Shown: positions 1-64,000 of the stretch, in pieces
How the letters are laid out: every line of letters begins with the position of its first letter
Position numbering within the stretch: the stretch's first letter is position 1
From: Agreia sp. Leaf210
GTDB lineage: Bacteria > Actinomycetota > Actinomycetes > Actinomycetales > Microbacteriaceae
Direction: 5' to 3'
DNA: 64,000 nt
Assembly: GCF_001421485.1 (NCBI RefSeq)
Contig: NZ_LMKK01000001.1
Location: 129,717 to 193,716, forward strand
The notes under the pieces: model-generated
Database searches by the model: none
What the model was told of the DNA's origin: nothing
What the model saw: only the letters and a program-made list of their open reading frames with translations
Program-made: the position numbers and the translations under genes

Positions 1-311
1 TCGACGAACCGAGGGGCGAGACCCGCCAGCGTGCCGACGACGATTCCGACGATCAGCGCGGCCGCGGTCGCGCCGGCGCCCACGCCGAGTGAGTAGGAGG
101 CGCCGTAGACGACGCGGGTGAACACGTCACGGCCCGTCTGGTCGGTGCCGAACGGATGACCCCATGCCGGCGGCTGCAGTATCTGAGAGGTGTCGGTCGT
201 AAGGGGATCGAGCGGCGTGAAGATCCACGGCGCGACGGCCATCGCGGTGACGACCACGAGAAAGAGCACCGCCGCGATCAGGCCGACCCTGTCGCGCACC
301 CTGCCCCTCAT
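1..311 (-). CDS. dppC: Peptide/nickel ABC transporter permease, DppC-like (3' part beyond the left edge)
   Basis: N-terminal 103 residues of a DppC/OppC-type inner-membrane permease; the rest lies left of the window. The visible part has a hydrophobic segment at about residues 8-28 and the family hallmark HPFGTDQTGRDVFTR at about 52-66, followed by a second hydrophobic segment and the start of the transmembrane core. It would pair with the DppB-like permease just upstream to form the channel of a peptide importer. The ATG at 311 overlaps the dppB stop as ATGA (308-311), so translation is probably coupled. The ATPase genes are expected beyond the edge. Substrate cannot be read from the sequence. 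Confidence 0.9.
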   Translation of the reverse strand, partial: MRGRVRDRVGLIAAVLFLVVVTAMAVAPWIFTPLDPLTTDTSQILQPPAWGHPFGTDQTGRDVFTRVVYGASYSLGVGAGATAAALIVGIVVGTLAGLAPRFV

Positions 312-1261
312 CGCGCACCCCGGATAGCGGTCGTGGGCGGTGCGATGCGCGGATCGATCGCCCGGTAGGCGAGGTCGACCAGGAGATTGACGAGGACGAA
401 GACGATTGCCGTGAAGACGATGACCCCCATCACCACCGGGAGATCGCGATTGGTGATGGCCGCGAGCGCGACCCGGCCGAGACCGGGGCGTGCGAAGACC
501 GATTCGACCACGACAGCACCGCCGAGAAGCGAACCCACGATGTACCCCGCCAGAGTCAGAGCGGGAATCGACGCGTGCCGTAGCGTGTGCCGCAGGACCA
601 GTCGTGAGGGGCCCGCACCGCGTGCCCGGGCCGTGGTGGCGAAGGGCTGCGCTTCGGCGTCTTCGAGCCCCGTCCGCACCACCTGTCCGAGAATTCCGGC
701 GACCGGCAGCGCGATGGTCACGGCGGGCAGAACGAGGCCCTGGATGCCGTCTGCGCCGGCCACCGGAAACCAGCCGAGCCCGAACGCGAAGACGCTGAGC
801 AGCACGAGGCCGATCCAGAACGGAGGCGAACTGATGGCCAGCAGCTCGAGCACCGAGACTGCTCCTCGCGCTCCGCGTCCGTGCACGAGCACCGCGCCGA
901 CGAGGGCGATGACCACGGCGATCGCCAACGAGGCAGCCGCCAACTGCAGCGTGTATCCGAGCTGCTGCCCGATGACCTCGGTCACGCGAAGTCGGAGCTG
1001 ATAGCTGGTGCCGAAATCGCCCCGAACGAGGCGACCGAGGTAGGAGAGATACTGAGCGATGAGGGGCTGGTCGAGACCGAGATCCACCCGGATCGACTGC
1101 TTGAGCTCGGGCGACGCCTGGGCGGAGACGCCGAGCATCACGTCGACAGGATCGCCGGGAACCAGCTTGAGCACCAGGAATGCCGCCGTCGCCGCACCCC
1201 AGACGACGACCAGCATCCCCGCGACGCGCGCGAGGATGCGCCGGAGTACCATGCCCCGCAC
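308..1261 (-). CDS. dppB: Peptide/nickel ABC transporter permease, DppB-like
   Basis: A 317-residue DppB/OppB-type permease. It has an N-terminal membrane segment (about 12-33), the typical KLVPGDPVDVMLG segment after it, several more membrane helices and the cytoplasmic EAA-like loop ARARGAGPSRLVLRHTLRHA at about 208-228 that docks on the ATPases. Length is normal for the family. It lies between the binding-protein gene (17 bases upstream) and the dppC-like gene, which overlaps by 4 bases, so the three genes form one operon. ATG at 1261 is used here; an in-frame ATG three codons later is also possible. Confidence 0.93.
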   Translation of the reverse strand: MRGMVLRRILARVAGMLVVVWGAATAAFLVLKLVPGDPVDVMLGVSAQASPELKQSIRVDLGLDQPLIAQYLSYLGRLVRGDFGTSYQLRLRVTEVIGQQLGYTLQLAAASLAIAVVIALVGAVLVHGRGARGAVSVLELLAISSPPFWIGLVLLSVFAFGLGWFPVAGADGIQGLVLPAVTIALPVAGILGQVVRTGLEDAEAQPFATTARARGAGPSRLVLRHTLRHASIPALTLAGYIVGSLLGGAVVVESVFARPGLGRVALAAITNRDLPVVMGVIVFTAIVFVLVNLLVDLAYRAIDPRIAPPTTAIRGAR

Positions 1262-1277
1262 TCTATGTCAGCCCGGA

Positions 1278-2909
1278 CTACTTCGTGAGCGAAGCCCCGG
1301 AGAAGAGCGGCCACCCGTGGATGTCGACCTCGATGCCACTCACCTTGTCGCTCGAGGCGAGGATGTACTCGGGCACGTAGAGAGGCACTATCACCGCGTT
1401 CTCCGCATTCCACTGCTGCAGCTTCGTGTAGAGCTCCGCGCGCTGCGTTGTGTCGGTCGTGGCGACCGCCGAGGCCAGCGTCGCATCGATCTCGGGATCG
1501 CTCAGATGCGACGCGTTCTGGTAGCCGCCCGTTCCGAGGTGGCTGCGCAGCACATCGGCGTCGGCCGAGAGGAAGCCCCAGTCGGTGAGGTCGTAGTCTC
1601 CGGCGAGGTAGGCGTCGAGGTACGCGCCGGGCTCGAGCTGATCGTGCACCACCTCGAAGCCGATCTTCTTCAGTCCGTCTTGAATCAGGTTCGCGAGGTT
1701 GGCGTTGTCCTCGTTCACCGGCGTGTACGAGATCCACCGTGCACTCAGACGCTTGCCGTCCTTCGTGCGGTAGCCATCCAAGTCGCGCTCGGACCAGCCC
1801 GCGGCATCCAGTGCGTCGTTCGCCGCGTCGGCGTCGAACGACGTGCTCTTCTCGAGGGCCGCGTCGTAGGAGTCGGGTGTCGTGGGCCCGAGAATCGAGT
1901 ACGCGCGCTTGTAGGTGTCGTTGAAGACCGCCTTCACCGCCGCATCGAGGTCGAAGCCGTCGGAGAAGGCCTTGCGCACGGTGACGTCGGAGAAGACCGG
2001 ACGCGTGACGTTGAGGTAGAGCGAGTACGGCACACCGGGCGACTCGGTCGACGTGACCGTGAAGTTGTCACCGATCTGCGTCAGGCTCGACGGAGCCGTG
2101 TCGCCGATCACATCGACCTGGCCCGATGTCAGTGCGCTGGTGCGTACCGAGCTCTCCGGGAGGATCTTCACGTCGAGCTCGTCGATGCTCGCCGGCCCCT
2201 GCGCCGTCGCACCCTCCGGGGCCCAGTTGTAGTCGGGGTTCTTCGTGTAGACGAGCTCGCTGCCGGGGGTGTACTTCGACAGGATGAAGGGCCCCGATCC
2301 CACGGAGATGCCCGGGCCGCCCGCCTTCAACTCGCTGGCATGCTCGGCGAGCACCTTGGGAGAGTAGAAGCCCAGTTGCACCGACGCGGCGTTGGCGAGG
2401 AAGGGCGCGTACGGCTGCGAGAAACTGACCCGAACAGTGCTGGGGTCGATCACCTCGGTGCCGGCGTAGTACTCGCCGCCGATGAGGCTGGACGCCTGGG
2501 CCGATTCGGTGGCCGGGTCGACGATGTGGTCGAAGTTGGCCTTGACCGCGGCAGCATCGAACTTCTCGCCGTCGGAGAAGGTGACGTCGTCGCGCAGGGT
2601 GAAGGTGTACTGGAGCTGATCGTCGGACACCTGCCACGCGGTGGCCAGCCAGGGAACGATCGTGCCGTCGGGCTTCTGCGACACCAGGGAGTCGAAGACG
2701 GGCCGCTGCAGGATCGCGTTGATGTCGAGCTGCGACGAGTGCACGTCGAGGTGACCCACCGGGTCGACGTCGACTCCGAAGGAGATCGTGCCACCCTGGA
2801 CCTTCTCTCCCGTGCCCGCAGGCGCGGAGCAACCGGCCAAGACCAGGGCGGCGCTGACGACGAGCGCGAGGGAACCTGCGATGCGGAACGATCCGGGGCG
2901 CGAAAACAT
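1278..2909 (-). CDS. ABC transporter substrate-binding lipoprotein, peptide type (SBP family 5)
   Basis: A 543-residue extracellular solute-binding protein of family 5 (DppA/OppA class). The N-terminus is a lipoprotein signal: Arg residues, a hydrophobic stretch and the lipobox LAGC with Cys27 as the lipidated residue. Family features follow, including the segment around TFTLRDDVTFSDGEKF (about 104-119). It should capture peptides, or another oligomeric solute or metal chelate, outside the membrane and hand them to the two permeases. First gene of the operon, divergent from a TetR-family regulator across a gap of about 110 bases, so local control by that regulator is likely but not shown. Confidence 0.92.
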   Translation of the reverse strand: MFSRPGSFRIAGSLALVVSAALVLAGCSAPAGTGEKVQGGTISFGVDVDPVGHLDVHSSQLDINAILQRPVFDSLVSQKPDGTIVPWLATAWQVSDDQLQYTFTLRDDVTFSDGEKFDAAAVKANFDHIVDPATESAQASSLIGGEYYAGTEVIDPSTVRVSFSQPYAPFLANAASVQLGFYSPKVLAEHASELKAGGPGISVGSGPFILSKYTPGSELVYTKNPDYNWAPEGATAQGPASIDELDVKILPESSVRTSALTSGQVDVIGDTAPSSLTQIGDNFTVTSTESPGVPYSLYLNVTRPVFSDVTVRKAFSDGFDLDAAVKAVFNDTYKRAYSILGPTTPDSYDAALEKSTSFDADAANDALDAAGWSERDLDGYRTKDGKRLSARWISYTPVNEDNANLANLIQDGLKKIGFEVVHDQLEPGAYLDAYLAGDYDLTDWGFLSADADVLRSHLGTGGYQNASHLSDPEIDATLASAVATTDTTQRAELYTKLQQWNAENAVIVPLYVPEYILASSDKVSGIEVDIHGWPLFSGASLTK

Positions 2910-2940
2910 GATGAACTTCTCTCGGGTGGGGATGCCTCGA

Positions 2941-3000
2941 TCGCGAGACGCACGTTCTAGCCTAGGCCGTTTTAAATAGACTCAGCCCAACAAAGCGAAG
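2941..3000. promoter_or_regulatory. Divergent promoter region between ABC importer and TetR gene
   Basis: The AT-rich centre of this GC-rich region holds an 8-bp perfect palindrome GCCTAGGC (2961-2968), followed at once by TTTTAAATAG. An operator for the neighbouring TetR-family protein here is an inference from position; no convincing longer inverted repeat was found. Confidence 0.3.
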
Positions 3001-3018
3001 ACGAGACAGGATGTGCCC

Positions 3019-3618
3019 ATGACGGATGCGCCGCGCGCGACGAGGGGGCGGCCCCGGGTGGGATCGCCGGCACTCCTCGAGGAGGCCGCCTTCGAGCTCT
3101 TTCTCGAGAACGGCTACGCCGGCACGACGGTCGAGCAGATCAGCACTCGCGCCGGCGTGAGCCGCAACACCTTCTTCAACTACTTCACCGCCAAGAGCGA
3201 CGTCTTCTGGGTGGGACTCGACGCCAGCATCGGTCGCGTCGCCGCCTCTCTCGACGTGTCGAGCGGGGGCGACGTCGCGCGAGCGACCGAAGCGCTGCGC
3301 GACTCTCTGCTGCGCGCCGCCGAGCTGCTCGGCCCGTCCGACGTGCCGTGGGTGCTCACCCACTTCGAACTGATCGGCAGCACGCACGAGGTCATGGCCT
3401 CCGCTATCGGTCGGGCCACGCGTCTGTCGAGCGTCATCGAGCGGGGTCTCGGCGACTCGGCCCCCGCCGCCGTCTCCCGAAGTCTGGCGTTCGCCAGCGT
3501 CGCCGCCGTCGTCGCGGCCATGACGAGTTGGGCCGAAGCCGGCCCCGGCCGAGGCTCGCTCGCTCCGCATCTGGAACAGGCGCTTTCGCCCGTTCTCACC
3601 GGGTTCACCGCGCCGTAG
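3019..3618 (+). CDS. TetR/AcrR-family transcriptional regulator
   Basis: A 199-residue regulator with an N-terminal TetR helix-turn-helix: the segment TVEQISTRAGVSRNTFFNYF (about residues 37-56) matches the family DNA-recognition region. The C-terminal ligand domain is unassigned. ATG at 3019 is preferred over the in-frame GTG at 3013 because an AGG (3008-3010) lies at a suitable distance. It is divergent from the peptide ABC operon, the classic arrangement for a local repressor, and convergent with the ramB-like gene, whose end is 10 bases away. The ligand is unknown. Confidence 0.9.
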   Translation: MTDAPRATRGRPRVGSPALLEEAAFELFLENGYAGTTVEQISTRAGVSRNTFFNYFTAKSDVFWVGLDASIGRVAASLDVSSGGDVARATEALRDSLLRAAELLGPSDVPWVLTHFELIGSTHEVMASAIGRATRLSSVIERGLGDSAPAAVSRSLAFASVAAVVAAMTSWAEAGPGRGSLAPHLEQALSPVLTGFTAP

Positions 3619-3627
3619 CGCCACCCG

Positions 3628-5067
3628 TCAGGTCGCGGAGTGCGACTCGAGGAACTCGTAGACCTCGAGCGTGTCGACGCCCGGGAACTCTCCCTGCGGC
3701 AGCGGCGACAGAATGTGGGCGTGCAGCCTCGCGCTGGGCCAGGCCCTGTCTCTCCAGCGTTCGGCGAGGTCGTCGTCCGGCCGACGGCAGCACGACTCGT
3801 CGGGGCAGCGGGACTGCGCTCGCACCGACGTGTCTCTTCCTCGGAACCACTTCGCCTCGGCGAACGGCACGCCGACGCTGATCGAGAATTCGCCGGCGTC
3901 GGTCTTTCCCGTCTGGGTCGCGCACCAGAACGTTCCGCCGGGGGTATCCGTGTACTGGTAGAACTCCGTCGTGCGGTTGGTGCGGTGCAGCGCGGCACGA
4001 GATGCCCAGAAGCGGCACACGAGCTGTCCCTCGATCGCACCCGTCACATCCATCGGCAGCGCGAGGCCGTCGTTCTCGTAGGCCTTCTGAATAGCGCCGT
4101 CGTCGGCGACGCGCAAGAAGTGCATCGAGAGGCCGAGCTGCTCCGTGCTCAGGTTGGTGAGCCGCAGCGCCGCCGCCTCGTGGGTCACCCCGAAGGCGTC
4201 GCGGAAGTCCTCGACGGAGAGGTCGCGGCGCTCCTTCGCCGCGCGCAGGAATCGCACGGAGGCGTCGTGCGGCATCAGGCAGGCGGCAGCGAAGTAGTTG
4301 ATCTCGAGCCGCTGCTGCAGAAACTCGGCGTAGCTCTCCGGGGGCTGATGTCCGAGAAGCCGGTGCGCCATCGCCTGCAACGCCATCGAGCGAAGACCGT
4401 GGCCTCCGGGAATCGAGGCCGGCGGCAGGTAGATCCGCCCGTTCTCGAGGTCGATGACGGAGCGTGCCGAGTGGGGCAGATCGTCGACGTGGATGAGGCT
4501 GAATCCGAGACTCTCGGCGAGCAGGCTCACACTGCGATGGGTCAGCGCTCCCCCGACATGGCCGACCTTTGCGAGTGCATCCGAGGCGATCTTCTCTATC
4601 TCGGGCAAGTAGTTGTTGCGCTCGCGCATTCTGAGACGCAGCTCCGTGTTCGCTCGGCGGGCCTCCTCGGGCGTCGCGACCGCGCGATTCGCGCGGCGGA
4701 TGAGCTCGCGATGCAGGCCCACCAGCGACTCGAGCGTCTCTGTGGGAAGGCTGCGCGACGCGGGAACGACGGGTAGGCCGAGCGACGCGTAGAGCGGCCC
4801 ACGCTGAGCCCGTGACAGTTCGATCTCGAGGGCTGTGCGGGCATCCGGCGCATCGCCCGAGAGCAGATCGGCCAGCGGCACGCCGAGTTCTTTCGCGACG
4901 TTCTGCAGCAAGGCGAGCCGAGGCTCTCTGCGTCCGTTCTCGACGAGGGAGAGCTGGCTGCCCACGACACCGACTCGCGCGCCCAGTTGGTCGAGTGTGA
5001 GTCCGGCCTGTTTGCGATGGTGCCGGATGCGCCGGCCCAGCGTGATCAGATCGGTTTCGGCGGCCAC
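3628..5067 (-). CDS. ramB: ScfR/RamB-type XRE-family regulator of acetate/central carbon metabolism
   Basis: A 479-residue regulator with the three-part ScfR architecture: an N-terminal XRE helix-turn-helix (about residues 10-65, with [21 protein letters not shown]), a central IrrE/DUF955-like domain (about 215-300), and a C-terminal short-chain-fatty-acid-regulator domain (from about 345) containing [16 protein letters not shown]. In Corynebacterium RamB controls acetate genes, and related proteins control the glyoxylate and methylcitrate pathways. GTG at 5067 is preceded by a strong ribosome site GGAGGG. The gene is divergent from pckG, which suggests it may control gluconeogenesis here. 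The orthology to RamB itself is inferred from architecture. Confidence 0.85.
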
Positions 5068-5201
5068 ATTGCCCTCCTGTCAAGATCGGCGCTTCTTTGC
5101 GCGCGATCTTTTCAAATCTACGCCGCTTGTCGCTCAATCTGGAGATACCGAAGAATTTTCTTCCTCGCAACCAGACCGACGCATCCATTCACAGGAGAAT
5201 C

Positions 5202-7049
5202 ATGACGCTGCTCGCACCGAGGACCGCATCACCCCGCACCACACCCAACCCCGAGATCGCCGACTGGGTCGACGGCATCGCTCGGCTCACGACGCCCGAC
5301 GAGGTCGTCTGGGTCGACGGATCGACCGCGGAATGGGACCGACTGACCAAGGAGATGGTCGCCCAGGGAACGCTGATCCGGTTGAACCCGGAATGGCGAC
5401 CGAACAGCTTTCTCGCGCGCAGCGACCCCGCCGACGTGGCCCGGGTCGAGGATCGCACCTTCATCTGCTCTGTCGATCCCGACGACGCCGGTCCGACGAA
5501 CAATTGGCGCGATCCGTCGATCATGCGCCTCGAGCTCTCGGAGCTCTTCTCTCACAGCATGCGCGGCCGCACGATGTACGTGGTCCCGTTCTCCATGGGC
5601 CCGATCGGCGGCGCGCTGTCGCAGTTCGGCGTGCAGATTACGGATTCGCCCTACGTCGTCGCGAGCATGGCTCTGATGACGCGCATGGGCGACGCGGCGC
5701 TCGACGCGATCACGCCCGGGACTCCGTGGGTACCCGCCCTGCACAGCGTCGGCGTCCCCCTGATCGACGACGACGGAGTGCGCCGCGATGACAGCCCGTG
5801 GCCGCACAACGACACGAAATACATCTGCCACTTTCCCGAGACCCGCGAGATCTGGTCGTTCGGCTCGGGCTACGGGGGCAACGCGCTGCTCGGCAAGAAG
5901 TGCTTCGCCTTGCGCATCGCCAGCGTGATGGCCCGCGACGAGGGCTGGATGGCCGAGCACATGCTGATCGTGCGCGTCACCTCGCCCGAGAACAGGGTGT
6001 TCCACCTGGCCGCCGCATTTCCCTCGGCCTGCGGCAAGACCAATCTCGCGATGCTGGCACCCTCGATCCCGGGATGGACGGTCGAGACCATCGGCGATGA
6101 CATCGCCTGGATGCGCCCCGGTGCCGACGGCAGGCTCCGCGCGATCAATCCCGAGCGGGGCTTCTTCGGCGTCGCGCCGGGAACTGGACCGTCGACCAAC
6201 CCCACCGCCACGCAGACGATCTGGGGAAACACGATCTTCACGAACGTCGCCCTGCGCGATGACGGAGATGTGTGGTGGGAGGGCCTGACCGACACGCCGC
6301 CGGCCCACGCGACCGACTGGGAGGGCAACGACTGGACCCCCGCATCCGGTACTCGCGCCGCACACCCCAACGGACGCTTCACCGTGACGGCCGATCAGTG
6401 CCCGTCGATCGCCGACGATTGGAATGCGCCGGACGGCGTCGTCATCGACGCGATCCTGTTCGGTGGTCGTCGCCCCAGCACCGTGCCTCTCGTCTCGCAG
6501 GCGGCGTCGTGGAAGCAGGGCGTCTTCATGGGCGCCACCATGGCCTCCGAGACGACCGCCGCGGCCACCGGCGAGGTGGGGCGGCTGCGTCATGACCCCT
6601 TCGCGATGCTGCCCTTCGCCGGTTACAACATGGCCGACTACTTCGCCCACTGGATCGCCATGGGCGAGCAGCTCGGAGACAAGGCGCCGCAGATCTTCTC
6701 CGTGAACTGGTTCCGCACGGACGCCGACGGCCGGTTCGTCTGGCCCGGATTCTCTGAGAACGCTCGGGTCATCGAGTGGATCGTCGGGCGTCTTCAGGGC
6801 GACCTGGAGGCACGCTCGACCCCCATCGGAGGCCTTCCCCTCGCGCACGAACTGAATCTCGACGGGCTTTCTCTCAGCGTCGACGAGATCCGGGGAATCA
6901 TCGATCTCGACACGGTGGCCTGGCGTCGCGAGGCCCGGGCGATCGCCGAGTACTTCGACTCGTTCGACGACACCCGGTTCCCCCTCGAGCTGCGACGAGA
7001 GCTCGATCGGTTGACGCGCGAGCTCGGCCCCGACCAGGCGTCGAGCTGA
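5202..7049 (+). CDS. pckG: Phosphoenolpyruvate carboxykinase (GTP)
   Basis: A 615-residue cytosolic enzyme that converts oxaloacetate plus GTP to phosphoenolpyruvate, CO2 and GDP, the first committed step of gluconeogenesis. The GTP-class signature [12 protein letters not shown] (about residues 272-283) holds the P-loop and the reactive Cys; GDDIAWM follows about 25 residues later. The substrate-binding [12 protein letters not shown] lies at about 223-234. ATG at 5202 is preferred over the open frame that extends upstream because ACAGGAG ends 4 bases before it and the homologous part begins there. It is divergent from the ramB-like regulator. Confidence 0.97.
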
Positions 7050-7137
7050 AGCGGCGGCGGGGAGAGTATCCTTAGGGGCTGACATTCAGGCACCTCACCA
7101 CCGACACGGTGCCGCCCATAACAAAGGACTCCCCGCC

Positions 7138-9750
7138 GTGACCGACTCCGTGCCCTCCTCCATTCCCGCGAAGCCCGTGCTCGAGGGGCTCGAGAGCAAG
7201 TGGGGAGAGACCTGGGAAAACCAGGGCACGTACCTCTTCGACCGCGACGCGGCGACCCGCGAGGGCGTCTACTCCATCGACACTCCCCCGCCGACGGCAT
7301 CCGGTTCGCTGCACATCGGGCACGTCTTCTCGTACACGCACACCGACGTGATCGCGCGGTTCCAGCGCATGCGCGGCAAGAGCGTCTTCTACCCCATCGG
7401 GTGGGACGACAACGGCCTTCCCACCGAACGGCGCGTGCAGAACTACTACGGCGTGCGCTGCGACCCATCGCTGCCCTACGAGGCCGACTTCACACCTCCC
7501 TTCGAGGGCGGCGACAACAAGAGCTCGAAGGCCGCAGATCAGAAGCCCGTCTCGCGTCGCAACTTCATCGAGCTCTGCGAACGACTCACCGTCGAAGACG
7601 AGAAGCAGTTCGAGGCGCTGTGGCGCGAACTCGGCCTGTCCGTCGACTGGACCCAGACGTACCGCACGATCGGCGACGAGTCGCTCCGAGCGAGCCAGCT
7701 GGCCTTCCTCGGCAACGTCGAGCGCGGCGAGGCGTATCAGGCCATGGCTCCGACCCTGTGGGACGTGACGTTCCGCACGGCCGTCGCCCAGGCCGAGCTC
7801 GAAGACAAGGAGCAGCCGGGCGCCTATCACCGGCTCGCGTTCCACGGCCCCGCCGGCGACATCTTCATCGAGACGACCCGCCCCGAACTGCTTCCCGCCT
7901 GCGTGGCTCTCGTCGCGCATCCGGACGACCCCCGGTACGCCGATCTCGTCGGCACGACCGTTCGCTCGCCCCTCTTCGACGTCGAGATCCCCGTGGTCGC
8001 CCATCACCTCGCGCAGCAGGACAAGGGTTCGGGCATCGCCATGATCTGCACGTTCGGCGACCTCACCGACGTGATCTGGTGGCGCGACCTCGACCTGCCC
8101 ATCCGCGCCGTGATCGGCTTCGACGGCCGTCTCATCTCGGATGCACCGCTGGCGATCACGTCCGAGGGCGGCAGGGCCGCGTACGCCCAGCTCGCCGGCA
8201 AGACGGTCTTCTCTGCCAAGCAGACGATCGTCGAGCTGCTCCGCGAGTCCGGAGAGATGATCGGCGACCCGAAGCCCATCACGCACCCCGTGAAGTTCTT
8301 CGAGAAGGGCGACAAGCCTCTCGAGATCGTGTCGACCCGCCAGTGGTACATCACCAATGGCGCCCGCAACGAAGAGCTGCGCTCTCGTCTGCTCGAACTC
8401 GGCAATGAGATCTCGTGGCACCCGGAGTTCATGAAGGTGCGCTTCGACAACTGGGTCGGAGGCCTCACCGGAGACTGGCTGATCTCGCGCCAGCGCTTCT
8501 TCGGCGTGCCCCTGCCCGTCTGGTACCCCCTCGACGCCGACGGCAACCCGGTGTTCGACCAGCCCATCTTCCCCGACGCGTCGTCGCTGCCCGTCGACCC
8601 GTCGTCGGATGCGGCCCCCGGCTACGACGAGAGCCAGCGCGGCGTCGCCGGCGGGTTCCAGGGCGAAGTCGACGTGATGGACACCTGGGCGACCTCGTCG
8701 CTCACCCCGCAGCTCGCGGGCGGGCGGAAGCGCGACGAAGACCTCTTCGAGCGCGTCTACCCCTTCGACCTGCGACCCCAGGGCCAGGACATCATCCGCA
8801 CCTGGCTGTTCTCGACCCTGCTGCGCGCCACCCTCGAAGACAACGAGAAGCCGTGGAAGCACGCTGCGGTGTCGGGGTTCATCGTCGACCCCGACCGCAA
8901 GAAGATGTCGAAGTCGAAGGGCAACGTCGTCACGCCCGCCGATGTGCTGAAGCAGCACGGCTCCGACGCCGTGCGGTATTGGGCGGCGTCGAGTCGCCTC
9001 GGCACCGATGCGGCTTTCGACCCGCAGAACCCGACCCAGATCAAGATCGGCCGCCGACTGGCCATCAAGATCCTGAACGCGGCGAAGTTCGTCTACGGCT
9101 TCGAGCTGCCCGCCGGCGAGCACGCCGTGACGCACCCCATCGACCTGTCGATGCTCACCTCGCTCGACGCCGTCATCACCACGGCCACGGATGCGTTTGC
9201 GAACTACGACCACGCCCGGGCGCTCGAGACCACCGAGTCGTTCTTCTGGACGTTCTGCGACGACTACCTCGAGCTGGTCAAGGAGCGCGCCTACAGCGAG
9301 GCCACCGAACCCGCGGCCCGCGCATCGGCGGTCTTGGCGCTGCGCGCCGCCACCGACGTGATGCTCCGTCTCTTCGCGCCCTTCCTGCCATTCGCCACCG
9401 AGGAGGTCTGGTCGTGGACGCATGACGGCTCCGTGCACGTCGCACCCTGGCCCACCACCACGCGAGATGCCCCCGGCGTGCCGGCCGATGGCATCCCCTC
9501 GAACGAGACCCTGCTGCAGTTGGCAGGCCAGGCTCTGATCGGCATCCGCCGGGCCAAGACCGACGCGAAGGCCTCGCAGAAGACGCCGGTCGCATCCGCC
9601 GTGATCGCCGCACCCGCCGAGACCATCCAGATCCTCGAGACGGCGGCCGACGATCTGCGCGCCGTGGGAAAGATAGAGAATCTTACCTTCCGCGCGGGCA
9701 CTGAGCTTGTCGTCGAGGACATCGTCTTCGCGCCCGATAGTCTCGCCTGA
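7138..9750 (+). CDS. valS: Valine-tRNA ligase
   Basis: An 870-residue class I aminoacyl-tRNA synthetase charging tRNA-Val. The HIGH motif is LHIGH at about residues 59-63 (in ASGSLHIGHVFSYT) and the KMSKS loop is KKMSKSKGN at about 591-599, with an editing (CP1) domain between. A protein this long that ends shortly after the anticodon-binding domain lacks the long C-terminal coiled coil of the E. coli type, which fits the shorter type 2 ValRS of actinobacteria. GTG at 7138 follows an AAAGGA ribosome site. No T-box leader is apparent upstream. Confidence 0.96.
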   Translation: MTDSVPSSIPAKPVLEGLESKWGETWENQGTYLFDRDAATREGVYSIDTPPPTASGSLHIGHVFSYTHTDVIARFQRMRGKSVFYPIGWDDNGLPTERRVQNYYGVRCDPSLPYEADFTPPFEGGDNKSSKAADQKPVSRRNFIELCERLTVEDEKQFEALWRELGLSVDWTQTYRTIGDESLRASQLAFLGNVERGEAYQAMAPTLWDVTFRTAVAQAELEDKEQPGAYHRLAFHGPAGDIFIETTRPELLPACVALVAHPDDPRYADLVGTTVRSPLFDVEIPVVAHHLAQQDKGSGIAMICTFGDLTDVIWWRDLDLPIRAVIGFDGRLISDAPLAITSEGGRAAYAQLAGKTVFSAKQTIVELLRESGEMIGDPKPITHPVKFFEKGDKPLEIVSTRQWYITNGARNEELRSRLLELGNEISWHPEFMKVRFDNWVGGLTGDWLISRQRFFGVPLPVWYPLDADGNPVFDQPIFPDASSLPVDPSSDAAPGYDESQRGVAGGFQGEVDVMDTWATSSLTPQLAGGRKRDEDLFERVYPFDLRPQGQDIIRTWLFSTLLRATLEDNEKPWKHAAVSGFIVDPDRKKMSKSKGNVVTPADVLKQHGSDAVRYWAASSRLGTDAAFDPQNPTQIKIGRRLAIKILNAAKFVYGFELPAGEHAVTHPIDLSMLTSLDAVITTATDAFANYDHARALETTESFFWTFCDDYLELVKERAYSEATEPAARASAVLALRAATDVMLRLFAPFLPFATEEVWSWTHDGSVHVAPWPTTTRDAPGVPADGIPSNETLLQLAGQALIGIRRAKTDAKASQKTPVASAVIAAPAETIQILETAADDLRAVGKIENLTFRAGTELVVEDIVFAPDSLA

Positions 9751-9781
9751 GACAGCGTTGTCGCACACCCTAGGAGCAACA

Positions 9782-10231
9782 GTGGCATTCACCATCAGAC
9801 CCGTCGTAGACCGTGATTTCTTCGCCTGGCACGAGTTGTTCGAGGGGTATTGCGACTTCTACGAGACTCCCCTGAACGACGAGAAGGCTGTGCGTGCCTG
9901 GTCGTGGTTCACGTCGGAGCGGCGCCTCGCTGAGGCCATGATCGCCGTCGACGACGAGACCGGCCAGCTGCTCGGACTCGCCCACTTCCGCGAGTTCGTC
10001 GACACCCTCGCGGGCGGCACGGGCCTCTACCTCGACGACCTCTATGTGCGACCGGATGCGCGGGGGCAAGGAATCGGTCAGGCTCTGATCGAGCGACTGC
10101 GCGAGATCGGCGTCGAGCGCCGCGCCTTTGTCGTGCGCTGGATCACGGCAGAGAACAACGAGGACGCCCGACGACTGTACGACCGGATCGCGCAGAAGAC
10201 CGAGTGGGTCACGTACGATCTGAAGGCGTGA
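9782..10231 (+). CDS. GNAT-family N-acetyltransferase
   Basis: A 149-residue single-domain GNAT protein. The acetyl-CoA pyrophosphate-binding motif A is LYVRPDARGQGIGQALIERL (about residues 85-104), matching the R/Q-x-x-G-x-G/A consensus, and motif B lies near RRLYDRI. GTG at 9782 is chosen because the ribosome site AGGAG (9772-9776) sits 5 bases before it; the open frame begins inside valS. It follows valS by 31 bases and may be read through from it. The acetyl acceptor is not identifiable. Confidence 0.9.
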   Translation: MAFTIRPVVDRDFFAWHELFEGYCDFYETPLNDEKAVRAWSWFTSERRLAEAMIAVDDETGQLLGLAHFREFVDTLAGGTGLYLDDLYVRPDARGQGIGQALIERLREIGVERRAFVVRWITAENNEDARRLYDRIAQKTEWVTYDLKA

Positions 10232-10260
10232 CCGAACCGAGAGAGGGAGGCTCGACGCAC

Positions 10261-10893
10261 GTGAAGAAGACCATTCTGATCACCCTCGCGGCAGCCTTCA
10301 CCGCGCTCGCGCTGTCCGCGTGCGCCACGGGAGAGGCTGAGGGAGGCTCCACCGGAGGCGGATCGCCCTCGGCGACACCGACATCGTCGAGCGACCTCCA
10401 GGGCGGCACGCAGCCCACCACAAAGCTTCCCGTCGTGGCCTTCCCCGACTCCGAGGAGCTCGCCTCCTGGTGCCCGCTCGACGTCGAGGCGGTGCACCTT
10501 CACCAGCTGGAGGCGACCGTCTCGAGCGCAGTCATCTGCTCGACTTCGATGGGCGCGGACGGCGTGATGACCACCACGGTCAGCACCGTGAGCGGCGGAC
10601 TCGACCAGCTTCTCGCCGCGTACGCTGTGCCGAACGCTCCGGTCGATCCGTCGGTCGTGTGCACGCTGCAGATCGAGGACCCACTGCTCGTCTGGCTGAC
10701 CTACCCGGGTGAGCGCAGCTACCCGGTGTACGCCCCGGTCAGCCCGTGCGGCTTCCCCACCGACGAGGCGAAGGCGGCCTTCTCCGCTCTCGAGCTCACC
10801 GCCGTCGCGTCGTTCACCGAGACGTCGACCGGCGTGACCACCACCGACATCGGCCTCGGCGCACTAGCTGCCGCGGCGAAGGAGACCACATGA
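10261..10893 (+). CDS. Putative lipoprotein, unknown function
   Basis: A 210-residue exported lipoprotein. It starts MKKTILIT, has a hydrophobic core and the lipobox LSAC with Cys21, then a low-complexity Gly/Ser/Thr linker (about 22-50) typical of actinobacterial surface lipoproteins. Cys residues at several positions of the mature part could form disulfides outside the cell. GTG at 10261 is preceded by GAGAGGGAGG. The stop overlaps the ATG of the following small gene as ATGA, so the two are coupled, and a siderophore-interacting flavoprotein gene follows. No family recognised. Confidence 0.8.
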   Translation: MKKTILITLAAAFTALALSACATGEAEGGSTGGGSPSATPTSSSDLQGGTQPTTKLPVVAFPDSEELASWCPLDVEAVHLHQLEATVSSAVICSTSMGADGVMTTTVSTVSGGLDQLLAAYAVPNAPVDPSVVCTLQIEDPLLVWLTYPGERSYPVYAPVSPCGFPTDEAKAAFSALELTAVASFTETSTGVTTTDIGLGALAAAAKETT

Positions 10894-11138
10894 TTCAGCT
10901 CGGAACCCGTTGGGCCGTCGGCGACGAGACCCCGTCACGCCTGCCCCAGGTCGTCACCGACGCCGTCGAGGAGGTCGAAGCGGCCCTCGCGGAGGCGGGC
11001 ACCGACACCTCGGGATGGAATTGGACGCTCACCTGGCTCGAAGGCAAACCTGTGTGCGAACTCGATGACGGAACGCTGGTCGAATACGACCCCGACACAG
11101 ACGAGGCGATCATCACGCCCTACGAAGACGAGGACTGA
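10890..11138 (+). CDS. Small acidic protein, unknown function
   Basis: An 82-residue, very acidic protein; its C-terminus is YDPDTDEAIITPYEDED. It has no membrane segment and no signal peptide. A WNWTLTWLEGKPVCELDDG stretch (about 44-62) looks like paired beta strands, and the single Cys is there. Start ATG overlaps the lipoprotein stop by ATGA, and its last codons carry the apparent ribosome site of the next gene, so it is the middle gene of a coupled trio. No function recognised. Confidence 0.72.
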   Translation: MIQLGTRWAVGDETPSRLPQVVTDAVEEVEAALAEAGTDTSGWNWTLTWLEGKPVCELDDGTLVEYDPDTDEAIITPYEDED

Positions 11139-11140
11139 TC

Positions 11141-12070
11141 CTGTTCGCCCAGTCCCCCACGTCTCCGTTTCATCTGCACAGAGTTCGAGTCGGTCGGATC
11201 CTCGATCTGTCACCCAGCTTTCGGCGATTCACCCTCAGCGGCGATCGGCTCGACTCCTTCGCCGACAACGGCTTCGATCAGCGCATCAAACTGATCCTGC
11301 CGATCGAGGAACACGGGCTCAGCACCATGCCCATGACCGACGACTGGTACGCCCGGTGGCGCGATCTGCCCCACGATCATCGCAATCCCATCCGCACCTA
11401 CACCGTGCGCGGGGTGCGCGCAGAACTGCGCGAGATCGACGTCGACGTGGTGGTGCATCCCATCGATGGCCCCGCTTCGATCTGGGCCGAGACGGCCTCG
11501 GTCGGCGACGAGCTCATCGTGCTCGGGCCGAACGCTCACCATGACGGCGTGCAGGGCGGCGTCGATTTTCTTCCGCCGCCCCACGCCGAGCGCATTCTGC
11601 TCGCGGGCGACGAGACGGCATTGCCTGCCATCGCAGCGATTCTCGAGCGCCTTCCCGCGACGGCCTCTGGGCACGCCATCGTCGAGGTGCCGCACTCCGA
11701 CGACGCCGCCTGCATGGCGTCGCATCCCGGCTTCACCGTCGAGGTGCTCGCGCGACACGATCGGGCGCGGGGCGACCTTCTCGTGCCTGCGGTGCAGGCC
11801 GTGGCTCCCGATCTGCTGCGCTCTGTGCGCGCGGCATCGACCGTGACTGCGGAACTGAGCGACGTCGATGTCGATGTCGACATGCTGTGGGAGGTGCCCT
11901 CGGACGATCACGGTGGACCCGCGCGGCAGTCTGCCCCTCTCTACGCCTGGCTCGCGGGCGAGGCGGGAGTGATCAAGACTCTGCGTCGGCACCTCGTGAG
12001 CGAACTCGGCATCGACCGTAAGAGCGTCGCGTTTATGGGGTACTGGCGCCTCGGTCGGGCTGAGGGCTGA
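11141..12070 (+). CDS. Siderophore-interacting flavoprotein (SIP family), apparent CTG start
   Basis: A 309-residue cytosolic FAD-dependent ferric-siderophore reductase. The FAD-binding RTYTVR motif lies at about residues 84-89, the NAD(P)H-domain hallmark LAGDETALPAI at about 150-160, and the C-terminal YAWLAGE...FMGYWRLG is typical. Such enzymes release iron from imported siderophores. Clear homology (HRVRVGRI..LSPSFRRFTLSG) extends about 60 codons upstream of the first ATG (11327), but no ATG, GTG or TTG lies in frame there. CTG at 11141, 6 bases after GAGGA (11130-11134), is the best start. The 3' end overlaps the convergent transporter gene by 38 bases. Confidence 0.88.
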   Translation: MFAQSPTSPFHLHRVRVGRILDLSPSFRRFTLSGDRLDSFADNGFDQRIKLILPIEEHGLSTMPMTDDWYARWRDLPHDHRNPIRTYTVRGVRAELREIDVDVVVHPIDGPASIWAETASVGDELIVLGPNAHHDGVQGGVDFLPPPHAERILLAGDETALPAIAAILERLPATASGHAIVEVPHSDDAACMASHPGFTVEVLARHDRARGDLLVPAVQAVAPDLLRSVRAASTVTAELSDVDVDVDMLWEVPSDDHGGPARQSAPLYAWLAGEAGVIKTLRRHLVSELGIDRKSVAFMGYWRLGRAEG

Positions 12071-13239
12071 CCCGCGACCTGCCGACCGTGGTCACGATCA
12101 TCACGACCGCGCCTACGAGCAGGCCCCAGAAGGCCGAGCCGATGCCGACGATCGATACACCCGATGCCGTGACGAGGAAGGTCGCGATGGCGGGGATGCG
12201 ACGGTCGACGACTTCGAGCGCGCTCACGACGCTCGTGACGAGGGCGCCGAGCAGCGCGAGACCCGCGACCGCCGTGATCAGGATGGGCGGCGCGGCCGAG
12301 ATGAGCGTCGTCGCGACTCCGGCTGCGAGGCCGAAGAGCACATAGAGCACCCCAGCCGTAACGGACGCCGGCCAGCGCTTGCGTGGATCGGGATGCGCGT
12401 CGGGGCCGGCCATGATGGCCGCGGTGATCGCGGCGAGGTTGATGGCGTGCCCGCCGAAGAGCGCGCCGAGCATCGAGCCCGCGCCCGACGCGACGAGAGC
12501 CGGTCGCGGCGGAACCGCGTAACCGAAGGTCGACATCACCGCGAATCCGGGCACGTTCTGGCCCGCCATGGTGACGATGAACAGAGGCAGACCGAGGCTC
12601 ACGATGACCGCGGGGTCGAACGACGGAACAACGAACTGCAGCGTCGGGGCGAGTCCGGCCCCCTCGAGGAGAGAGCTGCCCGATGTGACGGCGATGCCGA
12701 TGGCCGCTACGAGCATGGCGGCTGGCACTGCCCACCGCGGCGCGAGCCTGTACAGCACGAGCCACGTGATGATCACGGGCAGGGCCAGCCAGGGAAGCTG
12801 CACCGCCGCGGTGATCGGAGCGAGACAGATCGGAAAGAGGATGCCGGCGAGCATGGCACTCGCGATCGGACGCGGGATGCTGGTGATGGCACGCCCGAGA
12901 GCGGGCCAGAGACCGCACAGCACGATCAGTGCACCGCAGACCAGAAAAGCGCCCACGGCGGCGCCGAAGTCGTCGGTCACAGCAGCCGCAGCAACCAAGA
13001 GTGCGGCCCCCGGTGTGGACCACGCGAACGAGATGGGCATTCTGAACCGCCATGCCAACACGATGCAGCACAGTCCGCTCAAGACGCAGACGGCGAGCAG
13101 GCCAGACGAAGCCTGCGCCTCGCTCGCCCCTACCGCACGAAGACCGGCGACAACGAGCACGAACGAGCTTGCGAAGCCCGTGATCGCCGAAACGATACCA
13201 GCCGAGACGGGCTGGATCAGCCCAACGGCGTCGGCGTCG

Positions 13240-13259
<20 letters not shown>
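12033..13259 (-). CDS. benE: Benzoate/H+ symporter, BenE family
   Basis: A 408-residue polytopic inner-membrane protein with about 12 hydrophobic segments. It matches the BenE family in length and in the segments [17 protein letters not shown] (about 71-87) and [15 protein letters not shown] (about 232-246). BenE proteins are proton-coupled importers of benzoate or related aromatic acids, but no benzoate catabolic genes are nearby, so the substrate is uncertain. The start at 13259 overlaps the last 20 bases of clpX, which is co-directional, so it may be read through from clpX. The 3' end overlaps the convergent SIP gene. Confidence 0.9.
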
Positions 13260-14517
<1,258 letters not shown>

Positions 14518-14609
14518 GCCAGCCTCCTGTCGATGACGATTGATTCGAGCCTAACCCGTGCCACCGACATCCGGGGCGGACCATGATCGAGAGTCGCGTT
14601 AGTCGTAAC

Positions 14610-14668
14610 AAAAAGGCCCCTCGACGGGCTCAACGAACGAATCGATCATCGAGCCCGGCGAGGGGCCT
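14610..14668 (-). terminator. Intrinsic terminator after clpP2
   Basis: Read on the minus strand, an AGGCCCCTCG..CGGGCTC arm (14651-14668) pairs with its complement at 14614-14631 across a 19-base loop and is followed by a run of five T (TTTTTGTTA). It should end the clpP1-clpP2 transcript before clpX. Confidence 0.88.
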
Positions 14669-14682
14669 CATGGGGAAAAGAA

Positions 14683-15363
14683 CTACTTGACGAGCGCAGG
14701 CAGGTTCTTGCGCGAGGTCAGGACCTGGTCGATCAGTCCGTACTCGAGGGCGTCGGCCGCACTCATGATGTTGTCGCGGTCGATGTCCTTGTTGACCTGC
14801 TCCGCGGTCTTGCCGGAGTGGTGCGCCAGGGTCTCCTCGAGCCAGGTGCGCATGCGCAGGATCTCGGCGGCCTGGATCTCGATGTCGGAGGCCTGGCCAC
14901 CGCCCTCTCCGCCACCCGCGGACGGCTGGTGGATGAGGATCCGAGCGTTCGGCAGGGCGAGGCGCTTGCCGGGCGAGCCCGCAGCGAGCAGCACGGCCGC
15001 CGCCGAGGCAGCCTGGCCGAGGCATACGGTTTGGATCTGCGGGCGGATGTACTGCATCGTGTCGTAGATCGCCGTCATCGCGGTGAACGATCCACCGGGA
15101 GAGTTGATGTACATCTCGATGTCGCGGTCCGGGTCCTGGCTCTCGAGAACGAGGAGCTGAGCCATGATGTCATCGGCGGACGCGTCGTCGACCTGCACTC
15201 CGAGGAAGATGATGCGGTCTTCGAAGAGCTTCGCGTACGGGTCCTGGCGCTTGTAGCCATAGGCCGTGCGCTCTTCGAACGTGGGCAGGATGTAGCGGTT
15301 GGACGGCGAGGTGCCGTTTCCGTAGGGCGAGCTGTAAGCGGCGCCGAAAGCGGGAGTATTCAT
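14683..15363 (-). CDS. clpP2: ATP-dependent Clp protease proteolytic subunit ClpP2
   Basis: A 226-residue serine protease subunit of the actinobacterial ClpP1P2 tetradecamer. Catalytic Ser120 lies in GQAASAAA, His145 in ILIHQPSAGGG, and the catalytic Asp in KDIDRD (about 193-197). The extended N-terminus (about 40 residues before the family core) and the Gly-rich segment after the active-site His are typical of ClpP2. It lies 33 bases downstream of clpP1, so the two are cotranscribed. The pair is essential in several actinobacteria. Confidence 0.97.
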   Translation of the reverse strand: MNTPAFGAAYSSPYGNGTSPSNRYILPTFEERTAYGYKRQDPYAKLFEDRIIFLGVQVDDASADDIMAQLLVLESQDPDRDIEMYINSPGGSFTAMTAIYDTMQYIRPQIQTVCLGQAASAAAVLLAAGSPGKRLALPNARILIHQPSAGGGEGGGQASDIEIQAAEILRMRTWLEETLAHHSGKTAEQVNKDIDRDNIMSAADALEYGLIDQVLTSRKNLPALVK

Positions 15364-15396
15364 TCTTCTTCTCTGTTCGTCTGGTCTCGGCGGAAC

Positions 15397-16008
15397 TTAG
15401 TTGGACTCGCTGGGCACGGCGTCGGCCTCTTCGGTGCCGCCGCCGCCGGCGACGTCGGACGCGAACTCGCGGACGTGGTCGACGAAGCCGTACTCGAGGG
15501 CCTCCTGCGCGGTGAACCAGTTGTCACGGTCGCCGTCTTTGATGACCTGCTCGATGGTCTTGCCGGTCTGCTCGCTGGTGAGCTCCGCCATGCGGCGCTT
15601 CATGTCGAGGATCAGCTTGGCCTGGGTCTGGATGTCGGCGCTCGTGCCGCCGAAGCCACCGGAGGGCTGGTGCAGCAGCACGCGGGCGTTGGGCGTGATG
15701 TAGCGCTTGCCCTTCGTTCCCGACGAGAGCAGGAACTGGCCCATCGAGGCCGCCATGCCGATTCCGACGGTGACGATGTCGTTCGAGACGAACTTCATCG
15801 TGTCGTAGATGGCCATTCCCGCGGTGATCGATCCGCCGGGAGAGTTGATGTAGAGGTAGATGTCGCGATCGGGATCTTCGGCTGCGAGCAGAAGAATCTT
15901 GGCGCAGATCTCGTTCGCATTGTCGTCACGGACAGCACTGCCCAACCAGATGATGCGGTCCTTGAGTAGTCGGTCAAAAACACTGGATACCAGAGCCGGT
16001 TCGGCCAT
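15397..16008 (-). CDS. clpP1: ATP-dependent Clp protease proteolytic subunit ClpP1
   Basis: A 203-residue serine protease subunit with Ser88 in GMAASMGQ, His113 in [11 protein letters not shown] and Asp in the DGDRDNW segment. It forms the heteromeric protease with ClpP2 encoded just downstream. First gene of the clpP1-clpP2 operon. A ClgR-like box lies about 65-80 bases upstream (16073-16090). ATG at 16008 follows AGAGGAG. The C-terminal Gly/Glu-rich tail (last 18 residues) is low complexity. Confidence 0.97.
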
Positions 16009-16072
16009 GTGATTGCTCCTCTATTACTTGCGTGATCTCGAATCTACTGGAGGATGCCTCGGCAGAAGCCGC

Positions 16073-16090
16073 TGTTCGCCGTAGGCAAAG
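16073..16090. promoter_or_regulatory. Candidate ClgR operator upstream of clpP1P2
   Basis: TGTTCGCCGTAGGCAAAG matches the ClgR consensus known from Corynebacterium (WNNWCGCYNANRGCGWWS) at all but two defined positions. ClgR activates clp genes in actinobacteria. The site lies 65-82 bases before the clpP1 start, a fitting position for an activator. The functional assignment is inferred from motif and location. Confidence 0.55.
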
Positions 16091-16121
16091 AATGGCGGTG
16101 AAGCCGTCTTACGATAAAGCC

Positions 16122-17414
16122 ATGGCCACCCCGCTCGACGTCCCCGTCGCATCCACCACCCTTCTCTCGCCGCGCGACCTGGAGAAGCTCGCCGCGCTCC
16201 GCGGCATGAAGCGCCTGGCCACCGGACTTCTGGTGATCATGGCGGTGATCTTCGTCGTGGCATTCGCGCTGCAGGAGAAGTACGAGTGGCTGCAGTACGT
16301 GCGCGCCGCGGCCGAGGGCGGCATGGTGGGCGCCATCGCCGACTGGTTCGCGGTCACCGCATTGTTCCGGCATCCTCTCGGACTGCGCATTCCTCACACG
16401 GCGATCATTCCGACCGAGAAAGACCGTATCGGCGTGACGCTCGGAGAATTCGTCGAGACGAACTTTCTGTCGCGCGAGGTCATCACGACGAAATTGCGCT
16501 CGCTCGGGGTCTCGCGCGCCGTCGGAACCTGGCTCATCGATCCGGCCCACGCAGAGAGGCTCACCTTGGAGGCGGCCAACGCGGCACGCGGATTCCTCTC
16601 CCTCGCCGACGACGACACGATGCGCGAGGTCATCGAGGAGATCGGGCGTCGGCAGCTGATCGATCCGGCTTGGGGACCTCCCCTCGGACGCATGACCTCG
16701 ACCTTCGTCGACGGCGGGCATCAGGGCCAGGTCGTCGATCTGCTCGTCGAGCGTCTGCACGAGTGGCTCGAACGCAATCCGGATGCGTTCGGTCAGGCCG
16801 TGAGCGAGCGCCTGCCCAGCTGGATGCCGTCGTTCGTCGATCGCGTCGTCGACGACCGCGCCCACCGGGAGGCCCTGAAGTTCATCTCGGCTGTGCGCAA
16901 CGACCCGAACCACCAGTTGCGCGTCGCGATCGACGAGTATCTGCGCAAGCTCAGCGACGACCTGCAGCACGACGAGGCCACGATGACCAAGGTCGAAGAG
17001 CTCAAGGGTCAGGTGTTCGACAGCCCGCAGGTGCGCGATCTGGCCGGCCAGGCGTGGAACGCCGCCCGCACCGCACTGCTGTCGTCGCTCGAGAACGCCG
17101 ACAGCGAGTTGCGCACCCGCCTCACCCAGGCGGTCGCTCAGTTCGGCCACGCGCTCCTCGAAGACGCCGTGCTCGGGGAGAAGGTCGACCGTTGGGTGGA
17201 GGACGCGGCGGGCTACCTCGTCGAGACCTATCGACACGACCTCGCAGCGATCATCTCCGACACCGTGCGCGGCTGGAACGCCGAGGACACGGGACGCAAG
17301 ATCGAGGTCGAGGTGGGACGCGACCTGCAGTTCATCCGCATCAACGGCACCGTCGTCGGCTCGCTCGCAGGGCTGGCCATCTTCACCGTCGCCCACGCCA
17401 TCTTCGGCAGCTGA
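16122..17414 (+). CDS. DUF445 (YjiN-type) membrane protein
   Basis: A 430-residue DUF445 protein. It has one membrane segment near the N-terminus (about 33-52), the conserved GGMVGAIADWFAVTALFRHPLGL block (about 68-90), a long helical hydrophilic middle, and a second membrane segment at the very C-terminus (VVGSLAGLAIFTVAHAIFG). Function of the family is unknown; an envelope role is often assumed. ATG at 16122 is used; an in-frame ATG at 16092 gives ten more residues. It is divergent from clpP1 and shares that promoter region. Confidence 0.88.
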   Translation: MATPLDVPVASTTLLSPRDLEKLAALRGMKRLATGLLVIMAVIFVVAFALQEKYEWLQYVRAAAEGGMVGAIADWFAVTALFRHPLGLRIPHTAIIPTEKDRIGVTLGEFVETNFLSREVITTKLRSLGVSRAVGTWLIDPAHAERLTLEAANAARGFLSLADDDTMREVIEEIGRRQLIDPAWGPPLGRMTSTFVDGGHQGQVVDLLVERLHEWLERNPDAFGQAVSERLPSWMPSFVDRVVDDRAHREALKFISAVRNDPNHQLRVAIDEYLRKLSDDLQHDEATMTKVEELKGQVFDSPQVRDLAGQAWNAARTALLSSLENADSELRTRLTQAVAQFGHALLEDAVLGEKVDRWVEDAAGYLVETYRHDLAAIISDTVRGWNAEDTGRKIEVEVGRDLQFIRINGTVVGSLAGLAIFTVAHAIFGS

Positions 17415-17438
17415 CCCGCCCGCGCGGTCTCCGCCACT

Positions 17439-17496
17439 TCGACTCGGCGCGAAAGCACCCACCCACCGGACTATGCGCGCATCTGCACCGACTCGA
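17439..17496. repeat. 58-bp palindromic repeat, copy A
   Basis: An imperfect inverted repeat of 58 bp beginning TCGACTCGGCGCGAAAGCAC and ending GCACCGACTCGA. Arms match copies B (18540) and C (18612) while the centre differs. It lies just downstream of the DUF445 gene and just beyond the 3' end of the DUF559 gene. Confidence 0.75.
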
Positions 17497-17542
17497 TGAC
17501 AGTCGTGGTGCGTATGCGTCTAGTGGATGCCGGCGCGAGGAA

Positions 17543-18478
17543 TCAGGGACGCCAGCCGGCGTCGCGCAGGGCAGCTTCGACGCGGGCCACAGCGGCCATC
17601 GGGTCGCCGAAGAGTTGACCTTTGCGAACACGGATGGGCGTCCACTTGTTGCGAATGAAACCCTCGATCCGGAGCATGTCCCTGTTGTACTGAACGGAGT
17701 CGGTGCGATGCTGCTCGCCGTCGTACTCCGCGATCACACGAAAGTCCCGAAATAGGCTGTCTCCTCGTCCGAGGAATGTACCTGATTCGCTGAAGATGTC
17801 GACGTTCAGTTCCAGCTCGGGCAAGCCCGCACGCATCATGTGGAGGCGGAGGATCGTCTCCGGCCGCGATTCCGCGCCCTGCCTGATGTCGAGAACTGCG
17901 CGCCGGGCCGCCCGCGCGTGCCGGCCAGAGTAGCTCTGAACACGGTCGATCAGCTGCTCGATCGTCGCGTAGGGCCGGGTCTCGCCAGGCTGCGGCTTTT
18001 TCGGGACCAAGATGAGGTGGTCTGCCGCGGCCACGAGGTCGTCGTGCGACAGTACTCCGGCGAGGTGGCACCAGGTGGAGGCGGCGTCCGAGACACGGAA
18101 TCCATATCTCCTCTCGACTCGGATGCGCGTGTCGGAGAACTCGCGCCCTCTTACGCCGCGCGCTCGACTCGCCCGATTCGGCGACATCCGGCCCACGTGC
18201 ACGCCCTCTGCCCGTGTGAACTCATCGGGCAACGGTATACGCCACATCCGAGCTGCCGTCAGGCCGCAGAAGAATTCGTCCGCGCGCATGCGCACGAGAT
18301 AGGCGAGGCACAGACCATAGAGTCCGTGGATGCCACCCCGCCGGACTCGAACGCCATGGAACGGTCGCTCGAGATCTCGTCCCCTCATTCGCTGACGGCC
18401 GATCCCCGCATGCCGTCCCTCCGCAACAGAGAACGACCGCCGCGTCAGATGGGGTGGAAGAGCGACACGACGAGGCAT
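17543..18478 (-). CDS. DUF559 / PD-(D/E)XK endonuclease-like protein
   Basis: A 311-residue protein. The C-terminal part (about 195-300) fits the DUF559/Vsr-like nuclease fold: the block RPETILRLHMMRAGLPELE, then GRGDSLFRDFRVIAEYDGEQH with a conserved Asp and Glu-Tyr-Asp-Gly, and then Asp-Met-Leu-Arg. The N-terminal part resembles the regulator-like region (toxin-antitoxin AbiEi-like) often fused in actinobacterial versions, and holds LTAARMWRIPLP. ATG at 18478 is chosen because the frame upstream (to 18559) runs into a repeat copy. No methylase or restriction partner is adjacent, so its role is unknown. Flanked on both sides by 58-bp repeats. Confidence 0.78.
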   Translation of the reverse strand: MPRRVALPPHLTRRSFSVAEGRHAGIGRQRMRGRDLERPFHGVRVRRGGIHGLYGLCLAYLVRMRADEFFCGLTAARMWRIPLPDEFTRAEGVHVGRMSPNRASRARGVRGREFSDTRIRVERRYGFRVSDAASTWCHLAGVLSHDDLVAAADHLILVPKKPQPGETRPYATIEQLIDRVQSYSGRHARAARRAVLDIRQGAESRPETILRLHMMRAGLPELELNVDIFSESGTFLGRGDSLFRDFRVIAEYDGEQHRTDSVQYNRDMLRIEGFIRNKWTPIRVRKGQLFGDPMAAVARVEAALRDAGWRP

Positions 18479-18539
18479 CCCGACATGTTGCCCCGTCTTC
18501 GCCGCTGTTTGTGCGTCTCTCCACAGGCAACACGATCCG

Positions 18540-18597
18540 TCGAGTCGGCCGAGAAGCACCGAAACCCTGCGTCATGCACGCCTTTGCGCCGACTCGA
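18540..18597. repeat. 58-bp palindromic repeat, copy B
   Basis: Begins TCGAGTCGGCCGAGAAGCAC and ends GCGCCGACTCGA, exactly 58 bp like the other two copies. It lies upstream of the DUF559 gene start, 14 bp from copy C. Confidence 0.78.
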
Positions 18598-18611
18598 TAG
18601 GCACGAGCGCG

Positions 18612-18669
18612 TCGAGTCGGCGGAAAAGCACCGACCGAGCGCGGTGTGAGTGCTTTCGCGCCGAGTGGA
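18612..18669. repeat. 58-bp palindromic repeat, copy C
   Basis: Begins TCGAGTCGGCGGAAAAGCAC and ends CGCGCCGAGTGGA; its arms pair best of the three (AAAAGCAC with GTGCTTTC). 58 bp long. It lies between copy B and the 3' end of the phosphotransferase gene and could also fold as a hairpin in that transcript. Confidence 0.78.
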
Positions 18670-18704
18670 TGCGACGGGGCTGGGGAGGAGGAGTGGACCG
18701 ACGC

Positions 18705-19460
18705 TCAGGTGGCGGCCCAGAGGGCGCGGTAGTACCGGATGCGCTCCTCGTCGCGCGCGATCCCGTAGGCGTCGAGCAGTTCCGACTCCAGACGCTCTCC
18801 CCCGGCGAAGTTCCATTCCAGGCTCCACGTCGCGATGGCCAGGTCGGCCCAGCGATCGGCGACTCCCAACGACCCCAGGTCGACGTGGCCGACGAAAGCG
18901 CCGTCATCGGCGAGAAGTGTGTTCGGCGCGCACGCGTCGCTGTGGCAGACGACGAGCCTGTCGATGGATGGCGGGATCTCGAGCGACTCGGCCACCGTAA
19001 GGCCCTCCGATCGCGCGCGGCCGATTCGCCGGGATACCGACCAGGAATAGGGACAGGCGTCAACGGGCAGTGCGTCGTGCAGACGGCGGAGTCCGGCGCC
19101 GATGCCGCGAGCCGCCACGCGCGCCGTAGCGGCGTCCGACCCGAACCGCGCATCGACCGCACTGTGGCCCGGCAGGCCGGCCGTCAGCATCCACGAACCG
19201 CCGTCGCCCGAACCCGCCTCGATCACGCGAGGAACCACGATGAACGCGCTCGCCCAAGCGAGCCGCTCGGCCTCGCCTTCGAGCGACGACTCGCCTTCGG
19301 GCATCCACTTGATGAAGCGGGCCCGCACGCCCTCGCCGAGTCTGAACGTCAGTCCGCCACGAGTGTTACGCCACACCGGAACCGGCGTATCGCCGGCGGC
19401 GTGCAACGACACGATCGACGGTACCTCGACCGGTCCGTCGGGCACCGCGGCGATCTCCAT
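18705..19460 (-). CDS. Aminoglycoside 3'-phosphotransferase-like kinase
   Basis: A 251-residue APH/choline-kinase-fold protein. The Brenner motif reads His173-Ser174-Asp175..Asn180 (VVCHSDACAPN), where most APH enzymes have His-Gly-Asp; the metal-binding Asp194 lies in HVDLGSLG. The N-terminal kinase lobe has the Lys51 region (FIKWMPE) and Glu65. Length is that of APH(3') enzymes, which phosphorylate kanamycin-type drugs, but distant members have other substrates and resistance cannot be claimed. ATG at 19460 is preferred over 19496, whose first codons lie in the trigger-factor terminator. Confidence 0.82.
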   Translation of the reverse strand: MEIAAVPDGPVEVPSIVSLHAAGDTPVPVWRNTRGGLTFRLGEGVRARFIKWMPEGESSLEGEAERLAWASAFIVVPRVIEAGSGDGGSWMLTAGLPGHSAVDARFGSDAATARVAARGIGAGLRRLHDALPVDACPYSWSVSRRIGRARSEGLTVAESLEIPPSIDRLVVCHSDACAPNTLLADDGAFVGHVDLGSLGVADRWADLAIATWSLEWNFAGGERLESELLDAYGIARDEERIRYYRALWAAT

Positions 19461-19481
19461 TCCCTCAGTGTCGCTTAACGA

Positions 19482-19519
19482 CGAGGGGCCCGGCATGCGC
19501 GTGCATGCCGGGCCCCTCG
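19482..19519 (-). terminator. Perfect 17-bp hairpin after trigger factor gene
   Basis: Arms CGAGGGGCCCGGCATGC (19482-19498) and its exact complement (19503-19519) enclose a 4-base loop. It lies 10 bases past the tig stop. The T-run is weak (GTCGTTAAG), so termination may be partial or helped by a factor. Confidence 0.75.
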
Positions 19520-19529
19520 AGTGAAGCGA

Positions 19530-20876
19530 CTAGTGGGAGTGACCCTCGTGGTCGTCGTGGTCGTGACCCTCGTGCTCGTCGACGGCATCCTCGGGCTCCG
19601 AGACGACCGCGGCGAACTCCTTGAGGTCGACGGTCTTGCCGTCGGTGTCGACGACCTTGGCCTTGCCGAGCAGGATCGCGAGCGCCTTGTTGCGGGCGAC
19701 CTCGCCGACCATGGCGGGGATCTGGCCGCTCTGGTCGAGTGCCTGAACGAACTCGTTGGGCTCCATGCCGTACTGAGCGGCGCTCTGCACGAGGTACTGC
19801 GTCAGCTCGTCCTGGCCGACCTTGACCTGCTCCTTCTCAGCGACAGCGTCGAGGAGGATCTGGGTGCGGAACGTGCTCTCGCTCGAGGCGGTGACCTCGG
19901 CGCGGTGCTCGTCGTCTTCGAGGCGGTTCTCGCCCTCGAGGTGACGGTGCACCTCGTCTTCGATGAGCGCGGGCGGCACGGCGACGTCGACCTTCTCGAG
20001 CAGCGTCTCGACCAGCTTGGTGCGGGCGGCGGATGCCTGGCCGAACGCCTTCTGCTTCGCGACGGTGTTCTTGAGGTCGGCCTTCAGCTCGTCGAGCGTG
20101 TCGAACTCGCTGGCGATCTGAGCGAAGTCGTCGTCGGCCTCGGGAAGCTCGCGCTCCTTGACGGCGAGCAGCGAGACCGACACGAGTGCGTCGGAACCGG
20201 CGTGGTCTCCGCCGAGCAGCGGCGCCTCGAAGGTGGTGGACTCGCCCGCGGAGAGGGAGTCGAGCGCCTCGTCGATGCCTTCGAGCAGTTCGCCCGATCC
20301 GACCTCGTAGGAGATGCCCGTGGCCTTGTCGACCTCGGCGCCATCGATCGTGGCGACCAGGTCGAGCTGGGCGAAGTCGCCCGTCTTGGCCGGACGGTCG
20401 ACGGTCACCAGCGTGCCGAAGCGGCTGCGCAGGTTCTCGAGCTCGGTCGCGATGTCCTCGTCGGACACCTCGACGGTGTCGACTGTGACCTCGAGGTCGT
20501 TGTACTCGGGGAGGGTGATCTCGGGGCGCACATCGACCTCGATGGCGAGCTCGAGGTCTCCGGAGAAGTCCTTGTTGCTGGGCCACTCGACGATGTCTGC
20601 GCTCGGCTTGCCGAGGGGGCGAAGCTCGTTCTCGGTGATGGCCTGGCGGTAGAAGCCGTCGAGTCCGTCGTTGACGGCGTGCTCGAGCACGGCCTCCTTG
20701 CCGACGCGCTGGTCGATGAGGGGCGGCGGAACCTTGCCCTTGCGGAAGCCGGGGATATTGATCGACTCGGCGATGTGGCCGTATGCGTGATCAATGCTGG
20801 GCTTCAGCTCGTCGGGGGTGACCGAGATGGCGATCTTCACGCGTGTCGGGCTGAGCTGTTCGACCGTGGTCTTCAC
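19530..20876 (-). CDS. tig: Trigger factor
   Basis: A 448-residue ribosome-associated chaperone and peptidyl-prolyl isomerase. The ribosome-binding signature [12 protein letters not shown] lies at about residues 39-50. The FKBP-type domain (about 150-235) starts near [10 protein letters not shown], and the C-terminal chaperone arms follow. The last 20 residues are a His/Asp/Glu-rich tail ([11 protein letters not shown]), which may bind metal. GTG at 20876 is chosen because CAGGAG lies 8 bases before it; the upstream in-frame ATG gives no family match. The tRNA-Pro gene lies upstream on the same strand. Confidence 0.97.
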
Positions 20877-20953
20877 GTTTGGCTTCTCCTGAGGGTTAGT
20901 ACTGTGCTGCACCGTTTGGCTGGATCAAAGTGGTACTGGGGGAACTCGCGCTG

Positions 20954-21031
20954 TGGTCGGGGCGACAGGATTCGAACCTGCGACCTCCCGCCCCCAAAAC
21001 GGGCGCTCTAGCCAAGCTGAGCTACGCCCCG
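20954..21031 (-). tRNA. tRNA-Pro (UGG)
   Basis: Read on the minus strand: acceptor CGGGGCG pairs with CGCCCCG, the D arm is GCTC..GAGC, the anticodon loop TTTGGGG gives anticodon UGG, and the T arm is GCAGG-TTCGAAT-CCTGT (last stem pair to the T loop normal). The 3' CCA is encoded (20954-20956). Confidence 0.96.
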
Positions 21032-21235
21032 GTTCTCGTCACAAGTCCCGTGAGGCCAGTCACCGGGTGACGCACAGGGCGTCTGGCACGAGGGTAGTGC
21101 CGGGCGAATTGGCCTCGGCAAGTCTACTGCACAGTCTGGAGGCCCGCTGAGCAATTTCCCGGCGCCGGTTACGCGGACGGGGAAACTGTGTACTACGATG
21201 TTCCAGTGCCGCTTGCGGCGCACACCTCCCCATTC

Positions 21236-21306
21236 GGGGCTGTAGCTTAGTGGTAAAGCCTCTGTCTTCCAAACAGATGATGCGAGTTCGATTCTCGTCA
21301 GCCCCT
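21236..21306 (+). tRNA. tRNA-Gly (UCC)
   Basis: Acceptor GGGGCTG pairs with CAGCCCC. The anticodon stem TCTGT/ACAGA encloses loop CTTCCAA with anticodon UCC. The T arm is GCGAG-TTCGATT-CTCGT. CCA is not encoded. An intrinsic terminator follows at once. Confidence 0.95.
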
Positions 21307-21318
21307 CGTTGTCAAGAA

Positions 21319-21348
21319 AGGCCTCCGAGACACTCGGGGGCCTTTTTT
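21319..21348 (+). terminator. Intrinsic terminator after tRNA-Gly
   Basis: Stem AGGCCTCCGAG / CTCGGGGGCCT (one G-T pair) with loop ACAC-like bases, followed by six T residues. Confidence 0.92.
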
Positions 21349-21401
21349 CATCCCCAGTTCGACCTCACCCGCTGCAGACGATGTGTGATCTCTGACACGC
21401 T

Positions 21402-24400
21402 GTGCAGATGACAGACCCCGCGCCTGCCTCCGTTCCGTCGCCGGAGGCCGCCTGGCCTTCGACACCTCTCGCTTTCTCTGACATGGGCCTCTGCCCGCGC
21501 TGTTTCGCGGTGCTGGGCAGCAGCCGTTGCCATGCCTGCGGTCTCGAACTGAACGTGCCGCTGGCCGCAGAACTCATCGCGGCGTCGAACACGATCGTCG
21601 GCGCCGAACGCCGTCGCCGCGATCTGATCGATCGCATGTGGAACGAGCAACTCGCCGCCCAGGCGGACGAGCAGGTCGCGCAGGTCGCGCAGATCGCGTC
21701 GACCCTCGAGCTCCCTCAGCCGGCGGCCCCACCCACGTCCGCAGACCACATGCCGGATGCCGCGAGCGCGGCCGCCGCGACTGTTCCCTCTCCTCCGTTA
21801 CCGCACCCCGCGCCCGCGGTCGGCCTCACCGAGCGTGGACCCCGCCGATCCGGGGTGCAGGTCTTCCTGCTGGTGACGGGCATCGTGCTCCTCTCCGTCT
21901 TCGCACTGTTCTTCGTGACCGTCGCCTACCTGTTCGCCACCGTCGAGGTGCGCGTCGTCGTCACCGCTCTCGCCGGAGTCGTCGTGTTCGGCGTCGCCTG
22001 GCTGCTCAGGCGGCGCCGCCTGCCCGCCACGGCCGAGGGCGTCGGTGTGACAGGGGCGGTGATCCTGATCGGTGTACTCGTGTTCGTGCGGGGTGCAGAA
22101 CTCTTCGGTTCCTCTTCGGTCGCCCCCGCACTGTTCTGCGGCGTGGGCCTGCTCGCTCTCGCCGCCCTGCTCGAACTCCTTCATCGGGTCTCGGGGCTCC
22201 GCTTCGCGCGCTTCGGCAGCGTGGTACTCGCCCCGGCCGGTCTCGCCCTCGTCGTGATCGGCGCGCTCCACCCTGTCGACTCCGGCCTGGCGTGGTGGGC
22301 GGGCCTTGTGGTGGCAGGTGCGTCCGCGCTTCTTCTTCCGCAGATCGGTGATCGGTCGACCGAGGCGGCCGTCCTCCGATGGGTCGCCGTCGCATCGATG
22401 ACGGCGGCACTCATCCCCGCCGCTGTGCTTCTGCCCGAGCTCCCGGGCTCGTCGGCCCTGGCGTGCTCCGTGTCGGCGATCGCCTGGGGCGCGGTCGTCG
22501 TGCGGCTGCGTGCGGAGTCCGGCGCGCGACCCTGGAGCAGGGCGGCATCGGTGCTGCTCGGGTTGTCTGTGACGCTTGCCCCGACGATGGCCATATTCAG
22601 AGACGCGTCGACCGAGTGGAACCTCTGGGCTCCGGGAACGGCCGCCGGCGTCATCGCCGTCACCTTCGTGGTTCGTGCGCGCACCTCCACGACCGAGCTC
22701 TCGACGCGGACCTGCCGCGACGCGCTGATCCCCGCGCTTGTCGTCGCCGCGATCGGCCTGCTCCCGGGCGTCGGACTTGCGGCGATTCACATTCTCAGCT
22801 CGCTCGTTCCACGACATCTTCTCTGGCAGGCGACCCCCGGCGACACCGCCGGTTACCTTCCCGAGACCGGAGCGTGGGCCGCCGTTCTCGCCCCGGCCGC
22901 CGCAGCGATCCTCGGAGCCGCGGCCATCCGCTTCGTACGGCTGCCGAGGGTCGTCGGTGCGGTCGCGGGCGGATTGGCGGCTCTGGCGATGATCGCCGCG
23001 GCCAGCCATTCAGACTCGGTGATGGTGGCTCTCCTCGCCTACGCGTCTGTCGCCGTCGTCGCACTCTCGCTTCTTCTCGCCACGAGGGGCCGGCGCGTGC
23101 CTGCGGCGCGTGTTCCCGCGGCGATCGCGTTGGGTGTCGCCACGTTCGCGGTCGCGATTCTCTCGCATGCGAGCTCGCCCCTGTGGCTGCCGGGCATCCT
23201 CGCCACCGCGGCCCTGATCGTCGCATCGCGGCTCGTCGTCGCACCCGGCACTCGCGCCGGCTCGCTCGTGCGGACTCTCCTCACCGCCGTGGCCGTGGGC
23301 CTCGGGTTCGTCGAGGCGACACTGCTGGTGCCCTGGATCACGGGCTGGCGCCTCTCGGCCTCGCTGAGCGGTTCCCCCTTTCCTCCTCCGAGCGATTTCG
23401 CCGCCCTTCCCGGTGCGGCCGCTGCGCTCCTTCTGTTCGTGGCTCCGCTGGTTCTGCGAACCCGCGTCGAGCGCGTTCCGAGCGGAATCTCTGGTCTCCG
23501 CGCCGCGGCGATCGTCGCCCTGCCCGCAGCGGCCATCAGCTCGCTCGTCCTCTTCGCGTCGGGAGCCGGTTCCGCCGCCGAGCACGTCGTGCGGGTCGCT
23601 GTTCTGCTCGTCCTCACGGTCGCCGCCGTGACCTGGCAACTGCGCGGCCCCGTGGCGAACACGGTCGAACGCGTCGTGCTGGCCGTCATGGCGCCCCTCG
23701 CGCTGGCGGCAACCCTCGCCGCCGTGATCGACGCTGCCACCACCTCGTCCACGGCCCTGATCGTCGACCTCGCGGCACCGACCGCGGCGCTCCTGTCGGC
23801 CTCTCTCGGCGCGATGTTGTTCGCACGGGCCGCATCCGGCATGCACCGCGCCGCGCGCATCGCGTGGGAGTGCGCAACCGCCCTCATCGTCGTCGTCTCC
23901 ATCGCCCGAAGCGCGATCGATCCCGGAGAAAGCACGTGGCTGACTCTGCTCCTGCTCGCGGCGACGCCGCTCATCGTCGCGTTCACCGACGGCAACCCGT
24001 TCACGAGTCTGTCGCCGCGACGCTTCGGCGGCACCCTCACGTGCATCCTCGCCGTTGCGGCACTCTGGCAGTTCCTGGCCTTCCGAGGCATCGTCGACGT
24101 CGAACCGTACACGCTGCCCGTCGCCGGCTTGCTGTTGTGTCTCACCGCTGCCATCGCCGTGTTCGGCCCGTTGACGGCGCATGTGGCCACCGTCCGGTCG
24201 ACCCTCCTCGCCGCGGCTCTCGTCATCGCACTCGCGCCCTCCGCGCTGGTCTCGATCGCAGACGAACACGCCGCCCGCGCCATTGTGGTGCTCGTGATCG
24301 CCGGCGCGGTGACGACGGTGGCGCTCATCGCACCCCGGGTCGTGCGCGGCGTCCTCGTGCGCGACAGCACGCTGTATTCGGGCATCGCTGTGCTGATTTC

Positions 24401-25220
24401 TGTGGGCCTCGGCCGCACCGTGCGCGACGCCGTCGGCGCCTCAGACGCAGCGCTCTTCCCCGAGATCTGGACGCTCCCCGCCGTGCTCGCTCTGATCGTG
24501 ACGTCGGTCGTGTGGACGAGACGTCGAGCCCTGCCCTTCCCCGTCGCTCAACTCGGGGTGCCCTCGGCCGTCACCCTCGCCGGTGTCAGCGCTGTCGTAT
24601 GCCTGGTCGCGTTTCCCGAGACGAATGCGTCGACGCGCCTCATCGTCGTGAGCATGACTTTCGTCGGTGTGGTGGTCGCCGCCGCCGTGCGCCATTCGGT
24701 GCCTCTCGACCGTGTGTCCAGGCTCACGGCCCTCAGCCTTCTGGTCGTCGTCGGAGTCACCGGCCTCGCGACCGGCGCGGCGCATCCATTCGAACTGGCG
24801 ACGGCTCCCGTCGCCGTGGCGCTGATCGCGTCGGGCCTTATCAGACTGAACCGCGACGCGGCCGCTCGCACGTGGCCGCACCTCGGACCGGGGCTCGGCC
24901 TGCTGCTCGTTCCGTCACTCCTCGCCGACGTCGGAAGCACGGATCTCTGGCGCGTCATCGCACTCGGCGTTCTCGCGGTGGCGATCGTCGTCGTCGGCAT
25001 CGCGCTGCGCTGGCAGGCTCCGCTGATCGTCGGCGGGGTGGTGCTGCTCGTGCACGCGATCGCCCAGTCCTGGCCGTGGATCCAGGGACTCTACTCGGCC
25101 GTGCCGTGGTGGATCTGGCTGGGAATCGGCGGCGCACTCCTCGTCGCGCTGGCGGCCCGATACGAGCATCGGGTGCGCAACCTCAGATCGTTCGTCGGTA
25201 CGGTGTCCTCACTGCGTTGA
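21402..25220 (+). CDS. Giant polytopic membrane protein, SCO7613 C-terminal-domain type
   Basis: A 1272-residue protein. Near the N-terminus a zinc-ribbon-like pair CPRC (about 31-34) and CHAC (about 46-49) is followed by a Pro/Ala-rich linker (about 105-150). From about residue 155 to the end the chain is almost continuous hydrophobic helices, probably 30 or more membrane spans. This layout matches the actinobacterial SCO7613-type membrane proteins, whose function is unknown. Start is GTG 21402 or ATG 21408; neither has a clear ribosome site. It stands alone between tRNA-Gly and a convergent two-component system. Confidence 0.82.
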   Translation: MQMTDPAPASVPSPEAAWPSTPLAFSDMGLCPRCFAVLGSSRCHACGLELNVPLAAELIAASNTIVGAERRRRDLIDRMWNEQLAAQADEQVAQVAQIASTLELPQPAAPPTSADHMPDAASAAAATVPSPPLPHPAPAVGLTERGPRRSGVQVFLLVTGIVLLSVFALFFVTVAYLFATVEVRVVVTALAGVVVFGVAWLLRRRRLPATAEGVGVTGAVILIGVLVFVRGAELFGSSSVAPALFCGVGLLALAALLELLHRVSGLRFARFGSVVLAPAGLALVVIGALHPVDSGLAWWAGLVVAGASALLLPQIGDRSTEAAVLRWVAVASMTAALIPAAVLLPELPGSSALACSVSAIAWGAVVVRLRAESGARPWSRAASVLLGLSVTLAPTMAIFRDASTEWNLWAPGTAAGVIAVTFVVRARTSTTELSTRTCRDALIPALVVAAIGLLPGVGLAAIHILSSLVPRHLLWQATPGDTAGYLPETGAWAAVLAPAAAAILGAAAIRFVRLPRVVGAVAGGLAALAMIAAASHSDSVMVALLAYASVAVVALSLLLATRGRRVPAARVPAAIALGVATFAVAILSHASSPLWLPGILATAALIVASRLVVAPGTRAGSLVRTLLTAVAVGLGFVEATLLVPWITGWRLSASLSGSPFPPPSDFAALPGAAAALLLFVAPLVLRTRVERVPSGISGLRAAAIVALPAAAISSLVLFASGAGSAAEHVVRVAVLLVLTVAAVTWQLRGPVANTVERVVLAVMAPLALAATLAAVIDAATTSSTALIVDLAAPTAALLSASLGAMLFARAASGMHRAARIAWECATALIVVVSIARSAIDPGESTWLTLLLLAATPLIVAFTDGNPFTSLSPRRFGGTLTCILAVAALWQFLAFRGIVDVEPYTLPVAGLLLCLTAAIAVFGPLTAHVATVRSTLLAAALVIALAPSALVSIADEHAARAIVVLVIAGAVTTVALIAPRVVRGVLVRDSTLYSGIAVLISVGLGRTVRDAVGASDAALFPEIWTLPAVLALIVTSVVWTRRRALPFPVAQLGVPSAVTLAGVSAVVCLVAFPETNASTRLIVVSMTFVGVVVAAAVRHSVPLDRVSRLTALSLLVVVGVTGLATGAAHPFELATAPVAVALIASGLIRLNRDAAARTWPHLGPGLGLLLVPSLLADVGSTDLWRVIALGVLAVAIVVVGIALRWQAPLIVGGVVLLVHAIAQSWPWIQGLYSAVPWWIWLGIGGALLVALAARYEHRVRNLRSFVGTVSSLR

Positions 25221-25242
25221 CGCGCGGGCCAGGCCGGTGGTG

Positions 25243-25911
25243 TCAGGACGCTCTCAACCACGCGAGCACGGCCAGAACGCGACGATGATCGGTGCCGGAG
25301 TCGTCGAGGCCCAGCTTCGAGAAGATGCTCGAGACGTGCTTCTCGACGGCCCCGGTTCCCACGACGAGCTGGGCGGCGATGCCCGCATTCGTTCGGCCCT
25401 CGGCCATCAGAGCGATCACGTCGCGCTCCCGTGCTGTGAGGGTCGACAGCGGGTCGCGACGCCGACTGAGCAGATGCCGCACGACCTGCTCGTCGAGCAC
25501 CGTGCCGCCGTCGGCGATGCGGGCCACGGCATCCTGCAGTTCGTCGAGCGACACCAGCCGATCTTTCAGCAGGTACCCGATGCCGCTCTCGCCGGCCGCC
25601 AGGAGCTCGACCGCGTAGGTCTCCTCGACGTATTGACTCAGCAGCAGGATGCCGATCTCCGGATGCCGTCTGCGCAGATCGAGCGCCGCACGCACACCCT
25701 CGTCGCGATAGGTCGGCGGCATCCGAACATCGAGAATGGCCACGTCGGGGCGCACCGCCGCGATGTCGGCCAGCAGCGACTCGGCGTCGCCATAGGCGGC
25801 CAGCGTCTCGAACCCTGCCTCTGCGAAGAGCCGCACGAGACCCTCGCGCAGCAGGAGGGAGTCCTCAGCGAGAACGAGACGGATGGTGCGCTTCTCGTCT
25901 CGATCACTCAC
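25243..25911 (-). CDS. NarL/LuxR-family response regulator
   Basis: A 222-residue regulator. The receiver domain has the acidic pair ED (about 16-17), the phosphoacceptor Asp in VAILDVRMPP (about residue 61) and the conserved Lys in LLKDR (about 117). The C-terminal LuxR helix-turn-helix (about 155-205) contains LTARERDVIALMAEGRTNAG and VEKHVSSIFSKL. It is encoded 4 bases downstream of the histidine kinase gene, so the pair is coexpressed. Targets are unknown; dps lies on the other side of the kinase. Confidence 0.95.
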   Translation of the reverse strand: MSDRDEKRTIRLVLAEDSLLLREGLVRLFAEAGFETLAAYGDAESLLADIAAVRPDVAILDVRMPPTYRDEGVRAALDLRRRHPEIGILLLSQYVEETYAVELLAAGESGIGYLLKDRLVSLDELQDAVARIADGGTVLDEQVVRHLLSRRRDPLSTLTARERDVIALMAEGRTNAGIAAQLVVGTGAVEKHVSSIFSKLGLDDSGTDHRRVLAVLAWLRAS

Positions 25912-25915
25912 GTCT

Positions 25916-27322
25916 TCAGGATAGGGGGATGCGAGTCGCGATCATCGTCGGTCCGCCCTCGGGTGAGGTGATCGTGAGTTCTCCGCGCAACCCGCTCACC
26001 CTCTCGGCGAGTCCCGCCAGTCCGTGGCCCGCGGTCTCCGCCGCCTTTCCGACGCCGTCGTCGAAGACGGTCAGCTCGAGCACGCGCTCACCGGCATCCG
26101 ATTCGCGGACCGATGCCGACACTGTGGCCATCGTCGCCGCGGCGTGCTTCGCGACGTTCGCCAGAAGCTCGGCAGCGATGAAGTAGACGCTGCGCTCCAC
26201 CTCGGGCGCGATCTCCGTTTCGCCCAACGACAGCCGGATGCTCGTGGGCACGGTGCTGCGCACGGCGAGCGACTCGAGGGCGGCAGCCAGGCCGCGATCC
26301 TGCAGCAGGGGCGGTGCGAAGCCTCGAGACAACTCGCGGAGTTCCTCGAGCGTGTCTCGCGACTGCTCCCTGGCTCCTTCGAGCAGGGCTCTGGCGGTGG
26401 CAGGATCGGAGTCGAGGGCGCGCTCGGCGCTGGCCAGGTCGAATTGGAGGCGCACGAGTCGCTGCTGCGGTCCGTCGTGGATGTCTCGCTCGAGGCGGCG
26501 CAGACTGTGGTCCTCGGCCGAGACGGCCGCATCGCGAGACGCGCCCAGGGCGGCGACCTCGCGTTTGAGGTCGTCAGAGGCGAATCGACCGAGCATGCCG
26601 CGGGCGATTCCGTGGTGGATTCTGACGAGGCCTCGGGTCACGAACGGCAGCGTCGCAAGCATCGCGAGACCGAGTATGAGGTAGAGGATCGTCTCGTTGC
26701 GCTGAAGAACATCGGGGTCGTTTCCGAGTTGCGTGCCGGGCACGACGAATTCGATGACGACCTTGTTGATCCAGAGGTTGCCTGCTTCGTGCGGGGGCAG
26801 GAATCGTGACCAGATGCCGAAGCTCACACCGCCGAGGCCGGTCACGAGCCAGGTGATCGCCACGCACCACGTCGCGACTCCCACCGCGAAGTTCACGACT
26901 CCTCCGTGCAGGAGGTACAGCCAGTAGTGCCCGTCGCCCAGGTACCGCTTGAGCCAGCCCAGGATGCCGGGGCGGCGCGGGAGGTTCCACGTGGGCCGCG
27001 CGATGGGTGGCATCCCCGCAGCTTCGAGACGAACGAGCTCGACCGCGCCGAACCAGCGAGCCGTCACCATGGCGGCGGCCAGCACGAAGAATCCTCCGAC
27101 CAGAACGACGGTCGACGCACCCAGAGAGAAGAGGGTCACGAGGGCGATGAACGCGATCGTCACCACGGGAAGCGTGGCGAGGAGGAATCCGAGTTCGCGG
27201 GGCACCCTCGCCCACCGTCGACGGAGGCGATTCTGCACCGGTGCTGCGCCGTCCGAGTGGATCATCGTGTCAAGCGTGGCAGAGTCCAGCTGGTGTGTCA
27301 TGTCGAGCGTCTGTGTTGTCAT
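25916..27322 (-). CDS. Membrane sensor histidine kinase (HisKA_3 type)
   Basis: A 468-residue kinase. The N-terminal half has about five to six membrane segments (about 50-95, 140-165, 215-235) forming a poorly conserved sensor. The phosphoacceptor His lies in LERDIHDGPQQRLV (about 275-288), and the ATPase domain has the N box ELLANVAKHA and G box FDDGVGKAAETAGHGLAGL. This is the NarX/DesK class that partners NarL-type regulators such as the gene 4 bases downstream. ATG 27322 is used; ATG 27301 is an alternative. The signal is not identifiable. Confidence 0.93.
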   Translation of the reverse strand: MTTQTLDMTHQLDSATLDTMIHSDGAAPVQNRLRRRWARVPRELGFLLATLPVVTIAFIALVTLFSLGASTVVLVGGFFVLAAAMVTARWFGAVELVRLEAAGMPPIARPTWNLPRRPGILGWLKRYLGDGHYWLYLLHGGVVNFAVGVATWCVAITWLVTGLGGVSFGIWSRFLPPHEAGNLWINKVVIEFVVPGTQLGNDPDVLQRNETILYLILGLAMLATLPFVTRGLVRIHHGIARGMLGRFASDDLKREVAALGASRDAAVSAEDHSLRRLERDIHDGPQQRLVRLQFDLASAERALDSDPATARALLEGAREQSRDTLEELRELSRGFAPPLLQDRGLAAALESLAVRSTVPTSIRLSLGETEIAPEVERSVYFIAAELLANVAKHAAATMATVSASVRESDAGERVLELTVFDDGVGKAAETAGHGLAGLAERVSGLRGELTITSPEGGPTMIATRIPLS

Positions 27323-27379
27323 GCCTCAACCCTGACCGTCACACCGCCTCGTCGACATACGACGAGCATCCGATATCGG

Positions 27380-27397
27380 CCGGGGGTTAACCCCCGG
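27380..27397. repeat. 18-bp perfect palindrome between kinase gene and dps
   Basis: CCGGGGGTTAACCCCCGG is a perfect dyad with no loop, a few bases from a second dyad (27402-27419) with the same GGGTTA/CCC core. It could be an operator for either divergent gene or a hairpin. The function is not known. Confidence 0.6.
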
Positions 27398-27401
27398 TCA
27401 G

Positions 27402-27422
27402 GGCTGGGTTAGCCCAGCCTCA
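27402..27422. promoter_or_regulatory. Candidate IdeR/DtxR-like iron box upstream of dps
   Basis: The 19-mer at 27404-27422 has the core GGTTAGCC and agrees with the DtxR/IdeR consensus (TTAGGTTAGCCTAACCTAA) at 14 of 19 positions. It also sits in a dyad GGCTGGG-TTAG-CCCAGCC. It lies just upstream of the likely -35 element of dps, a place used for iron-dependent activation of ferritin genes. Inferred from motif match only. Confidence 0.45.
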
Positions 27423-27428
27423 GCTTGC

Positions 27429-27456
27429 TTGCGGAACAAACTGTGCTGAGTACGGT
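27429..27456 (+). promoter_or_regulatory. dps: Likely dps promoter
   Basis: TTGCGG (27429-27434) and TACGGT (27451-27456) are spaced by 16 bases, a fair match to a vegetative actinobacterial promoter, 32 bases before the dps start codon. Confidence 0.5.
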
Positions 27457-27487
27457 TAGACGAGTCAGACACGATAGGAGTCACACA

Positions 27488-27976
27488 ATGACCAACACCA
27501 CCGTCACCGTTCCCACCAGCTCGACGAGCCCCGACGTCGCTGCCGCTACGGCCCAGTTCCTCGCCCCGATCGTCGTCGACCTCCAGGCCCTCGCCATCAA
27601 CGGCAAGCAGGCGCACTGGCACGTGCGCGGCGCCAACTTCATCGGCGTTCACGAGCTGCTCGACAACGTCGTGAGCCACGCCCAGGACTGGGCCGACCTC
27701 GCCGCCGAGCGCGTCGTCGCCCTCGGTCTTCCGCTCGACGCTCGTATCGAGACCGTCGCCGCCAAGACTGTCATCCCCACCATGGAGCCCGGTTTTCAGC
27801 GCTCGGAGTACATGATCGCCGCGATGGTCGCACAGATCGACGCCACGCTGGTGGGCATCCGCAAGGCCATCACCGAGCTCAACGACATCGACCTCACCAG
27901 CCAGGACGTCGTTCTCGAGATCGCCCGCGGCCTCGAGAAGTCGCGCTGGTTCCTCGCGGCGCACATCGCCGAGTAA
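27488..27976 (+). CDS. dps: Dps-family DNA-binding ferritin
   Basis: A 162-residue Dps protein: a 12-subunit shell that oxidises and stores iron and shields DNA in stress. The intersubunit ferroxidase ligands of the family are all present: His43 (AHWHVRG), His55 (GVHELLD), Asp70 and Glu74 (DLAAERV). There is a short Thr/Ser-rich N-terminal tail instead of a Lys-rich one, so DNA binding is uncertain. ATG at 27488 follows GATAGGAG. A candidate iron box and a promoter lie upstream. A 38-bp palindrome follows the gene. Confidence 0.96.
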   Translation: MTNTTVTVPTSSTSPDVAAATAQFLAPIVVDLQALAINGKQAHWHVRGANFIGVHELLDNVVSHAQDWADLAAERVVALGLPLDARIETVAAKTVIPTMEPGFQRSEYMIAAMVAQIDATLVGIRKAITELNDIDLTSQDVVLEIARGLEKSRWFLAAHIAE

Positions 27977-27987
27977 TCACAGCTCGA

Positions 27988-28025
27988 ACGACGGCCCTCC
28001 GGTGGATCCACCGGAGGGCCGTCGT
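27988..28025 (+). terminator. 38-bp perfect palindrome after dps
   Basis: ACGACGGCCCTCCGGTGGA and its exact complement form a very stable hairpin 11 bases after the dps stop. No long T-run follows (GGTTAACCC), so it may act as a terminator or as a 3' stabiliser of the abundant dps mRNA. Confidence 0.7.
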
Positions 28026-28089
28026 GGTTAACCCGGCGTCCACCCCACGGCCACCGACCGGATGCCTCCGGCGGCTAGCGTCAGGCCCT

Positions 28090-29013
28090 ATGACGCAGCT
28101 CGTGAGCCACTACGCACTCCCGCCCGATCTCGACGACGTCTCGGGCTACACGGTGTTCGATGAGGACGACGACGATCCCGTACTCATCTCGCGAGACGGC
28201 ACCCGCGTCGATACCTGGCGCGAGGGGTATCCCTATGCCGAGCGCATGGATAGGAACGAGTACGAGCTCTCGAAACGACTGCTGCAGATCGAGTTGCTCA
28301 AGCTCCAGAACTGGATCAAGAAATCCAACCGTCGCCTCGTCGTGGTCTTCGAGGGCCGCGACGCCGCCGGCAAGGGCGGAACGATCAAGCGATTCACCGA
28401 GCATCTGAACCCGCGCGGCGCCCGAACGGTCGCCCTCGAGAAGCCGTCTGAGCGAGAGAGCGGGCAGTGGTACTTCCAGCGCTACGTGCAGCACCTTCCC
28501 GCCTCGGGCGAGATCGTGCTCTTCGATCGCTCCTGGTACAACCGCGCCGGTGTCGAGCGCGTAATGGGGTTCTGCACTCCCGCCCAGTACGACGAGTTCA
28601 TGCGCCAGACGCCGAGGTTCGAGGAGATGCTCGTCGGCGATGGCATCGACCTGGTCAAGTTCTGGTTCTCGGTCTCGGCAGACGAACAGCGCACGCGCTT
28701 CGCAATTCGTCAGGTCGACCCCGTACGGCAGTGGAAGCTGTCGCCCATGGATATCGCGTCGCTCGACAAGTGGGGCGACTACACGGCGGCGAAAGAGGCC
28801 ATGTTCGCCCACACCGACACGTCGAACGCGCCCTGGACGGTCGTGAAGAGCAACGACAAGAAGCGTGCTCGACTCGAGGCCATGCGCCACGTGCTGAGCC
28901 TGTTCGACTACGACAACAAAGACCATGAGATCGTCGGGCAGCCCGATGAGAACATCGTCGGCTCGGCCGCTCGAATCTACGAGCGCGGGGAGAACGCCAC
29001 GATCGTCACGTAG
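28090..29013 (+). CDS. ppk2: Polyphosphate kinase 2
   Basis: A 307-residue PPK2-family phosphotransferase that uses polyphosphate to phosphorylate nucleotides. Walker A is FEGRDAAGKGGTIKRF (about 93-108), Walker B with the following Arg is FDRSWYNRAGVERVMGF (about 145-161), and the lid segment RQVDPVRQWKLSPMD lies at about 207-221. This is the one-domain class I arrangement. ATG at 28090 is used; the open frame extends upstream into the dps terminator without family match. A short gene of unknown function follows 9 bases later. Confidence 0.94.
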   Translation: MTQLVSHYALPPDLDDVSGYTVFDEDDDDPVLISRDGTRVDTWREGYPYAERMDRNEYELSKRLLQIELLKLQNWIKKSNRRLVVVFEGRDAAGKGGTIKRFTEHLNPRGARTVALEKPSERESGQWYFQRYVQHLPASGEIVLFDRSWYNRAGVERVMGFCTPAQYDEFMRQTPRFEEMLVGDGIDLVKFWFSVSADEQRTRFAIRQVDPVRQWKLSPMDIASLDKWGDYTAAKEAMFAHTDTSNAPWTVVKSNDKKRARLEAMRHVLSLFDYDNKDHEIVGQPDENIVGSAARIYERGENATIVT

Positions 29014-29022
29014 CCTTGTCGG

Positions 29023-29304
29023 GTGGAAAAAGATCTACTCGCTCTGTCGCAGCTCCGGCAGGAGGCCCGCGATGTGCTCGATGCCGGCATCGAAGCCCGC
29101 TGCCGCGAGGGCGAGGATCCGTGGGACTTCCTTCCCGAGCTGCCCACGGTCGATCAGTGCGTGGTCATCGGTCTGCGCACCGCTCACGTTGAGGCTCGCC
29201 TTCCCGGTGAGCCGCACCAGTCGAACTTCGAGATCCTGCGCGGCATCGCGTTCGATTATCCCGAGCTGCGCCGCGCCGCCTGGTCACTGGTGACCCGCCG
29301 CTGA
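29023..29304 (+). CDS. Conserved-looking small protein, unknown function
   Basis: A 93-residue soluble protein, GTG start 9 bases after the ppk2 stop, so probably cotranscribed. It is helical and mixed charged, with the block EGEDPWDFLPELPTVDQCVV (about 31-50) as its most distinctive part. There is no signal or membrane segment. Codon use matches its neighbours. No family recognised. Confidence 0.65.
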   Translation: MEKDLLALSQLRQEARDVLDAGIEARCREGEDPWDFLPELPTVDQCVVIGLRTAHVEARLPGEPHQSNFEILRGIAFDYPELRRAAWSLVTRR

Positions 29305-29363
29305 TCTCAGCACTGGCGGTTTCTGCACTGCTCCCTCGTACGTCGTAGGCGCTTCCCCGACAC

Positions 29364-29395
29364 GCTGGTCGAGTAGCGGTCGCGAGGAACGAGCG
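29364..29395. repeat. Degenerate GGTCGAGTAG-type intergenic repeat
   Basis: GCTGGTCGAGTAGCGGTCGC and the following bases look like half of the GGTCGAGTAG...CGTATCGA palindromic elements scattered in many Microbacteriaceae genomes. Only one arm is clear. The surrounding 29305-29535 gap holds no other feature that I can see. Confidence 0.35.
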
Positions 29396-29535
29396 CCCCG
29401 GGCCGAGGCCATTTTCCGCGCCGACCACTCCTCCACAGGGCGCGCCTTTCGGAAGTCATCCACAGTGAAATGCGCTGATCAAGCATTGAATGCGCGAATC
29501 GACTCAGTGTCGGTGGGTGCTGTTTGACTTCTCGT

Positions 29536-30861
29536 ATGTCACTTATCACCCCGCTCCTGGAGCCCGACCCGTACGTGGTCGCGCTCGAGGAGGTCGCCGC
29601 CCTCGACAGGCAGATAGCCCGACTGTCTGCCGATAGGGCCAGACGCGTCACCGACGCGAAAAATCACCTGCACAGCCAGGCGCCATCCGATACTTCGACG
29701 GGCGGTCCCGTGTGGTCGACGGCTCGGGTCGAACGGGTCGAGCTCGTCACGGAACTGGCGCAGCTCACTCGCCGAACGGAGTACCGGGCCGCGACGCTCG
29801 TCGACACCAGTACCGCGCTGGTCGACCTGCTGCCCGCAACGCTGGCCGCAGTCACTGCGGGCGCGTTGTCGTGGGAGCACGCCGAGGTCATCGCGAAACA
29901 CGTCGACGGCCTCGAGGACGAGGCGCTGGTGTCGTACGACACCCGGCTCGCGGCACTGGCGACAGAGGTGAACCCGAAACAGCTCGACCGCAAAGCGAGA
30001 GCCCAGGTTGAACTGGCCCAACCGTCGACGGCGGTGGAGCGGGCAGAGAAAGCAGCGGCCACCCGGCGCATCTATGTCGACCCGGCAGCCGATGGCATGG
30101 CCTATCTGACGCTGTTCGCACCCGCACCGGAGATCCACGCGATCGCCGATCGGGCGGCACGCCTCGCTGCTGGGCTCAGGGCAGACAGTGACCCGCGCAG
30201 CATGGGACACCTGAAACTCGATGTCCTCACCGACCTCATGCTCAACGGTGAGACCTCGATTCCGGGCGCTACCCGGGGCGTCCGGGGCAGGGTTCATGTG
30301 ATGGTTCCCGCGATGACCATCCTCGGCATCGGAGAGGAGGCTGCGATCCTTCGGGGCTACGGACCGATCGACCCGGCGACCGCGGCGCAGTTGACGGCGA
30401 AGGCGACCTCATGGAGGCGCATCCTCACCGACCCCGTCACCGGACGCATCCTCACGACCGATCCCCGCGACTACCGGCCGACAGCACGCATGATCGACCA
30501 TGCGCGGTTGGTGCACCCGACGTGTGTGTTCCCGGGGTGCACTGTTCCGTCGGAACGGGCCGACATCGATCACACCGAAGATCATGCTTTGGGTGGTCAC
30601 ACGACTCCGGAGAACCTGGCACCGCTGAGTCAGGGCCATCACACGGTGAAGCACCACACCAGGTGGCAGATCACACAGAACGGAGACGACACCCTCACCG
30701 CCACCTCGCCCGCGGGCTACCGCTACGTGATTCAGCCGGAGGGCAGGATGAGACCCGCACCACGAGCGCTCATCGACGCCACAGCGACAAGAGCAGCCGC
30801 AACCGGCACGGTGGCCGGCTCAACAGAGCAGGAGCACGGCCTGGCCGACTGCCCCTTCTAA
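29536..30861 (+). CDS. HNH endonuclease with DUF222 (13E12-type) domain
   Basis: A 441-residue protein. The DUF222 domain covers about residues 20-330 and the C-terminal HNH nuclease motif is CVFPGCTVPSERADIDHTED (about 331-350), then HTTPENLAPLSQGHHTVKHH, with both Cys and the His-Asn-His residues present. Such genes are multicopy in Microbacteriaceae and Mycobacteriaceae, and their biological role is unclear; a selfish or homing-type nuclease is one suggestion. ATG at 29536 is chosen; a TTG four codons upstream is possible. No terminal repeats define it as a mobile element. Confidence 0.92.
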   Translation: MSLITPLLEPDPYVVALEEVAALDRQIARLSADRARRVTDAKNHLHSQAPSDTSTGGPVWSTARVERVELVTELAQLTRRTEYRAATLVDTSTALVDLLPATLAAVTAGALSWEHAEVIAKHVDGLEDEALVSYDTRLAALATEVNPKQLDRKARAQVELAQPSTAVERAEKAAATRRIYVDPAADGMAYLTLFAPAPEIHAIADRAARLAAGLRADSDPRSMGHLKLDVLTDLMLNGETSIPGATRGVRGRVHVMVPAMTILGIGEEAAILRGYGPIDPATAAQLTAKATSWRRILTDPVTGRILTTDPRDYRPTARMIDHARLVHPTCVFPGCTVPSERADIDHTEDHALGGHTTPENLAPLSQGHHTVKHHTRWQITQNGDDTLTATSPAGYRYVIQPEGRMRPAPRALIDATATRAAATGTVAGSTEQEHGLADCPF

Positions 30862-30887
30862 ACGTCCCGGTCTTGTCGCGCGCCGAT

Positions 30888-32414
30888 TCAGAGTGCGTTG
30901 TGCGTGAAGCGCCCTGCGAGCAGTGTCGCGGCCACGGGCATCCGACGCAGTTCTTCGGTACTGGCCGACAGAGGGTCGACCTCGAGAACGGCGATGTCGG
31001 CGGGGCCGCCCGGCTCGAGTGCGCGACGTCCGTCGGCGGAGGCGAACAGGGCCTCCTCCACCGAGATGGACTGCTCGGGGTGCCACGGTGCGCGCTCATC
31101 ACCCGTGCGTGCAACGGCGGCCGCGATCGTGATCCAGGGGTCGAGCGGCGCGACGGGCGCGTCCGAACCCAGGGCGAGTTCGGCTCCGGACTCGAGCAGT
31201 GATGCGAGCGCGAACGCGCGGCCGGTGCGACCGGGCCAGTACTTGTCGGCGACGTCGCGGTCGTCCATGGCGTGTTCGGGTTGCACCCCGGCGACGACAC
31301 CGAGGCGGGCGAAGCGTTCGACGTCGACCTCGGCGATGAGCTGAGCGTGCTCGATGCTCCCGCCCACGCCGAGTCGTTCGAACGCATCGAGAGCGAGCGT
31401 GTTGGCGTGATCGCCGATCGCGTGCACGGCGGGAACGAGGCCCGCCTGGCTGGCCTGGCGGAGCATCGGAACGAGCTCATCATAGGGAACGTTGAGCTGA
31501 CCGCGGGAGTGGGCCAGTCCCTCCAATCCGGGGTACTCGTCGAAACAGTACGCGGTGCGGGTGTTGAGCGACCCGTCGGTGATCACCTTGAACGGCCCCA
31601 CCTGCAGCAGACCATGCGTGCCCGCGATGAGAGCACCGGTGACGAGGCCCGCGTCGATGGCCCGGTCGAGGTGCTGCGGGTAGATTCCGAATCGAACACG
31701 CAGTTCGGTCGAGCCCGATCGAATGCGACGGGTCCAGTCCTCGACGTTCCACGACATCTCGAGATCGACGACACCGACGACACCTCGAGCCGCGGCGGCA
31801 CGGGCCGCGTCGCGCACCCAACCATCCAGGGTGTCCGTCTCGACGTCGCCGAGGGTGCGGGTCACGGCGAAGCAGTCGTCTTCGCGCAGCAGCCCCGTGG
31901 GATGCTCGGCTTGGCCGTGCTGTGCGAGCGCGGCGGAATTCAACCAGCAGCAGTGCAGGTCGGCACTCACGAGGATGACGGGCCGCGCCCCGGTCACGGC
32001 ATCGAGCAACCCGCGGTGCGGAGCGTCCGGCCAGAGTCCGTCGCGGAACCCGTAGCCGACCAACGGCCCGGCATCCGTGTCGCTCGCGATGTCCGCCGAC
32101 TCGTCGTGCGACGCGCTCGCCCGTCGAAGCCGCTCTGCCACGATGCCCACGGCATCCGCCGCAGACGCCGCGGCCGAAAGATCGAGGCGGCGCGACACCA
32201 GCGCCCACTGGGTGGCGTGAACGTGCTTGTCCCACAGGCCCGGAATCAGGTAGCGACCATCGAGGTCGACGATCTGCGTCGCCGCATCGCGTGACGCGGC
32301 GAGAGAACCTCCGCCGGCCGTGGAGACCGACTCGATGCGCCCGTCGACGAGGCTCACCTCGGCCGTCCCTCCGCCGGGCAGCCGGGCTCCTGTCAACAGC
32401 ACCGATTCGGTCAT
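30888..32414 (-). CDS. YtcJ-type metal-dependent amidohydrolase
   Basis: A 508-residue amidohydrolase-3 protein of the YtcJ class. The N-terminal metal site is GLWDKHVHATQW (about 59-70). Other ligands are His in AVHAIGDHAN (about 344-353) and His in SIEHAQLI, and Asp in ALGSDAPVAPLDPW (about 427-440). Members hydrolyse amide or ester bonds in cyclic or N-acyl compounds, but the substrate cannot be read. The ATG at 32414 overlaps the stop of the upstream PaiB-like gene by ATGA, so the two are coupled. Confidence 0.92.
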   Translation of the reverse strand: MTESVLLTGARLPGGGTAEVSLVDGRIESVSTAGGGSLAASRDAATQIVDLDGRYLIPGLWDKHVHATQWALVSRRLDLSAAASAADAVGIVAERLRRASASHDESADIASDTDAGPLVGYGFRDGLWPDAPHRGLLDAVTGARPVILVSADLHCCWLNSAALAQHGQAEHPTGLLREDDCFAVTRTLGDVETDTLDGWVRDAARAAAARGVVGVVDLEMSWNVEDWTRRIRSGSTELRVRFGIYPQHLDRAIDAGLVTGALIAGTHGLLQVGPFKVITDGSLNTRTAYCFDEYPGLEGLAHSRGQLNVPYDELVPMLRQASQAGLVPAVHAIGDHANTLALDAFERLGVGGSIEHAQLIAEVDVERFARLGVVAGVQPEHAMDDRDVADKYWPGRTGRAFALASLLESGAELALGSDAPVAPLDPWITIAAAVARTGDERAPWHPEQSISVEEALFASADGRRALEPGGPADIAVLEVDPLSASTEELRRMPVAATLLAGRFTHNAL

Positions 32415-33037
32415 TTCTCTCCCCGTACGCGTCGCATCTCGGCCGCGAGCGCTTCGCTCGCATACGGCCCGTCACCCTCGAGCTCGGAGATGATTCGATC
32501 CACCGTCGCCTCCGGCTTGTTCTGACTCAGTTTGGTCTTCGCCTCGATGCGCGTCGGCACGAGACGGAATCCCACGGTGCCCGCGCTGATCGCGTCGGCG
32601 AAGGCGGAGTTCTCGGCTGTTCCACGCATGAGCCGAGGCTCGTCGACGTGCGTCTCGAAGTGCGCGACGAGTCGATCGAGTACGCGCAGATTCTCGTCGG
32701 CGTCGAGGATCTCGGGAACGCCCGACAGGTGTGCGGAAGTGAAGTTCCACGTGGGAACAGCCGGATCGGCGCCGTACCACGACGGCGAGATGTAACCGTG
32801 GGGGCCCTGCACGACGACCATCACCTCATGCTGACCGAGTTCGTGCACGCGCTCATCGGGTCGCCCGACGTGTCCGACGATGGCGAGCTCGTCACGGCTG
32901 TCATCGAGAAGCACGGCGTAGTGCGACGCGACGAGCCCCTTCGAGGTGTGGCTGACGAGCGTGATCCACGGGTTCAGCTCGATGAGCCGTCGCAACTCTG
33001 CCTCGTCGTCGAGGACGAATGCGGGTGTCTTTCTCAT
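32411..33037 (-). CDS. paiB: FMN-binding negative transcriptional regulator, PaiB-like
   Basis: A 208-residue PaiB-family protein with the flavin-reductase-like split-barrel fold. Family features are GLVASHYAVLLDD (about 34-46), HVGRPDERVHEL, and GYISPSWYG (about 81-89). In Bacillus PaiB is linked to repression of degradative enzymes and sporulation, but many homologues may be flavin- or heme-binding enzymes instead. It is translationally coupled to the downstream amidohydrolase. Confidence 0.85.
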   Translation of the reverse strand: MRKTPAFVLDDEAELRRLIELNPWITLVSHTSKGLVASHYAVLLDDSRDELAIVGHVGRPDERVHELGQHEVMVVVQGPHGYISPSWYGADPAVPTWNFTSAHLSGVPEILDADENLRVLDRLVAHFETHVDEPRLMRGTAENSAFADAISAGTVGFRLVPTRIEAKTKLSQNKPEATVDRIISELEGDGPYASEALAAEMRRVRGEK

Positions 33038-33054
33038 GTCACGCCTGTCTCATG

Positions 33055-34041
33055 TCACGCCTGATCTTTCGGGCACCAGTACAGTTTTCTGCCACCCATG
33101 ATCTCGAGCACGATGTTCGTGCCGCAGACGCGACACGGAAGACCGTCGCGCTTGTAGACCCAGTGCCGGTCTTCGCGTTTCGCGAGCGCCTTGTCGTAGT
33201 CGGCCTTGGAGAGCTTGTCCATCGTCATCATCTGACCGGTCTCGACGCCGATGGTGAGGAGTTTCGTCCAGTCCTTCCAGAGCTCGCGAACAGTGTCCTC
33301 CGGCACGAGCTTTCCCGGCGTGTGCGGGTTGAGGCGGGCGCGGAATAGCAGCTCCGCTCGGTAGACGTTACCGATGCCGCTCACGACCGACTGGTCCATG
33401 AGCAACAGCCCGATCGGCGTCGGCTTCTTGCGCACGGCGGCAGCGAAACGGTCTTCGGCCGCACGGCGGGCCTTCGCCGTGGTCTCGAGAAGCGGATCCG
33501 GCCCGGCCTTCGCAATCACCGCGGCGACCTGGGCCGCATCCAGAATCTCGCACGCGGTCGGCCCGCGCAGGTCGGCCACGGCAGTGTCGGTCAGCAGGCG
33601 CACGCGCACCGCACCCACCGGCGCGGGAGGCCATTCGGTGATCTCGTCGCCGAGCTGCTCCTGCTCCGACATGCGGAGCCGGGCCCGTCGTGGAGCGCCG
33701 ATGCTCGAGAGGGAGTCCTCGCCATCGGCGTCGACGATAGTTCCGCGTTGGTTCGTCTGACCCATGCGGCCGCTCGCCGCCGCAATGGTGTCGTCGCGTG
33801 TGATGTCTCCCGCGAAGTCCCAGGCGCCGTAGATGCCGAGATGCACGCGCAGCCAGACCTCGCCGTCGAACTCCAGGAACATCTGTTTGCCGACGGCCTT
33901 CGCGTCGGTCATCGTGCGCCCATCGAGAATGGCGGCACCCTCGGCGAAACGGCCCTGCGGAGACCAGGATTCGATGCGGCGACCCACGAAGTTGCGCGCG
34001 AATTGGCGGGTGATGCGATGTACGGAATGTCCCTCGGGCAT
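33055..34041 (-). CDS. nei: Fpg/Nei-family DNA glycosylase (endonuclease VIII type)
   Basis: A 328-residue base-excision repair glycosylase/AP lyase. The catalytic N-terminus is MPEGHSVHRI, with Pro1 exposed after Met removal and Glu2. The helix-two-turn-helix segment holds LMDQSVVSGIGNVYRAELLF (about 214-233). The C-terminal zinc finger is unusual: Cys303, Cys306 and Cys323 are present with normal spacing, but the fourth place is Asp326 (WCPKDQ). His293 (RHWVYKR) could replace it. It is 13 bases upstream of the PaiB-like gene's region and 3 bases downstream of rpiB on the same strand. Confidence 0.93.
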   Translation of the reverse strand: MPEGHSVHRITRQFARNFVGRRIESWSPQGRFAEGAAILDGRTMTDAKAVGKQMFLEFDGEVWLRVHLGIYGAWDFAGDITRDDTIAAASGRMGQTNQRGTIVDADGEDSLSSIGAPRRARLRMSEQEQLGDEITEWPPAPVGAVRVRLLTDTAVADLRGPTACEILDAAQVAAVIAKAGPDPLLETTAKARRAAEDRFAAAVRKKPTPIGLLLMDQSVVSGIGNVYRAELLFRARLNPHTPGKLVPEDTVRELWKDWTKLLTIGVETGQMMTMDKLSKADYDKALAKREDRHWVYKRDGLPCRVCGTNIVLEIMGGRKLYWCPKDQA

Positions 34042-34044
34042 GAC

Positions 34045-34536
34045 TCAGGCCGGGTCGACGACGTGCCCGGCGATGGCGCCCGTGGCCTCGTACTCCGCGA
34101 GCTGCGCGATACGCCGCACGTGCCTCTCTTCGAGCGAGAAGGGTTCGGCCACGAAGGCGTCGATCAGGCTCATGGCCTCGTCGACGGTGTGCTGGCGCGC
34201 GCCGATCGAGATGACGTTGGCGTCGTTGTGCTGCCGGGCGAGCACGGCTGTCGAGTGGTTCCAGACAAGCGCTGCGCGCACGCCGGTGACCTTGTTCGCC
34301 GCGATCTGCTCGCCGTTGCCCGAGCCGCCGAAGACCACACCAAGAGCCTGGATGCCGGCCTGCTGGTCGCGCACGACGGCCTGAGCCGCATTGATGCAGA
34401 ACGAGGGGTAGTCGTCGATGGGGTCGTAGCTCGTCGGTCCGTGGTCGATCACGTCATGCCCGAGGGATGCGAGGTGCTCCTGGATGGTCTGGGAGAAATC
34501 GAGCCCGGCATGATCCGTGGCGATATGGATGCGCAT
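34045..34536 (-). CDS. rpiB: Ribose-5-phosphate isomerase B
   Basis: A 163-residue RpiB that interconverts ribose-5-phosphate and ribulose-5-phosphate in the pentose phosphate pathway. The N-terminal TDHAG (7-11) and the phosphate loop GGSGNGEQIAANK (70-82) are present. The Cys that acts as base in E. coli is Ser72 here, while Glu76 is kept, matching the actinobacterial type that uses Glu as the base. It lies 3 bases upstream of the glycosylase gene and is divergent from pepN. Confidence 0.95.
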   Translation of the reverse strand: MRIHIATDHAGLDFSQTIQEHLASLGHDVIDHGPTSYDPIDDYPSFCINAAQAVVRDQQAGIQALGVVFGGSGNGEQIAANKVTGVRAALVWNHSTAVLARQHNDANVISIGARQHTVDEAMSLIDAFVAEPFSLEERHVRRIAQLAEYEATGAIAGHVVDPA

Positions 34537-34647
34537 GGGATGAGTTTACTGAGGCCGGGCGGTGGCGCAGATAGGCTGGTACGGTCACGCGCGGCGGGCC
34601 ACGAGCCCGCGCGCCCAGAACTCACACGAGTACGAAAGAAGTCACCA

Positions 34648-37197
34648 GTGCCTGGAGAAAACCTCACCCGCGTCGAAGCGCAGGAACGCGCCGCCATCGT
34701 CAGCGTCTCGAGCTACGACGTGGTCCTCGACCTCACCCAGGGTGCCGAGACGTTCCGGTCGACGACGACCGTCCGCTTCAGCGCCACCGCAGGCGCGTCG
34801 ACCTTCATCGACGCCATCACGCGCTCGGTGCACTCGGTCACGCTGAACGACCGGTCGCTCGATGTCTCTGCCGTGAACGACGGCGTGCGCATCCAGCTCG
34901 ACGATCTGGCCGACGACAACGTGCTCGTCATCGACGCCGACGCCGAATACACCAACACCGGCGAGGGCCTGCACCGCTTCGTCGATCCCGTCGACGGCGA
35001 GGTCTACCTCTACAGCCAGTTCGAGGTGCCCGACTCGCGCCGCATGTTCGCGGTGTTCGAGCAGCCTGACCTCAAGGCCACGTTCGCCTTCACCGTCACC
35101 GCACCCGCCTACTGGCAGATGGTGTCGAACCAGCCGACCCCCGAGCCCGTCGCCGTCGAGGGAACCGACTCCGCGACCTGGGCCTTCGAGCCCACGCCCC
35201 GCATCTCGTCGTACATCACGGCCCTCATCGCGGGCCCCTACGTGGTGGAGCGCAGCGAGCTGACGTCGAGCGACGGCCGTGTTATCCCCCTCGGCGTCTT
35301 CTCGCGCGCCTCGCTCTCGCAGTACATGGACGCCGACTACATCTTCGAGAAGACCCGCCAGGGCTTCGAGTTCTACGAGACGCAGTTCGCCTACCCCTAC
35401 CCGTTCGACAAGTACGACCAGCTCTTCGTGCCCGAGTTCAACGCGGGCGCGATGGAGAACGCCGGTGCGGTCACCTTCACCGAGACCTACGTCTTCCGAT
35501 CCAAGGTCACCGACGCCGTGCGCGAGCGCCGGGTCGTCACCGTGCTGCACGAGCTCGCCCACATGTGGTTCGGCGACCTCGTCACCATGCGCTGGTGGAA
35601 CGACCTGTGGCTCAACGAGTCGTTCGCGGAGTACATGTCGACGCTGGCCACCGCCGACGCGACCGAGTGGACCGAGGCCTGGGCCACGTTCGCCTCGACC
35701 GAGAAGAGCTGGGCCTACCGTCAGGACCAGCTGCCCTCGACCCACCCCATCGTGGCGACCATCAACGACCTCGAAGACGTGCAGGTCAACTTCGACGGCA
35801 TCACCTACGCCAAGGGCGCATCGGTACTGAAGCAGCTCGTGGCTTGGGTCGGTCAGACCGAGTTCATGGCCGGTGTGGCCCGTTACTTCGACGCCCACGC
35901 GTTCGGCAACACCGAGCTCGTCGACCTGCTGACCGAGCTCGAGGCCACGAGCGGCCGCGACCTCGGCGAGTGGTCGAAGCTGTGGCTCGAGACCGCCGGC
36001 GTCAACACGCTGCGCCCCGAGATCACGACAGACGAGAACGGCACGATCACGTCGTTCTCCGTGCTGCAGACGGCGATCGCCGAATACCCCACGATCAGGC
36101 CGCACCGTCTCGCGATCGGTTTCTACTCCTTCGACGGCGATGCGCTCGTGCGCACGAAGCGGGTCGAACTCGACGTCGACGGCGAGCGCACGGAGGTCGG
36201 CGAACTCGTCGGCGAGCGTCGCCCCGACCTCGTTCTGCTCAACGACGACGACCTGGCCTACGCCAAGGTGCGCCTCGACGAGGCGTCGCTGGCTGTCGCC
36301 GCCGAGAGCCTCGCCGCTGTGACGAGCCCGCTCGCCCGCGCCATTCTGTGGGGATCCGCCTGGGACTCGACCCGCGACGCCGAGACACGGGGACGCGACT
36401 TCGTGCGCCTGGTGCTGGGCAACGTCGCGACCGAGACCGAGAGCACCACGCTGCGCACCGCGCTGAATCAGCTCGTGCTCACCAGCACGAGCTACATTGC
36501 TCCGGATGCTCGGGGCGAGGTCATCGAGGTCGCAGCCGACGAGCTGTGGTCGCTCGCCCAGGCCGCCGAGGCGGGAAGTGACGCGCAGTTCCAGTTCGTG
36601 CGCTTCTTCGCCGCCCTGGCTTCGACCGAGGATCAGCTGGCGACCGTCGCCCAGCTGCGCAATGGCGAGGTTGCACTCGACGGCCTCGAGATCGACACCG
36701 ATCTGCGCTGGGAGCTGCTGATCGCGCTCGTCGCCGGAGGCAAGGCCGGCCAGACCGAGATCGATCAGGCTCTCGAGAACGACAACACGGCATCCGGTGC
36801 TCAGTCGGCCGCTCACGCCTCGGCCGCGATCCCCACGGCGGAAGGCAAGAACGCCGCCTGGGCCTCACTCATCGACACCGACGAGGCTCCGAACGCCATC
36901 GTGCGCGCCACGACCCTCGGCTTCCAGCGCGCTCACGACACGGCGCTCCTCGAGCCGTTCGTGGCCAAGTACTTCGACGCCCTGGTCAGCGTCTGGGAGA
37001 CCCGCAGTTACGGCATCTCGTCGTCGCTGATCACCGGTCTGTACCCGGCAGCGCTGGCGAACCAGGAGTTGCGCGACGCGACCCAGGCGTGGCTCGATGC
37101 GAACGTGGAGCAGCCCCCGGCGCTGCGCCGCCTCGTCGTCGAGAACCTGGCCGGCGTCGATCGTGCGATCGCGGCACAGGCGCGCGACGCGGACTGA
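34648..37197 (+). CDS. pepN: Aminopeptidase N (M1 family)
   Basis: An 849-residue zinc aminopeptidase of the actinobacterial PepN type, cytosolic, trimming N-terminal residues from peptides. The exopeptidase motif GAMEN lies at about 266-270; the zinc site is His301-Glu302-x-x-His305 with Glu324 (NESFAEY), at the exact M1 spacing. The C-terminal ERAP1-like helical domain follows. GTG at 34648 is preferred because a GAAAGAAG lies upstream and family match starts here; the open frame before it (to 33748) is antisense to rpiB and nei. Confidence 0.96.
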   Translation: MPGENLTRVEAQERAAIVSVSSYDVVLDLTQGAETFRSTTTVRFSATAGASTFIDAITRSVHSVTLNDRSLDVSAVNDGVRIQLDDLADDNVLVIDADAEYTNTGEGLHRFVDPVDGEVYLYSQFEVPDSRRMFAVFEQPDLKATFAFTVTAPAYWQMVSNQPTPEPVAVEGTDSATWAFEPTPRISSYITALIAGPYVVERSELTSSDGRVIPLGVFSRASLSQYMDADYIFEKTRQGFEFYETQFAYPYPFDKYDQLFVPEFNAGAMENAGAVTFTETYVFRSKVTDAVRERRVVTVLHELAHMWFGDLVTMRWWNDLWLNESFAEYMSTLATADATEWTEAWATFASTEKSWAYRQDQLPSTHPIVATINDLEDVQVNFDGITYAKGASVLKQLVAWVGQTEFMAGVARYFDAHAFGNTELVDLLTELEATSGRDLGEWSKLWLETAGVNTLRPEITTDENGTITSFSVLQTAIAEYPTIRPHRLAIGFYSFDGDALVRTKRVELDVDGERTEVGELVGERRPDLVLLNDDDLAYAKVRLDEASLAVAAESLAAVTSPLARAILWGSAWDSTRDAETRGRDFVRLVLGNVATETESTTLRTALNQLVLTSTSYIAPDARGEVIEVAADELWSLAQAAEAGSDAQFQFVRFFAALASTEDQLATVAQLRNGEVALDGLEIDTDLRWELLIALVAGGKAGQTEIDQALENDNTASGAQSAAHASAAIPTAEGKNAAWASLIDTDEAPNAIVRATTLGFQRAHDTALLEPFVAKYFDALVSVWETRSYGISSSLITGLYPAALANQELRDATQAWLDANVEQPPALRRLVVENLAGVDRAIAAQARDAD

Positions 37198-37200
37198 GAG

Positions 37201-37232
37201 CTGAAGGGCACCTCGAGTGGGGTGCCCTTCAG
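37201..37232 (+). terminator. Hairpin after pepN
   Basis: CTGAAGGGCACC pairs with GGTGCCCTTCAG across an 8-base loop, 3 bases past the stop. No T-run follows, so it is a weak terminator at best. Confidence 0.6.
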
Positions 37233-37268
37233 CCGGTACTGAGACGCCATCGATAGAGTGACGTGAAT

Positions 37269-38306
37269 ATGGATTGGAACGCATTCTGGGCCGGCTTCAA
37301 CGACTTCATGGTCGTGTGGGGCAAACCGATCAACATCGTGATCATCATCGCGCTCGCTTTCGCGATACGCGCGCTGATGATCTTCGTGATCAAACGCGTC
37401 GTGCAGCAGGTCGTCTCCGGCGTCAAGAAGAAGCAGAACGTGCAGGACACGCAGGCTCTCATCGCGTCGCCTCTGGCCGCGGTGCGGGTCGTGCAGCGCA
37501 CCCGCACCCTCGGAACCGTGCTGACGAATATCGTCAACGTGACCGTGGTCGTCGTCACGCTGATTCTCGTCGTCACCACGATCGATCCGAACATCATCGG
37601 CTCGCTCGCGATCCTGACGGCGGCCCTCGGTGCCGGACTCGGATTCGGTGCGCAGAACATCGTCAAGGACGTGCTGAACGGCCTGTTCATGGTGATGGAG
37701 GACCAGCTCGGGGTCGGTGATGTCGTCGATCTCGGTCCGGCCACGGGTGTCGTGGAGGCCGTGGGCATCCGCGTCACGCAGGTGCGCGATGTGAACGGAA
37801 CCCTCTGGTTCGTGCGCAACGGAGAGATCCTGCGCGTGGGCAACATGTCTCAGGGCTGGGCGCGCGTCATCATCGACCTCGCCGTGCCCTACGACACCGA
37901 TGTCGACGAGGTGCAGAAGAAGATGCTCGAGACCGCCACGGCCCTCGCGTCCAACCCCAAGTACCGCAGCCTCATCATGGAGAAGCCGGAGATCTGGGGG
38001 TTGGAGTCGATCTCGGCCGAGGCCCTCGTGATCCGGCTCGTCGTCAAGACCCGCACCTCGTCGAAAGACACGGTCGCCCGCGAACTGCGGATGCGCTTAA
38101 AACGAGCACTCGACGAGATGGATGTGCGGCTGCCCGCCCTCAACAGCATCGTGCTCTCGGGCTTCGAAGGCGCCGCCAGTGTGTCCGGAGCTCGCACGCC
38201 GAAGACCAAACCGGTTCCCCTCACCACCAGCGTCGATGAGAACACCACCAAGTCCGGAGAGACGGGGCCTCGACCTCCTCGGGCCCCCAAGAAGACGGAT
38301 AGCTGA
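37269..38306 (+). CDS. MscS-family mechanosensitive ion channel
   Basis: A 345-residue small-conductance channel. Membrane segments lie at about 17-40 and 80-105. The pore-lining helix and its end read LGAGLGFGAQNIVKDVLNGL (about 117-136), a close MscS match. The beta domain GVGDVVDLG...GTLWFVRNGEILRVGN follows. It opens on hypo-osmotic shock to release solutes. The C-terminal 40 residues are low complexity and Pro/Thr-rich. ATG at 37269 is used; GTG at 37263 is possible. One base separates its stop from the hemoglobin gene start, so the two are coupled. Confidence 0.94.
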   Translation: MDWNAFWAGFNDFMVVWGKPINIVIIIALAFAIRALMIFVIKRVVQQVVSGVKKKQNVQDTQALIASPLAAVRVVQRTRTLGTVLTNIVNVTVVVVTLILVVTTIDPNIIGSLAILTAALGAGLGFGAQNIVKDVLNGLFMVMEDQLGVGDVVDLGPATGVVEAVGIRVTQVRDVNGTLWFVRNGEILRVGNMSQGWARVIIDLAVPYDTDVDEVQKKMLETATALASNPKYRSLIMEKPEIWGLESISAEALVIRLVVKTRTSSKDTVARELRMRLKRALDEMDVRLPALNSIVLSGFEGAASVSGARTPKTKPVPLTTSVDENTTKSGETGPRPPRAPKKTDS

Positions 38307-38307
38307 C

Positions 38308-38751
38308 ATGTCGATCCCCTCTGAGCCGTCGCCGATCACTTTGCGTGTCACGCAGAACGGCGACTCCGCCCTCGCCCGATCGTTCTACGACGAGGTCGGG
38401 GGGCGAGCCACCTTCGAGAAGCTCGTACGCGCCTTCTACGACGGAGTCGCAACCGACCCCGTGCTCGTCGAGATGTACCCCGAGGAAGACCACGAGGGTG
38501 CCATCCAGCGCCTCACGGGCTTCCTCGAGCAGTACTGGGGCGGTCCGGGTACCTACAGCGAAGAACGCGGCCACCCGAGGCTGCGCATGCGCCACATGCC
38601 TTTCAAAGTGAACCCGGATGCTCGCGACCGATGGCTGACCCACATGCGGGCAGCGGTCGACACTCTTGAGCTTCCTCCGCTGCAGGACGCTACGCTCTGG
38701 GGATACCTCGACAGGGCGGCCCATGCGATGGTGAACACCTTCGAGGAGTAG
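38308..38751 (+). CDS. glbO: Group II truncated hemoglobin (GlbO type)
   Basis: A 147-residue 2-on-2 hemoglobin. The proximal heme ligand is His96 in RLRMRHMPF, the motif shared with mycobacterial trHbO. The CD-region Tyr/Trp pair EQYWGGPGTY (74-83) and the G-helix Trp in ATLWGYL complete the group II pattern. Proposed roles are oxygen handling and peroxide or nitric oxide chemistry. An extra N-terminal segment of about 20 residues precedes the globin core. It begins one base after the MscS-type channel stop. Confidence 0.95.
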   Translation: MSIPSEPSPITLRVTQNGDSALARSFYDEVGGRATFEKLVRAFYDGVATDPVLVEMYPEEDHEGAIQRLTGFLEQYWGGPGTYSEERGHPRLRMRHMPFKVNPDARDRWLTHMRAAVDTLELPPLQDATLWGYLDRAAHAMVNTFEE

Positions 38752-38794
38752 CCGGGCGGTTCCGCGCCGGAGCATGAGAGACGAAGGAGTCTTG

Positions 38795-40450
38795 ATGTCA
38801 TCGAACAGCACCGGAGCGATCATCGTGGGTGCGGGGCTGGCCGGCCTCGTCGCTGCGTCCGAACTCATCGGGGCGGGCCGTCACGTCACCATCGTCGAGC
38901 AGGAACCCGCGGCCTCGCTCGGCGGACAGGCGTGGTGGTCGTTCGGCGGGCTCTTTCTCGTCGACTCCCCCGAGCAGCGTCGCCTCGGCGTGCATGACTC
39001 GCCCGAGTTGGCGCGCCAGGACTGGTTCGGGAGCGCGGGCTTCGACCGCGAGGAGGATGCCTGGCCGAGGCGCTGGGCCGAGGCCTACCTCGACTTCGCC
39101 GCCGGCGAGAAACGCGCCTGGCTGCACAGCCTGGGCGTGCGGTTCTTTCCCGTGGTCGGGTGGGCGGAGCGCGGCGGCTACACGGCCAACGGCCACGGGA
39201 ACAGCGTGCCCCGTTTTCACATCGTCTGGGGCACGGGGCCAGGAGTGCTGGCTCCCTTCGTTCGCATACTCCACGAGGGGATCGCCCGGGGCCTGGTCAC
39301 GATGCTGCACCGGCACCGCGTCGACGAGCTCGTCACGCGAGACGGGTCGGTCGTCGGGGTTCGCGGCGCCATCCTGGCCGACGACGACGCGGTGCGGGGC
39401 TCATCCAGCTCGCGCGACGTGGTCGGCGACTTCGAGCTGGAGGCCGAGGCCGTCATCGTGACCAGCGGCGGCATCGGCGGCAACCACGATCTCGTACGCA
39501 CGAACTGGCCGGAACGCCTCGGCACTCCCCCGGCGACGATGCTCTCCGGCGTTCCCGCCCATGTCGACGGGCGGATGCTCGCGATCTCGGAGAACGTCGG
39601 CGCTCACCTCATCAACGGCGACCGCATGTGGCATTACACCGAGGGAATCACCAACTGGGATCCCGTCTGGCCGTCGCACGGCATCCGGATTCTGCCCGGC
39701 CCGTCGTCTCTGTGGCTCGACGCGACCGGGCGCCGCCTCCCCGTGCCTCTCTTTCCCGGGTTCGATACGCTCGGCACCCTCGAGTACCTGCGAACGACCG
39801 GATACGACCACAGCTGGTTCGTGCTCACTCAGAACATCATCGAGAAGGAATTCGCCCTGTCGGGAAGCGAGCAGAACCCCGACCTCACCGGCAAGGATCT
39901 GCGGCTGCTCGCGAAGCGAGTGGCTCCCGGAGCCCCTGGGCCCGTCGAGGCCTTCAAGAAGAGGGGCGTCGACTTCGCGGTCGCCGCGACTCTTCCCGAA
40001 CTGATCGAGTCGATGCAGAGGCTGTCACCGACCGGTGTGCTCGACGCGGGTCTGGTCGAGAGCGAGGTGTTGGCGCGCGACCGAGAGGTCGCGAACAACT
40101 TCACGAAGGATGCGCAACTCACCGCGATCCGCGGAGCCCGACGATATCGGGGCGACAAGCTCATCCGCGTCACCAGCCCTCATCGCCTGCTCGATCCGAA
40201 AGCCGGACCTCTCATCGCCGTGAGACTGCACACTCTCACGCGAAAGAGCCTCGGCGGCATCGAGACGAATCTGCTCGGTCAGGCCTTGGATGCGCAGGGC
40301 CGGGCGATCGCCGGCCTCTACGCGGCGGGCGAGGCGAGCGGGTTCGGCGGCGGGGGCATGCACGGGTACCGCTCGCTCGAGGGGACGTTCCTCGGCGGCT
40401 GCCTCTTCTCGGGCCGAGCTGCCGGGCGCGCCGTCGCGTCCCAGCTCTGA
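38795..40450 (+). CDS. FAD-binding dehydrogenase (KstD/fumarate-reductase flavoprotein family)
   Basis: A 551-residue flavoprotein. The N-terminal FAD Rossmann motif is AIIVGAGLAGLVAASEL (about 9-25), and the C-terminal FAD site is GLYAAGEASGFGGGGMHGYR (about 508-527). The family includes ketosteroid dehydrogenases and soluble fumarate reductases; members of this length in actinobacteria are annotated only as FAD-binding dehydrogenases. The substrate is unknown. ATG at 38795 follows GAAGGAG. It is convergent with a hypothetical gene across a tandem repeat. Confidence 0.92.
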   Translation: MSSNSTGAIIVGAGLAGLVAASELIGAGRHVTIVEQEPAASLGGQAWWSFGGLFLVDSPEQRRLGVHDSPELARQDWFGSAGFDREEDAWPRRWAEAYLDFAAGEKRAWLHSLGVRFFPVVGWAERGGYTANGHGNSVPRFHIVWGTGPGVLAPFVRILHEGIARGLVTMLHRHRVDELVTRDGSVVGVRGAILADDDAVRGSSSSRDVVGDFELEAEAVIVTSGGIGGNHDLVRTNWPERLGTPPATMLSGVPAHVDGRMLAISENVGAHLINGDRMWHYTEGITNWDPVWPSHGIRILPGPSSLWLDATGRRLPVPLFPGFDTLGTLEYLRTTGYDHSWFVLTQNIIEKEFALSGSEQNPDLTGKDLRLLAKRVAPGAPGPVEAFKKRGVDFAVAATLPELIESMQRLSPTGVLDAGLVESEVLARDREVANNFTKDAQLTAIRGARRYRGDKLIRVTSPHRLLDPKAGPLIAVRLHTLTRKSLGGIETNLLGQALDAQGRAIAGLYAAGEASGFGGGGMHGYRSLEGTFLGGCLFSGRAAGRAVASQL

Positions 40451-40501
40451 GTCATCTCGTGAGCCGGGTCACCTCGTGAGGCGGGTCACCTCGTGAGGAC
40501 G
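40451..40501. repeat. Three tandem 17-bp repeats between convergent genes
   Basis: Copies at 40451-40467, 40468-40484 and 40485-40501 follow GTCACCTCGTGAGGCGG; the first differs at two positions and the third at its end. Each copy carries a TGA on the minus strand, so expansion would not change the minus-strand protein end. Confidence 0.8.
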
Positions 40502-41142
40502 TGGCCGCGTCGGGTCGAGACGCGGGTCCAGGCGCCCGAGACGAGGATGCGAGCGGGCTCGTCGGTGCGCAGGAAGCCGAGGCTGTCGGCGGCGAGACCG
40601 ACGCCCGCGGGAATCGGCGGAGCGACATCCGGAATCGCGCGACCCCAGACCTCGGCACGCACCTTGTGCACGAGCTGCTCGCCGGCGTCTTTCGGCAGGG
40701 CGGCGGCGACCTCGGCCACACCGTTGCGAGCGGCGGCCTCGAGCACGGGCGCGGCGACCTCGCCGGCAGCCGTCCACCCGCCGCGGGGCGGCGAGATGCC
40801 CACCCAGGCCGGCGACGATTCGGGTGGCGGGATGAGCACTCCGATCGGGCCGTCGTCGAGGTTGACGGTCACCGAGAGCAGAGCCAAGCGATCGAGAAGC
40901 TGTCGCGCCGAGACCACGACGTCGAACGACGCACTCTCGGCGAGCGCGAACGTGCGGAGGCCGAGCACGGTGGGCGCGTTGTCGAGGAGGCCGCGGGGGT
41001 GCAGCACCGGCGCGTACACGGCGAGCACGCCGGATCCTCCGATGAGTCGCACGCCGCCCTGATCGAGCCGTGCCGAACGGCCGAGGAACACTTTGAGGTC
41101 GCCGAGCGAGGGCGAATCGACAAGGGCGAATGACTGAACCAT
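40486..41142 (-). CDS. Conserved-looking protein, unknown function
   Basis: A 218-residue soluble protein rich in Ala, Val and Leu, with no signal peptide or membrane segment. It starts MVQSFALVDSPSLGDLKVFL and has a GVLIPPPESSPAWVGISPPRGGW block in the middle (about 101-123) that is its most distinctive feature. It ends inside the 17-bp tandem repeat. It is divergent from the tesB-type thioesterase gene, with 47 bases between. I do not recognise the family. Confidence 0.75.
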   Translation of the reverse strand: MVQSFALVDSPSLGDLKVFLGRSARLDQGGVRLIGGSGVLAVYAPVLHPRGLLDNAPTVLGLRTFALAESASFDVVVSARQLLDRLALLSVTVNLDDGPIGVLIPPPESSPAWVGISPPRGGWTAAGEVAAPVLEAAARNGVAEVAAALPKDAGEQLVHKVRAEVWGRAIPDVAPPIPAGVGLAADSLGFLRTDEPARILVSGAWTRVSTRRGHVLTR

Positions 41143-41189
41143 CTCGCTGTCTAAACTACTTCACTGGGAACGCCAATATGGGAGGCAGC

Positions 41190-42086
41190 ATGACCGAGAA
41201 GATCCGTGCTACGCCATTGGAGGGGCTCCTCACGGCGTTGGACCTCACCGACACGGGTGCCCGCACGAACGAGGACATCTTCACCGGCCCGTCGCAGTGG
41301 ATGCCGCAGGGCCGCGTCTTCGGCGGTCAGGTGCTCGCGCAATCGATCACCGCGGCGATGCGCACGGTCGACGAAGACAGGATCGTGCACTCGATGCACG
41401 GCTACTTCTTGAGGCCCGGCAACATCGACAAGCCCATCACCTTCGCCGTCGATCGCATCCACGACGGTCGCTCGTTCGCCACCCGTCGCACGCAGGCCTA
41501 TCAGGATGGAACGCCGATCCTGTCGCTCATCGCCTCGTTCCAGACGGAGGACGACGGCCTCGAGCACCAGATCGACATGCCCGAGTCGATCCCTGCTCCC
41601 GAAGACATTCCGAGCACGGCCGAGCGGCTGGAAGGTATCGATCACCCTGTGGCGCGCTTCTGGGCGAACGAGCGGCCCTTCGACATGCGACACATCGACT
41701 CGCCGATCTACCTCTCTGTCGAGGGGCAGCCCGTGGGCCACCAGGCCGTGTGGATGAAGACCCTGGGTAGCCTGCCGGACGACCCGAATCTGCACCGCGC
41801 GGCGCTCGCCTACGCCAGCGACTACACGATCCTCGAACCCATCTATCGCCGCCACGGTATCGCGTGGGTGACCCCGGGGCTGAAGACGGCCAGCCTCGAC
41901 CACGCCATGTGGTGGCATCGGTTCGGCCGGGTCGACGAATGGATCCTCTACGTTCAGGAGACGCCGAGCGGCCAGGGAGGCCGTGGTCTCTCTCTGGGGC
42001 GCATCTACTCGCGCGACGGATTACTGCTCGCCAGCGTGGCTCAGGAGGGCATGGTGCGGGTTCCGCCTAGCGGGCGCGCTTCGTGA
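41190..42086 (+). CDS. tesB: Acyl-CoA thioesterase II
   Basis: A 298-residue double-hotdog thioesterase hydrolysing acyl-CoA to free acid and CoA. The N-terminal hotdog contains GRVFGGQVLAQSI (about 38-50) and HSMHGYFLRPG (about 66-76); the C-terminal half holds ASDYTILEP and the active-site region ASLDHAMWWHRFGRVDEW. ATG at 41190 is chosen because GGAGG (41181-41185) sits 4 bases before it, and the earlier ATGs at 41130 and 41178 precede that site. Its 3' end overlaps a convergent single-hotdog thioesterase gene by 20 bases. Confidence 0.95.
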   Translation: MTEKIRATPLEGLLTALDLTDTGARTNEDIFTGPSQWMPQGRVFGGQVLAQSITAAMRTVDEDRIVHSMHGYFLRPGNIDKPITFAVDRIHDGRSFATRRTQAYQDGTPILSLIASFQTEDDGLEHQIDMPESIPAPEDIPSTAERLEGIDHPVARFWANERPFDMRHIDSPIYLSVEGQPVGHQAVWMKTLGSLPDDPNLHRAALAYASDYTILEPIYRRHGIAWVTPGLKTASLDHAMWWHRFGRVDEWILYVQETPSGQGGRGLSLGRIYSRDGLLLASVAQEGMVRVPPSGRAS

Positions 42087-42552
42087 ATTCGACGGGCGCG
42101 TCGAGGTAGGGCTCCCACGCCGCGCGCTCGATGTCGTTGATGCGGCGCGGCCTCTGCGTCGCCGCGTCGACCAGCACGATCGTCGTCGTCGCACGCGTGA
42201 ACAGCACGTTCGGTTCGACCCCGACAGGACTGCGCACCTCGTAGCAGACCTCGAGACTCGCCCCGCCGAGCCGGCCGATCCAGAGCTGGATGTCGACGGG
42301 TTGCCTCAGATACGGCACGGGAGCGAGATACTCGATCTCCTGCCGCGCGATCAGTGTCAACGTGTCAGAGCCAGGGCGCCCGTCAAGCACCGCTGTGGAT
42401 CCCCCGGCTGCCGACTCCGCCGCTCCCGGATCGGGCATCCAGAACGCCTCGATGCGCGCCTCCTCGAGGAGGCGCAGCATCTCGGCGTTGTTGACGTGGC
42501 CGTAGGCGTCGAGATCGGACCAGCGCAGGCGGATGGGAACGTGCAGGCGCAT
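42067..42552 (-). CDS. Single-hotdog acyl-CoA thioesterase (4HBT/YbgC type)
   Basis: A 161-residue hotdog protein. The 4-hydroxybenzoyl-CoA-thioesterase-type catalytic segment is RWSDLDAYGHVNNAEMLRLL (about 10-29), with the nucleophilic or base Asp in it. The substrate is unknown. It lies 11 bases downstream of ettA on the same strand and is probably read with it; it overlaps tesB at the 3' end. Confidence 0.92.
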   Translation of the reverse strand: MRLHVPIRLRWSDLDAYGHVNNAEMLRLLEEARIEAFWMPDPGAAESAAGGSTAVLDGRPGSDTLTLIARQEIEYLAPVPYLRQPVDIQLWIGRLGGASLEVCYEVRSPVGVEPNVLFTRATTTIVLVDAATQRPRRINDIERAAWEPYLDAPVEFTKRAR

Positions 42553-42563
42553 CGCGACCTCGA

Positions 42564-44246
<1,683 letters not shown>

Positions 44247-44285
44247 TCGACCAGTCTATGGTCTCTTCGGCCTCACTTCCTCGGC

Positions 44286-44810
44286 TCAGAAGTCGATAGG
44301 ACGAGTCTGGCCGACGAAGCACTTGCCGGTCGCAAGCGGCGCCGCGATGATGCTGGTGTAGCCGCCGACCGCACCCCACTGCCCGATCAGACAGGCATCG
44401 GGCGCGTGCACCGAGAACTGCACCGAGTCAGCCTTGACGCCCACGGTCGTGATGTCGGGCGTCAACTCCATGGTCTCGACGGCGAAACCGCCCGCGCGGA
44501 GGGAGTTGATGAACGCGGGGCCATCGGGCTGTCCGCCTGCCGCCGTGATGGCCTGGTTGTTCAGGTAGTCGAAGAACGGCTTGTTCTCGGCCGCAGTGCC
44601 GTTGGGAACGAGAGCGGGGGGCGGCGCATCCGTCGGCGTCGGCGTCGGCGACTCAGACGATGTCGGGTCGGAGGAGCTCGAGGTCGAGGTCGGCGTGGGT
44701 TCGGCCACGCAGCCGGTCAGAACCAGAGCCAACGATGCGGTCGCGATCACCGCGACCAGGTTCGCTCGACGTCGCCGTATGCCGTTGCCGTCAGTCGCTC
44801 TACGCGTCAC
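44286..44810 (-). CDS. Putative lipoprotein, DUF6993-like
   Basis: A 174-residue exported lipoprotein. The signal has an Arg-rich start (RRRR, about 12-15), a hydrophobic core and lipobox VLTGC with Cys34, then a Thr/Ser/Pro linker (about 40-68). The mature domain contains two Cys (DACLIG and GKCFVG) that probably pair, and ends RPIDF. It resembles the DUF6993 lipoproteins of Microbacteriaceae, though that match is from memory. GTG at 44810 follows AGAGGG and is preferred over an upstream ATG at 44906 whose extra residues do not look like a signal. Confidence 0.75.
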   Translation of the reverse strand: MTRRATDGNGIRRRRANLVAVIATASLALVLTGCVAEPTPTSTSSSSDPTSSESPTPTPTDAPPPALVPNGTAAENKPFFDYLNNQAITAAGGQPDGPAFINSLRAGGFAVETMELTPDITTVGVKADSVQFSVHAPDACLIGQWGAVGGYTSIIAAPLATGKCFVGQTRPIDF

Positions 44811-44914
44811 GATGCCCTCTTCTCGCTGTGTCCCCCGTGTGCCCTCACCGATTCTAGGTGAGGGCCTCGGGTGGGCGACAACGGCGAGGTCGATTCGCCG
44901 ATCCATCGAGCGGG

Positions 44915-45466
44915 CTAGAACGGCACCTTTTCCGTCTTGGAGCCCTCGTCTTGCGCGTCGGGCACCGACTCCTCTGAATCGTGCGGAAGATCGACATCGC
45001 CGACGGGCGACGACCAGATGTCGTTCGTATCGCCGTGAGCCCCAGACCCCAGAGGATCTGGCTCAACGTCGTCGACACTCGGAGCGCCCTGCTGGTCGAC
45101 GGGCACCGCAGCCTTCAGCCGAGTGAAATGGGAGACGCCGAATGCGAGGTCGTGGCCGATGGAGTCGACGTCGACCTCGATCGCCGTGCCGCGTTTGTCG
45201 CCACTCGTCCAGTTGCGCACCCGCAATCTGCCCGTGAGCACGACATGGTTGCCGATCTCGAGCGAGTTGGCGACGTTGTTCGCCATCCAGCGGTACGCGT
45301 TGACGGTGTACCAGTTGGTGTCGCCCTCGATCCACGTCGATGTCGCGCGGTCGAATCGTCGTTGGCTCGAGGCCAGACGGAAATTGGTGACCGTCAGGCC
45401 TGTGCTGGTTCGCACGTTCTCGGGCTTTGTCGCTACGACGCCTGCCAGCGTCACGGTGTCTGTCAC
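44915..45466 (-). CDS. ssb: Single-stranded DNA-binding protein, probably a secondary paralogue
   Basis: A 183-residue SSB. The OB fold (about 1-110) contains NFRLASSQRR, TNWYTVNAYRWMANNVANSL and GNHVVLTGRLRVRNW. The acidic tail is long, but the tip reads KTEKVPF: it keeps the final Pro-Phe yet lacks the usual DDDIPF acidic residues. The gene is not in the rpsF-ssb-rplI context. Both facts suggest an SsbB-like paralogue, used perhaps in competence or stress. GTG at 45466 follows AAGGAG; upstream codons read into the gap do not match the family. Confidence 0.9.
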   Translation of the reverse strand: MTDTVTLAGVVATKPENVRTSTGLTVTNFRLASSQRRFDRATSTWIEGDTNWYTVNAYRWMANNVANSLEIGNHVVLTGRLRVRNWTSGDKRGTAIEVDVDSIGHDLAFGVSHFTRLKAAVPVDQQGAPSVDDVEPDPLGSGAHGDTNDIWSSPVGDVDLPHDSEESVPDAQDEGSKTEKVPF

Positions 45467-45677
45467 GTCATTCTCCTTCAGTCGGTCGGTTGGCCGGCGC
45501 GAGACCGGCACTCGTGCCAGTTGATTCCGGACTCGCGCCGGTTGCACCAGACTCGTCGCCGAGCGCGGGGCGCGGGGCCGAGCCGCCGGCATCTGTGCAC
45601 AGCGCTCGACGACAGCACTCGGAGGAGGAGGAGAGGCCGGATCGCTCCGCGCCGTGCTGGTGCTCTACGGTTGATGC

Positions 45678-46685
45678 GTGATCTACAGCGCCGATGACAG
45701 CCGATACGAATCGATGCAGTACAACCGAACAGGGCGGAGCGGACTGAAGCTCCCCGCCCTGTCGTTGGGCCTCTGGCACAACTTCGGAGACACCAAGCCC
45801 CTGCAGACGCAACGCGACATCGTGCGCCGCGCCTTCGACCGTGGAGTCACGCACTTCGATCTCGCCAACAACTACGGGCCGCCCTATGGATCTGCGGAGA
45901 CCAACTTCGGTCGCATCCTCGCCGACGATCTCAGCCCCTATCGCGACGAGTTGATCATCTCCTCGAAGGCCGGCTATGACATGTGGCCGGGGCCGTACGG
46001 CGATTTCGGATCACGCAAGTACCTGCTCGCGTCCCTCGACCAGAGCCTCGGGCGGCTCGGGCTCGACTACGTCGACATCTTCTATCACCACCGGCCCGAC
46101 CCCGAGACGCCGATCGAAGAGACCGCCGCAGCCCTCGCAGCGGCGGTTGCGCAGGGCAAGGCCCTGTACGTCGGTGTCTCCAACTACGGCGCGGAGGACA
46201 CGCGTCGCATGCATGCCGCGCTGGCTGAACATCGTGTCCCCCTCCTCATCCACCAGCCTCGCTATTCCATGTTCGACAGGCACATCGAAGAAGACGGCCT
46301 GCTGCCCGTGCTCGACGAGCTCGGCGTGGGCGGTATCGTCTTCTCGCCTCTCGCGCAGGGTCTGCTGACAGACCGATACCTGACCGGAACCGTCCCCGAT
46401 GGGTCACGCGCCGCGACCAGCAGGTTCCTGCCCGAGTCACGGATCGACGACAGTTATCTGTCGCGGGCACGCGCCCTCGACTCGATCGCGAAGGACAGGG
46501 GCCAGACGCTGGCCCAACTCGCACTCACGTGGGTGCTTCGGCAGCCCCAGGTGACCAGCGCGATCATCGGCGCGTCCAGCGTCGACCAGCTCGACCAGAA
46601 TCTGGATGCTCTGCGCGCGGACCCCCTGTCCGAGGCGGAACTCACGCTCATCGAACCGCTCGCGGTGCACGGCACCGGGCTCTGA
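45678..46685 (+). CDS. Aldo/keto reductase, YghZ/Gpr type
   Basis: A 335-residue NADPH-dependent aldo/keto reductase of the subfamily that includes L-glyceraldehyde-3-phosphate reductase. The catalytic tetrad is visible: Asp in HFDLANNYG (about residue 58) with its Tyr, Lys in ISSKAGYDMW (about 96) and His in DIFYHHRPDP (about 137). The cofactor segments GVSNYG and GGIVFSPLAQGLLT are typical. GTG at 45678 is the likely start. It is divergent from ssb; the 211-base gap between them holds a GGAGGAGGAGGAG run (45632-45644) and no other feature. Confidence 0.93.
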   Translation: MIYSADDSRYESMQYNRTGRSGLKLPALSLGLWHNFGDTKPLQTQRDIVRRAFDRGVTHFDLANNYGPPYGSAETNFGRILADDLSPYRDELIISSKAGYDMWPGPYGDFGSRKYLLASLDQSLGRLGLDYVDIFYHHRPDPETPIEETAAALAAAVAQGKALYVGVSNYGAEDTRRMHAALAEHRVPLLIHQPRYSMFDRHIEEDGLLPVLDELGVGGIVFSPLAQGLLTDRYLTGTVPDGSRAATSRFLPESRIDDSYLSRARALDSIAKDRGQTLAQLALTWVLRQPQVTSAIIGASSVDQLDQNLDALRADPLSEAELTLIEPLAVHGTGL

Positions 46686-46763
46686 CCCCGCACTGTCGGT
46701 GGCTGCTCCTAGCCTTTTCTCACGACGAGAGAAGTCGTAGCCGTCACGCAGACAGGAGCAGCC

Positions 46764-46985
46764 ATGATCACCACACCCACGACATCAGCCGCATCTTTCA
46801 TCGCTCTGCGTCCGGGCTTCTGGCGAGTGGTTCATCCTGCGGGGCACGTCCTGGGCTACATAGAAGAGGCGCGAGCGGCCGGGGGACACCAGTTCACCGC
46901 CCGTCGCCTCGTGTCGAACACGACACGACTCGTCGACATCGGTGACTTCTGGTCTCTCGACAGCGCTCGGGCCTGTTTCGCGTAA
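46764..46985 (+). CDS. Small protein, unknown function
   Basis: A 73-residue protein with a good ribosome site ACAGGAG 5 bases before its ATG. The middle reads GHVLGYIEEARAAGGHQFTA (about 27-46), which could form a small beta-rich fold, and the end is FWSLDSARACFA. No signal, no membrane segment. Clean codon use and the ribosome site support that it is real. The family is not recognised. Confidence 0.65.
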   Translation: MITTPTTSAASFIALRPGFWRVVHPAGHVLGYIEEARAAGGHQFTARRLVSNTTRLVDIGDFWSLDSARACFA

Positions 46986-47061
46986 TCCGCAGATCACGAA
47001 TCGAACTCTCCTCGGCTCGTCGCACCGTCATGCCGTCGACCGACGACGTAGTCTTCGGCTC

Positions 47062-47871
47062 ATGGAATGGTGGAACAACATCGCAGACTGGTTCGCTTCG
47101 AGCAACGGGCGTTTCGTCGTGTCCGGCATCGTTCTGCCGGCAGTGGCGATCATCGTCGCCGCAATCGTCGGCGCATGGATCGCGAGCGGCTCGATCAAAC
47201 GGCTTCTGGCCAAACACGATCGAGAGCTCAAGGTGGCGGCGATCGCATCGCTGGTCGACTCCGCACAGCAGGCGTCCGTGTGGAATTCATTGACGCCGCA
47301 GGAGCAGATCATGTCCGACCGCGCGGTGGGTCAGGCCGATATCCAGATCCGTCTGCTGCCCATCAAGGGTGCTGCCGTCGCTGCCGACTGGGCTGCTCAC
47401 TCGCTCGCAGACATGCGCCGCAATTCGGCCACCTTCGGCTACGAGGTCGAGCCCGCGGTCATCGAATTCCGCGATCGTCTCATCGAATGGCAAGAACGTC
47501 CGGGCCGCAGCCGCAAGACCTTCCAATCCGATCTCGACCGCTGGAGCGTCGAGGACGAGGATGCCGAGAAGCACCTCGCTCGCCAGCAGGAGGCGTGGGT
47601 GGCGCAGCAGCACCACGAGCAGCACAGCCAGCCCGAGCTCGAGGCGACCACCGTCATCACCCCGGCGGCCGCCCCTGCCGTGGCTGCCGCGCCCGTCTCA
47701 TCCGTCGAATCGCCTGTCGAGACGCACGAACAGCGGGCGACCCGCGAGGAGACCCAGCGCGTTCTCGCGAACGTGAACGCGGTCCAGCGTCACGTGGAGT
47801 CCCGCGAAGACGGCGAGACGCCGCCCCCGATCAACGCGTTCCCGCCGCGTCGCGCATCCGAGAACGACTGA
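47062..47871 (+). CDS. Single-pass membrane protein with charged C-terminal tail, unknown function
   Basis: A 269-residue protein with one membrane segment (about 18-42) after a short Trp-rich N-terminus (MEWWNNIADWF). The rest is predicted cytosolic: a helical region (about 45-175) followed by a low-complexity Ala/Pro/Val/Gln linker and an Arg/Glu-rich end. ATG at 47062 is chosen because the upstream frame reads through the previous gap. It is convergent with the flavin electron-transfer operon, and its stop codon abuts the end of that operon. No family recognised. Confidence 0.7.
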   Translation: MEWWNNIADWFASSNGRFVVSGIVLPAVAIIVAAIVGAWIASGSIKRLLAKHDRELKVAAIASLVDSAQQASVWNSLTPQEQIMSDRAVGQADIQIRLLPIKGAAVAADWAAHSLADMRRNSATFGYEVEPAVIEFRDRLIEWQERPGRSRKTFQSDLDRWSVEDEDAEKHLARQQEAWVAQQHHEQHSQPELEATTVITPAAAPAVAAAPVSSVESPVETHEQRATREETQRVLANVNAVQRHVESREDGETPPPINAFPPRRASEND

Positions 47872-49377
47872 TCAATAGCCCGAGAACGCGTCGGTGACGA
47901 CGCGGCGCACGCGCAGGCGCTTCAGCTCGGAGCGGGCGGCGCCGACCAGGCGCGGCGGTCCCGAGACGAAGGCCGTCCTCTGCCGGGCGTCGGGCACATG
48001 CTGCTCGATCACGTCTTTCGTCAGACGCCCGGATCCCGCGTAGCTCCACCCCTCGGGCAGCTGCTCGGGTGCGGACGGCGCGAGAAGAACGACGCGCACT
48101 CCCAGCCGCTTCAACTCGTCGGCGTAGGCGAACTCCTCGTGCCCGCGGATGGCGTAGACGAGAACCAGGTCACGCTGCACGCCCTCGGCCGAGTCATGCT
48201 GCAGCTGGCTGATGAACGGTGTGATTCCGATTCCGCCCGCGACGAGCAGCACCGGTCGGTTCGGGTCCGAGGGCAGAAGGAAGTCGCCCGCGACCAGGTT
48301 CGCTCGCACGGATTGCGAGGGCTTCAACGAGGCCAGAGCCCGCTTGAAGCTCGAGGTCGACTCGCCCATCCGCACACCGAAGCGCACCTCGTGGGGGTTG
48401 CTCGGCGCCGACGCGATGCTGAACACGCGCCGGGTTCCCGACGAGTCGACGCCCGCGTGCGGGATCGACAGCTCCATGTACTGTCCGGCGCGGAACGAGA
48501 CCGGGTGCTTCGTCGAGAAGACGAATTCGGTCATCGACGGCGTGAGCTGGACCGAGCGCTCGAACGAGAGCGAAAGTCCACGACGCTGCCCTACAAGGAA
48601 GGCGAGCAGGTTGCCCACCACGAGGGCGAGCTCGGGGCTGCCGTGAATCGGACCGAACGAGAACGGGATAGAGAAGAGCAGCGCCACGACGGCCGCGAGA
48701 GCGATTCTCTGCCACAGTCGCGGTGGCAGCGTGAGCGGTTCGCTCAGCATGAAGCCGGCGAGGAAGATGAGCGGTGACGACCCGATCGCGTAGATCAGAG
48801 CGTCGGGCACCGTGAGGCCGAACGACGATTGGACGATGACCACGGCGACCGTGGCGATCCCGATGAAGGTGAGTCCCATGGGCAGCTGACGTGTGCGATA
48901 GAGCACGAGCAGCGCACCGATCGCGACGACGGGAAGCAGCACGGGCGTTCCGACCCACCACACCGATGCGTTGAGGCCGGTGAACCCGATGATCAGTGCG
49001 CCGACGGCGGCCGGGTTGAAGATATGACGCCGCCTCCAGGCGAGCACGTATTTCGACGCCACGGCGATGGCGGACACGAGCGCAACCGAGAGCAGGTCTG
49101 TTCCATCGGTCGTGGGAAAGAACAGGAAGAACAGCAGGAGCGCGGTGATGATCGACGACTCCGTGTGCGGCCTCACGCGGAACAGCAGGGCCATCACACG
49201 GTTGGCCACGACGCAGGAGACCAGCACGGTGGCCAGAGTCGCGAGCAGCGCGAGAGGCGGGAACCCCAGCACGCCGACGAGACTCTCGACGATCGCCACC
49301 AGAGCGATCGCCGCCAGCACGAGGCTGACGAGCCGGTACATCTGAAGCTTGCCCAGCAGGGCATCCAGTCGAGCCAT
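47872..49377 (-). CDS. RnfD/NqrB-like membrane domain fused to ferredoxin-NAD(P)H reductase domain
   Basis: A 501-residue fusion. Residues about 1-265 form roughly eight to ten membrane helices with RRRHIFNPAAVGALI (about 114-128), the sequence typical of RnfD/NqrB-family quinone or flavin membrane subunits. Residues about 275-501 form a ferredoxin-reductase-like module: FAD site FRAGQYMELSIP and RRVFSIASAP, NAD(P)H site VLLVAGGIGITPF (about 390-402), and the C-terminal DAFSGY. No flavinylation site SGAT is seen in the membrane part. It would move electrons from cytosolic NAD(P)H across the membrane. The start overlaps the apbE stop (TGATG), so translation is coupled. Confidence 0.88.
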   Translation of the reverse strand: MARLDALLGKLQMYRLVSLVLAAIALVAIVESLVGVLGFPPLALLATLATVLVSCVVANRVMALLFRVRPHTESSIITALLLFFLFFPTTDGTDLLSVALVSAIAVASKYVLAWRRRHIFNPAAVGALIIGFTGLNASVWWVGTPVLLPVVAIGALLVLYRTRQLPMGLTFIGIATVAVVIVQSSFGLTVPDALIYAIGSSPLIFLAGFMLSEPLTLPPRLWQRIALAAVVALLFSIPFSFGPIHGSPELALVVGNLLAFLVGQRRGLSLSFERSVQLTPSMTEFVFSTKHPVSFRAGQYMELSIPHAGVDSSGTRRVFSIASAPSNPHEVRFGVRMGESTSSFKRALASLKPSQSVRANLVAGDFLLPSDPNRPVLLVAGGIGITPFISQLQHDSAEGVQRDLVLVYAIRGHEEFAYADELKRLGVRVVLLAPSAPEQLPEGWSYAGSGRLTKDVIEQHVPDARQRTAFVSGPPRLVGAARSELKRLRVRRVVTDAFSGY

Positions 49378-50237
49378 CAGGAGAAGACCTCTCCCCGCAG
49401 TGTGCGGGATCGTTCGGCGATGCCGGAGGAGTGCATGCGCACCCAATCGAATTCGAAATGCTCGGCGAGCCGCGCGGGCTGCACGAAGAACAGGGCTGTG
49501 GCGAGCCCATCGGCCAGCAGGCCGGTGGGAGCGATCGCCCATGTGGCGATGATGTCGGAGGTCGGCGAGCCGGTGCGTCCGTCGAGAATATGGTGCAGAC
49601 CCGCTCCCCACACCCGGCGATTCGATCCGGATGCGCAGAGCGACTCGTTCTCGATGGTCACGACCCCGATCGCTTTGCTGGGGTCGAACGGATGCTCGAG
49701 GCCTACGCGGAGGGGCTCTCCCCTGCTCACCAGATCTCCACTGGCGTCGATGACGAAGTCCGTGATGTTTGACTGTCTGAGCACGTCGGCCACCAGATCG
49801 ACGAGGTAGCCCTTTCCGGCCGCTCCGACATCGATGACCGTGGGTTCCGTCGTAGTCACCGTGGTGCCGCTCCGGCTCACGGCCTCCGACCATCTGGTCG
49901 GCACGACTCGGCCCGCCTGAGCGGTGAGGCTGTACCGACTGTCGTAGCCGAGGTGCTCGAGGGAGCGGCCCACCAGCGGTGTCACCGCTCCCCCGCTGAT
50001 CTCGTCGAGCCTGTCGTAGAGGTCGAAGAGATCGGCCGAATCCGACGGGAACTCGACCGAGCCGGCCTCTCGTGCAAGAGACGTCACCAGGGAGTCGGAT
50101 CGGAACCGGGAGTACGCGCGATCGAACTCCTCGACCCGGCCTCGCACTCGCTCGGCGACCGCCTCGGGGAGGTCGTCGTCGGTGTCGATCTGCCAGGTCG
50201 TCCCGATTCCGGTGAAGCGGAGACTAGACGCCGGCAT
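49377..50237 (-). CDS. apbE: FAD:protein FMN transferase, ApbE family
   Basis: A 286-residue ApbE protein, the enzyme that uses FAD to attach FMN covalently to Ser or Thr of secreted or membrane redox proteins. The N-terminus RFTGIGTTWQID matches the family, as do YDRLDEISGGAVTPLVGRSLEHLGYD (residues about 78-103), IDVGAAGKGYLVDLVADVL, IDASGDLVSRG and the Mg-binding HHILDGRTGSP (about 215-225). No signal peptide is apparent, so it might act in the cytosol or be exported by another path. ATG at 50237 is preferred over 50261 because the domain begins there; it overlaps the FMN-binding lipoprotein gene by 14 bases. Confidence 0.92.
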   Translation of the reverse strand: MPASSLRFTGIGTTWQIDTDDDLPEAVAERVRGRVEEFDRAYSRFRSDSLVTSLAREAGSVEFPSDSADLFDLYDRLDEISGGAVTPLVGRSLEHLGYDSRYSLTAQAGRVVPTRWSEAVSRSGTTVTTTEPTVIDVGAAGKGYLVDLVADVLRQSNITDFVIDASGDLVSRGEPLRVGLEHPFDPSKAIGVVTIENESLCASGSNRRVWGAGLHHILDGRTGSPTSDIIATWAIAPTGLLADGLATALFFVQPARLAEHFEFDWVRMHSSGIAERSRTLRGEVFS

Positions 50238-50697
50238 CGGCCTTGATCTTGTCGACGGCATCGTTGAAACCGCCGCTGGTCAGCGAGGAACCGGCCACCT
50301 TCGACACCTTGAGCTCGTTGAGGCTCTTGCCCACGACCTCGGCGGCGATGCCATCGGCGAACTCGCCCTGGTACTTCTTGCCGTTGGGGTTGGTCGATTC
50401 GGGAGTGACGGTCACGGCGGTGACCTTGTCTCCGGCGAGAGTCAGCGAGACGCCGACGGTCTCTTTGCCACCGGGAGAGGTGTATTCGCCTTCGGCCTTG
50501 TACTCGCCGTCTTTATAGGCGGACGATCCGGCGGGGGCGGACGTGGCGGGGGCTGCGTCGCTCGTGCTCTGGAGTGTCGCGGCGGGAGTGCTGCCGGAGT
50601 CGGACGATCCTGCTCCGGTGGAGCAGCCGGTGACGACACCGAGAAGCGAGAGTCCGGCGAGGGCGGTGACAGCGGTTTTCTGGTGGCGGGTGATCAT
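50224..50697 (-). CDS. FMN_bind-like lipoprotein, probable ApbE substrate
   Basis: A 157-residue exported lipoprotein. The signal peptide ends in VVTGC with Cys25, followed by a Ser/Thr/Ala-rich linker (about 26-62). The mature part fits an FMN_bind domain: YKDGEYKAEGEYTSPGG (about 64-80), then VSLTLAGDKVTAVTV and the C-terminal AGSSLTSGGFNDAV (135-148), which aligns with the family's SGATxTSxAxxxAV flavin-attachment site but has Ser at the usual acceptor Thr. ATG at 50697 follows GGAGAG. It is the first gene of the operon with apbE and the RnfD-reductase fusion. Confidence 0.82.
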   Translation of the reverse strand: MITRHQKTAVTALAGLSLLGVVTGCSTGAGSSDSGSTPAATLQSTSDAAPATSAPAGSSAYKDGEYKAEGEYTSPGGKETVGVSLTLAGDKVTAVTVTPESTNPNGKKYQGEFADGIAAEVVGKSLNELKVSKVAGSSLTSGGFNDAVDKIKADAGV

Positions 50698-50740
50698 GGT
50701 TCTCTCCATCAGTCGGGATGCGTACTGGCAAGTTAGTACG

Positions 50741-50754
50741 CCTATGACCATAGG
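50741..50754. promoter_or_regulatory. Short inverted repeat upstream of the flavin operon
   Basis: CCTATGACCATAGG: six-base arms around AC, 44-57 bases before the lipoprotein start. On the minus strand it lies just upstream of a TACTAA (-10-like) sequence, so it could be an operator overlapping the promoter. Confidence 0.4.
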
Positions 50755-50800
50755 GGCGTCACTGCTGCAAGTACTTGGGAGGAACTGTGGAAACACTGGG

Positions 50801-50822
50801 AATAGTTGAAGCGACAACTATT
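50801..50822. promoter_or_regulatory. 8-6-8 inverted repeat, candidate redox-MarR operator
   Basis: AATAGTTG-AAGCGA-CAACTATT is a perfect dyad. Its inner 18 bases agree at 15 positions with the RosR operator consensus of Corynebacterium (TTGTTGAYRYRTCAACWA), a peroxide-sensing MarR-type repressor that controls flavin-related genes. It lies 104-125 bases before the FMN_bind lipoprotein start and 41 bases beyond the tRNA-Arg 3' end. The regulator is inferred. Confidence 0.5.
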
Positions 50823-50862
50823 GAGGGCTTCTCATCGTCATTCGACACGAAGCGTAGTGGAG

Positions 50863-50935
50863 TGCCCCCGGTAGGAATCGAACCTACGACCAAGAGATTA
50901 GAAGGCTCTTGCTCTATCCACTGAGCTACGGAGGC
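50863..50935 (-). tRNA. tRNA-Arg (UCU)
   Basis: Read on the minus strand: acceptor GCCTCCG pairs with CGGGGGC (one G-U). The anticodon loop CTTCTAA gives UCU; the anticodon stem AGAGC/TCTCT has a C-U mismatch at its loop end. The T arm is GTAGG-TTCGATT-CCTAC. CCA is not encoded. Confidence 0.9.
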
Positions 50936-50976
50936 GTTGCGCCCCGCTCATCGCGAGGCGTTTCTACGATAGCGCG

Positions 50977-51195
50977 TCAGAGAGAGACGAGCGCGATGAC
51001 CGCCACCACAAGCGACACGGCGGCGAGAAGCAGCGAGACGCCGATGAGCACCGCGTGCACGATAAGGAACGTGGTGGCCTTGCCCGATGCGTCGCGCGCC
51101 CGGGGGTCTTTGCTGACGCGCTTGTAGAAACGCGGCCAGACGAGGACGTTCCACAGCGCGTTGACGAGAAGGAGGACGGCGAGCGTGATGATCAT
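50977..51195 (-). CDS. SCO4848-family small membrane protein
   Basis: A 72-residue protein with two membrane helices (about 2-18 and 43-70) joined by a basic loop [16 protein letters not shown]. The pattern [10 protein letters not shown] followed by a helix is that of the actinobacterial SCO4848-type membrane proteins, which have no known function. ATG at 51195 is chosen because AGGA lies 8 bases before it; the long open frame upstream is antisense to orn. It is divergent from orn with 43 bases between. Confidence 0.78.
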
Positions 51196-51238
51196 CGCGT
51201 CCATCCTACGATTCATGCGCACGGATAGGATTGCCCAC

Positions 51239-51859
51239 ATGGCTTCACTCACGGATCGTCTCGTCTGGATCGACTGCGAAATGACGGGACTCGATCTCAG
51301 CGTCGACGAACTCGTCGAGGTCGCGGTGGTCATCACCGACTTCGACCTCAACATCCTCGACCCGGGCTTCGCGATCGTCATCAAGCCCGACGACTCGGCG
51401 ATGCAGAACATGAACGACTTCGTGCGGAACATGCACGCGTCCAGCGGACTCGATCAGGAGATCCCTCACGGCGTGAGCCTTGCCGAGGCCGAATTCCAGG
51501 TACTCGAGTACATCCTGAAGTTCGTGCCCACCGGGCAGCAGGCGCCGCTCGCCGGAAACACGATCGGTACCGACCGCGCGTTCCTGGCCAAGTACATGCC
51601 CCGTGTCGACGGCCACCTGCACTACCGCAGCGTCGATGTGTCGAGCATCAAAGAGCTCGTGCACCGCTGGTTCCCCCGGGTGTACTACAACGCACCCAAG
51701 AAAGACGGCGGTCACCGCGCCCTCGCCGACATCCTCGAATCCATCCGAGAGCTCGGCTACTACCGCAAGGGCGCCTTCGTCGCGGAACCTGGACCGGCCA
51801 CAGACGACCTGAAGGAACTCTCATCCACGATTGTGCGCGAGTTCGCCGCCGGTCTGTAG
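51239..51859 (+). CDS. orn: Oligoribonuclease
   Basis: A 206-residue DEDDh 3'-5' exonuclease that degrades short RNA products and pGpG. Motif I is [11 protein letters not shown] (about 9-19) with Asp and Glu; motif II is in [13 protein letters not shown]; motif III is [11 protein letters not shown] (about 160-170) with the His and Asp. The protein is a little longer than the E. coli enzyme at its C-terminus. ATG at 51239 follows GGATAGGA. tRNA-His lies 48 bases downstream. Confidence 0.97.
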
Positions 51860-51907
51860 TAGAGTTTTCTTCGGTCGCTTCGATGAGTACTTCATCGAGT
51901 GGCACAT

Positions 51908-51984
51908 GGTGGATATAGCTCAGTTGGTAGAGCGCTGGCTTGTGGAGCCGGATGTCGCGGGTTCGAGCCCCGTTATTCACCCCA
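51908..51984 (+). tRNA. tRNA-His (GUG)
   Basis: G at 51908 supplies the extra 5' G(-1) opposite discriminator C at 51981, a mark of tRNA-His. Acceptor GTGGATA pairs with TATTCAC; the anticodon loop TTGTGGA gives GUG; the T arm is GCGGG-TTCGAGC-CCCGT. CCA is encoded (51982-51984). Confidence 0.96.
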
Positions 51985-51992
51985 CGTGAGAA

Positions 51993-52023
51993 AGGCCCGG
52001 GTCGCATTCGACCCGGGCCTTTT
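51993..52023 (+). terminator. Intrinsic terminator after tRNA-His
   Basis: AGGCCCGGGTCG pairs perfectly with CGACCCGGGCCT around a 4-base loop and is followed by TTTT. Confidence 0.94.
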
Positions 52024-52059
52024 GCTTTCCGACGCGGCACCCGATTTGAAAGGCGCACC

Positions 52060-52410
52060 GTGCACGACATCGATGCCGAGCAGTTCGAGGCGCTCGTGGT
52101 TGCCGAACTCGATCTGCTGCCCGACGACATGATCGACGGTCTCGACAACGTGGTCTTCGTCGTCGAAGACCGACCCGAGGACGGCTCTCTCGATCTGCTG
52201 GGACTCTACGACGGCGTCGCACTAACGGAGCGCGGGCAGTACGGATTCGGCGAGATGCCCGATCGCATCGTGCTCTACCGCGAGCCGCTGCTCGAACTCG
52301 TCGAGGATCTCGACGAGTTGAAGGATCAGATCCACGTGACCCTGGTGCACGAGATCGCCCACTTCTACGGAATCGACGACAGCAGACTTCACGAACTCGG
52401 CTGGGGCTGA
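52060..52410 (+). CDS. Small zincin-like metallopeptidase family protein
   Basis: A 116-residue protein with HEIAHFYGIDDSRLHELGW (about 97-115), a compact zincin site with HExxH and a third His eight residues on, at the C-terminal end. This matches the small actinobacterial metallopeptidase family (PF06262-like), whose substrates are unknown. GTG at 52060 is chosen because a GAAAGG precedes it; the open frame before it passes through the terminator and tRNA. A D-Ala-D-Ala-carboxypeptidase-like gene follows 35 bases later. Confidence 0.88.
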   Translation: MHDIDAEQFEALVVAELDLLPDDMIDGLDNVVFVVEDRPEDGSLDLLGLYDGVALTERGQYGFGEMPDRIVLYREPLLELVEDLDELKDQIHVTLVHEIAHFYGIDDSRLHELGWG

Positions 52411-52445
52411 CCGGCCACTCAGCCCGACGCGGTTAGCCTTGGCCC

Positions 52446-53696
52446 ATGGCCAGGTCAACCGCATCACGTATCAACCGGGCACTGGGCATCACGCTCGGAG
52501 CCGTGCTCATCCTCGCCATCGGACTCTACGGCCCCGCCACGCTCGTCGGGCCCCTCCCCAGCACGAACGCCGTGATCGACGATGCGTCGGACATCGCGCC
52601 GACGCTCGGGGCGCCGACCGTCTCGCAGAACGGTGCAAGCGCCATCGCGACCGCCGACGGCGCGATCCTCGCATCCGGTGGCGACGCAGCGCCGGTGCCT
52701 CTGGGTGGGGTCACCAAGGTCATCACCGCCCTCGTCGTACTCGACGCCAAGCCGATCGAGGCGGGCAAACCGGGCCCGTCGATCGTGGTCACCGCCGAGG
52801 ATTACGCGGGGTATGTGAAGTACATCTCGGAGTCAGCGCGTTCGATCTCGTTGATCGCCGGTGAGACCTGGAGCGAGCAGCAATACCTGCAGTCGATGCT
52901 GCTCGGTTCGAGCAACACCCACGCCGACGCCCTCGCCCGATGGGCATTCGGCTCGGTCGATGCCTACGTCGTCGCCGCCAATGCCTGGCTGGCGAAGAAC
53001 GGATATGCGGGCACGAGTGTGGTCGACGCGACCGGACTCGCCGAGGGGTCCCAGGGCACGGCATCCGAACTCGCGGCGCTCTCCGCCCGCGCCTTCGCCG
53101 ACCCCGTCCTCGCCGACATCATGAGCCACGACAGCGTCGTGGTGGCGGGCAACCGCAAGGTCGACAACGTCGCCGCCTACCGCGGCGACGAGGGAATCAC
53201 CGGCCTCTCGCGCAGCTTCACAGACTCCGCGGGACTGTGCTTCCTCTTCCGTCTCACGGTGGGCACGGGTGCCGACGCCGTTCCGCTCTACGGGGCGTTC
53301 CTCCGCGAGCCCGACTACGAGACTTTGGATGGCGACCTCTCGACGCTCATCTCGACGTCGGCCGCGACACTCACGAAGACGGTGCTCGTGTCGGAGGGAG
53401 ACAGGGTCGTCACGTACACCACCCCGTGGGGCGATGAGGCACACGGTGTCGCGGTCGCGACCAGATCACAGCTGATCTGGTTGACGGCTCCCGTGACCAA
53501 GAAGGTCACCGTCGAGCCCGTGACGACCGGGGCGAAAGGCACGCGAGTCGGTCAGGTGACGTTCACGACGCCCACGGGAGACGTCACGGTGCTGCTCGAG
53601 CTCGATAGACGAATCGCCGACCCGGGGCCGGTCTGGCGCATGACGCATCCGGCGCCCGTGATCGACGCGTTCATCGAGTCTCGAACGGATCAGTAG
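52446..53696 (+). CDS. D-alanyl-D-alanine carboxypeptidase-like protein, catalytic residues lost
   Basis: A 416-residue protein with an N-terminal signal anchor (about 12-36) and a DacA-like (peptidase S11) penicilloyl-serine-transferase domain (about 60-270). The motifs are degenerate: SxxK reads Gly88-Val-Thr-Lys91, so the nucleophilic Ser is gone; SxN is intact as Ser155-Ser-Asn157; KTG reads Ile251-Thr-Gly253. The fold markers around them, such as VITALVVLD and VVDATGLAEGSQGTAS, are clear. It is probably a non-catalytic, envelope-binding homologue. A C-terminal beta-rich region (about 290-390) follows. ATG at 52446. Confidence 0.85.
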   Translation: MARSTASRINRALGITLGAVLILAIGLYGPATLVGPLPSTNAVIDDASDIAPTLGAPTVSQNGASAIATADGAILASGGDAAPVPLGGVTKVITALVVLDAKPIEAGKPGPSIVVTAEDYAGYVKYISESARSISLIAGETWSEQQYLQSMLLGSSNTHADALARWAFGSVDAYVVAANAWLAKNGYAGTSVVDATGLAEGSQGTASELAALSARAFADPVLADIMSHDSVVVAGNRKVDNVAAYRGDEGITGLSRSFTDSAGLCFLFRLTVGTGADAVPLYGAFLREPDYETLDGDLSTLISTSAATLTKTVLVSEGDRVVTYTTPWGDEAHGVAVATRSQLIWLTAPVTKKVTVEPVTTGAKGTRVGQVTFTTPTGDVTVLLELDRRIADPGPVWRMTHPAPVIDAFIESRTDQ

Positions 53697-53704
53697 GCGT
53701 TCGC

Positions 53705-53959
53705 CTAGTGGTCGTCGCCGATGTCGCCCGTCTGAACGGTCGGGTCGGAGTCTGCTGCATCGAAGGAGTACTTGACGGTCAGGTGTCCGTCGACCTCTTC
53801 GGTGTCTCCGGCCTGGTACCAGAAGGTCGACTCGAGGCCTCCGACGGCGCCGAGCGCGGGGAAGCGGCTGTCGAACTGGCCGTCGATGAATGCGCGGTCT
53901 TCGGTCTGCCCCTCGAGGGGACCGTCGAGGTACAGGGCTGTGTAGGTTTTCTCAGTCAT
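53705..53959 (-). CDS. Small acidic conserved-looking protein, unknown function
   Basis: An 84-residue soluble, acidic protein (MTEKTYTALYLDGPLEGQTE...), with the C-terminus ending GDIGDDH. No signal, no Cys. A good ribosome site GGTGGAG lies before ATG at 53959. It is convergent with the carboxypeptidase-like gene and lies downstream of the transporter operon on the same strand, 39 bases past the kinase gene's end on the map. The family is not recognised. Confidence 0.68.
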   Translation of the reverse strand: MTEKTYTALYLDGPLEGQTEDRAFIDGQFDSRFPALGAVGGLESTFWYQAGDTEEVDGHLTVKYSFDAADSDPTVQTGDIGDDH

Positions 53960-53998
53960 TGCTCCACCGTAAACCGTCAGGCCGCGTTCAGCGCTCAG

Positions 53999-54499
53999 TT
54001 ACGACCCGTCGAGCACAAGGTCGGCCGACGAGGTAGGGTCCTCCTCCTCGACGAAGGTCTCCCACTGCCGCTGCCACCTGTCCCAGTGCGGAATATACGT
54101 CTCGCCATCACGATCTAGCGCCCGTCGCTTTCTCACCACGTCTGGCGCATCGAGCCAGATGCGCACGTCGGCGAGTGCAGCGTTTCGACGGGTGAGAACA
54201 CCGCATCCCTCGATGAGCAACGGGCGCTCGGGGTCGACGTCGTGCCATTCGGCCGGAGCGGCGGCGTTCCAGTCGAACCTCTGCCAGCGCGCCCGCTGGC
54301 CCGCGGCGAGGGGCTCGAGAACGAAGCGCTGCACGTGCACTCCCGCGTCGCGGAGACCGTCCCATCCGGGATAGATGTCGTCGAGCCGCACGAGCTGAGG
54401 CACGACGGCTCCGGGCCAACCGCCGACGATGCGATCGGCGAGCGTGCTCTTGCCCGCGCCGCTCGGTCCGTCCAGCAGAATGATGTTTCGAGGTCTCAT
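53999..54499 (-). CDS. Small P-loop kinase (uridine-kinase-like), coupled to ECF transporter genes
   Basis: A 166-residue P-loop NTPase. Walker A is LLDGPSGAGKSTLA (residues 8-21); a DxD-type LVRLDDIYPGW follows (about 41-51), and IEGCGVL (about 92-98) and WLDAPDVVRKRRALDRDGE (about 111-129) look like the catalytic and lid parts of small-molecule or nucleoside kinases. Its ATG overlaps the ecfT stop as ATGA, so it belongs to the TPP-controlled transporter operon. A role in phosphorylating the imported pyrimidine is a hypothesis. ATG at 54499 is used; one at 54517 is also in frame. Confidence 0.8.
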   Translation of the reverse strand: MRPRNIILLDGPSGAGKSTLADRIVGGWPGAVVPQLVRLDDIYPGWDGLRDAGVHVQRFVLEPLAAGQRARWQRFDWNAAAPAEWHDVDPERPLLIEGCGVLTRRNAALADVRIWLDAPDVVRKRRALDRDGETYIPHWDRWQRQWETFVEEEDPTSSADLVLDGS

Positions 54500-55278
54500 C
54501 CGACGATGAAGTTCCATGTTCCGAACGCCACGGCCACGGCGATCGCGGTCGCAGCGATCGCGGCCCCGACGCCGATGAGCACGAACTCGCGCCATCCGAA
54601 AAGGGACTCGCGCGCCCAGGTGCGCTTCGTATCTCCCCCGAAGCCGCGTGCCTCCATCGCCGTCGCGAGCTTGCTGCCACGTCTGATCGACAACACCAGA
54701 AGGGCGAAGGCCTGCGACAGGATGCGTCGGATGCGCCCCCGATCCCCCACTCCCCGTGCTCGCCGGGCGAGCTCGAGCGAGCGCCAGTCGTCGAGAAACA
54801 GTCCGACCAGGCGCAGACCCGCGAGGGCGCCCAGCACGAAACGGCTCGGCAGACGCCAGACCTGGGCGAGACCGTCGGCGAGGTCGGTGGGGTCTATCGT
54901 CACGAACAGCACGATGGCCGGCAATCCGATGGCGAGCACCCGGAGCGAGGTGGCGATCGCGAGCGAGATCGACCCGTCTGTGACGTGGATGAGGCCGAAC
55001 TCGAAGTGGCTCTCGCCCGACGCCTGCCCGTACAGCAGCGTGGTGAACCCCGCGGTGGGTGCAGCGATCCACACCGGGATGGTGCGGAGGAAGAACTGCC
55101 GCGCGGACAGCCCGGCCCATGCCAGCAGAAGGCTCTCGAGCACGAGCGCGGTGGCCGCCGAGAGCCAGTCGATCGTGAGAATGAGCGCGAAGCTCAGGAG
55201 AAAGGCCGTCGCTAGCTTGGCGACGGGGTTGATCCGATAGATCGCCTGGGCGCCCTTGGTGGGGGTGAGGATGCTCAC
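54496..55278 (-). CDS. ykoC: ECF transporter transmembrane (T) component, YkoC/EcfT
   Basis: A 260-residue EcfT/CbiQ-family membrane protein with about five or six helices. The cytosolic coupling motifs are present: ELARRARGVGDR (about 163-174) and the family's characteristic SIRRGSKLATAMEARGFGG (about 192-210), which transmits ATPase motion to the S component. It overlaps the ATPase gene by 4 bases at its start and the kinase gene by 4 bases at its end. It is the third gene of the TPP-riboswitch operon. Confidence 0.94.
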   Translation of the reverse strand: MSILTPTKGAQAIYRINPVAKLATAFLLSFALILTIDWLSAATALVLESLLLAWAGLSARQFFLRTIPVWIAAPTAGFTTLLYGQASGESHFEFGLIHVTDGSISLAIATSLRVLAIGLPAIVLFVTIDPTDLADGLAQVWRLPSRFVLGALAGLRLVGLFLDDWRSLELARRARGVGDRGRIRRILSQAFALLVLSIRRGSKLATAMEARGFGGDTKRTWARESLFGWREFVLIGVGAAIAATAIAVAVAFGTWNFIVG

Positions 55279-56729
55279 GACAGCCTGATCTCGTCATCGG
55301 CGAGGGCCGCCACGAAGTCGGCGTCGTGCGTGACCGCCAGAATCGACTGGCCCTCGTCGAGCAGGTTGGCGAGCAGCGAGACGAGTTCGCTCCAGGTTCG
55401 CGAGTCCTGCCCGAAGGTGGGTTCGTCGAGTACGAGAAGCTGCGGTTTCGTGGCGAGCACGGTGGCCACCGACAGCCTGCGCTTCTCCCCGCCCGACAGC
55501 GTGAACGGATTCGCGAGAGCCAGGTGGTCGAGCCGTAGCCGCTCCAGCAGCCCGTCGACCCGCGCGTCGACGTCCCTGTCGCTCAGTTCGAGGGCCCGTG
55601 GCCCCACGGCCAGTTCGTCGCGCACCGTCGCCGCCAGAAACTGGTGCTCGGGGTCTTGGAACACCGTGCCGATGCGCGTCAGCAGGTCTTTCGATCGCCA
55701 GTCGATCGGCGACGTCGACTTCAGCTTGCGAGTCAGGGCAGGCGTGGCAGACACGACACCCTCCGCAGGGCGCAGGAGGCCGGCCAGGGTCAACGCGAGC
55801 GTCGACTTGCCGGCTCCGTTGGGTCCGACGATGGCCGTGGCCCTGCCCTCGTCGAGCGAGACCTCGATGTCGCCGGCGATGCGTGTGCCGCGCACGCGCG
55901 CGATCCCCAGGCCAGCGGCATCCAGGAGGCGATCGCCCGCCCCGACGACCCGTCGCTGGGCGACCGGGGGCGGGAACTCGGGGATCCACACGCCGGATGC
56001 GCTGAGCTCGGCGCCTCGGGCACGCAGCACGGCGTCGGGGTCTCCGTCGGCCAGCACTCCGCCACCGGGTGCCAGCACCACGACACGGTCGACGATGTCG
56101 CGCCAGACCTCGACGCGGTGCTCGATCACGATCAGCGTGGCCCCGGTCGTTGCGGCCACTCGGGCCACGGCGTCGCGCACCTCGGCGACCCCGTGCGGGT
56201 CGAGGTTCGCGGTGGGCTCGTCGAGCAGAATCAGTCCAGGCTGCATGGCGAGCACTCCCGCGAGCGCGAGTCGTTGCTTCTGGCCGCCGGACAGAGCCGA
56301 GGTCGGATGATCGAGGGGAAGGTCGAGCCCCACGGCGTCGAGGGCCCGCGCGACCCGGTGCCAGATCTCGTCGCGGGGCACGCCCAGGTTCTCGCACCCG
56401 AAGGCCACGTCGTCGCCCACGCGGGCGAGAATCACCTGGGAATCCGGGTCCTGCAGGACGAGCCCGGCCACGCCACGCGCGCTTGTCGCGTCGCGCCCCG
56501 CCACACGGAGTTCGCCTCGCTGCTCGCCCTCGTCGTCGCCCCCGATCACCCCGGCGAGAGCGTGCATCAGCGTGCTCTTGCCCGCGCCCGAGGCGCCGAG
56601 GAGCAAGACCCGCTGCCCCGGCTCGATGTCTAGGTCGAGCCCGTCGACAGCCCAGGCCTTGCGCGACGCGTGCCGCCAGCCCCAGCCGCGCGCCGAGACG
56701 GCGGCCGGCGGCTGGCGGTCGTGCGTCAT
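55275..56729 (-). CDS. ykoD: ECF transporter ATPase, two fused ABC domains (YkoD type)
   Basis: A 484-residue protein with two ABC nucleotide-binding domains in one chain. Walker A sites are LLLGASGAGKST (about 43-54) and AIVGPNGAGKST (about 292-303); signatures are LSGGQKQRLALAG and LSGGEKRRLSVAT; Walker B motifs are LILLDEPTANLD and LLVLDEPTFGQD. The fused form corresponds to YkoD of Bacillus rather than separate EcfA1/EcfA2. ATG at 56729 is taken as the start; the frame upstream is antisense to nothing known and unlike the family. It follows ykoE by 23 bases and overlaps ykoC by 4. Confidence 0.93.
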   Translation of the reverse strand: MTHDRQPPAAVSARGWGWRHASRKAWAVDGLDLDIEPGQRVLLLGASGAGKSTLMHALAGVIGGDDEGEQRGELRVAGRDATSARGVAGLVLQDPDSQVILARVGDDVAFGCENLGVPRDEIWHRVARALDAVGLDLPLDHPTSALSGGQKQRLALAGVLAMQPGLILLDEPTANLDPHGVAEVRDAVARVAATTGATLIVIEHRVEVWRDIVDRVVVLAPGGGVLADGDPDAVLRARGAELSASGVWIPEFPPPVAQRRVVGAGDRLLDAAGLGIARVRGTRIAGDIEVSLDEGRATAIVGPNGAGKSTLALTLAGLLRPAEGVVSATPALTRKLKSTSPIDWRSKDLLTRIGTVFQDPEHQFLAATVRDELAVGPRALELSDRDVDARVDGLLERLRLDHLALANPFTLSGGEKRRLSVATVLATKPQLLVLDEPTFGQDSRTWSELVSLLANLLDEGQSILAVTHDADFVAALADDEIRLS

Positions 56730-56752
56730 GGTCGCGATGGTCCGGATGCCCG

Positions 56753-57397
56753 TCAGACCCGCGCCGATACCTCTCGGCCCGAGGCGAATCGGCTGAGCGC
56801 CCCCGTGCGGGCGAGCCCGCGCGCCGCGAGCCACGAGAGGAGCCCCGCGAGCACGGCTCCTGAGACCAGCGAGCAGACGGTGTAGATGACGGCGAACTCG
56901 ACCTTGGCGCCGGGGTACCAGAGCACGAGGTCGTTGATCGCGAGGGCCAGCCCCGCGCCCATTCCCGAGAGGACCGCGACGTAGGCGCGCCAGTTCGCGT
57001 AGAGGAAGAGAGCGAACACGAGCTCGGCACCCAGACCCTGGACGAGTCCCGACACGAGGGTGAGTGCGGCCCACTGCGTTCCGACGATCGCGGAGACGAC
57101 GGCGGCGACGACCTCGGTGAAGAGGGCCGCGCCGGGCTTGCGGATGATGAGACCGCCGAGCACTCCGGCGAAGAGCCATCCGCCGCCGAGGAGAGCCTGG
57201 AGGCCCGGGAGCGCCGCTTCGAGCGGTGCGGACAGAGGGTTGTATGCCTGCCCCCAGAGCCAGAAGACGAGTCCGGCGGCGACGCCGATCACGCTGGCGA
57301 CGACGATGTCGACGACCCTCCAGCGGAAGCGGTTGCTGCGGCCCGCTCCGACCGCGGCGGTGGTGTCTGATTCTGAAGAGGTGGTTGAAGTGCGCAC
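56753..57397 (-). CDS. ykoE: ECF transporter substrate-binding (S) component, YkoE family
   Basis: A 214-residue polytopic membrane protein of the YkoE family, the substrate-specific subunit for thiamine or its pyrimidine precursor HMP. About six helices follow a Ser/Thr-rich N-terminus (about 1-22); PGLQALLGGGWLFAGVLGGL (about 64-83) and the NWRAYVAVLSGMGAG region are typical. A TPP riboswitch lies directly upstream, which fits the assignment. GTG at 57397 follows AAAGGG, a site that can be hidden in a hairpin. Confidence 0.93.
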   Translation of the reverse strand: MRTSTTSSESDTTAAVGAGRSNRFRWRVVDIVVASVIGVAAGLVFWLWGQAYNPLSAPLEAALPGLQALLGGGWLFAGVLGGLIIRKPGAALFTEVVAAVVSAIVGTQWAALTLVSGLVQGLGAELVFALFLYANWRAYVAVLSGMGAGLALAINDLVLWYPGAKVEFAVIYTVCSLVSGAVLAGLLSWLAARGLARTGALSRFASGREVSARV

Positions 57398-57402
57398 TGA
57401 AC

Positions 57403-57435
57403 GTGCCCTTTCGTCGTATGCGAATGTCAGGGCAC
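57403..57435 (-). promoter_or_regulatory. Hairpin that can hide the ykoE ribosome site
   Basis: On the minus strand GTGCCCT (57435-57429) pairs exactly with AGGGCAC (57409-57403), and the AAAGGG ribosome site lies in the second arm. It is a plausible expression platform of the TPP riboswitch, acting on translation. Inferred from the sequence only. Confidence 0.5.
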
Positions 57436-57477
57436 GGGTGGCGTCGCCGCAGATGTGCTGCGGACGACACCGTGAGA

Positions 57478-57566
57478 TGTCCTCCCTGCGCTGGCATGAT
57501 CCAGATCAGGTTCGACGGTCGAAGGTTGGAGAACCTTCCTCTCAGCCCGGCTCACCGGACTCCCGT
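57478..57566 (-). promoter_or_regulatory. TPP (thiamine pyrophosphate) riboswitch
   Basis: Read on the minus strand, ACGGGAG...CTGAGAGGAA and GAACCTGATCTGGATCATGCCAGCGCAGGGAGG are the conserved THI-element blocks, in the usual order and spacing with a variable hairpin between (AAGGTTCTCCAACCTT). It lies about 80 bases upstream of ykoE, and it should switch the ykoEDC-kinase operon off when thiamine pyrophosphate is plentiful. A TATACT -10-like element lies about 10 bases before it (57576-57581). Confidence 0.95.
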
Positions 57567-57589
57567 GTTGCGACTCAGTATAGAGCGGT

Positions 57590-57922
57590 CTACTTCTTCA
57601 GCGCGCGGATGATCCTGGCGAGAGCCTTGCCGCTGACCCACACAGCGGGGATGGACACCGCGAGGAGCGAGATGAGGTTGGGCTCGAACGCGACGCGCCC
57701 GTTCTCCTGCGTGACGTAGGCGCCAACGGGGATGGCTGCGCCTCCCCCTCCGCCGCCGGCAATACCGGACGTCGTCTCGTCTGAGCCGCTCCCTCCGAAA
57801 CCGAACCAGGTGATGGCGACGGGCACGAGAGTCTGGCCCTCGATCTCGACGGGATCGCCGTAGACGGCCCCCACTCCGAACGATCGAACGGTCTCTGCGA
57901 GCTTCACGGCGATGTTTGTCAT
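57590..57922 (-). CDS. GerW/YtfJ-type spore-protein-family protein
   Basis: A 110-residue protein. The start MTNIAVKLAETVRSFGVGAVYGDPVEIEGQTLVPVA is very like GerW/YtfJ proteins; the central Gly-rich loop (GGGGGGAA, about 56-63) and the following IPVGAYVTQENGRVAFEPN (about 64-82) are family marks. A hydrophobic C-terminus may hold the protein at the membrane. The organism probably does not form endospores, so its role here is unknown. It lies upstream of the TPP riboswitch on the same strand; ATG at 57922. Confidence 0.85.
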   Translation of the reverse strand: MTNIAVKLAETVRSFGVGAVYGDPVEIEGQTLVPVAITWFGFGGSGSDETTSGIAGGGGGGAAIPVGAYVTQENGRVAFEPNLISLLAVSIPAVWVSGKALARIIRALKK

Positions 57923-57987
57923 GGGGTCACGCTACCCGGCGCACATCTGTGCCGCCAGGGTCCCCCGGGGTGTGACACTCTGGGGGT

Positions 57988-58917
57988 GTGGACCTACGTA
58001 TCTTCACAGAACCGCAGCAAGGCGCCAGCTACGACGACCTGCTGGCCATCGCAACAGCCACCGAGAGGCTCGGCTTCGACGCATTCTTCCGCTCCGACCA
58101 TTACCTGCGCATGGGCGACGACCCGTTCGAAGGCCTTCCCGGACCGACGGATGCCTGGACATCGTTGGCAGGGCTCGCCCGGGAGACCTCGCGCATCAAG
58201 CTGGGAACCCTCGTCTCGAGTGTCACGTACCGCCACCCCGGCATCCTGGCCATCCAGGTCGCCCAGGTCGACGCCATGTCGGGTGGCCGCGTCGAACTCG
58301 GTCTCGGCACCGGCTGGTTCGAGCAGGAGCACCTCGCCTACGGAATCCCCTTTCCTGCCAAGCGCTTCGGCCTGCTCGAGGAGCAGCTCGAGATCATCAC
58401 GGGACTGTGGGGTACTCCGCTGGGCGAGACCTACTCGTTCGAAGGCGAGCACTACACACTCGTCGACTCCCCCGCGCTGCCCAAGCCCGTGCAGCATCCG
58501 TTCCCCGTGATCGTCGGCGGTTCGGGGCCGACTCGGACTCCGAAGATCGCGGCACGGTTCGCCACGGAGTTCAACGTGCCCTTCGCCGAGTTCGCGGACA
58601 TCCCGCTGCGCTTCCGCGCCGTGCGCGAGGCATGCGAGACGATCGGGCGCGAGCCGTCGGAGCTGGTCTACTCGGCCGCTCTCGTCGCCGCAGTCGGATC
58701 GAACACCGCGGAGTTCGAGCGCCGGGCCGCCGCGATCGGCCGCGAACCCGACGAGCTGCGCGAGCACGGTCTCGCGGGCTCCCCCGCCGAGGTCGTCGAT
58801 CGTATCGGCGCCCTCCGCGAAGACGGCGTCGAACGCCTCTACCTCCAGATTCTCGACATGCACGACCTCGACCACCTCGAACTCATCGCGGCCGAGGTCA
58901 TGTCCCAGCTCGACTGA
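57988..58917 (+). CDS. LLM-class F420-dependent oxidoreductase
   Basis: A 309-residue TIM-barrel flavin/F420 enzyme of the luciferase-like superfamily. FRSDHYLRMG (about 34-43), LGTLVSSVTYRHPGILAIQVAQVD (about 72-95) and GGRVELGLGTGWFEQEH (about 98-114) match the F420-dependent group found in mycobacteria and relatives, and IVGGSGPTRT marks the phosphate site. Substrate unknown. GTG at 57988 is used. It lies divergent from the GerW-like gene and 57 bases upstream of glgX. Confidence 0.92.
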   Translation: MDLRIFTEPQQGASYDDLLAIATATERLGFDAFFRSDHYLRMGDDPFEGLPGPTDAWTSLAGLARETSRIKLGTLVSSVTYRHPGILAIQVAQVDAMSGGRVELGLGTGWFEQEHLAYGIPFPAKRFGLLEEQLEIITGLWGTPLGETYSFEGEHYTLVDSPALPKPVQHPFPVIVGGSGPTRTPKIAARFATEFNVPFAEFADIPLRFRAVREACETIGREPSELVYSAALVAAVGSNTAEFERRAAAIGREPDELREHGLAGSPAEVVDRIGALREDGVERLYLQILDMHDLDHLELIAAEVMSQLD

Positions 58918-58974
58918 GCTTTCCCGCCCAGGCACTTCTGCTCGACCCGAATCACGATTTCACAGGAGACTTTT

Positions 58975-61176
<2,202 letters not shown>

Positions 61177-61185
61177 CGAGGACCC

Positions 61186-63534
61186 ATGCGAGAACCCCTC
61201 TCCACCTACCGACTCCAGATCTCGTCGTCGTTCACACTCGACGCGGCGGCTGAACTCATCGACTACCTCGCCGACCTCGGCGCCGACTGGGTGTACCTGT
61301 CGCCTATTCTCGAGGCCGAGCCCGGCAGCAACCACGGCTACGACGTGATCGACCACAGCCGTGTCGATCCCGAGCGCGGCGGGCCGGATGGGCTGGAACG
61401 GCTCTCCGAGGCAGCCCACGCGCGCGGCCTCGGCGTCCTGGTCGACATCGTGCCCAATCACGTGGGTGTGGCGACGGCCCCGCTCAGCGTGTGGTGGTGG
61501 GAGCTGCTGACGCACGGACGCGATTCCCGGCATGCCGAGGCCTTCGACGTGGACTGGGAGTTCGGCCACGGCAAGGTTCGCCTGCCCGTGCTGGGCGACG
61601 ACTCCCTCGACGCGCTCGAGCTCGCCACGGGTCCCGATGGGGCGAAGGAACTGCACTACTACGACAACCGATTCCCGGTCGCGCCGGGAACGGCCGACGA
61701 CGGCGCCGACGCGATCACCGTGCACTCGCGGCAGCACTACGAGCTCATGAACTGGCGGCGCGCCGATTCCGAATTGAACTACCGACGGTTCTTCGCCGTC
61801 ACGACCCTCGCCGGCGTCAAGGTCGAGGTGCCGTGGGTGTTCCAGGAGTCGCACGCCGAGATCGGGCGCTGGTTCGCCGACGGCCTGGCCGACGGGCTGC
61901 GGGTCGATCACCCCGATGGGCTCGCCGACCCCGAGGACTACCTCGAGCACCTCGCCGAGCTCACGGGCGGCGCCTACGTTCTCGTCGAGAAGATCCTCGA
62001 GGGTCGCGAGAAGCTGCCGCCCACCTGGAAGACGGCAGGCACGACCGGCTACGACGCGCTCGGCGACATCGATCGGGTGCTGGTGGATGCCTCGGGCGAG
62101 CAGTTCCTGAACGTCGCGTTGGGCCTCGGCGACGGCGAGAGCGCGCATGACAGCTGGACGACGTTGATCCACGACACGAAGCGCGGCATCGCCGACGGCA
62201 TCCTGCGGTCCGAGGTGCTGCGGATCCAGCGCGACCTCGACCGCGAAGACGCCCTGGCGGATGCTGCCTGGCGCGGCTCCCCCGCGATCGCGGACGCGAT
62301 CGCCGAGCTGCTCACCTGCTTCCCCGTCTACCGCTCCTACCTCCCGTCCGGTGTCGAGAAGCTCGAAGAGGCTCACCGCGCCGCTCTGGCAGCGCGGCCC
62401 GACCTCACCGCAGAACTCGATGTCGTCACGGCGGCCCTGTCGCACCCCAGCAACGCTGGCGCGATCCGTTTTCAGCAGACATCGGGCATGGTCATGGCCA
62501 AGGGCGTCGAGGACACGGCGTTCTATCGCTGGAACAGGCTCGTGTCGCTCAACGAGGTGGGCGGGGAGCCCGCCGAGTTCGCGATCGATGCCGGCGAATT
62601 CCACGCGCGCCAGTGGCAGCGCATGGCGTCGTTCCCCCGCACCATGACGACCCTCTCGACCCACGACACCAAGCGTGGCGAAGACGTCCGCGCTCGTATC
62701 GACGTGCTGAGCGAGCTGCCGCACACGTGGCTCGAGACGCTCGAGGGGCTGCGCGAATCCGCACCCATCGGCGACGAGGCCTTCGATTCTCTCCTCTGGC
62801 AGACCGCGATCGGCGCCTGGCCGATCGAGCGCGAGCGCTTGCACGCCTACGCAGAGAAGGCGTCTCGCGAAGCCGGCGCATCCACGACGTGGAACGCACC
62901 GGACGAGCAGTTCGAGGAGGCCCTGCATGCCGCGGTCGATGCCGCCTACGACGACCCGCGCACCCACGAGCTCGTCGAGGCGCTCGCCACTCGCATCCGG
63001 CCCGCGGGCTGGTCGAACTCGCTCGCCGCGAAGCTGATCCAGCTCACCATGGTGGGCGTTCCCGACGTGTACCAGGGCACCGAGCTCTGGGACAACTCCC
63101 TCGTCGACCCCGACAACCGTCGACCGGTCGACTTCGACGAGCGACGTCGGCTGCTCGAGATCCTCGACACGGGCGAGCTGCCGTCCGTCGACGAGACGGG
63201 CGCCGCAAAGCTGCTCGTCACGTCGCGCGCGCTTCGTCTTCGGCACGAGCATCCCGAGTTCTTCACGGGATACACCCCCGTCGAGGCGCACGGCGACGCA
63301 GCCAGCCATGTGATCGCCTTCGACAGGGGCGGCGCGATCACGATCGCGACGCGTCTTCCCTGGTCGCTCGCCCAGGCCGAGGGCTGGGGCTCGACCCAGA
63401 TCACCATCGAACGCGACAGCGTCGACGTCCTCACCGGACGCCGCATCGAGGCAGGCCCGGTGGCCGTGTCCGAGCTGCTCGCCGACCTTCCCGTCGCCCT
63501 CCTCGCCGCCGTCCGAGAGGATCTCTCCGAATGA
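61186..63534 (+). CDS. treY: Malto-oligosyltrehalose synthase TreY
   Basis: A 782-residue GH13 enzyme that converts the reducing end of malto-oligosaccharides to a trehalosyl unit. [20 protein letters not shown] (about 5-24) is the family N-terminus. VDIVPNHVG (about 87-95), the nucleophile Asp in [13 protein letters not shown] (about 238-250) and the later Glu in [10 protein letters not shown] match the family. Its product is split by TreZ. It overlaps treZ as ATGA. With GlgX, this route makes trehalose from glycogen without sugar phosphates. Confidence 0.97.
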
Positions 63535-64000
63535 CCGAACGTCTCCGATTCGATGTGTGGGCTCCTCACGCCCACCGTGTGCGCCTCGTCGTCGCGGGGA
63601 GCACGCTCGAGATGACCAGATCAGCCGACGACTGGTGGAGCGCCGGCCCGGCGACGCCGGAGGGCGAGGTCGACTACGGGTATATCGTCGACGACGCCGA
63701 CGGAAACTCGGTCGGCCCGATCCCCGATCCCCGCTCGCGTCGCCAACCCGAGGGCGTGCACGGACTCACCCGCACCGTCGACGCCGAATCGTACGTGTGG
63801 AACGACGACGATTGGGCCGGACGACAGCTCGCCGGCGGTGCCATCTACGAGCTGCATATCGGCACGTTCACACCCGAGGGCACGCTCGACTCGGCGATCG
63901 AGCGACTCGATCACCTCGTGTCACTCGGAATCGACTTCGTCGAGGTCATGCCGGTCAACGCCTTCAACGGCACGCACAACTGGGGCTATGACGGCGTTCT
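63531..64000 (+). CDS. treZ: Malto-oligosyltrehalose trehalohydrolase TreZ (3' part beyond the right edge)
   Basis: First 156 residues of TreZ, which releases trehalose from maltooligosyl-trehalose. The N-terminal domain [16 protein letters not shown] (about 5-20) has the CBM48-like fold, and the entry to the GH13 barrel is seen: [21 protein letters not shown] (about 102-122) and [11 protein letters not shown]...NWGYDG, where the family's characteristic HNWGYDG motif ends the window. ATG at 63531 overlaps the treY stop by 4 bases. Confidence 0.95.

Follow-up and report, generated by a model that had tools for sequence, protein, structure and literature searches.

Three overlapping genes on the minus strand of the window (the whole 64,000-nucleotide stretch of DNA that was analysed) encode an FMN_bind lipoprotein, an ApbE flavin transferase and a membrane-reductase fusion, and we propose, with a probability of roughly three in four, that together they form a self-contained unit for transmembrane electron transfer of the NQR/RNF-like type, which would carry electrons from NAD(P)H to a flavinylated lipoprotein outside the cell. 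The sequence itself shows which domains are present, that the genes form a unit, how the proteins are oriented and that PF02508 subunits are missing, and on these points we base what we propose for flavin occupancy, the direction of electron flow and the acceptor. A two-subunit NQR/RNF-like system has already been published (Méheust et al. 2021, PMC8238504; Huang et al. 2024, PMC11334425), so the path from NAD(P)H to the cell surface that a sequence-only reading of this DNA had inferred is largely right, in agreement with that system, and is not new. What that reading overlooked is that the ApbE appears to lack a visible export signal and that the predicted attachment motif is non-canonical.

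Organization and conservation of the operon

The features of the locus are as follows.

50224..50697, minus strand: FMN_bind lipoprotein, 157 aa, signal MITRHQKTAVTALAGLSLLGVVTGC; ATG after GGAGAG
50275..50295, minus strand: flavinylation-like site A-G-S-S-L-T-S in the lipoprotein; SSLxSxGF conserved in relatives
49377..50237, minus strand: ApbE flavin transferase, 286 aa, without visible export signal; PF02424; alternative start 50261
47872..49377, minus strand: fusion, 501 aa, of an NqrB/RnfD-like membrane domain with a FAD/NAD(P)H reductase
48589..49341, minus strand: membrane domain of the fusion, from hhalign with RsxD, a structure model and loop charges
47875..48576, minus strand: FAD- and NAD(P)H-binding reductase domain of the fusion, from PF00175 and Foldseek
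50801..50822, strand not given: inverted repeat AATAGTTG-N6-CAACTATT, 5' of the operon, possible operator

The end of the lipoprotein gene overlaps the start of apbE by 14 nt (38 nt if ApbE starts at 50261), and apbE and the fusion gene share a single base (TGATG). Of 80 named relatives, 77 have the trio with its genes arranged alike and the remaining three lie at contig ends; identity is ~50% in other genera. In a sample of 150 genomes from the family, the fusion and the lipoprotein co-occur in exactly the same 64, all of which also have ApbE, and an apbE gene accompanies each lipoprotein found in the named set. Such conservation rules out chance adjacency of the three genes. As a unit for transmembrane electron transfer the trio would be very small, and with its occurrence in this many sampled genomes it would make a tractable model. 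The three coupled minus-strand genes of the sequence-only reading are thus confirmed by domain matches and conservation, and its question whether the trio recurs elsewhere is answered in the affirmative; the span that it gave does contain the trio, with an end (50822) that lies 125 bases beyond the likely lipoprotein start codon.

Tight coupling of lipoprotein to ApbE is not universal, since the two genes are separated by ~2.4 kb in locus L077 and by ~2.6 kb in L247. In L113, inspection of a wider stretch placed the lipoprotein further upstream, with the site A-G-S-S-L-T-A, and no single ORF carrying both lipoprotein and ApbE turned up among the 80 named loci.

The membrane-reductase fusion

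The C-terminus of the fusion matches NAD_binding_1 (PF00175) at 43.3 bits, above the cut-off of 22, and this reductase part is similar to GcoB, NqrF and the dehydrogenase domain of SpNOX, with 5ogx as the best Foldseek match (E 7e-16) and NqrF 7qty at E 1.1e-13. Positive charges alternate between the membrane loops and the N-terminus is inside, a pattern that supports placement of the reductase on the cytosolic side. The membrane domain (mean pLDDT of its model, 87.2) is assigned to the NqrB/RnfD type through its family rather than through the window protein alone: PF03116 (NQR2_RnfD_RnfE) has no match to the window fusion at E<=1, 15 of 32 aligned fusion proteins match it at that threshold (best 5.9e-8), and hhalign relates the fusion to E. 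coli RsxD (probability 80.5, E 1.3e-5). The best 50 of 1256 Foldseek matches include no NqrB or RnfD chain. These results uphold the earlier assignment of an RnfD/NqrB-like membrane part with a FAD/NAD(P)H reductase fused to it.

In the alignment, RsxD residues ~135-213, including S-Q-A-T, have no counterpart in the fusion, so its membrane domain is predicted to lack the NqrB/RnfD flavinylation site; Thr187 of RsxD, which lies within the missing stretch, presumably carries FMN. An Rnf/Nqr complex in the host genome was set aside on a search covering PF02508 (RnfA/NqrD/NqrE-type) subunits only, which gave no match there and was positive in 4 of 14 genomes in a control search; to that extent the earlier view that Rnf and Nqr partners are missing holds.

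Proposed path of electrons

We propose that the cytosolic reductase domain would pass hydride from NAD(P)H to FAD, and that electrons would then enter the NqrB/RnfD-like membrane domain, probably through a non-covalently held flavin, and continue to the FMN that ApbE would attach covalently to the lipoprotein at the outer face of the membrane, and from there to an extracytosolic acceptor. A small, general acceptor (ferric iron, a quinone or an oxidant) seems most likely, because no widely conserved partner gene lies near the trio: the commonest neighbour family, an ABC-type ATPase, occurs at varying distance in 22 of 70 loci, a survey in which the crude gene caller recovered ApbE at 44 loci and the lipoprotein at 45. 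A conserved neighbour gene as acceptor was rejected, no family exceeding that count. FNR-type domains are generally reversible, so the lipoprotein could in principle take electrons from an external reductant while the fusion reduced NAD(P)+, but such inward flow is highly improbable given that the neighbourhood offers no widely conserved partner that would produce a reductant and that the published model runs outward.

The lipoprotein and its predicted attachment site

The window lipoprotein scores just under the PF04205 cut-off of 22 (19.5 bits for the whole protein, 21.5 for the trimmed domain), and 33 of 35 aligned lipoprotein domains match this model at E<=1. The host genome contains one match to the lipoprotein profile. 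Its signal, judged by eye, pattern and hydropathy rather than SignalP, ends in the lipobox VVTGC (Cys codon 50623-50625), and pattern matching finds a lipobox in 75 of the 77 relatives; median peak hydropathy is 1.93 for the lipoprotein signals versus -0.17 for the regions upstream of ApbE. The exported FMN_bind-like lipoprotein recognized earlier is therefore borne out by signal and lipobox, with a PF04205 score slightly below threshold. An RR pair 15-30 residues before the lipobox Cys occurs in 12 of 75 proteins with a lipobox, several of them 5' of the likely start, and KR in 6, so that Tat export is disfavoured and Sec favoured for this lipoprotein. Among other FMN_bind proteins of the class Actinomycetes, N-terminal MRR or VRR was frequent by eye, and Tat may be the route for those proteins.

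The canonical motif D-x-x-[ST]-G-A-[ST] is not found in the window lipoprotein, which reads S-K-V-A-G-S-S and differs from it at up to three positions. Across the 77 relatives, the D position holds S in 41, D in 26, T in 7, G in 2 and E in 1, the first [ST] position A in 63, S in 8 and G in 6, the G position G in 74 and S in 3, and the A position S in every case. All 77 share SSLxSxGF with two invariant serines (S-S-L). The site aligns with SGAT-x-TS of PDB 8p2a in a weak match (E 0.13), and no relation between the lipoprotein and RsxG emerged from hhalign (probability 0.3). Since a site with two invariant serines replaces DxxSGAT, the flavin acceptor is likely a serine, and we predict the second Ser of A-G-S-S-L-T-S (codon 50284-50286). 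A review of ApbE describes Ser as a poorer flavin acceptor in reported tests, and states that replacement of the motif Asp had little effect and that altering the Gly or Ala cut flavinylation by about half.

Alternatively, the lipoprotein may not be covalently flavinylated, but hold flavin loosely or have another role, with ApbE acting on another target or as an FAD pyrophosphatase. The non-canonical site of all 77 relatives fits such a view, as all but 2 of the 30 FMN_bind genes in the class sample have SGAT-like sites, but the invariance of both serines and the constant company of apbE in the named set speak against it, as does a host genome with a single ApbE and no PF04205 match above threshold elsewhere, and we consider it improbable. 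If covalent attachment does occur at S-S-L, this site broadens the motif for seeking flavinylated proteins.

An ApbE without a visible export signal

The identity of the second gene as an ApbE FMN transferase, as first read, is supported by its PF02424 domain (141 bits, over cut-off) and by putative catalytic and metal-binding residues, Ser211, His224, Asp251 and Thr255 (numbering from 50261), which are invariant in 8 aligned proteins including E. coli ApbE. We take S211 and H224 to correspond to the Ser and His of V. cholerae ApbE, and Asp251 and Thr255 presumably bind metal. Catalytic roles are given to the V. cholerae Ser and His in the ApbE review.

By hydropathy, the window ApbE has neither a signal peptide nor a lipid anchor: 17 residues precede the conserved GIGT, and N-terminal peak hydropathy is -0.09 versus 1.99 in E. 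coli ApbE. None of 30 ApbEs sampled from the class, and none of 20 encoded beside FMN_bind genes, showed a hydrophobic N-terminus that translation from a start codon could include. When start codons are ignored, the upstream 60 aa exceed a hydropathy of 1.6 in two loci, L061 (1.98) and L075 (1.65). In the accepted account, exported proteins loaded by ApbE gain FMN outside the cell, so FAD export is required. An ApbE without a visible export signal does not fit this picture and exposes a gap in it; were the enzyme cytosolic, flavin would be attached before export, against the accepted model.

We see evenly balanced prospects for a cytosolic ApbE that modifies a serine in the unusual S-S-L site while the lipoprotein is still awaiting or undergoing export by Sec. 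More tentatively, cytosolic ApbE could extend across the Actinomycetes, with FMN loaded inside and the proteins then exported (this lipoprotein via Sec), while this lineage would also have shifted from the SGAT threonine to an invariant S-S-L serine. The same electron path could instead operate with an ApbE whose way out of the cell has escaped recognition, be it non-classical export or passage together with the lipoprotein, and which flavinylates outside. Characterised ApbEs are mostly exported and a truncated cytosolic ApbE failed to complement a knockout, according to the review, and work in Listeria treats ApbE as extracytosolic and requiring exported FAD; against this stand the missing hydrophobic N-termini in the class sample and the 18 of 77 trio loci in which 8 nt separate the stop codon of the lipoprotein from the beginning of the ApbE domain, and we regard exit of ApbE as rather unlikely. 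Were flavin loaded inside throughout the class, Sec would have to accept chains that already bear it, unless ApbE exits by a novel route, and a cytosolic ApbE in Actinomycetes would make an FAD exporter unneeded, unlike the model drawn from Gram-negative bacteria and Listeria.

Relation to known systems

The published NQR/RNF-like class comprises 127 clusters (PMC8238504), with Actinobacteria named as a main host group (PMC8238504, PMC11334425), and Huang et al. 2024 describe the two-subunit architecture seen in the window trio (PMC11334425). The operon shares with this class an apbE, an NqrB/RnfD-type membrane domain that lacks a flavinylation site and is fused to a PF00175 reductase, and an extracytosolic FMN_bind subunit; its lipoprotein gene has the signal and lipidation site used to recognize clustered FMN_bind/ApbE genes. 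It differs in that its membrane and FMN_bind domains score below the Pfam models defining the class, and, relative to the systems as described in these papers, in its S-S-L rather than SGAT site and its ApbE without visible export signal. Rnf (E. coli RsxD/RsxG) and Na+-NQR (NqrB/NqrC/NqrF) have a related membrane domain and an NqrF-like reductase fold, whereas the window genome lacks a PF02508 subunit and the fusion lacks the RsxD 135-213 counterpart and carries its reductase in the same chain. In the MsrQ-like clusters that Méheust et al. 2021 describe from Actinobacteria, apbE likewise goes together with an FMN_bind gene, in many cases also with an NAD-binding domain, and the class ApbEs beside FMN_bind genes resemble the window enzyme in lacking a hydrophobic N-terminus (20/20, chosen by the FMN_bind neighbour irrespective of MsrQ), but the MsrQ membrane domain binds haem, whereas that of the window is NqrB/RnfD, and the S-S-L site contrasts with the SGAT-like sites of the class sample.

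Upstream region and neighbouring genes

A promoter scan yielded no promoter and two terminator-like sites, both within genes, versus 1.2 expected. The palindrome core TAGTTG-N6-CAACTA, which we take to resemble the C. glutamicum RosR site, precedes the operon in the window and five Agreia relatives, whereas a search of the remaining 72 of the 77 upstream regions gave no match, making it Agreia-only in the named set. A second exact copy precedes a SnoaL-like lipoprotein gene and may be due to chance, since the palindrome with one mismatch allowed occurs at 3 places in the genome versus 8 for a reversed control. A RosR-like operator was rejected, given no excess over control and the restriction to Agreia. 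A pattern scan (95 and 102 matches versus 82 and 75 in its control) led nowhere.

An adjacent tRNA-Arg was taken as coincidence, 24 of the 35 loci scanned having no tRNA at all; tRNA-Arg (tct) lies upstream of the operon in the window and two scanned Agreia loci, and tRNA-Arg (ccg) downstream in seven Arthrobacter-type loci. An argS-lysA-hom-thr stretch is common to Arthrobacter-type loci (17-19 loci).

Organization and distribution of the trio

The minus-strand lipoprotein, ApbE and fusion genes recognized in the sequence-only reading are present, with Pfam matches of 141 bits to ApbE and 43 bits to NAD_binding_1, while the FMN_bind match of the lipoprotein (19.5 bits) lies slightly below the cut-off of 22. 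The features of the operon and its upstream region are:

47872-49377, minus strand: fusion of membrane domain and reductase, starting at 49377 inside TGATG and ending at 47872
49377-50237, minus strand: ApbE, starting at 50237 (AAGG before it) or 50261 and ending at 49377
50224-50697, minus strand: FMN_bind lipoprotein, starting at 50697 (ATG, GGAGAG before it) and ending at 50224; signal MITRHQKTAVTALAGLSLLGVVTGC with a lipobox at its end
50801-50822, strand not given: palindrome TAGTTG-N6-CAACTA, upstream of the operon
50862-50935, strand not given: tRNA-Arg (tct), just upstream of the operon

A 309-aa plus-strand frame (46942-47871) lies tail to tail with the fusion, stopping a single base before its stop codon; at E<=0.01 it matches no Pfam family.

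The trio is genuine and of an already published kind, the NQR/RNF-like systems. Two papers describe these as 127 clusters, mainly from Actinobacteria and the candidate phyla radiation, whose fusion carries PF03116 and PF00175 and whose electron path is unidirectional, starting at NAD(P)H and ending at an FMN subunit on the extracytosolic side (PMC8238504, PMC11334425).

The fusion shares 92-94% identity with three Agreia records and 84% with two more, which makes the genome very likely that of an Agreia (Microbacteriaceae). A coupled operon had been proposed from the sequence, and the trio does recur elsewhere. A named scan confirmed at least 534 relatives, and among the 80 kept, whose titles are mainly Microbacteriaceae and Arthrobacter, the order lipoprotein, ApbE, fusion is found in 77, the remaining three matches lying at contig ends. 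Genome sets were grouped by kinship, and class and family names that go beyond record titles are our assignment. A near-complete fusion (protein-search rows with E 2.2e-69 or better; the match in one genome, G122, is split in two pieces) occurs in 64 of 150 family genomes, and a profile search found the lipoprotein domain in 64 of the 150; the two sets are identical. ApbE is present in all 64 and also in 47 of the remaining 86. Across a phylum sample, a near full-length fusion was found in 8 of 396 genomes, including the window's own and two more family members. At the level of sequence, the domains, operon unit, topology and co-inheritance of the trio are shown.

Other arrangements exist: at one locus (L077) the lipoprotein gene lies kilobases upstream of ApbE, and the same holds for L247, a relative that belongs to a different family within the class. 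In genomes of one distant family and some others (L119-L140), the reductase half alone is matched by a free-standing frame of ~230-275 aa, with no membrane-domain partner found by profile within 1.5 kb on either side. Arthrobacter- or Microbacteriaceae-like trios on contigs titled Vibrio cholerae (L105, WNZI01000018.1), Saccharibacteria MAG (L092) and Acidobacteria MAG (L096) perhaps reflect contamination or misbinning.

Predicted electron path

PF03116 matches 15 of 32 aligned proteins, the window protein giving no match at E<=1. Profile comparison aligns its membrane domain with E. coli RsxD (probability 80.5, E 1.3e-5), and it lacks a counterpart of RsxD residues ~135-213, which include an S-Q-A-T whose Thr carries FMN. 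An AlphaFold2 model of the fusion has a mean pLDDT of 87.2 and a pTM of 0.77. The best 50 of 1256 Foldseek matches all come from reductases or from proteins that contain one (GcoB, SpNOX and NqrF among them); none of these 50 is an NqrB or RnfD chain. Positive charge alternates from loop to loop between the helices, with the N-terminus inside, which places the reductase on the cytosolic side.

The 3.54-Mb window genome has one ApbE gene, and the proposed independence from Rnf or Nqr partners holds for PF02508, which has no match there. Electrons would pass from NAD(P)H to the FAD of the reductase domain, then to a flavin of the membrane domain, on to covalent FMN and finally to an acceptor, a path to which we assign a probability of roughly three in four. 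Neighbouring genes vary from genus to genus (70 of the 80 named loci compared), and because none is widely conserved, a small, general acceptor is favoured.

Predicted flavin attachment site and compartment of ApbE

The interest of the trio lies in the serine site of its lipoprotein and in the compartment where ApbE would attach flavin. All 77 relatives (rows that include close relatives and so are not independent) carry S-S-L-[T or A]-S-x-G-F at this site; the residue before it is G in 74 and S in the other 3. Both serines of S-S-L are unchanged throughout, and the later Thr is dispensable, since one relative has Ala there. Measured against the canonical D-x-x-[ST]-G-A-[ST], all 77 have S in place of A, 63 have A at the [ST] position, and just 26 keep the D. 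The second serine falls on the acceptor position in an alignment with PDB 8p2a, a weak match (E 0.13). In L247 the site is A-G-S-S-L-T-A.

In a sample from the class, SGAT-like sites occur in 28 of 30 FMN_bind genes (24 SGAT, 3 GGAT, 1 SGAS; best locus from 30 of 42 genomes with a match), and the other two do not match the site pattern. Two of the eight phylum-sample genomes with a near full-length fusion, both from one distant family (L116, L117), have a nearby FMN_bind gene that retains TGAT or SGAT; S-S-L may therefore have arisen later, within the branch examined here.

Export signals were assessed by hydropathy alone. The window ApbE has 17 residues ahead of the conserved GIGT, with a peak of -0.09, compared with 1.99 for the E. 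coli signal. Across 77 trio loci, the median peak upstream of the ApbE domain is -0.17 (<=60 residues, start codons ignored; median from the 62 loci with >=15 residues, 15 being shorter), compared with 1.93 for lipoprotein signals; two loci exceed 1.6 (L061, 1.98; L075, 1.65). ApbE occurs in 63 of 98 class-sample genomes, and none of 30 class loci examined (L175, L182 and L194 re-measured) offers a hydrophobic N-terminus that a start codon could include. ApbE loci of the other classes in the phylum show that the test is able to find such N-termini: 21 of 30 are positive (20 in the main scan plus L143 on re-measurement). All 42 of the 98 class genomes with FMN_bind matches have ApbE; a hydrophobic stretch precedes the FMN_bind domain in 26 of 30 class genes (<=120 residues, start codons ignored), and 0 of 20 ApbEs beside such genes has a hydrophobic N-terminus.

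We consider the odds that flavinylation takes place in the cytosol to be about even. Published work mentions an extracellular location of flavin transferases in connection with two proteins, one from Streptomyces (PMC10339131), and describes a cytosolic ApbE serving a soluble fumarate reductase in Klebsiella, with further cytosolic ApbEs in trypanosomatids (PMC12052999). A search of main-text passages, largely outside subscription journals, found no account of a signal-less ApbE serving exported proteins in the class. At the class loci sampled for ApbE and FMN_bind (L173-L202, L203-L232), many of the FMN_bind proteins begin with MRR or VRR ahead of a hydrophobic segment, which makes it possible that pre-loaded proteins are exported there by Tat.

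Upstream palindrome

The core of the palindrome is retained in five Agreia relatives. Its sole other exact copy in the genome (L245, 3741-3758) lies just before a gene for a SnoaL-like lipoprotein, and it is possible that one regulator would act on both this gene and the trio operon; counter to that reading, a reversed control pattern is commoner in the genome than the palindrome. A tRNA gene, tRNA-Arg (ccg), adjoins the trio at seven Arthrobacter-type loci too, on the downstream side.
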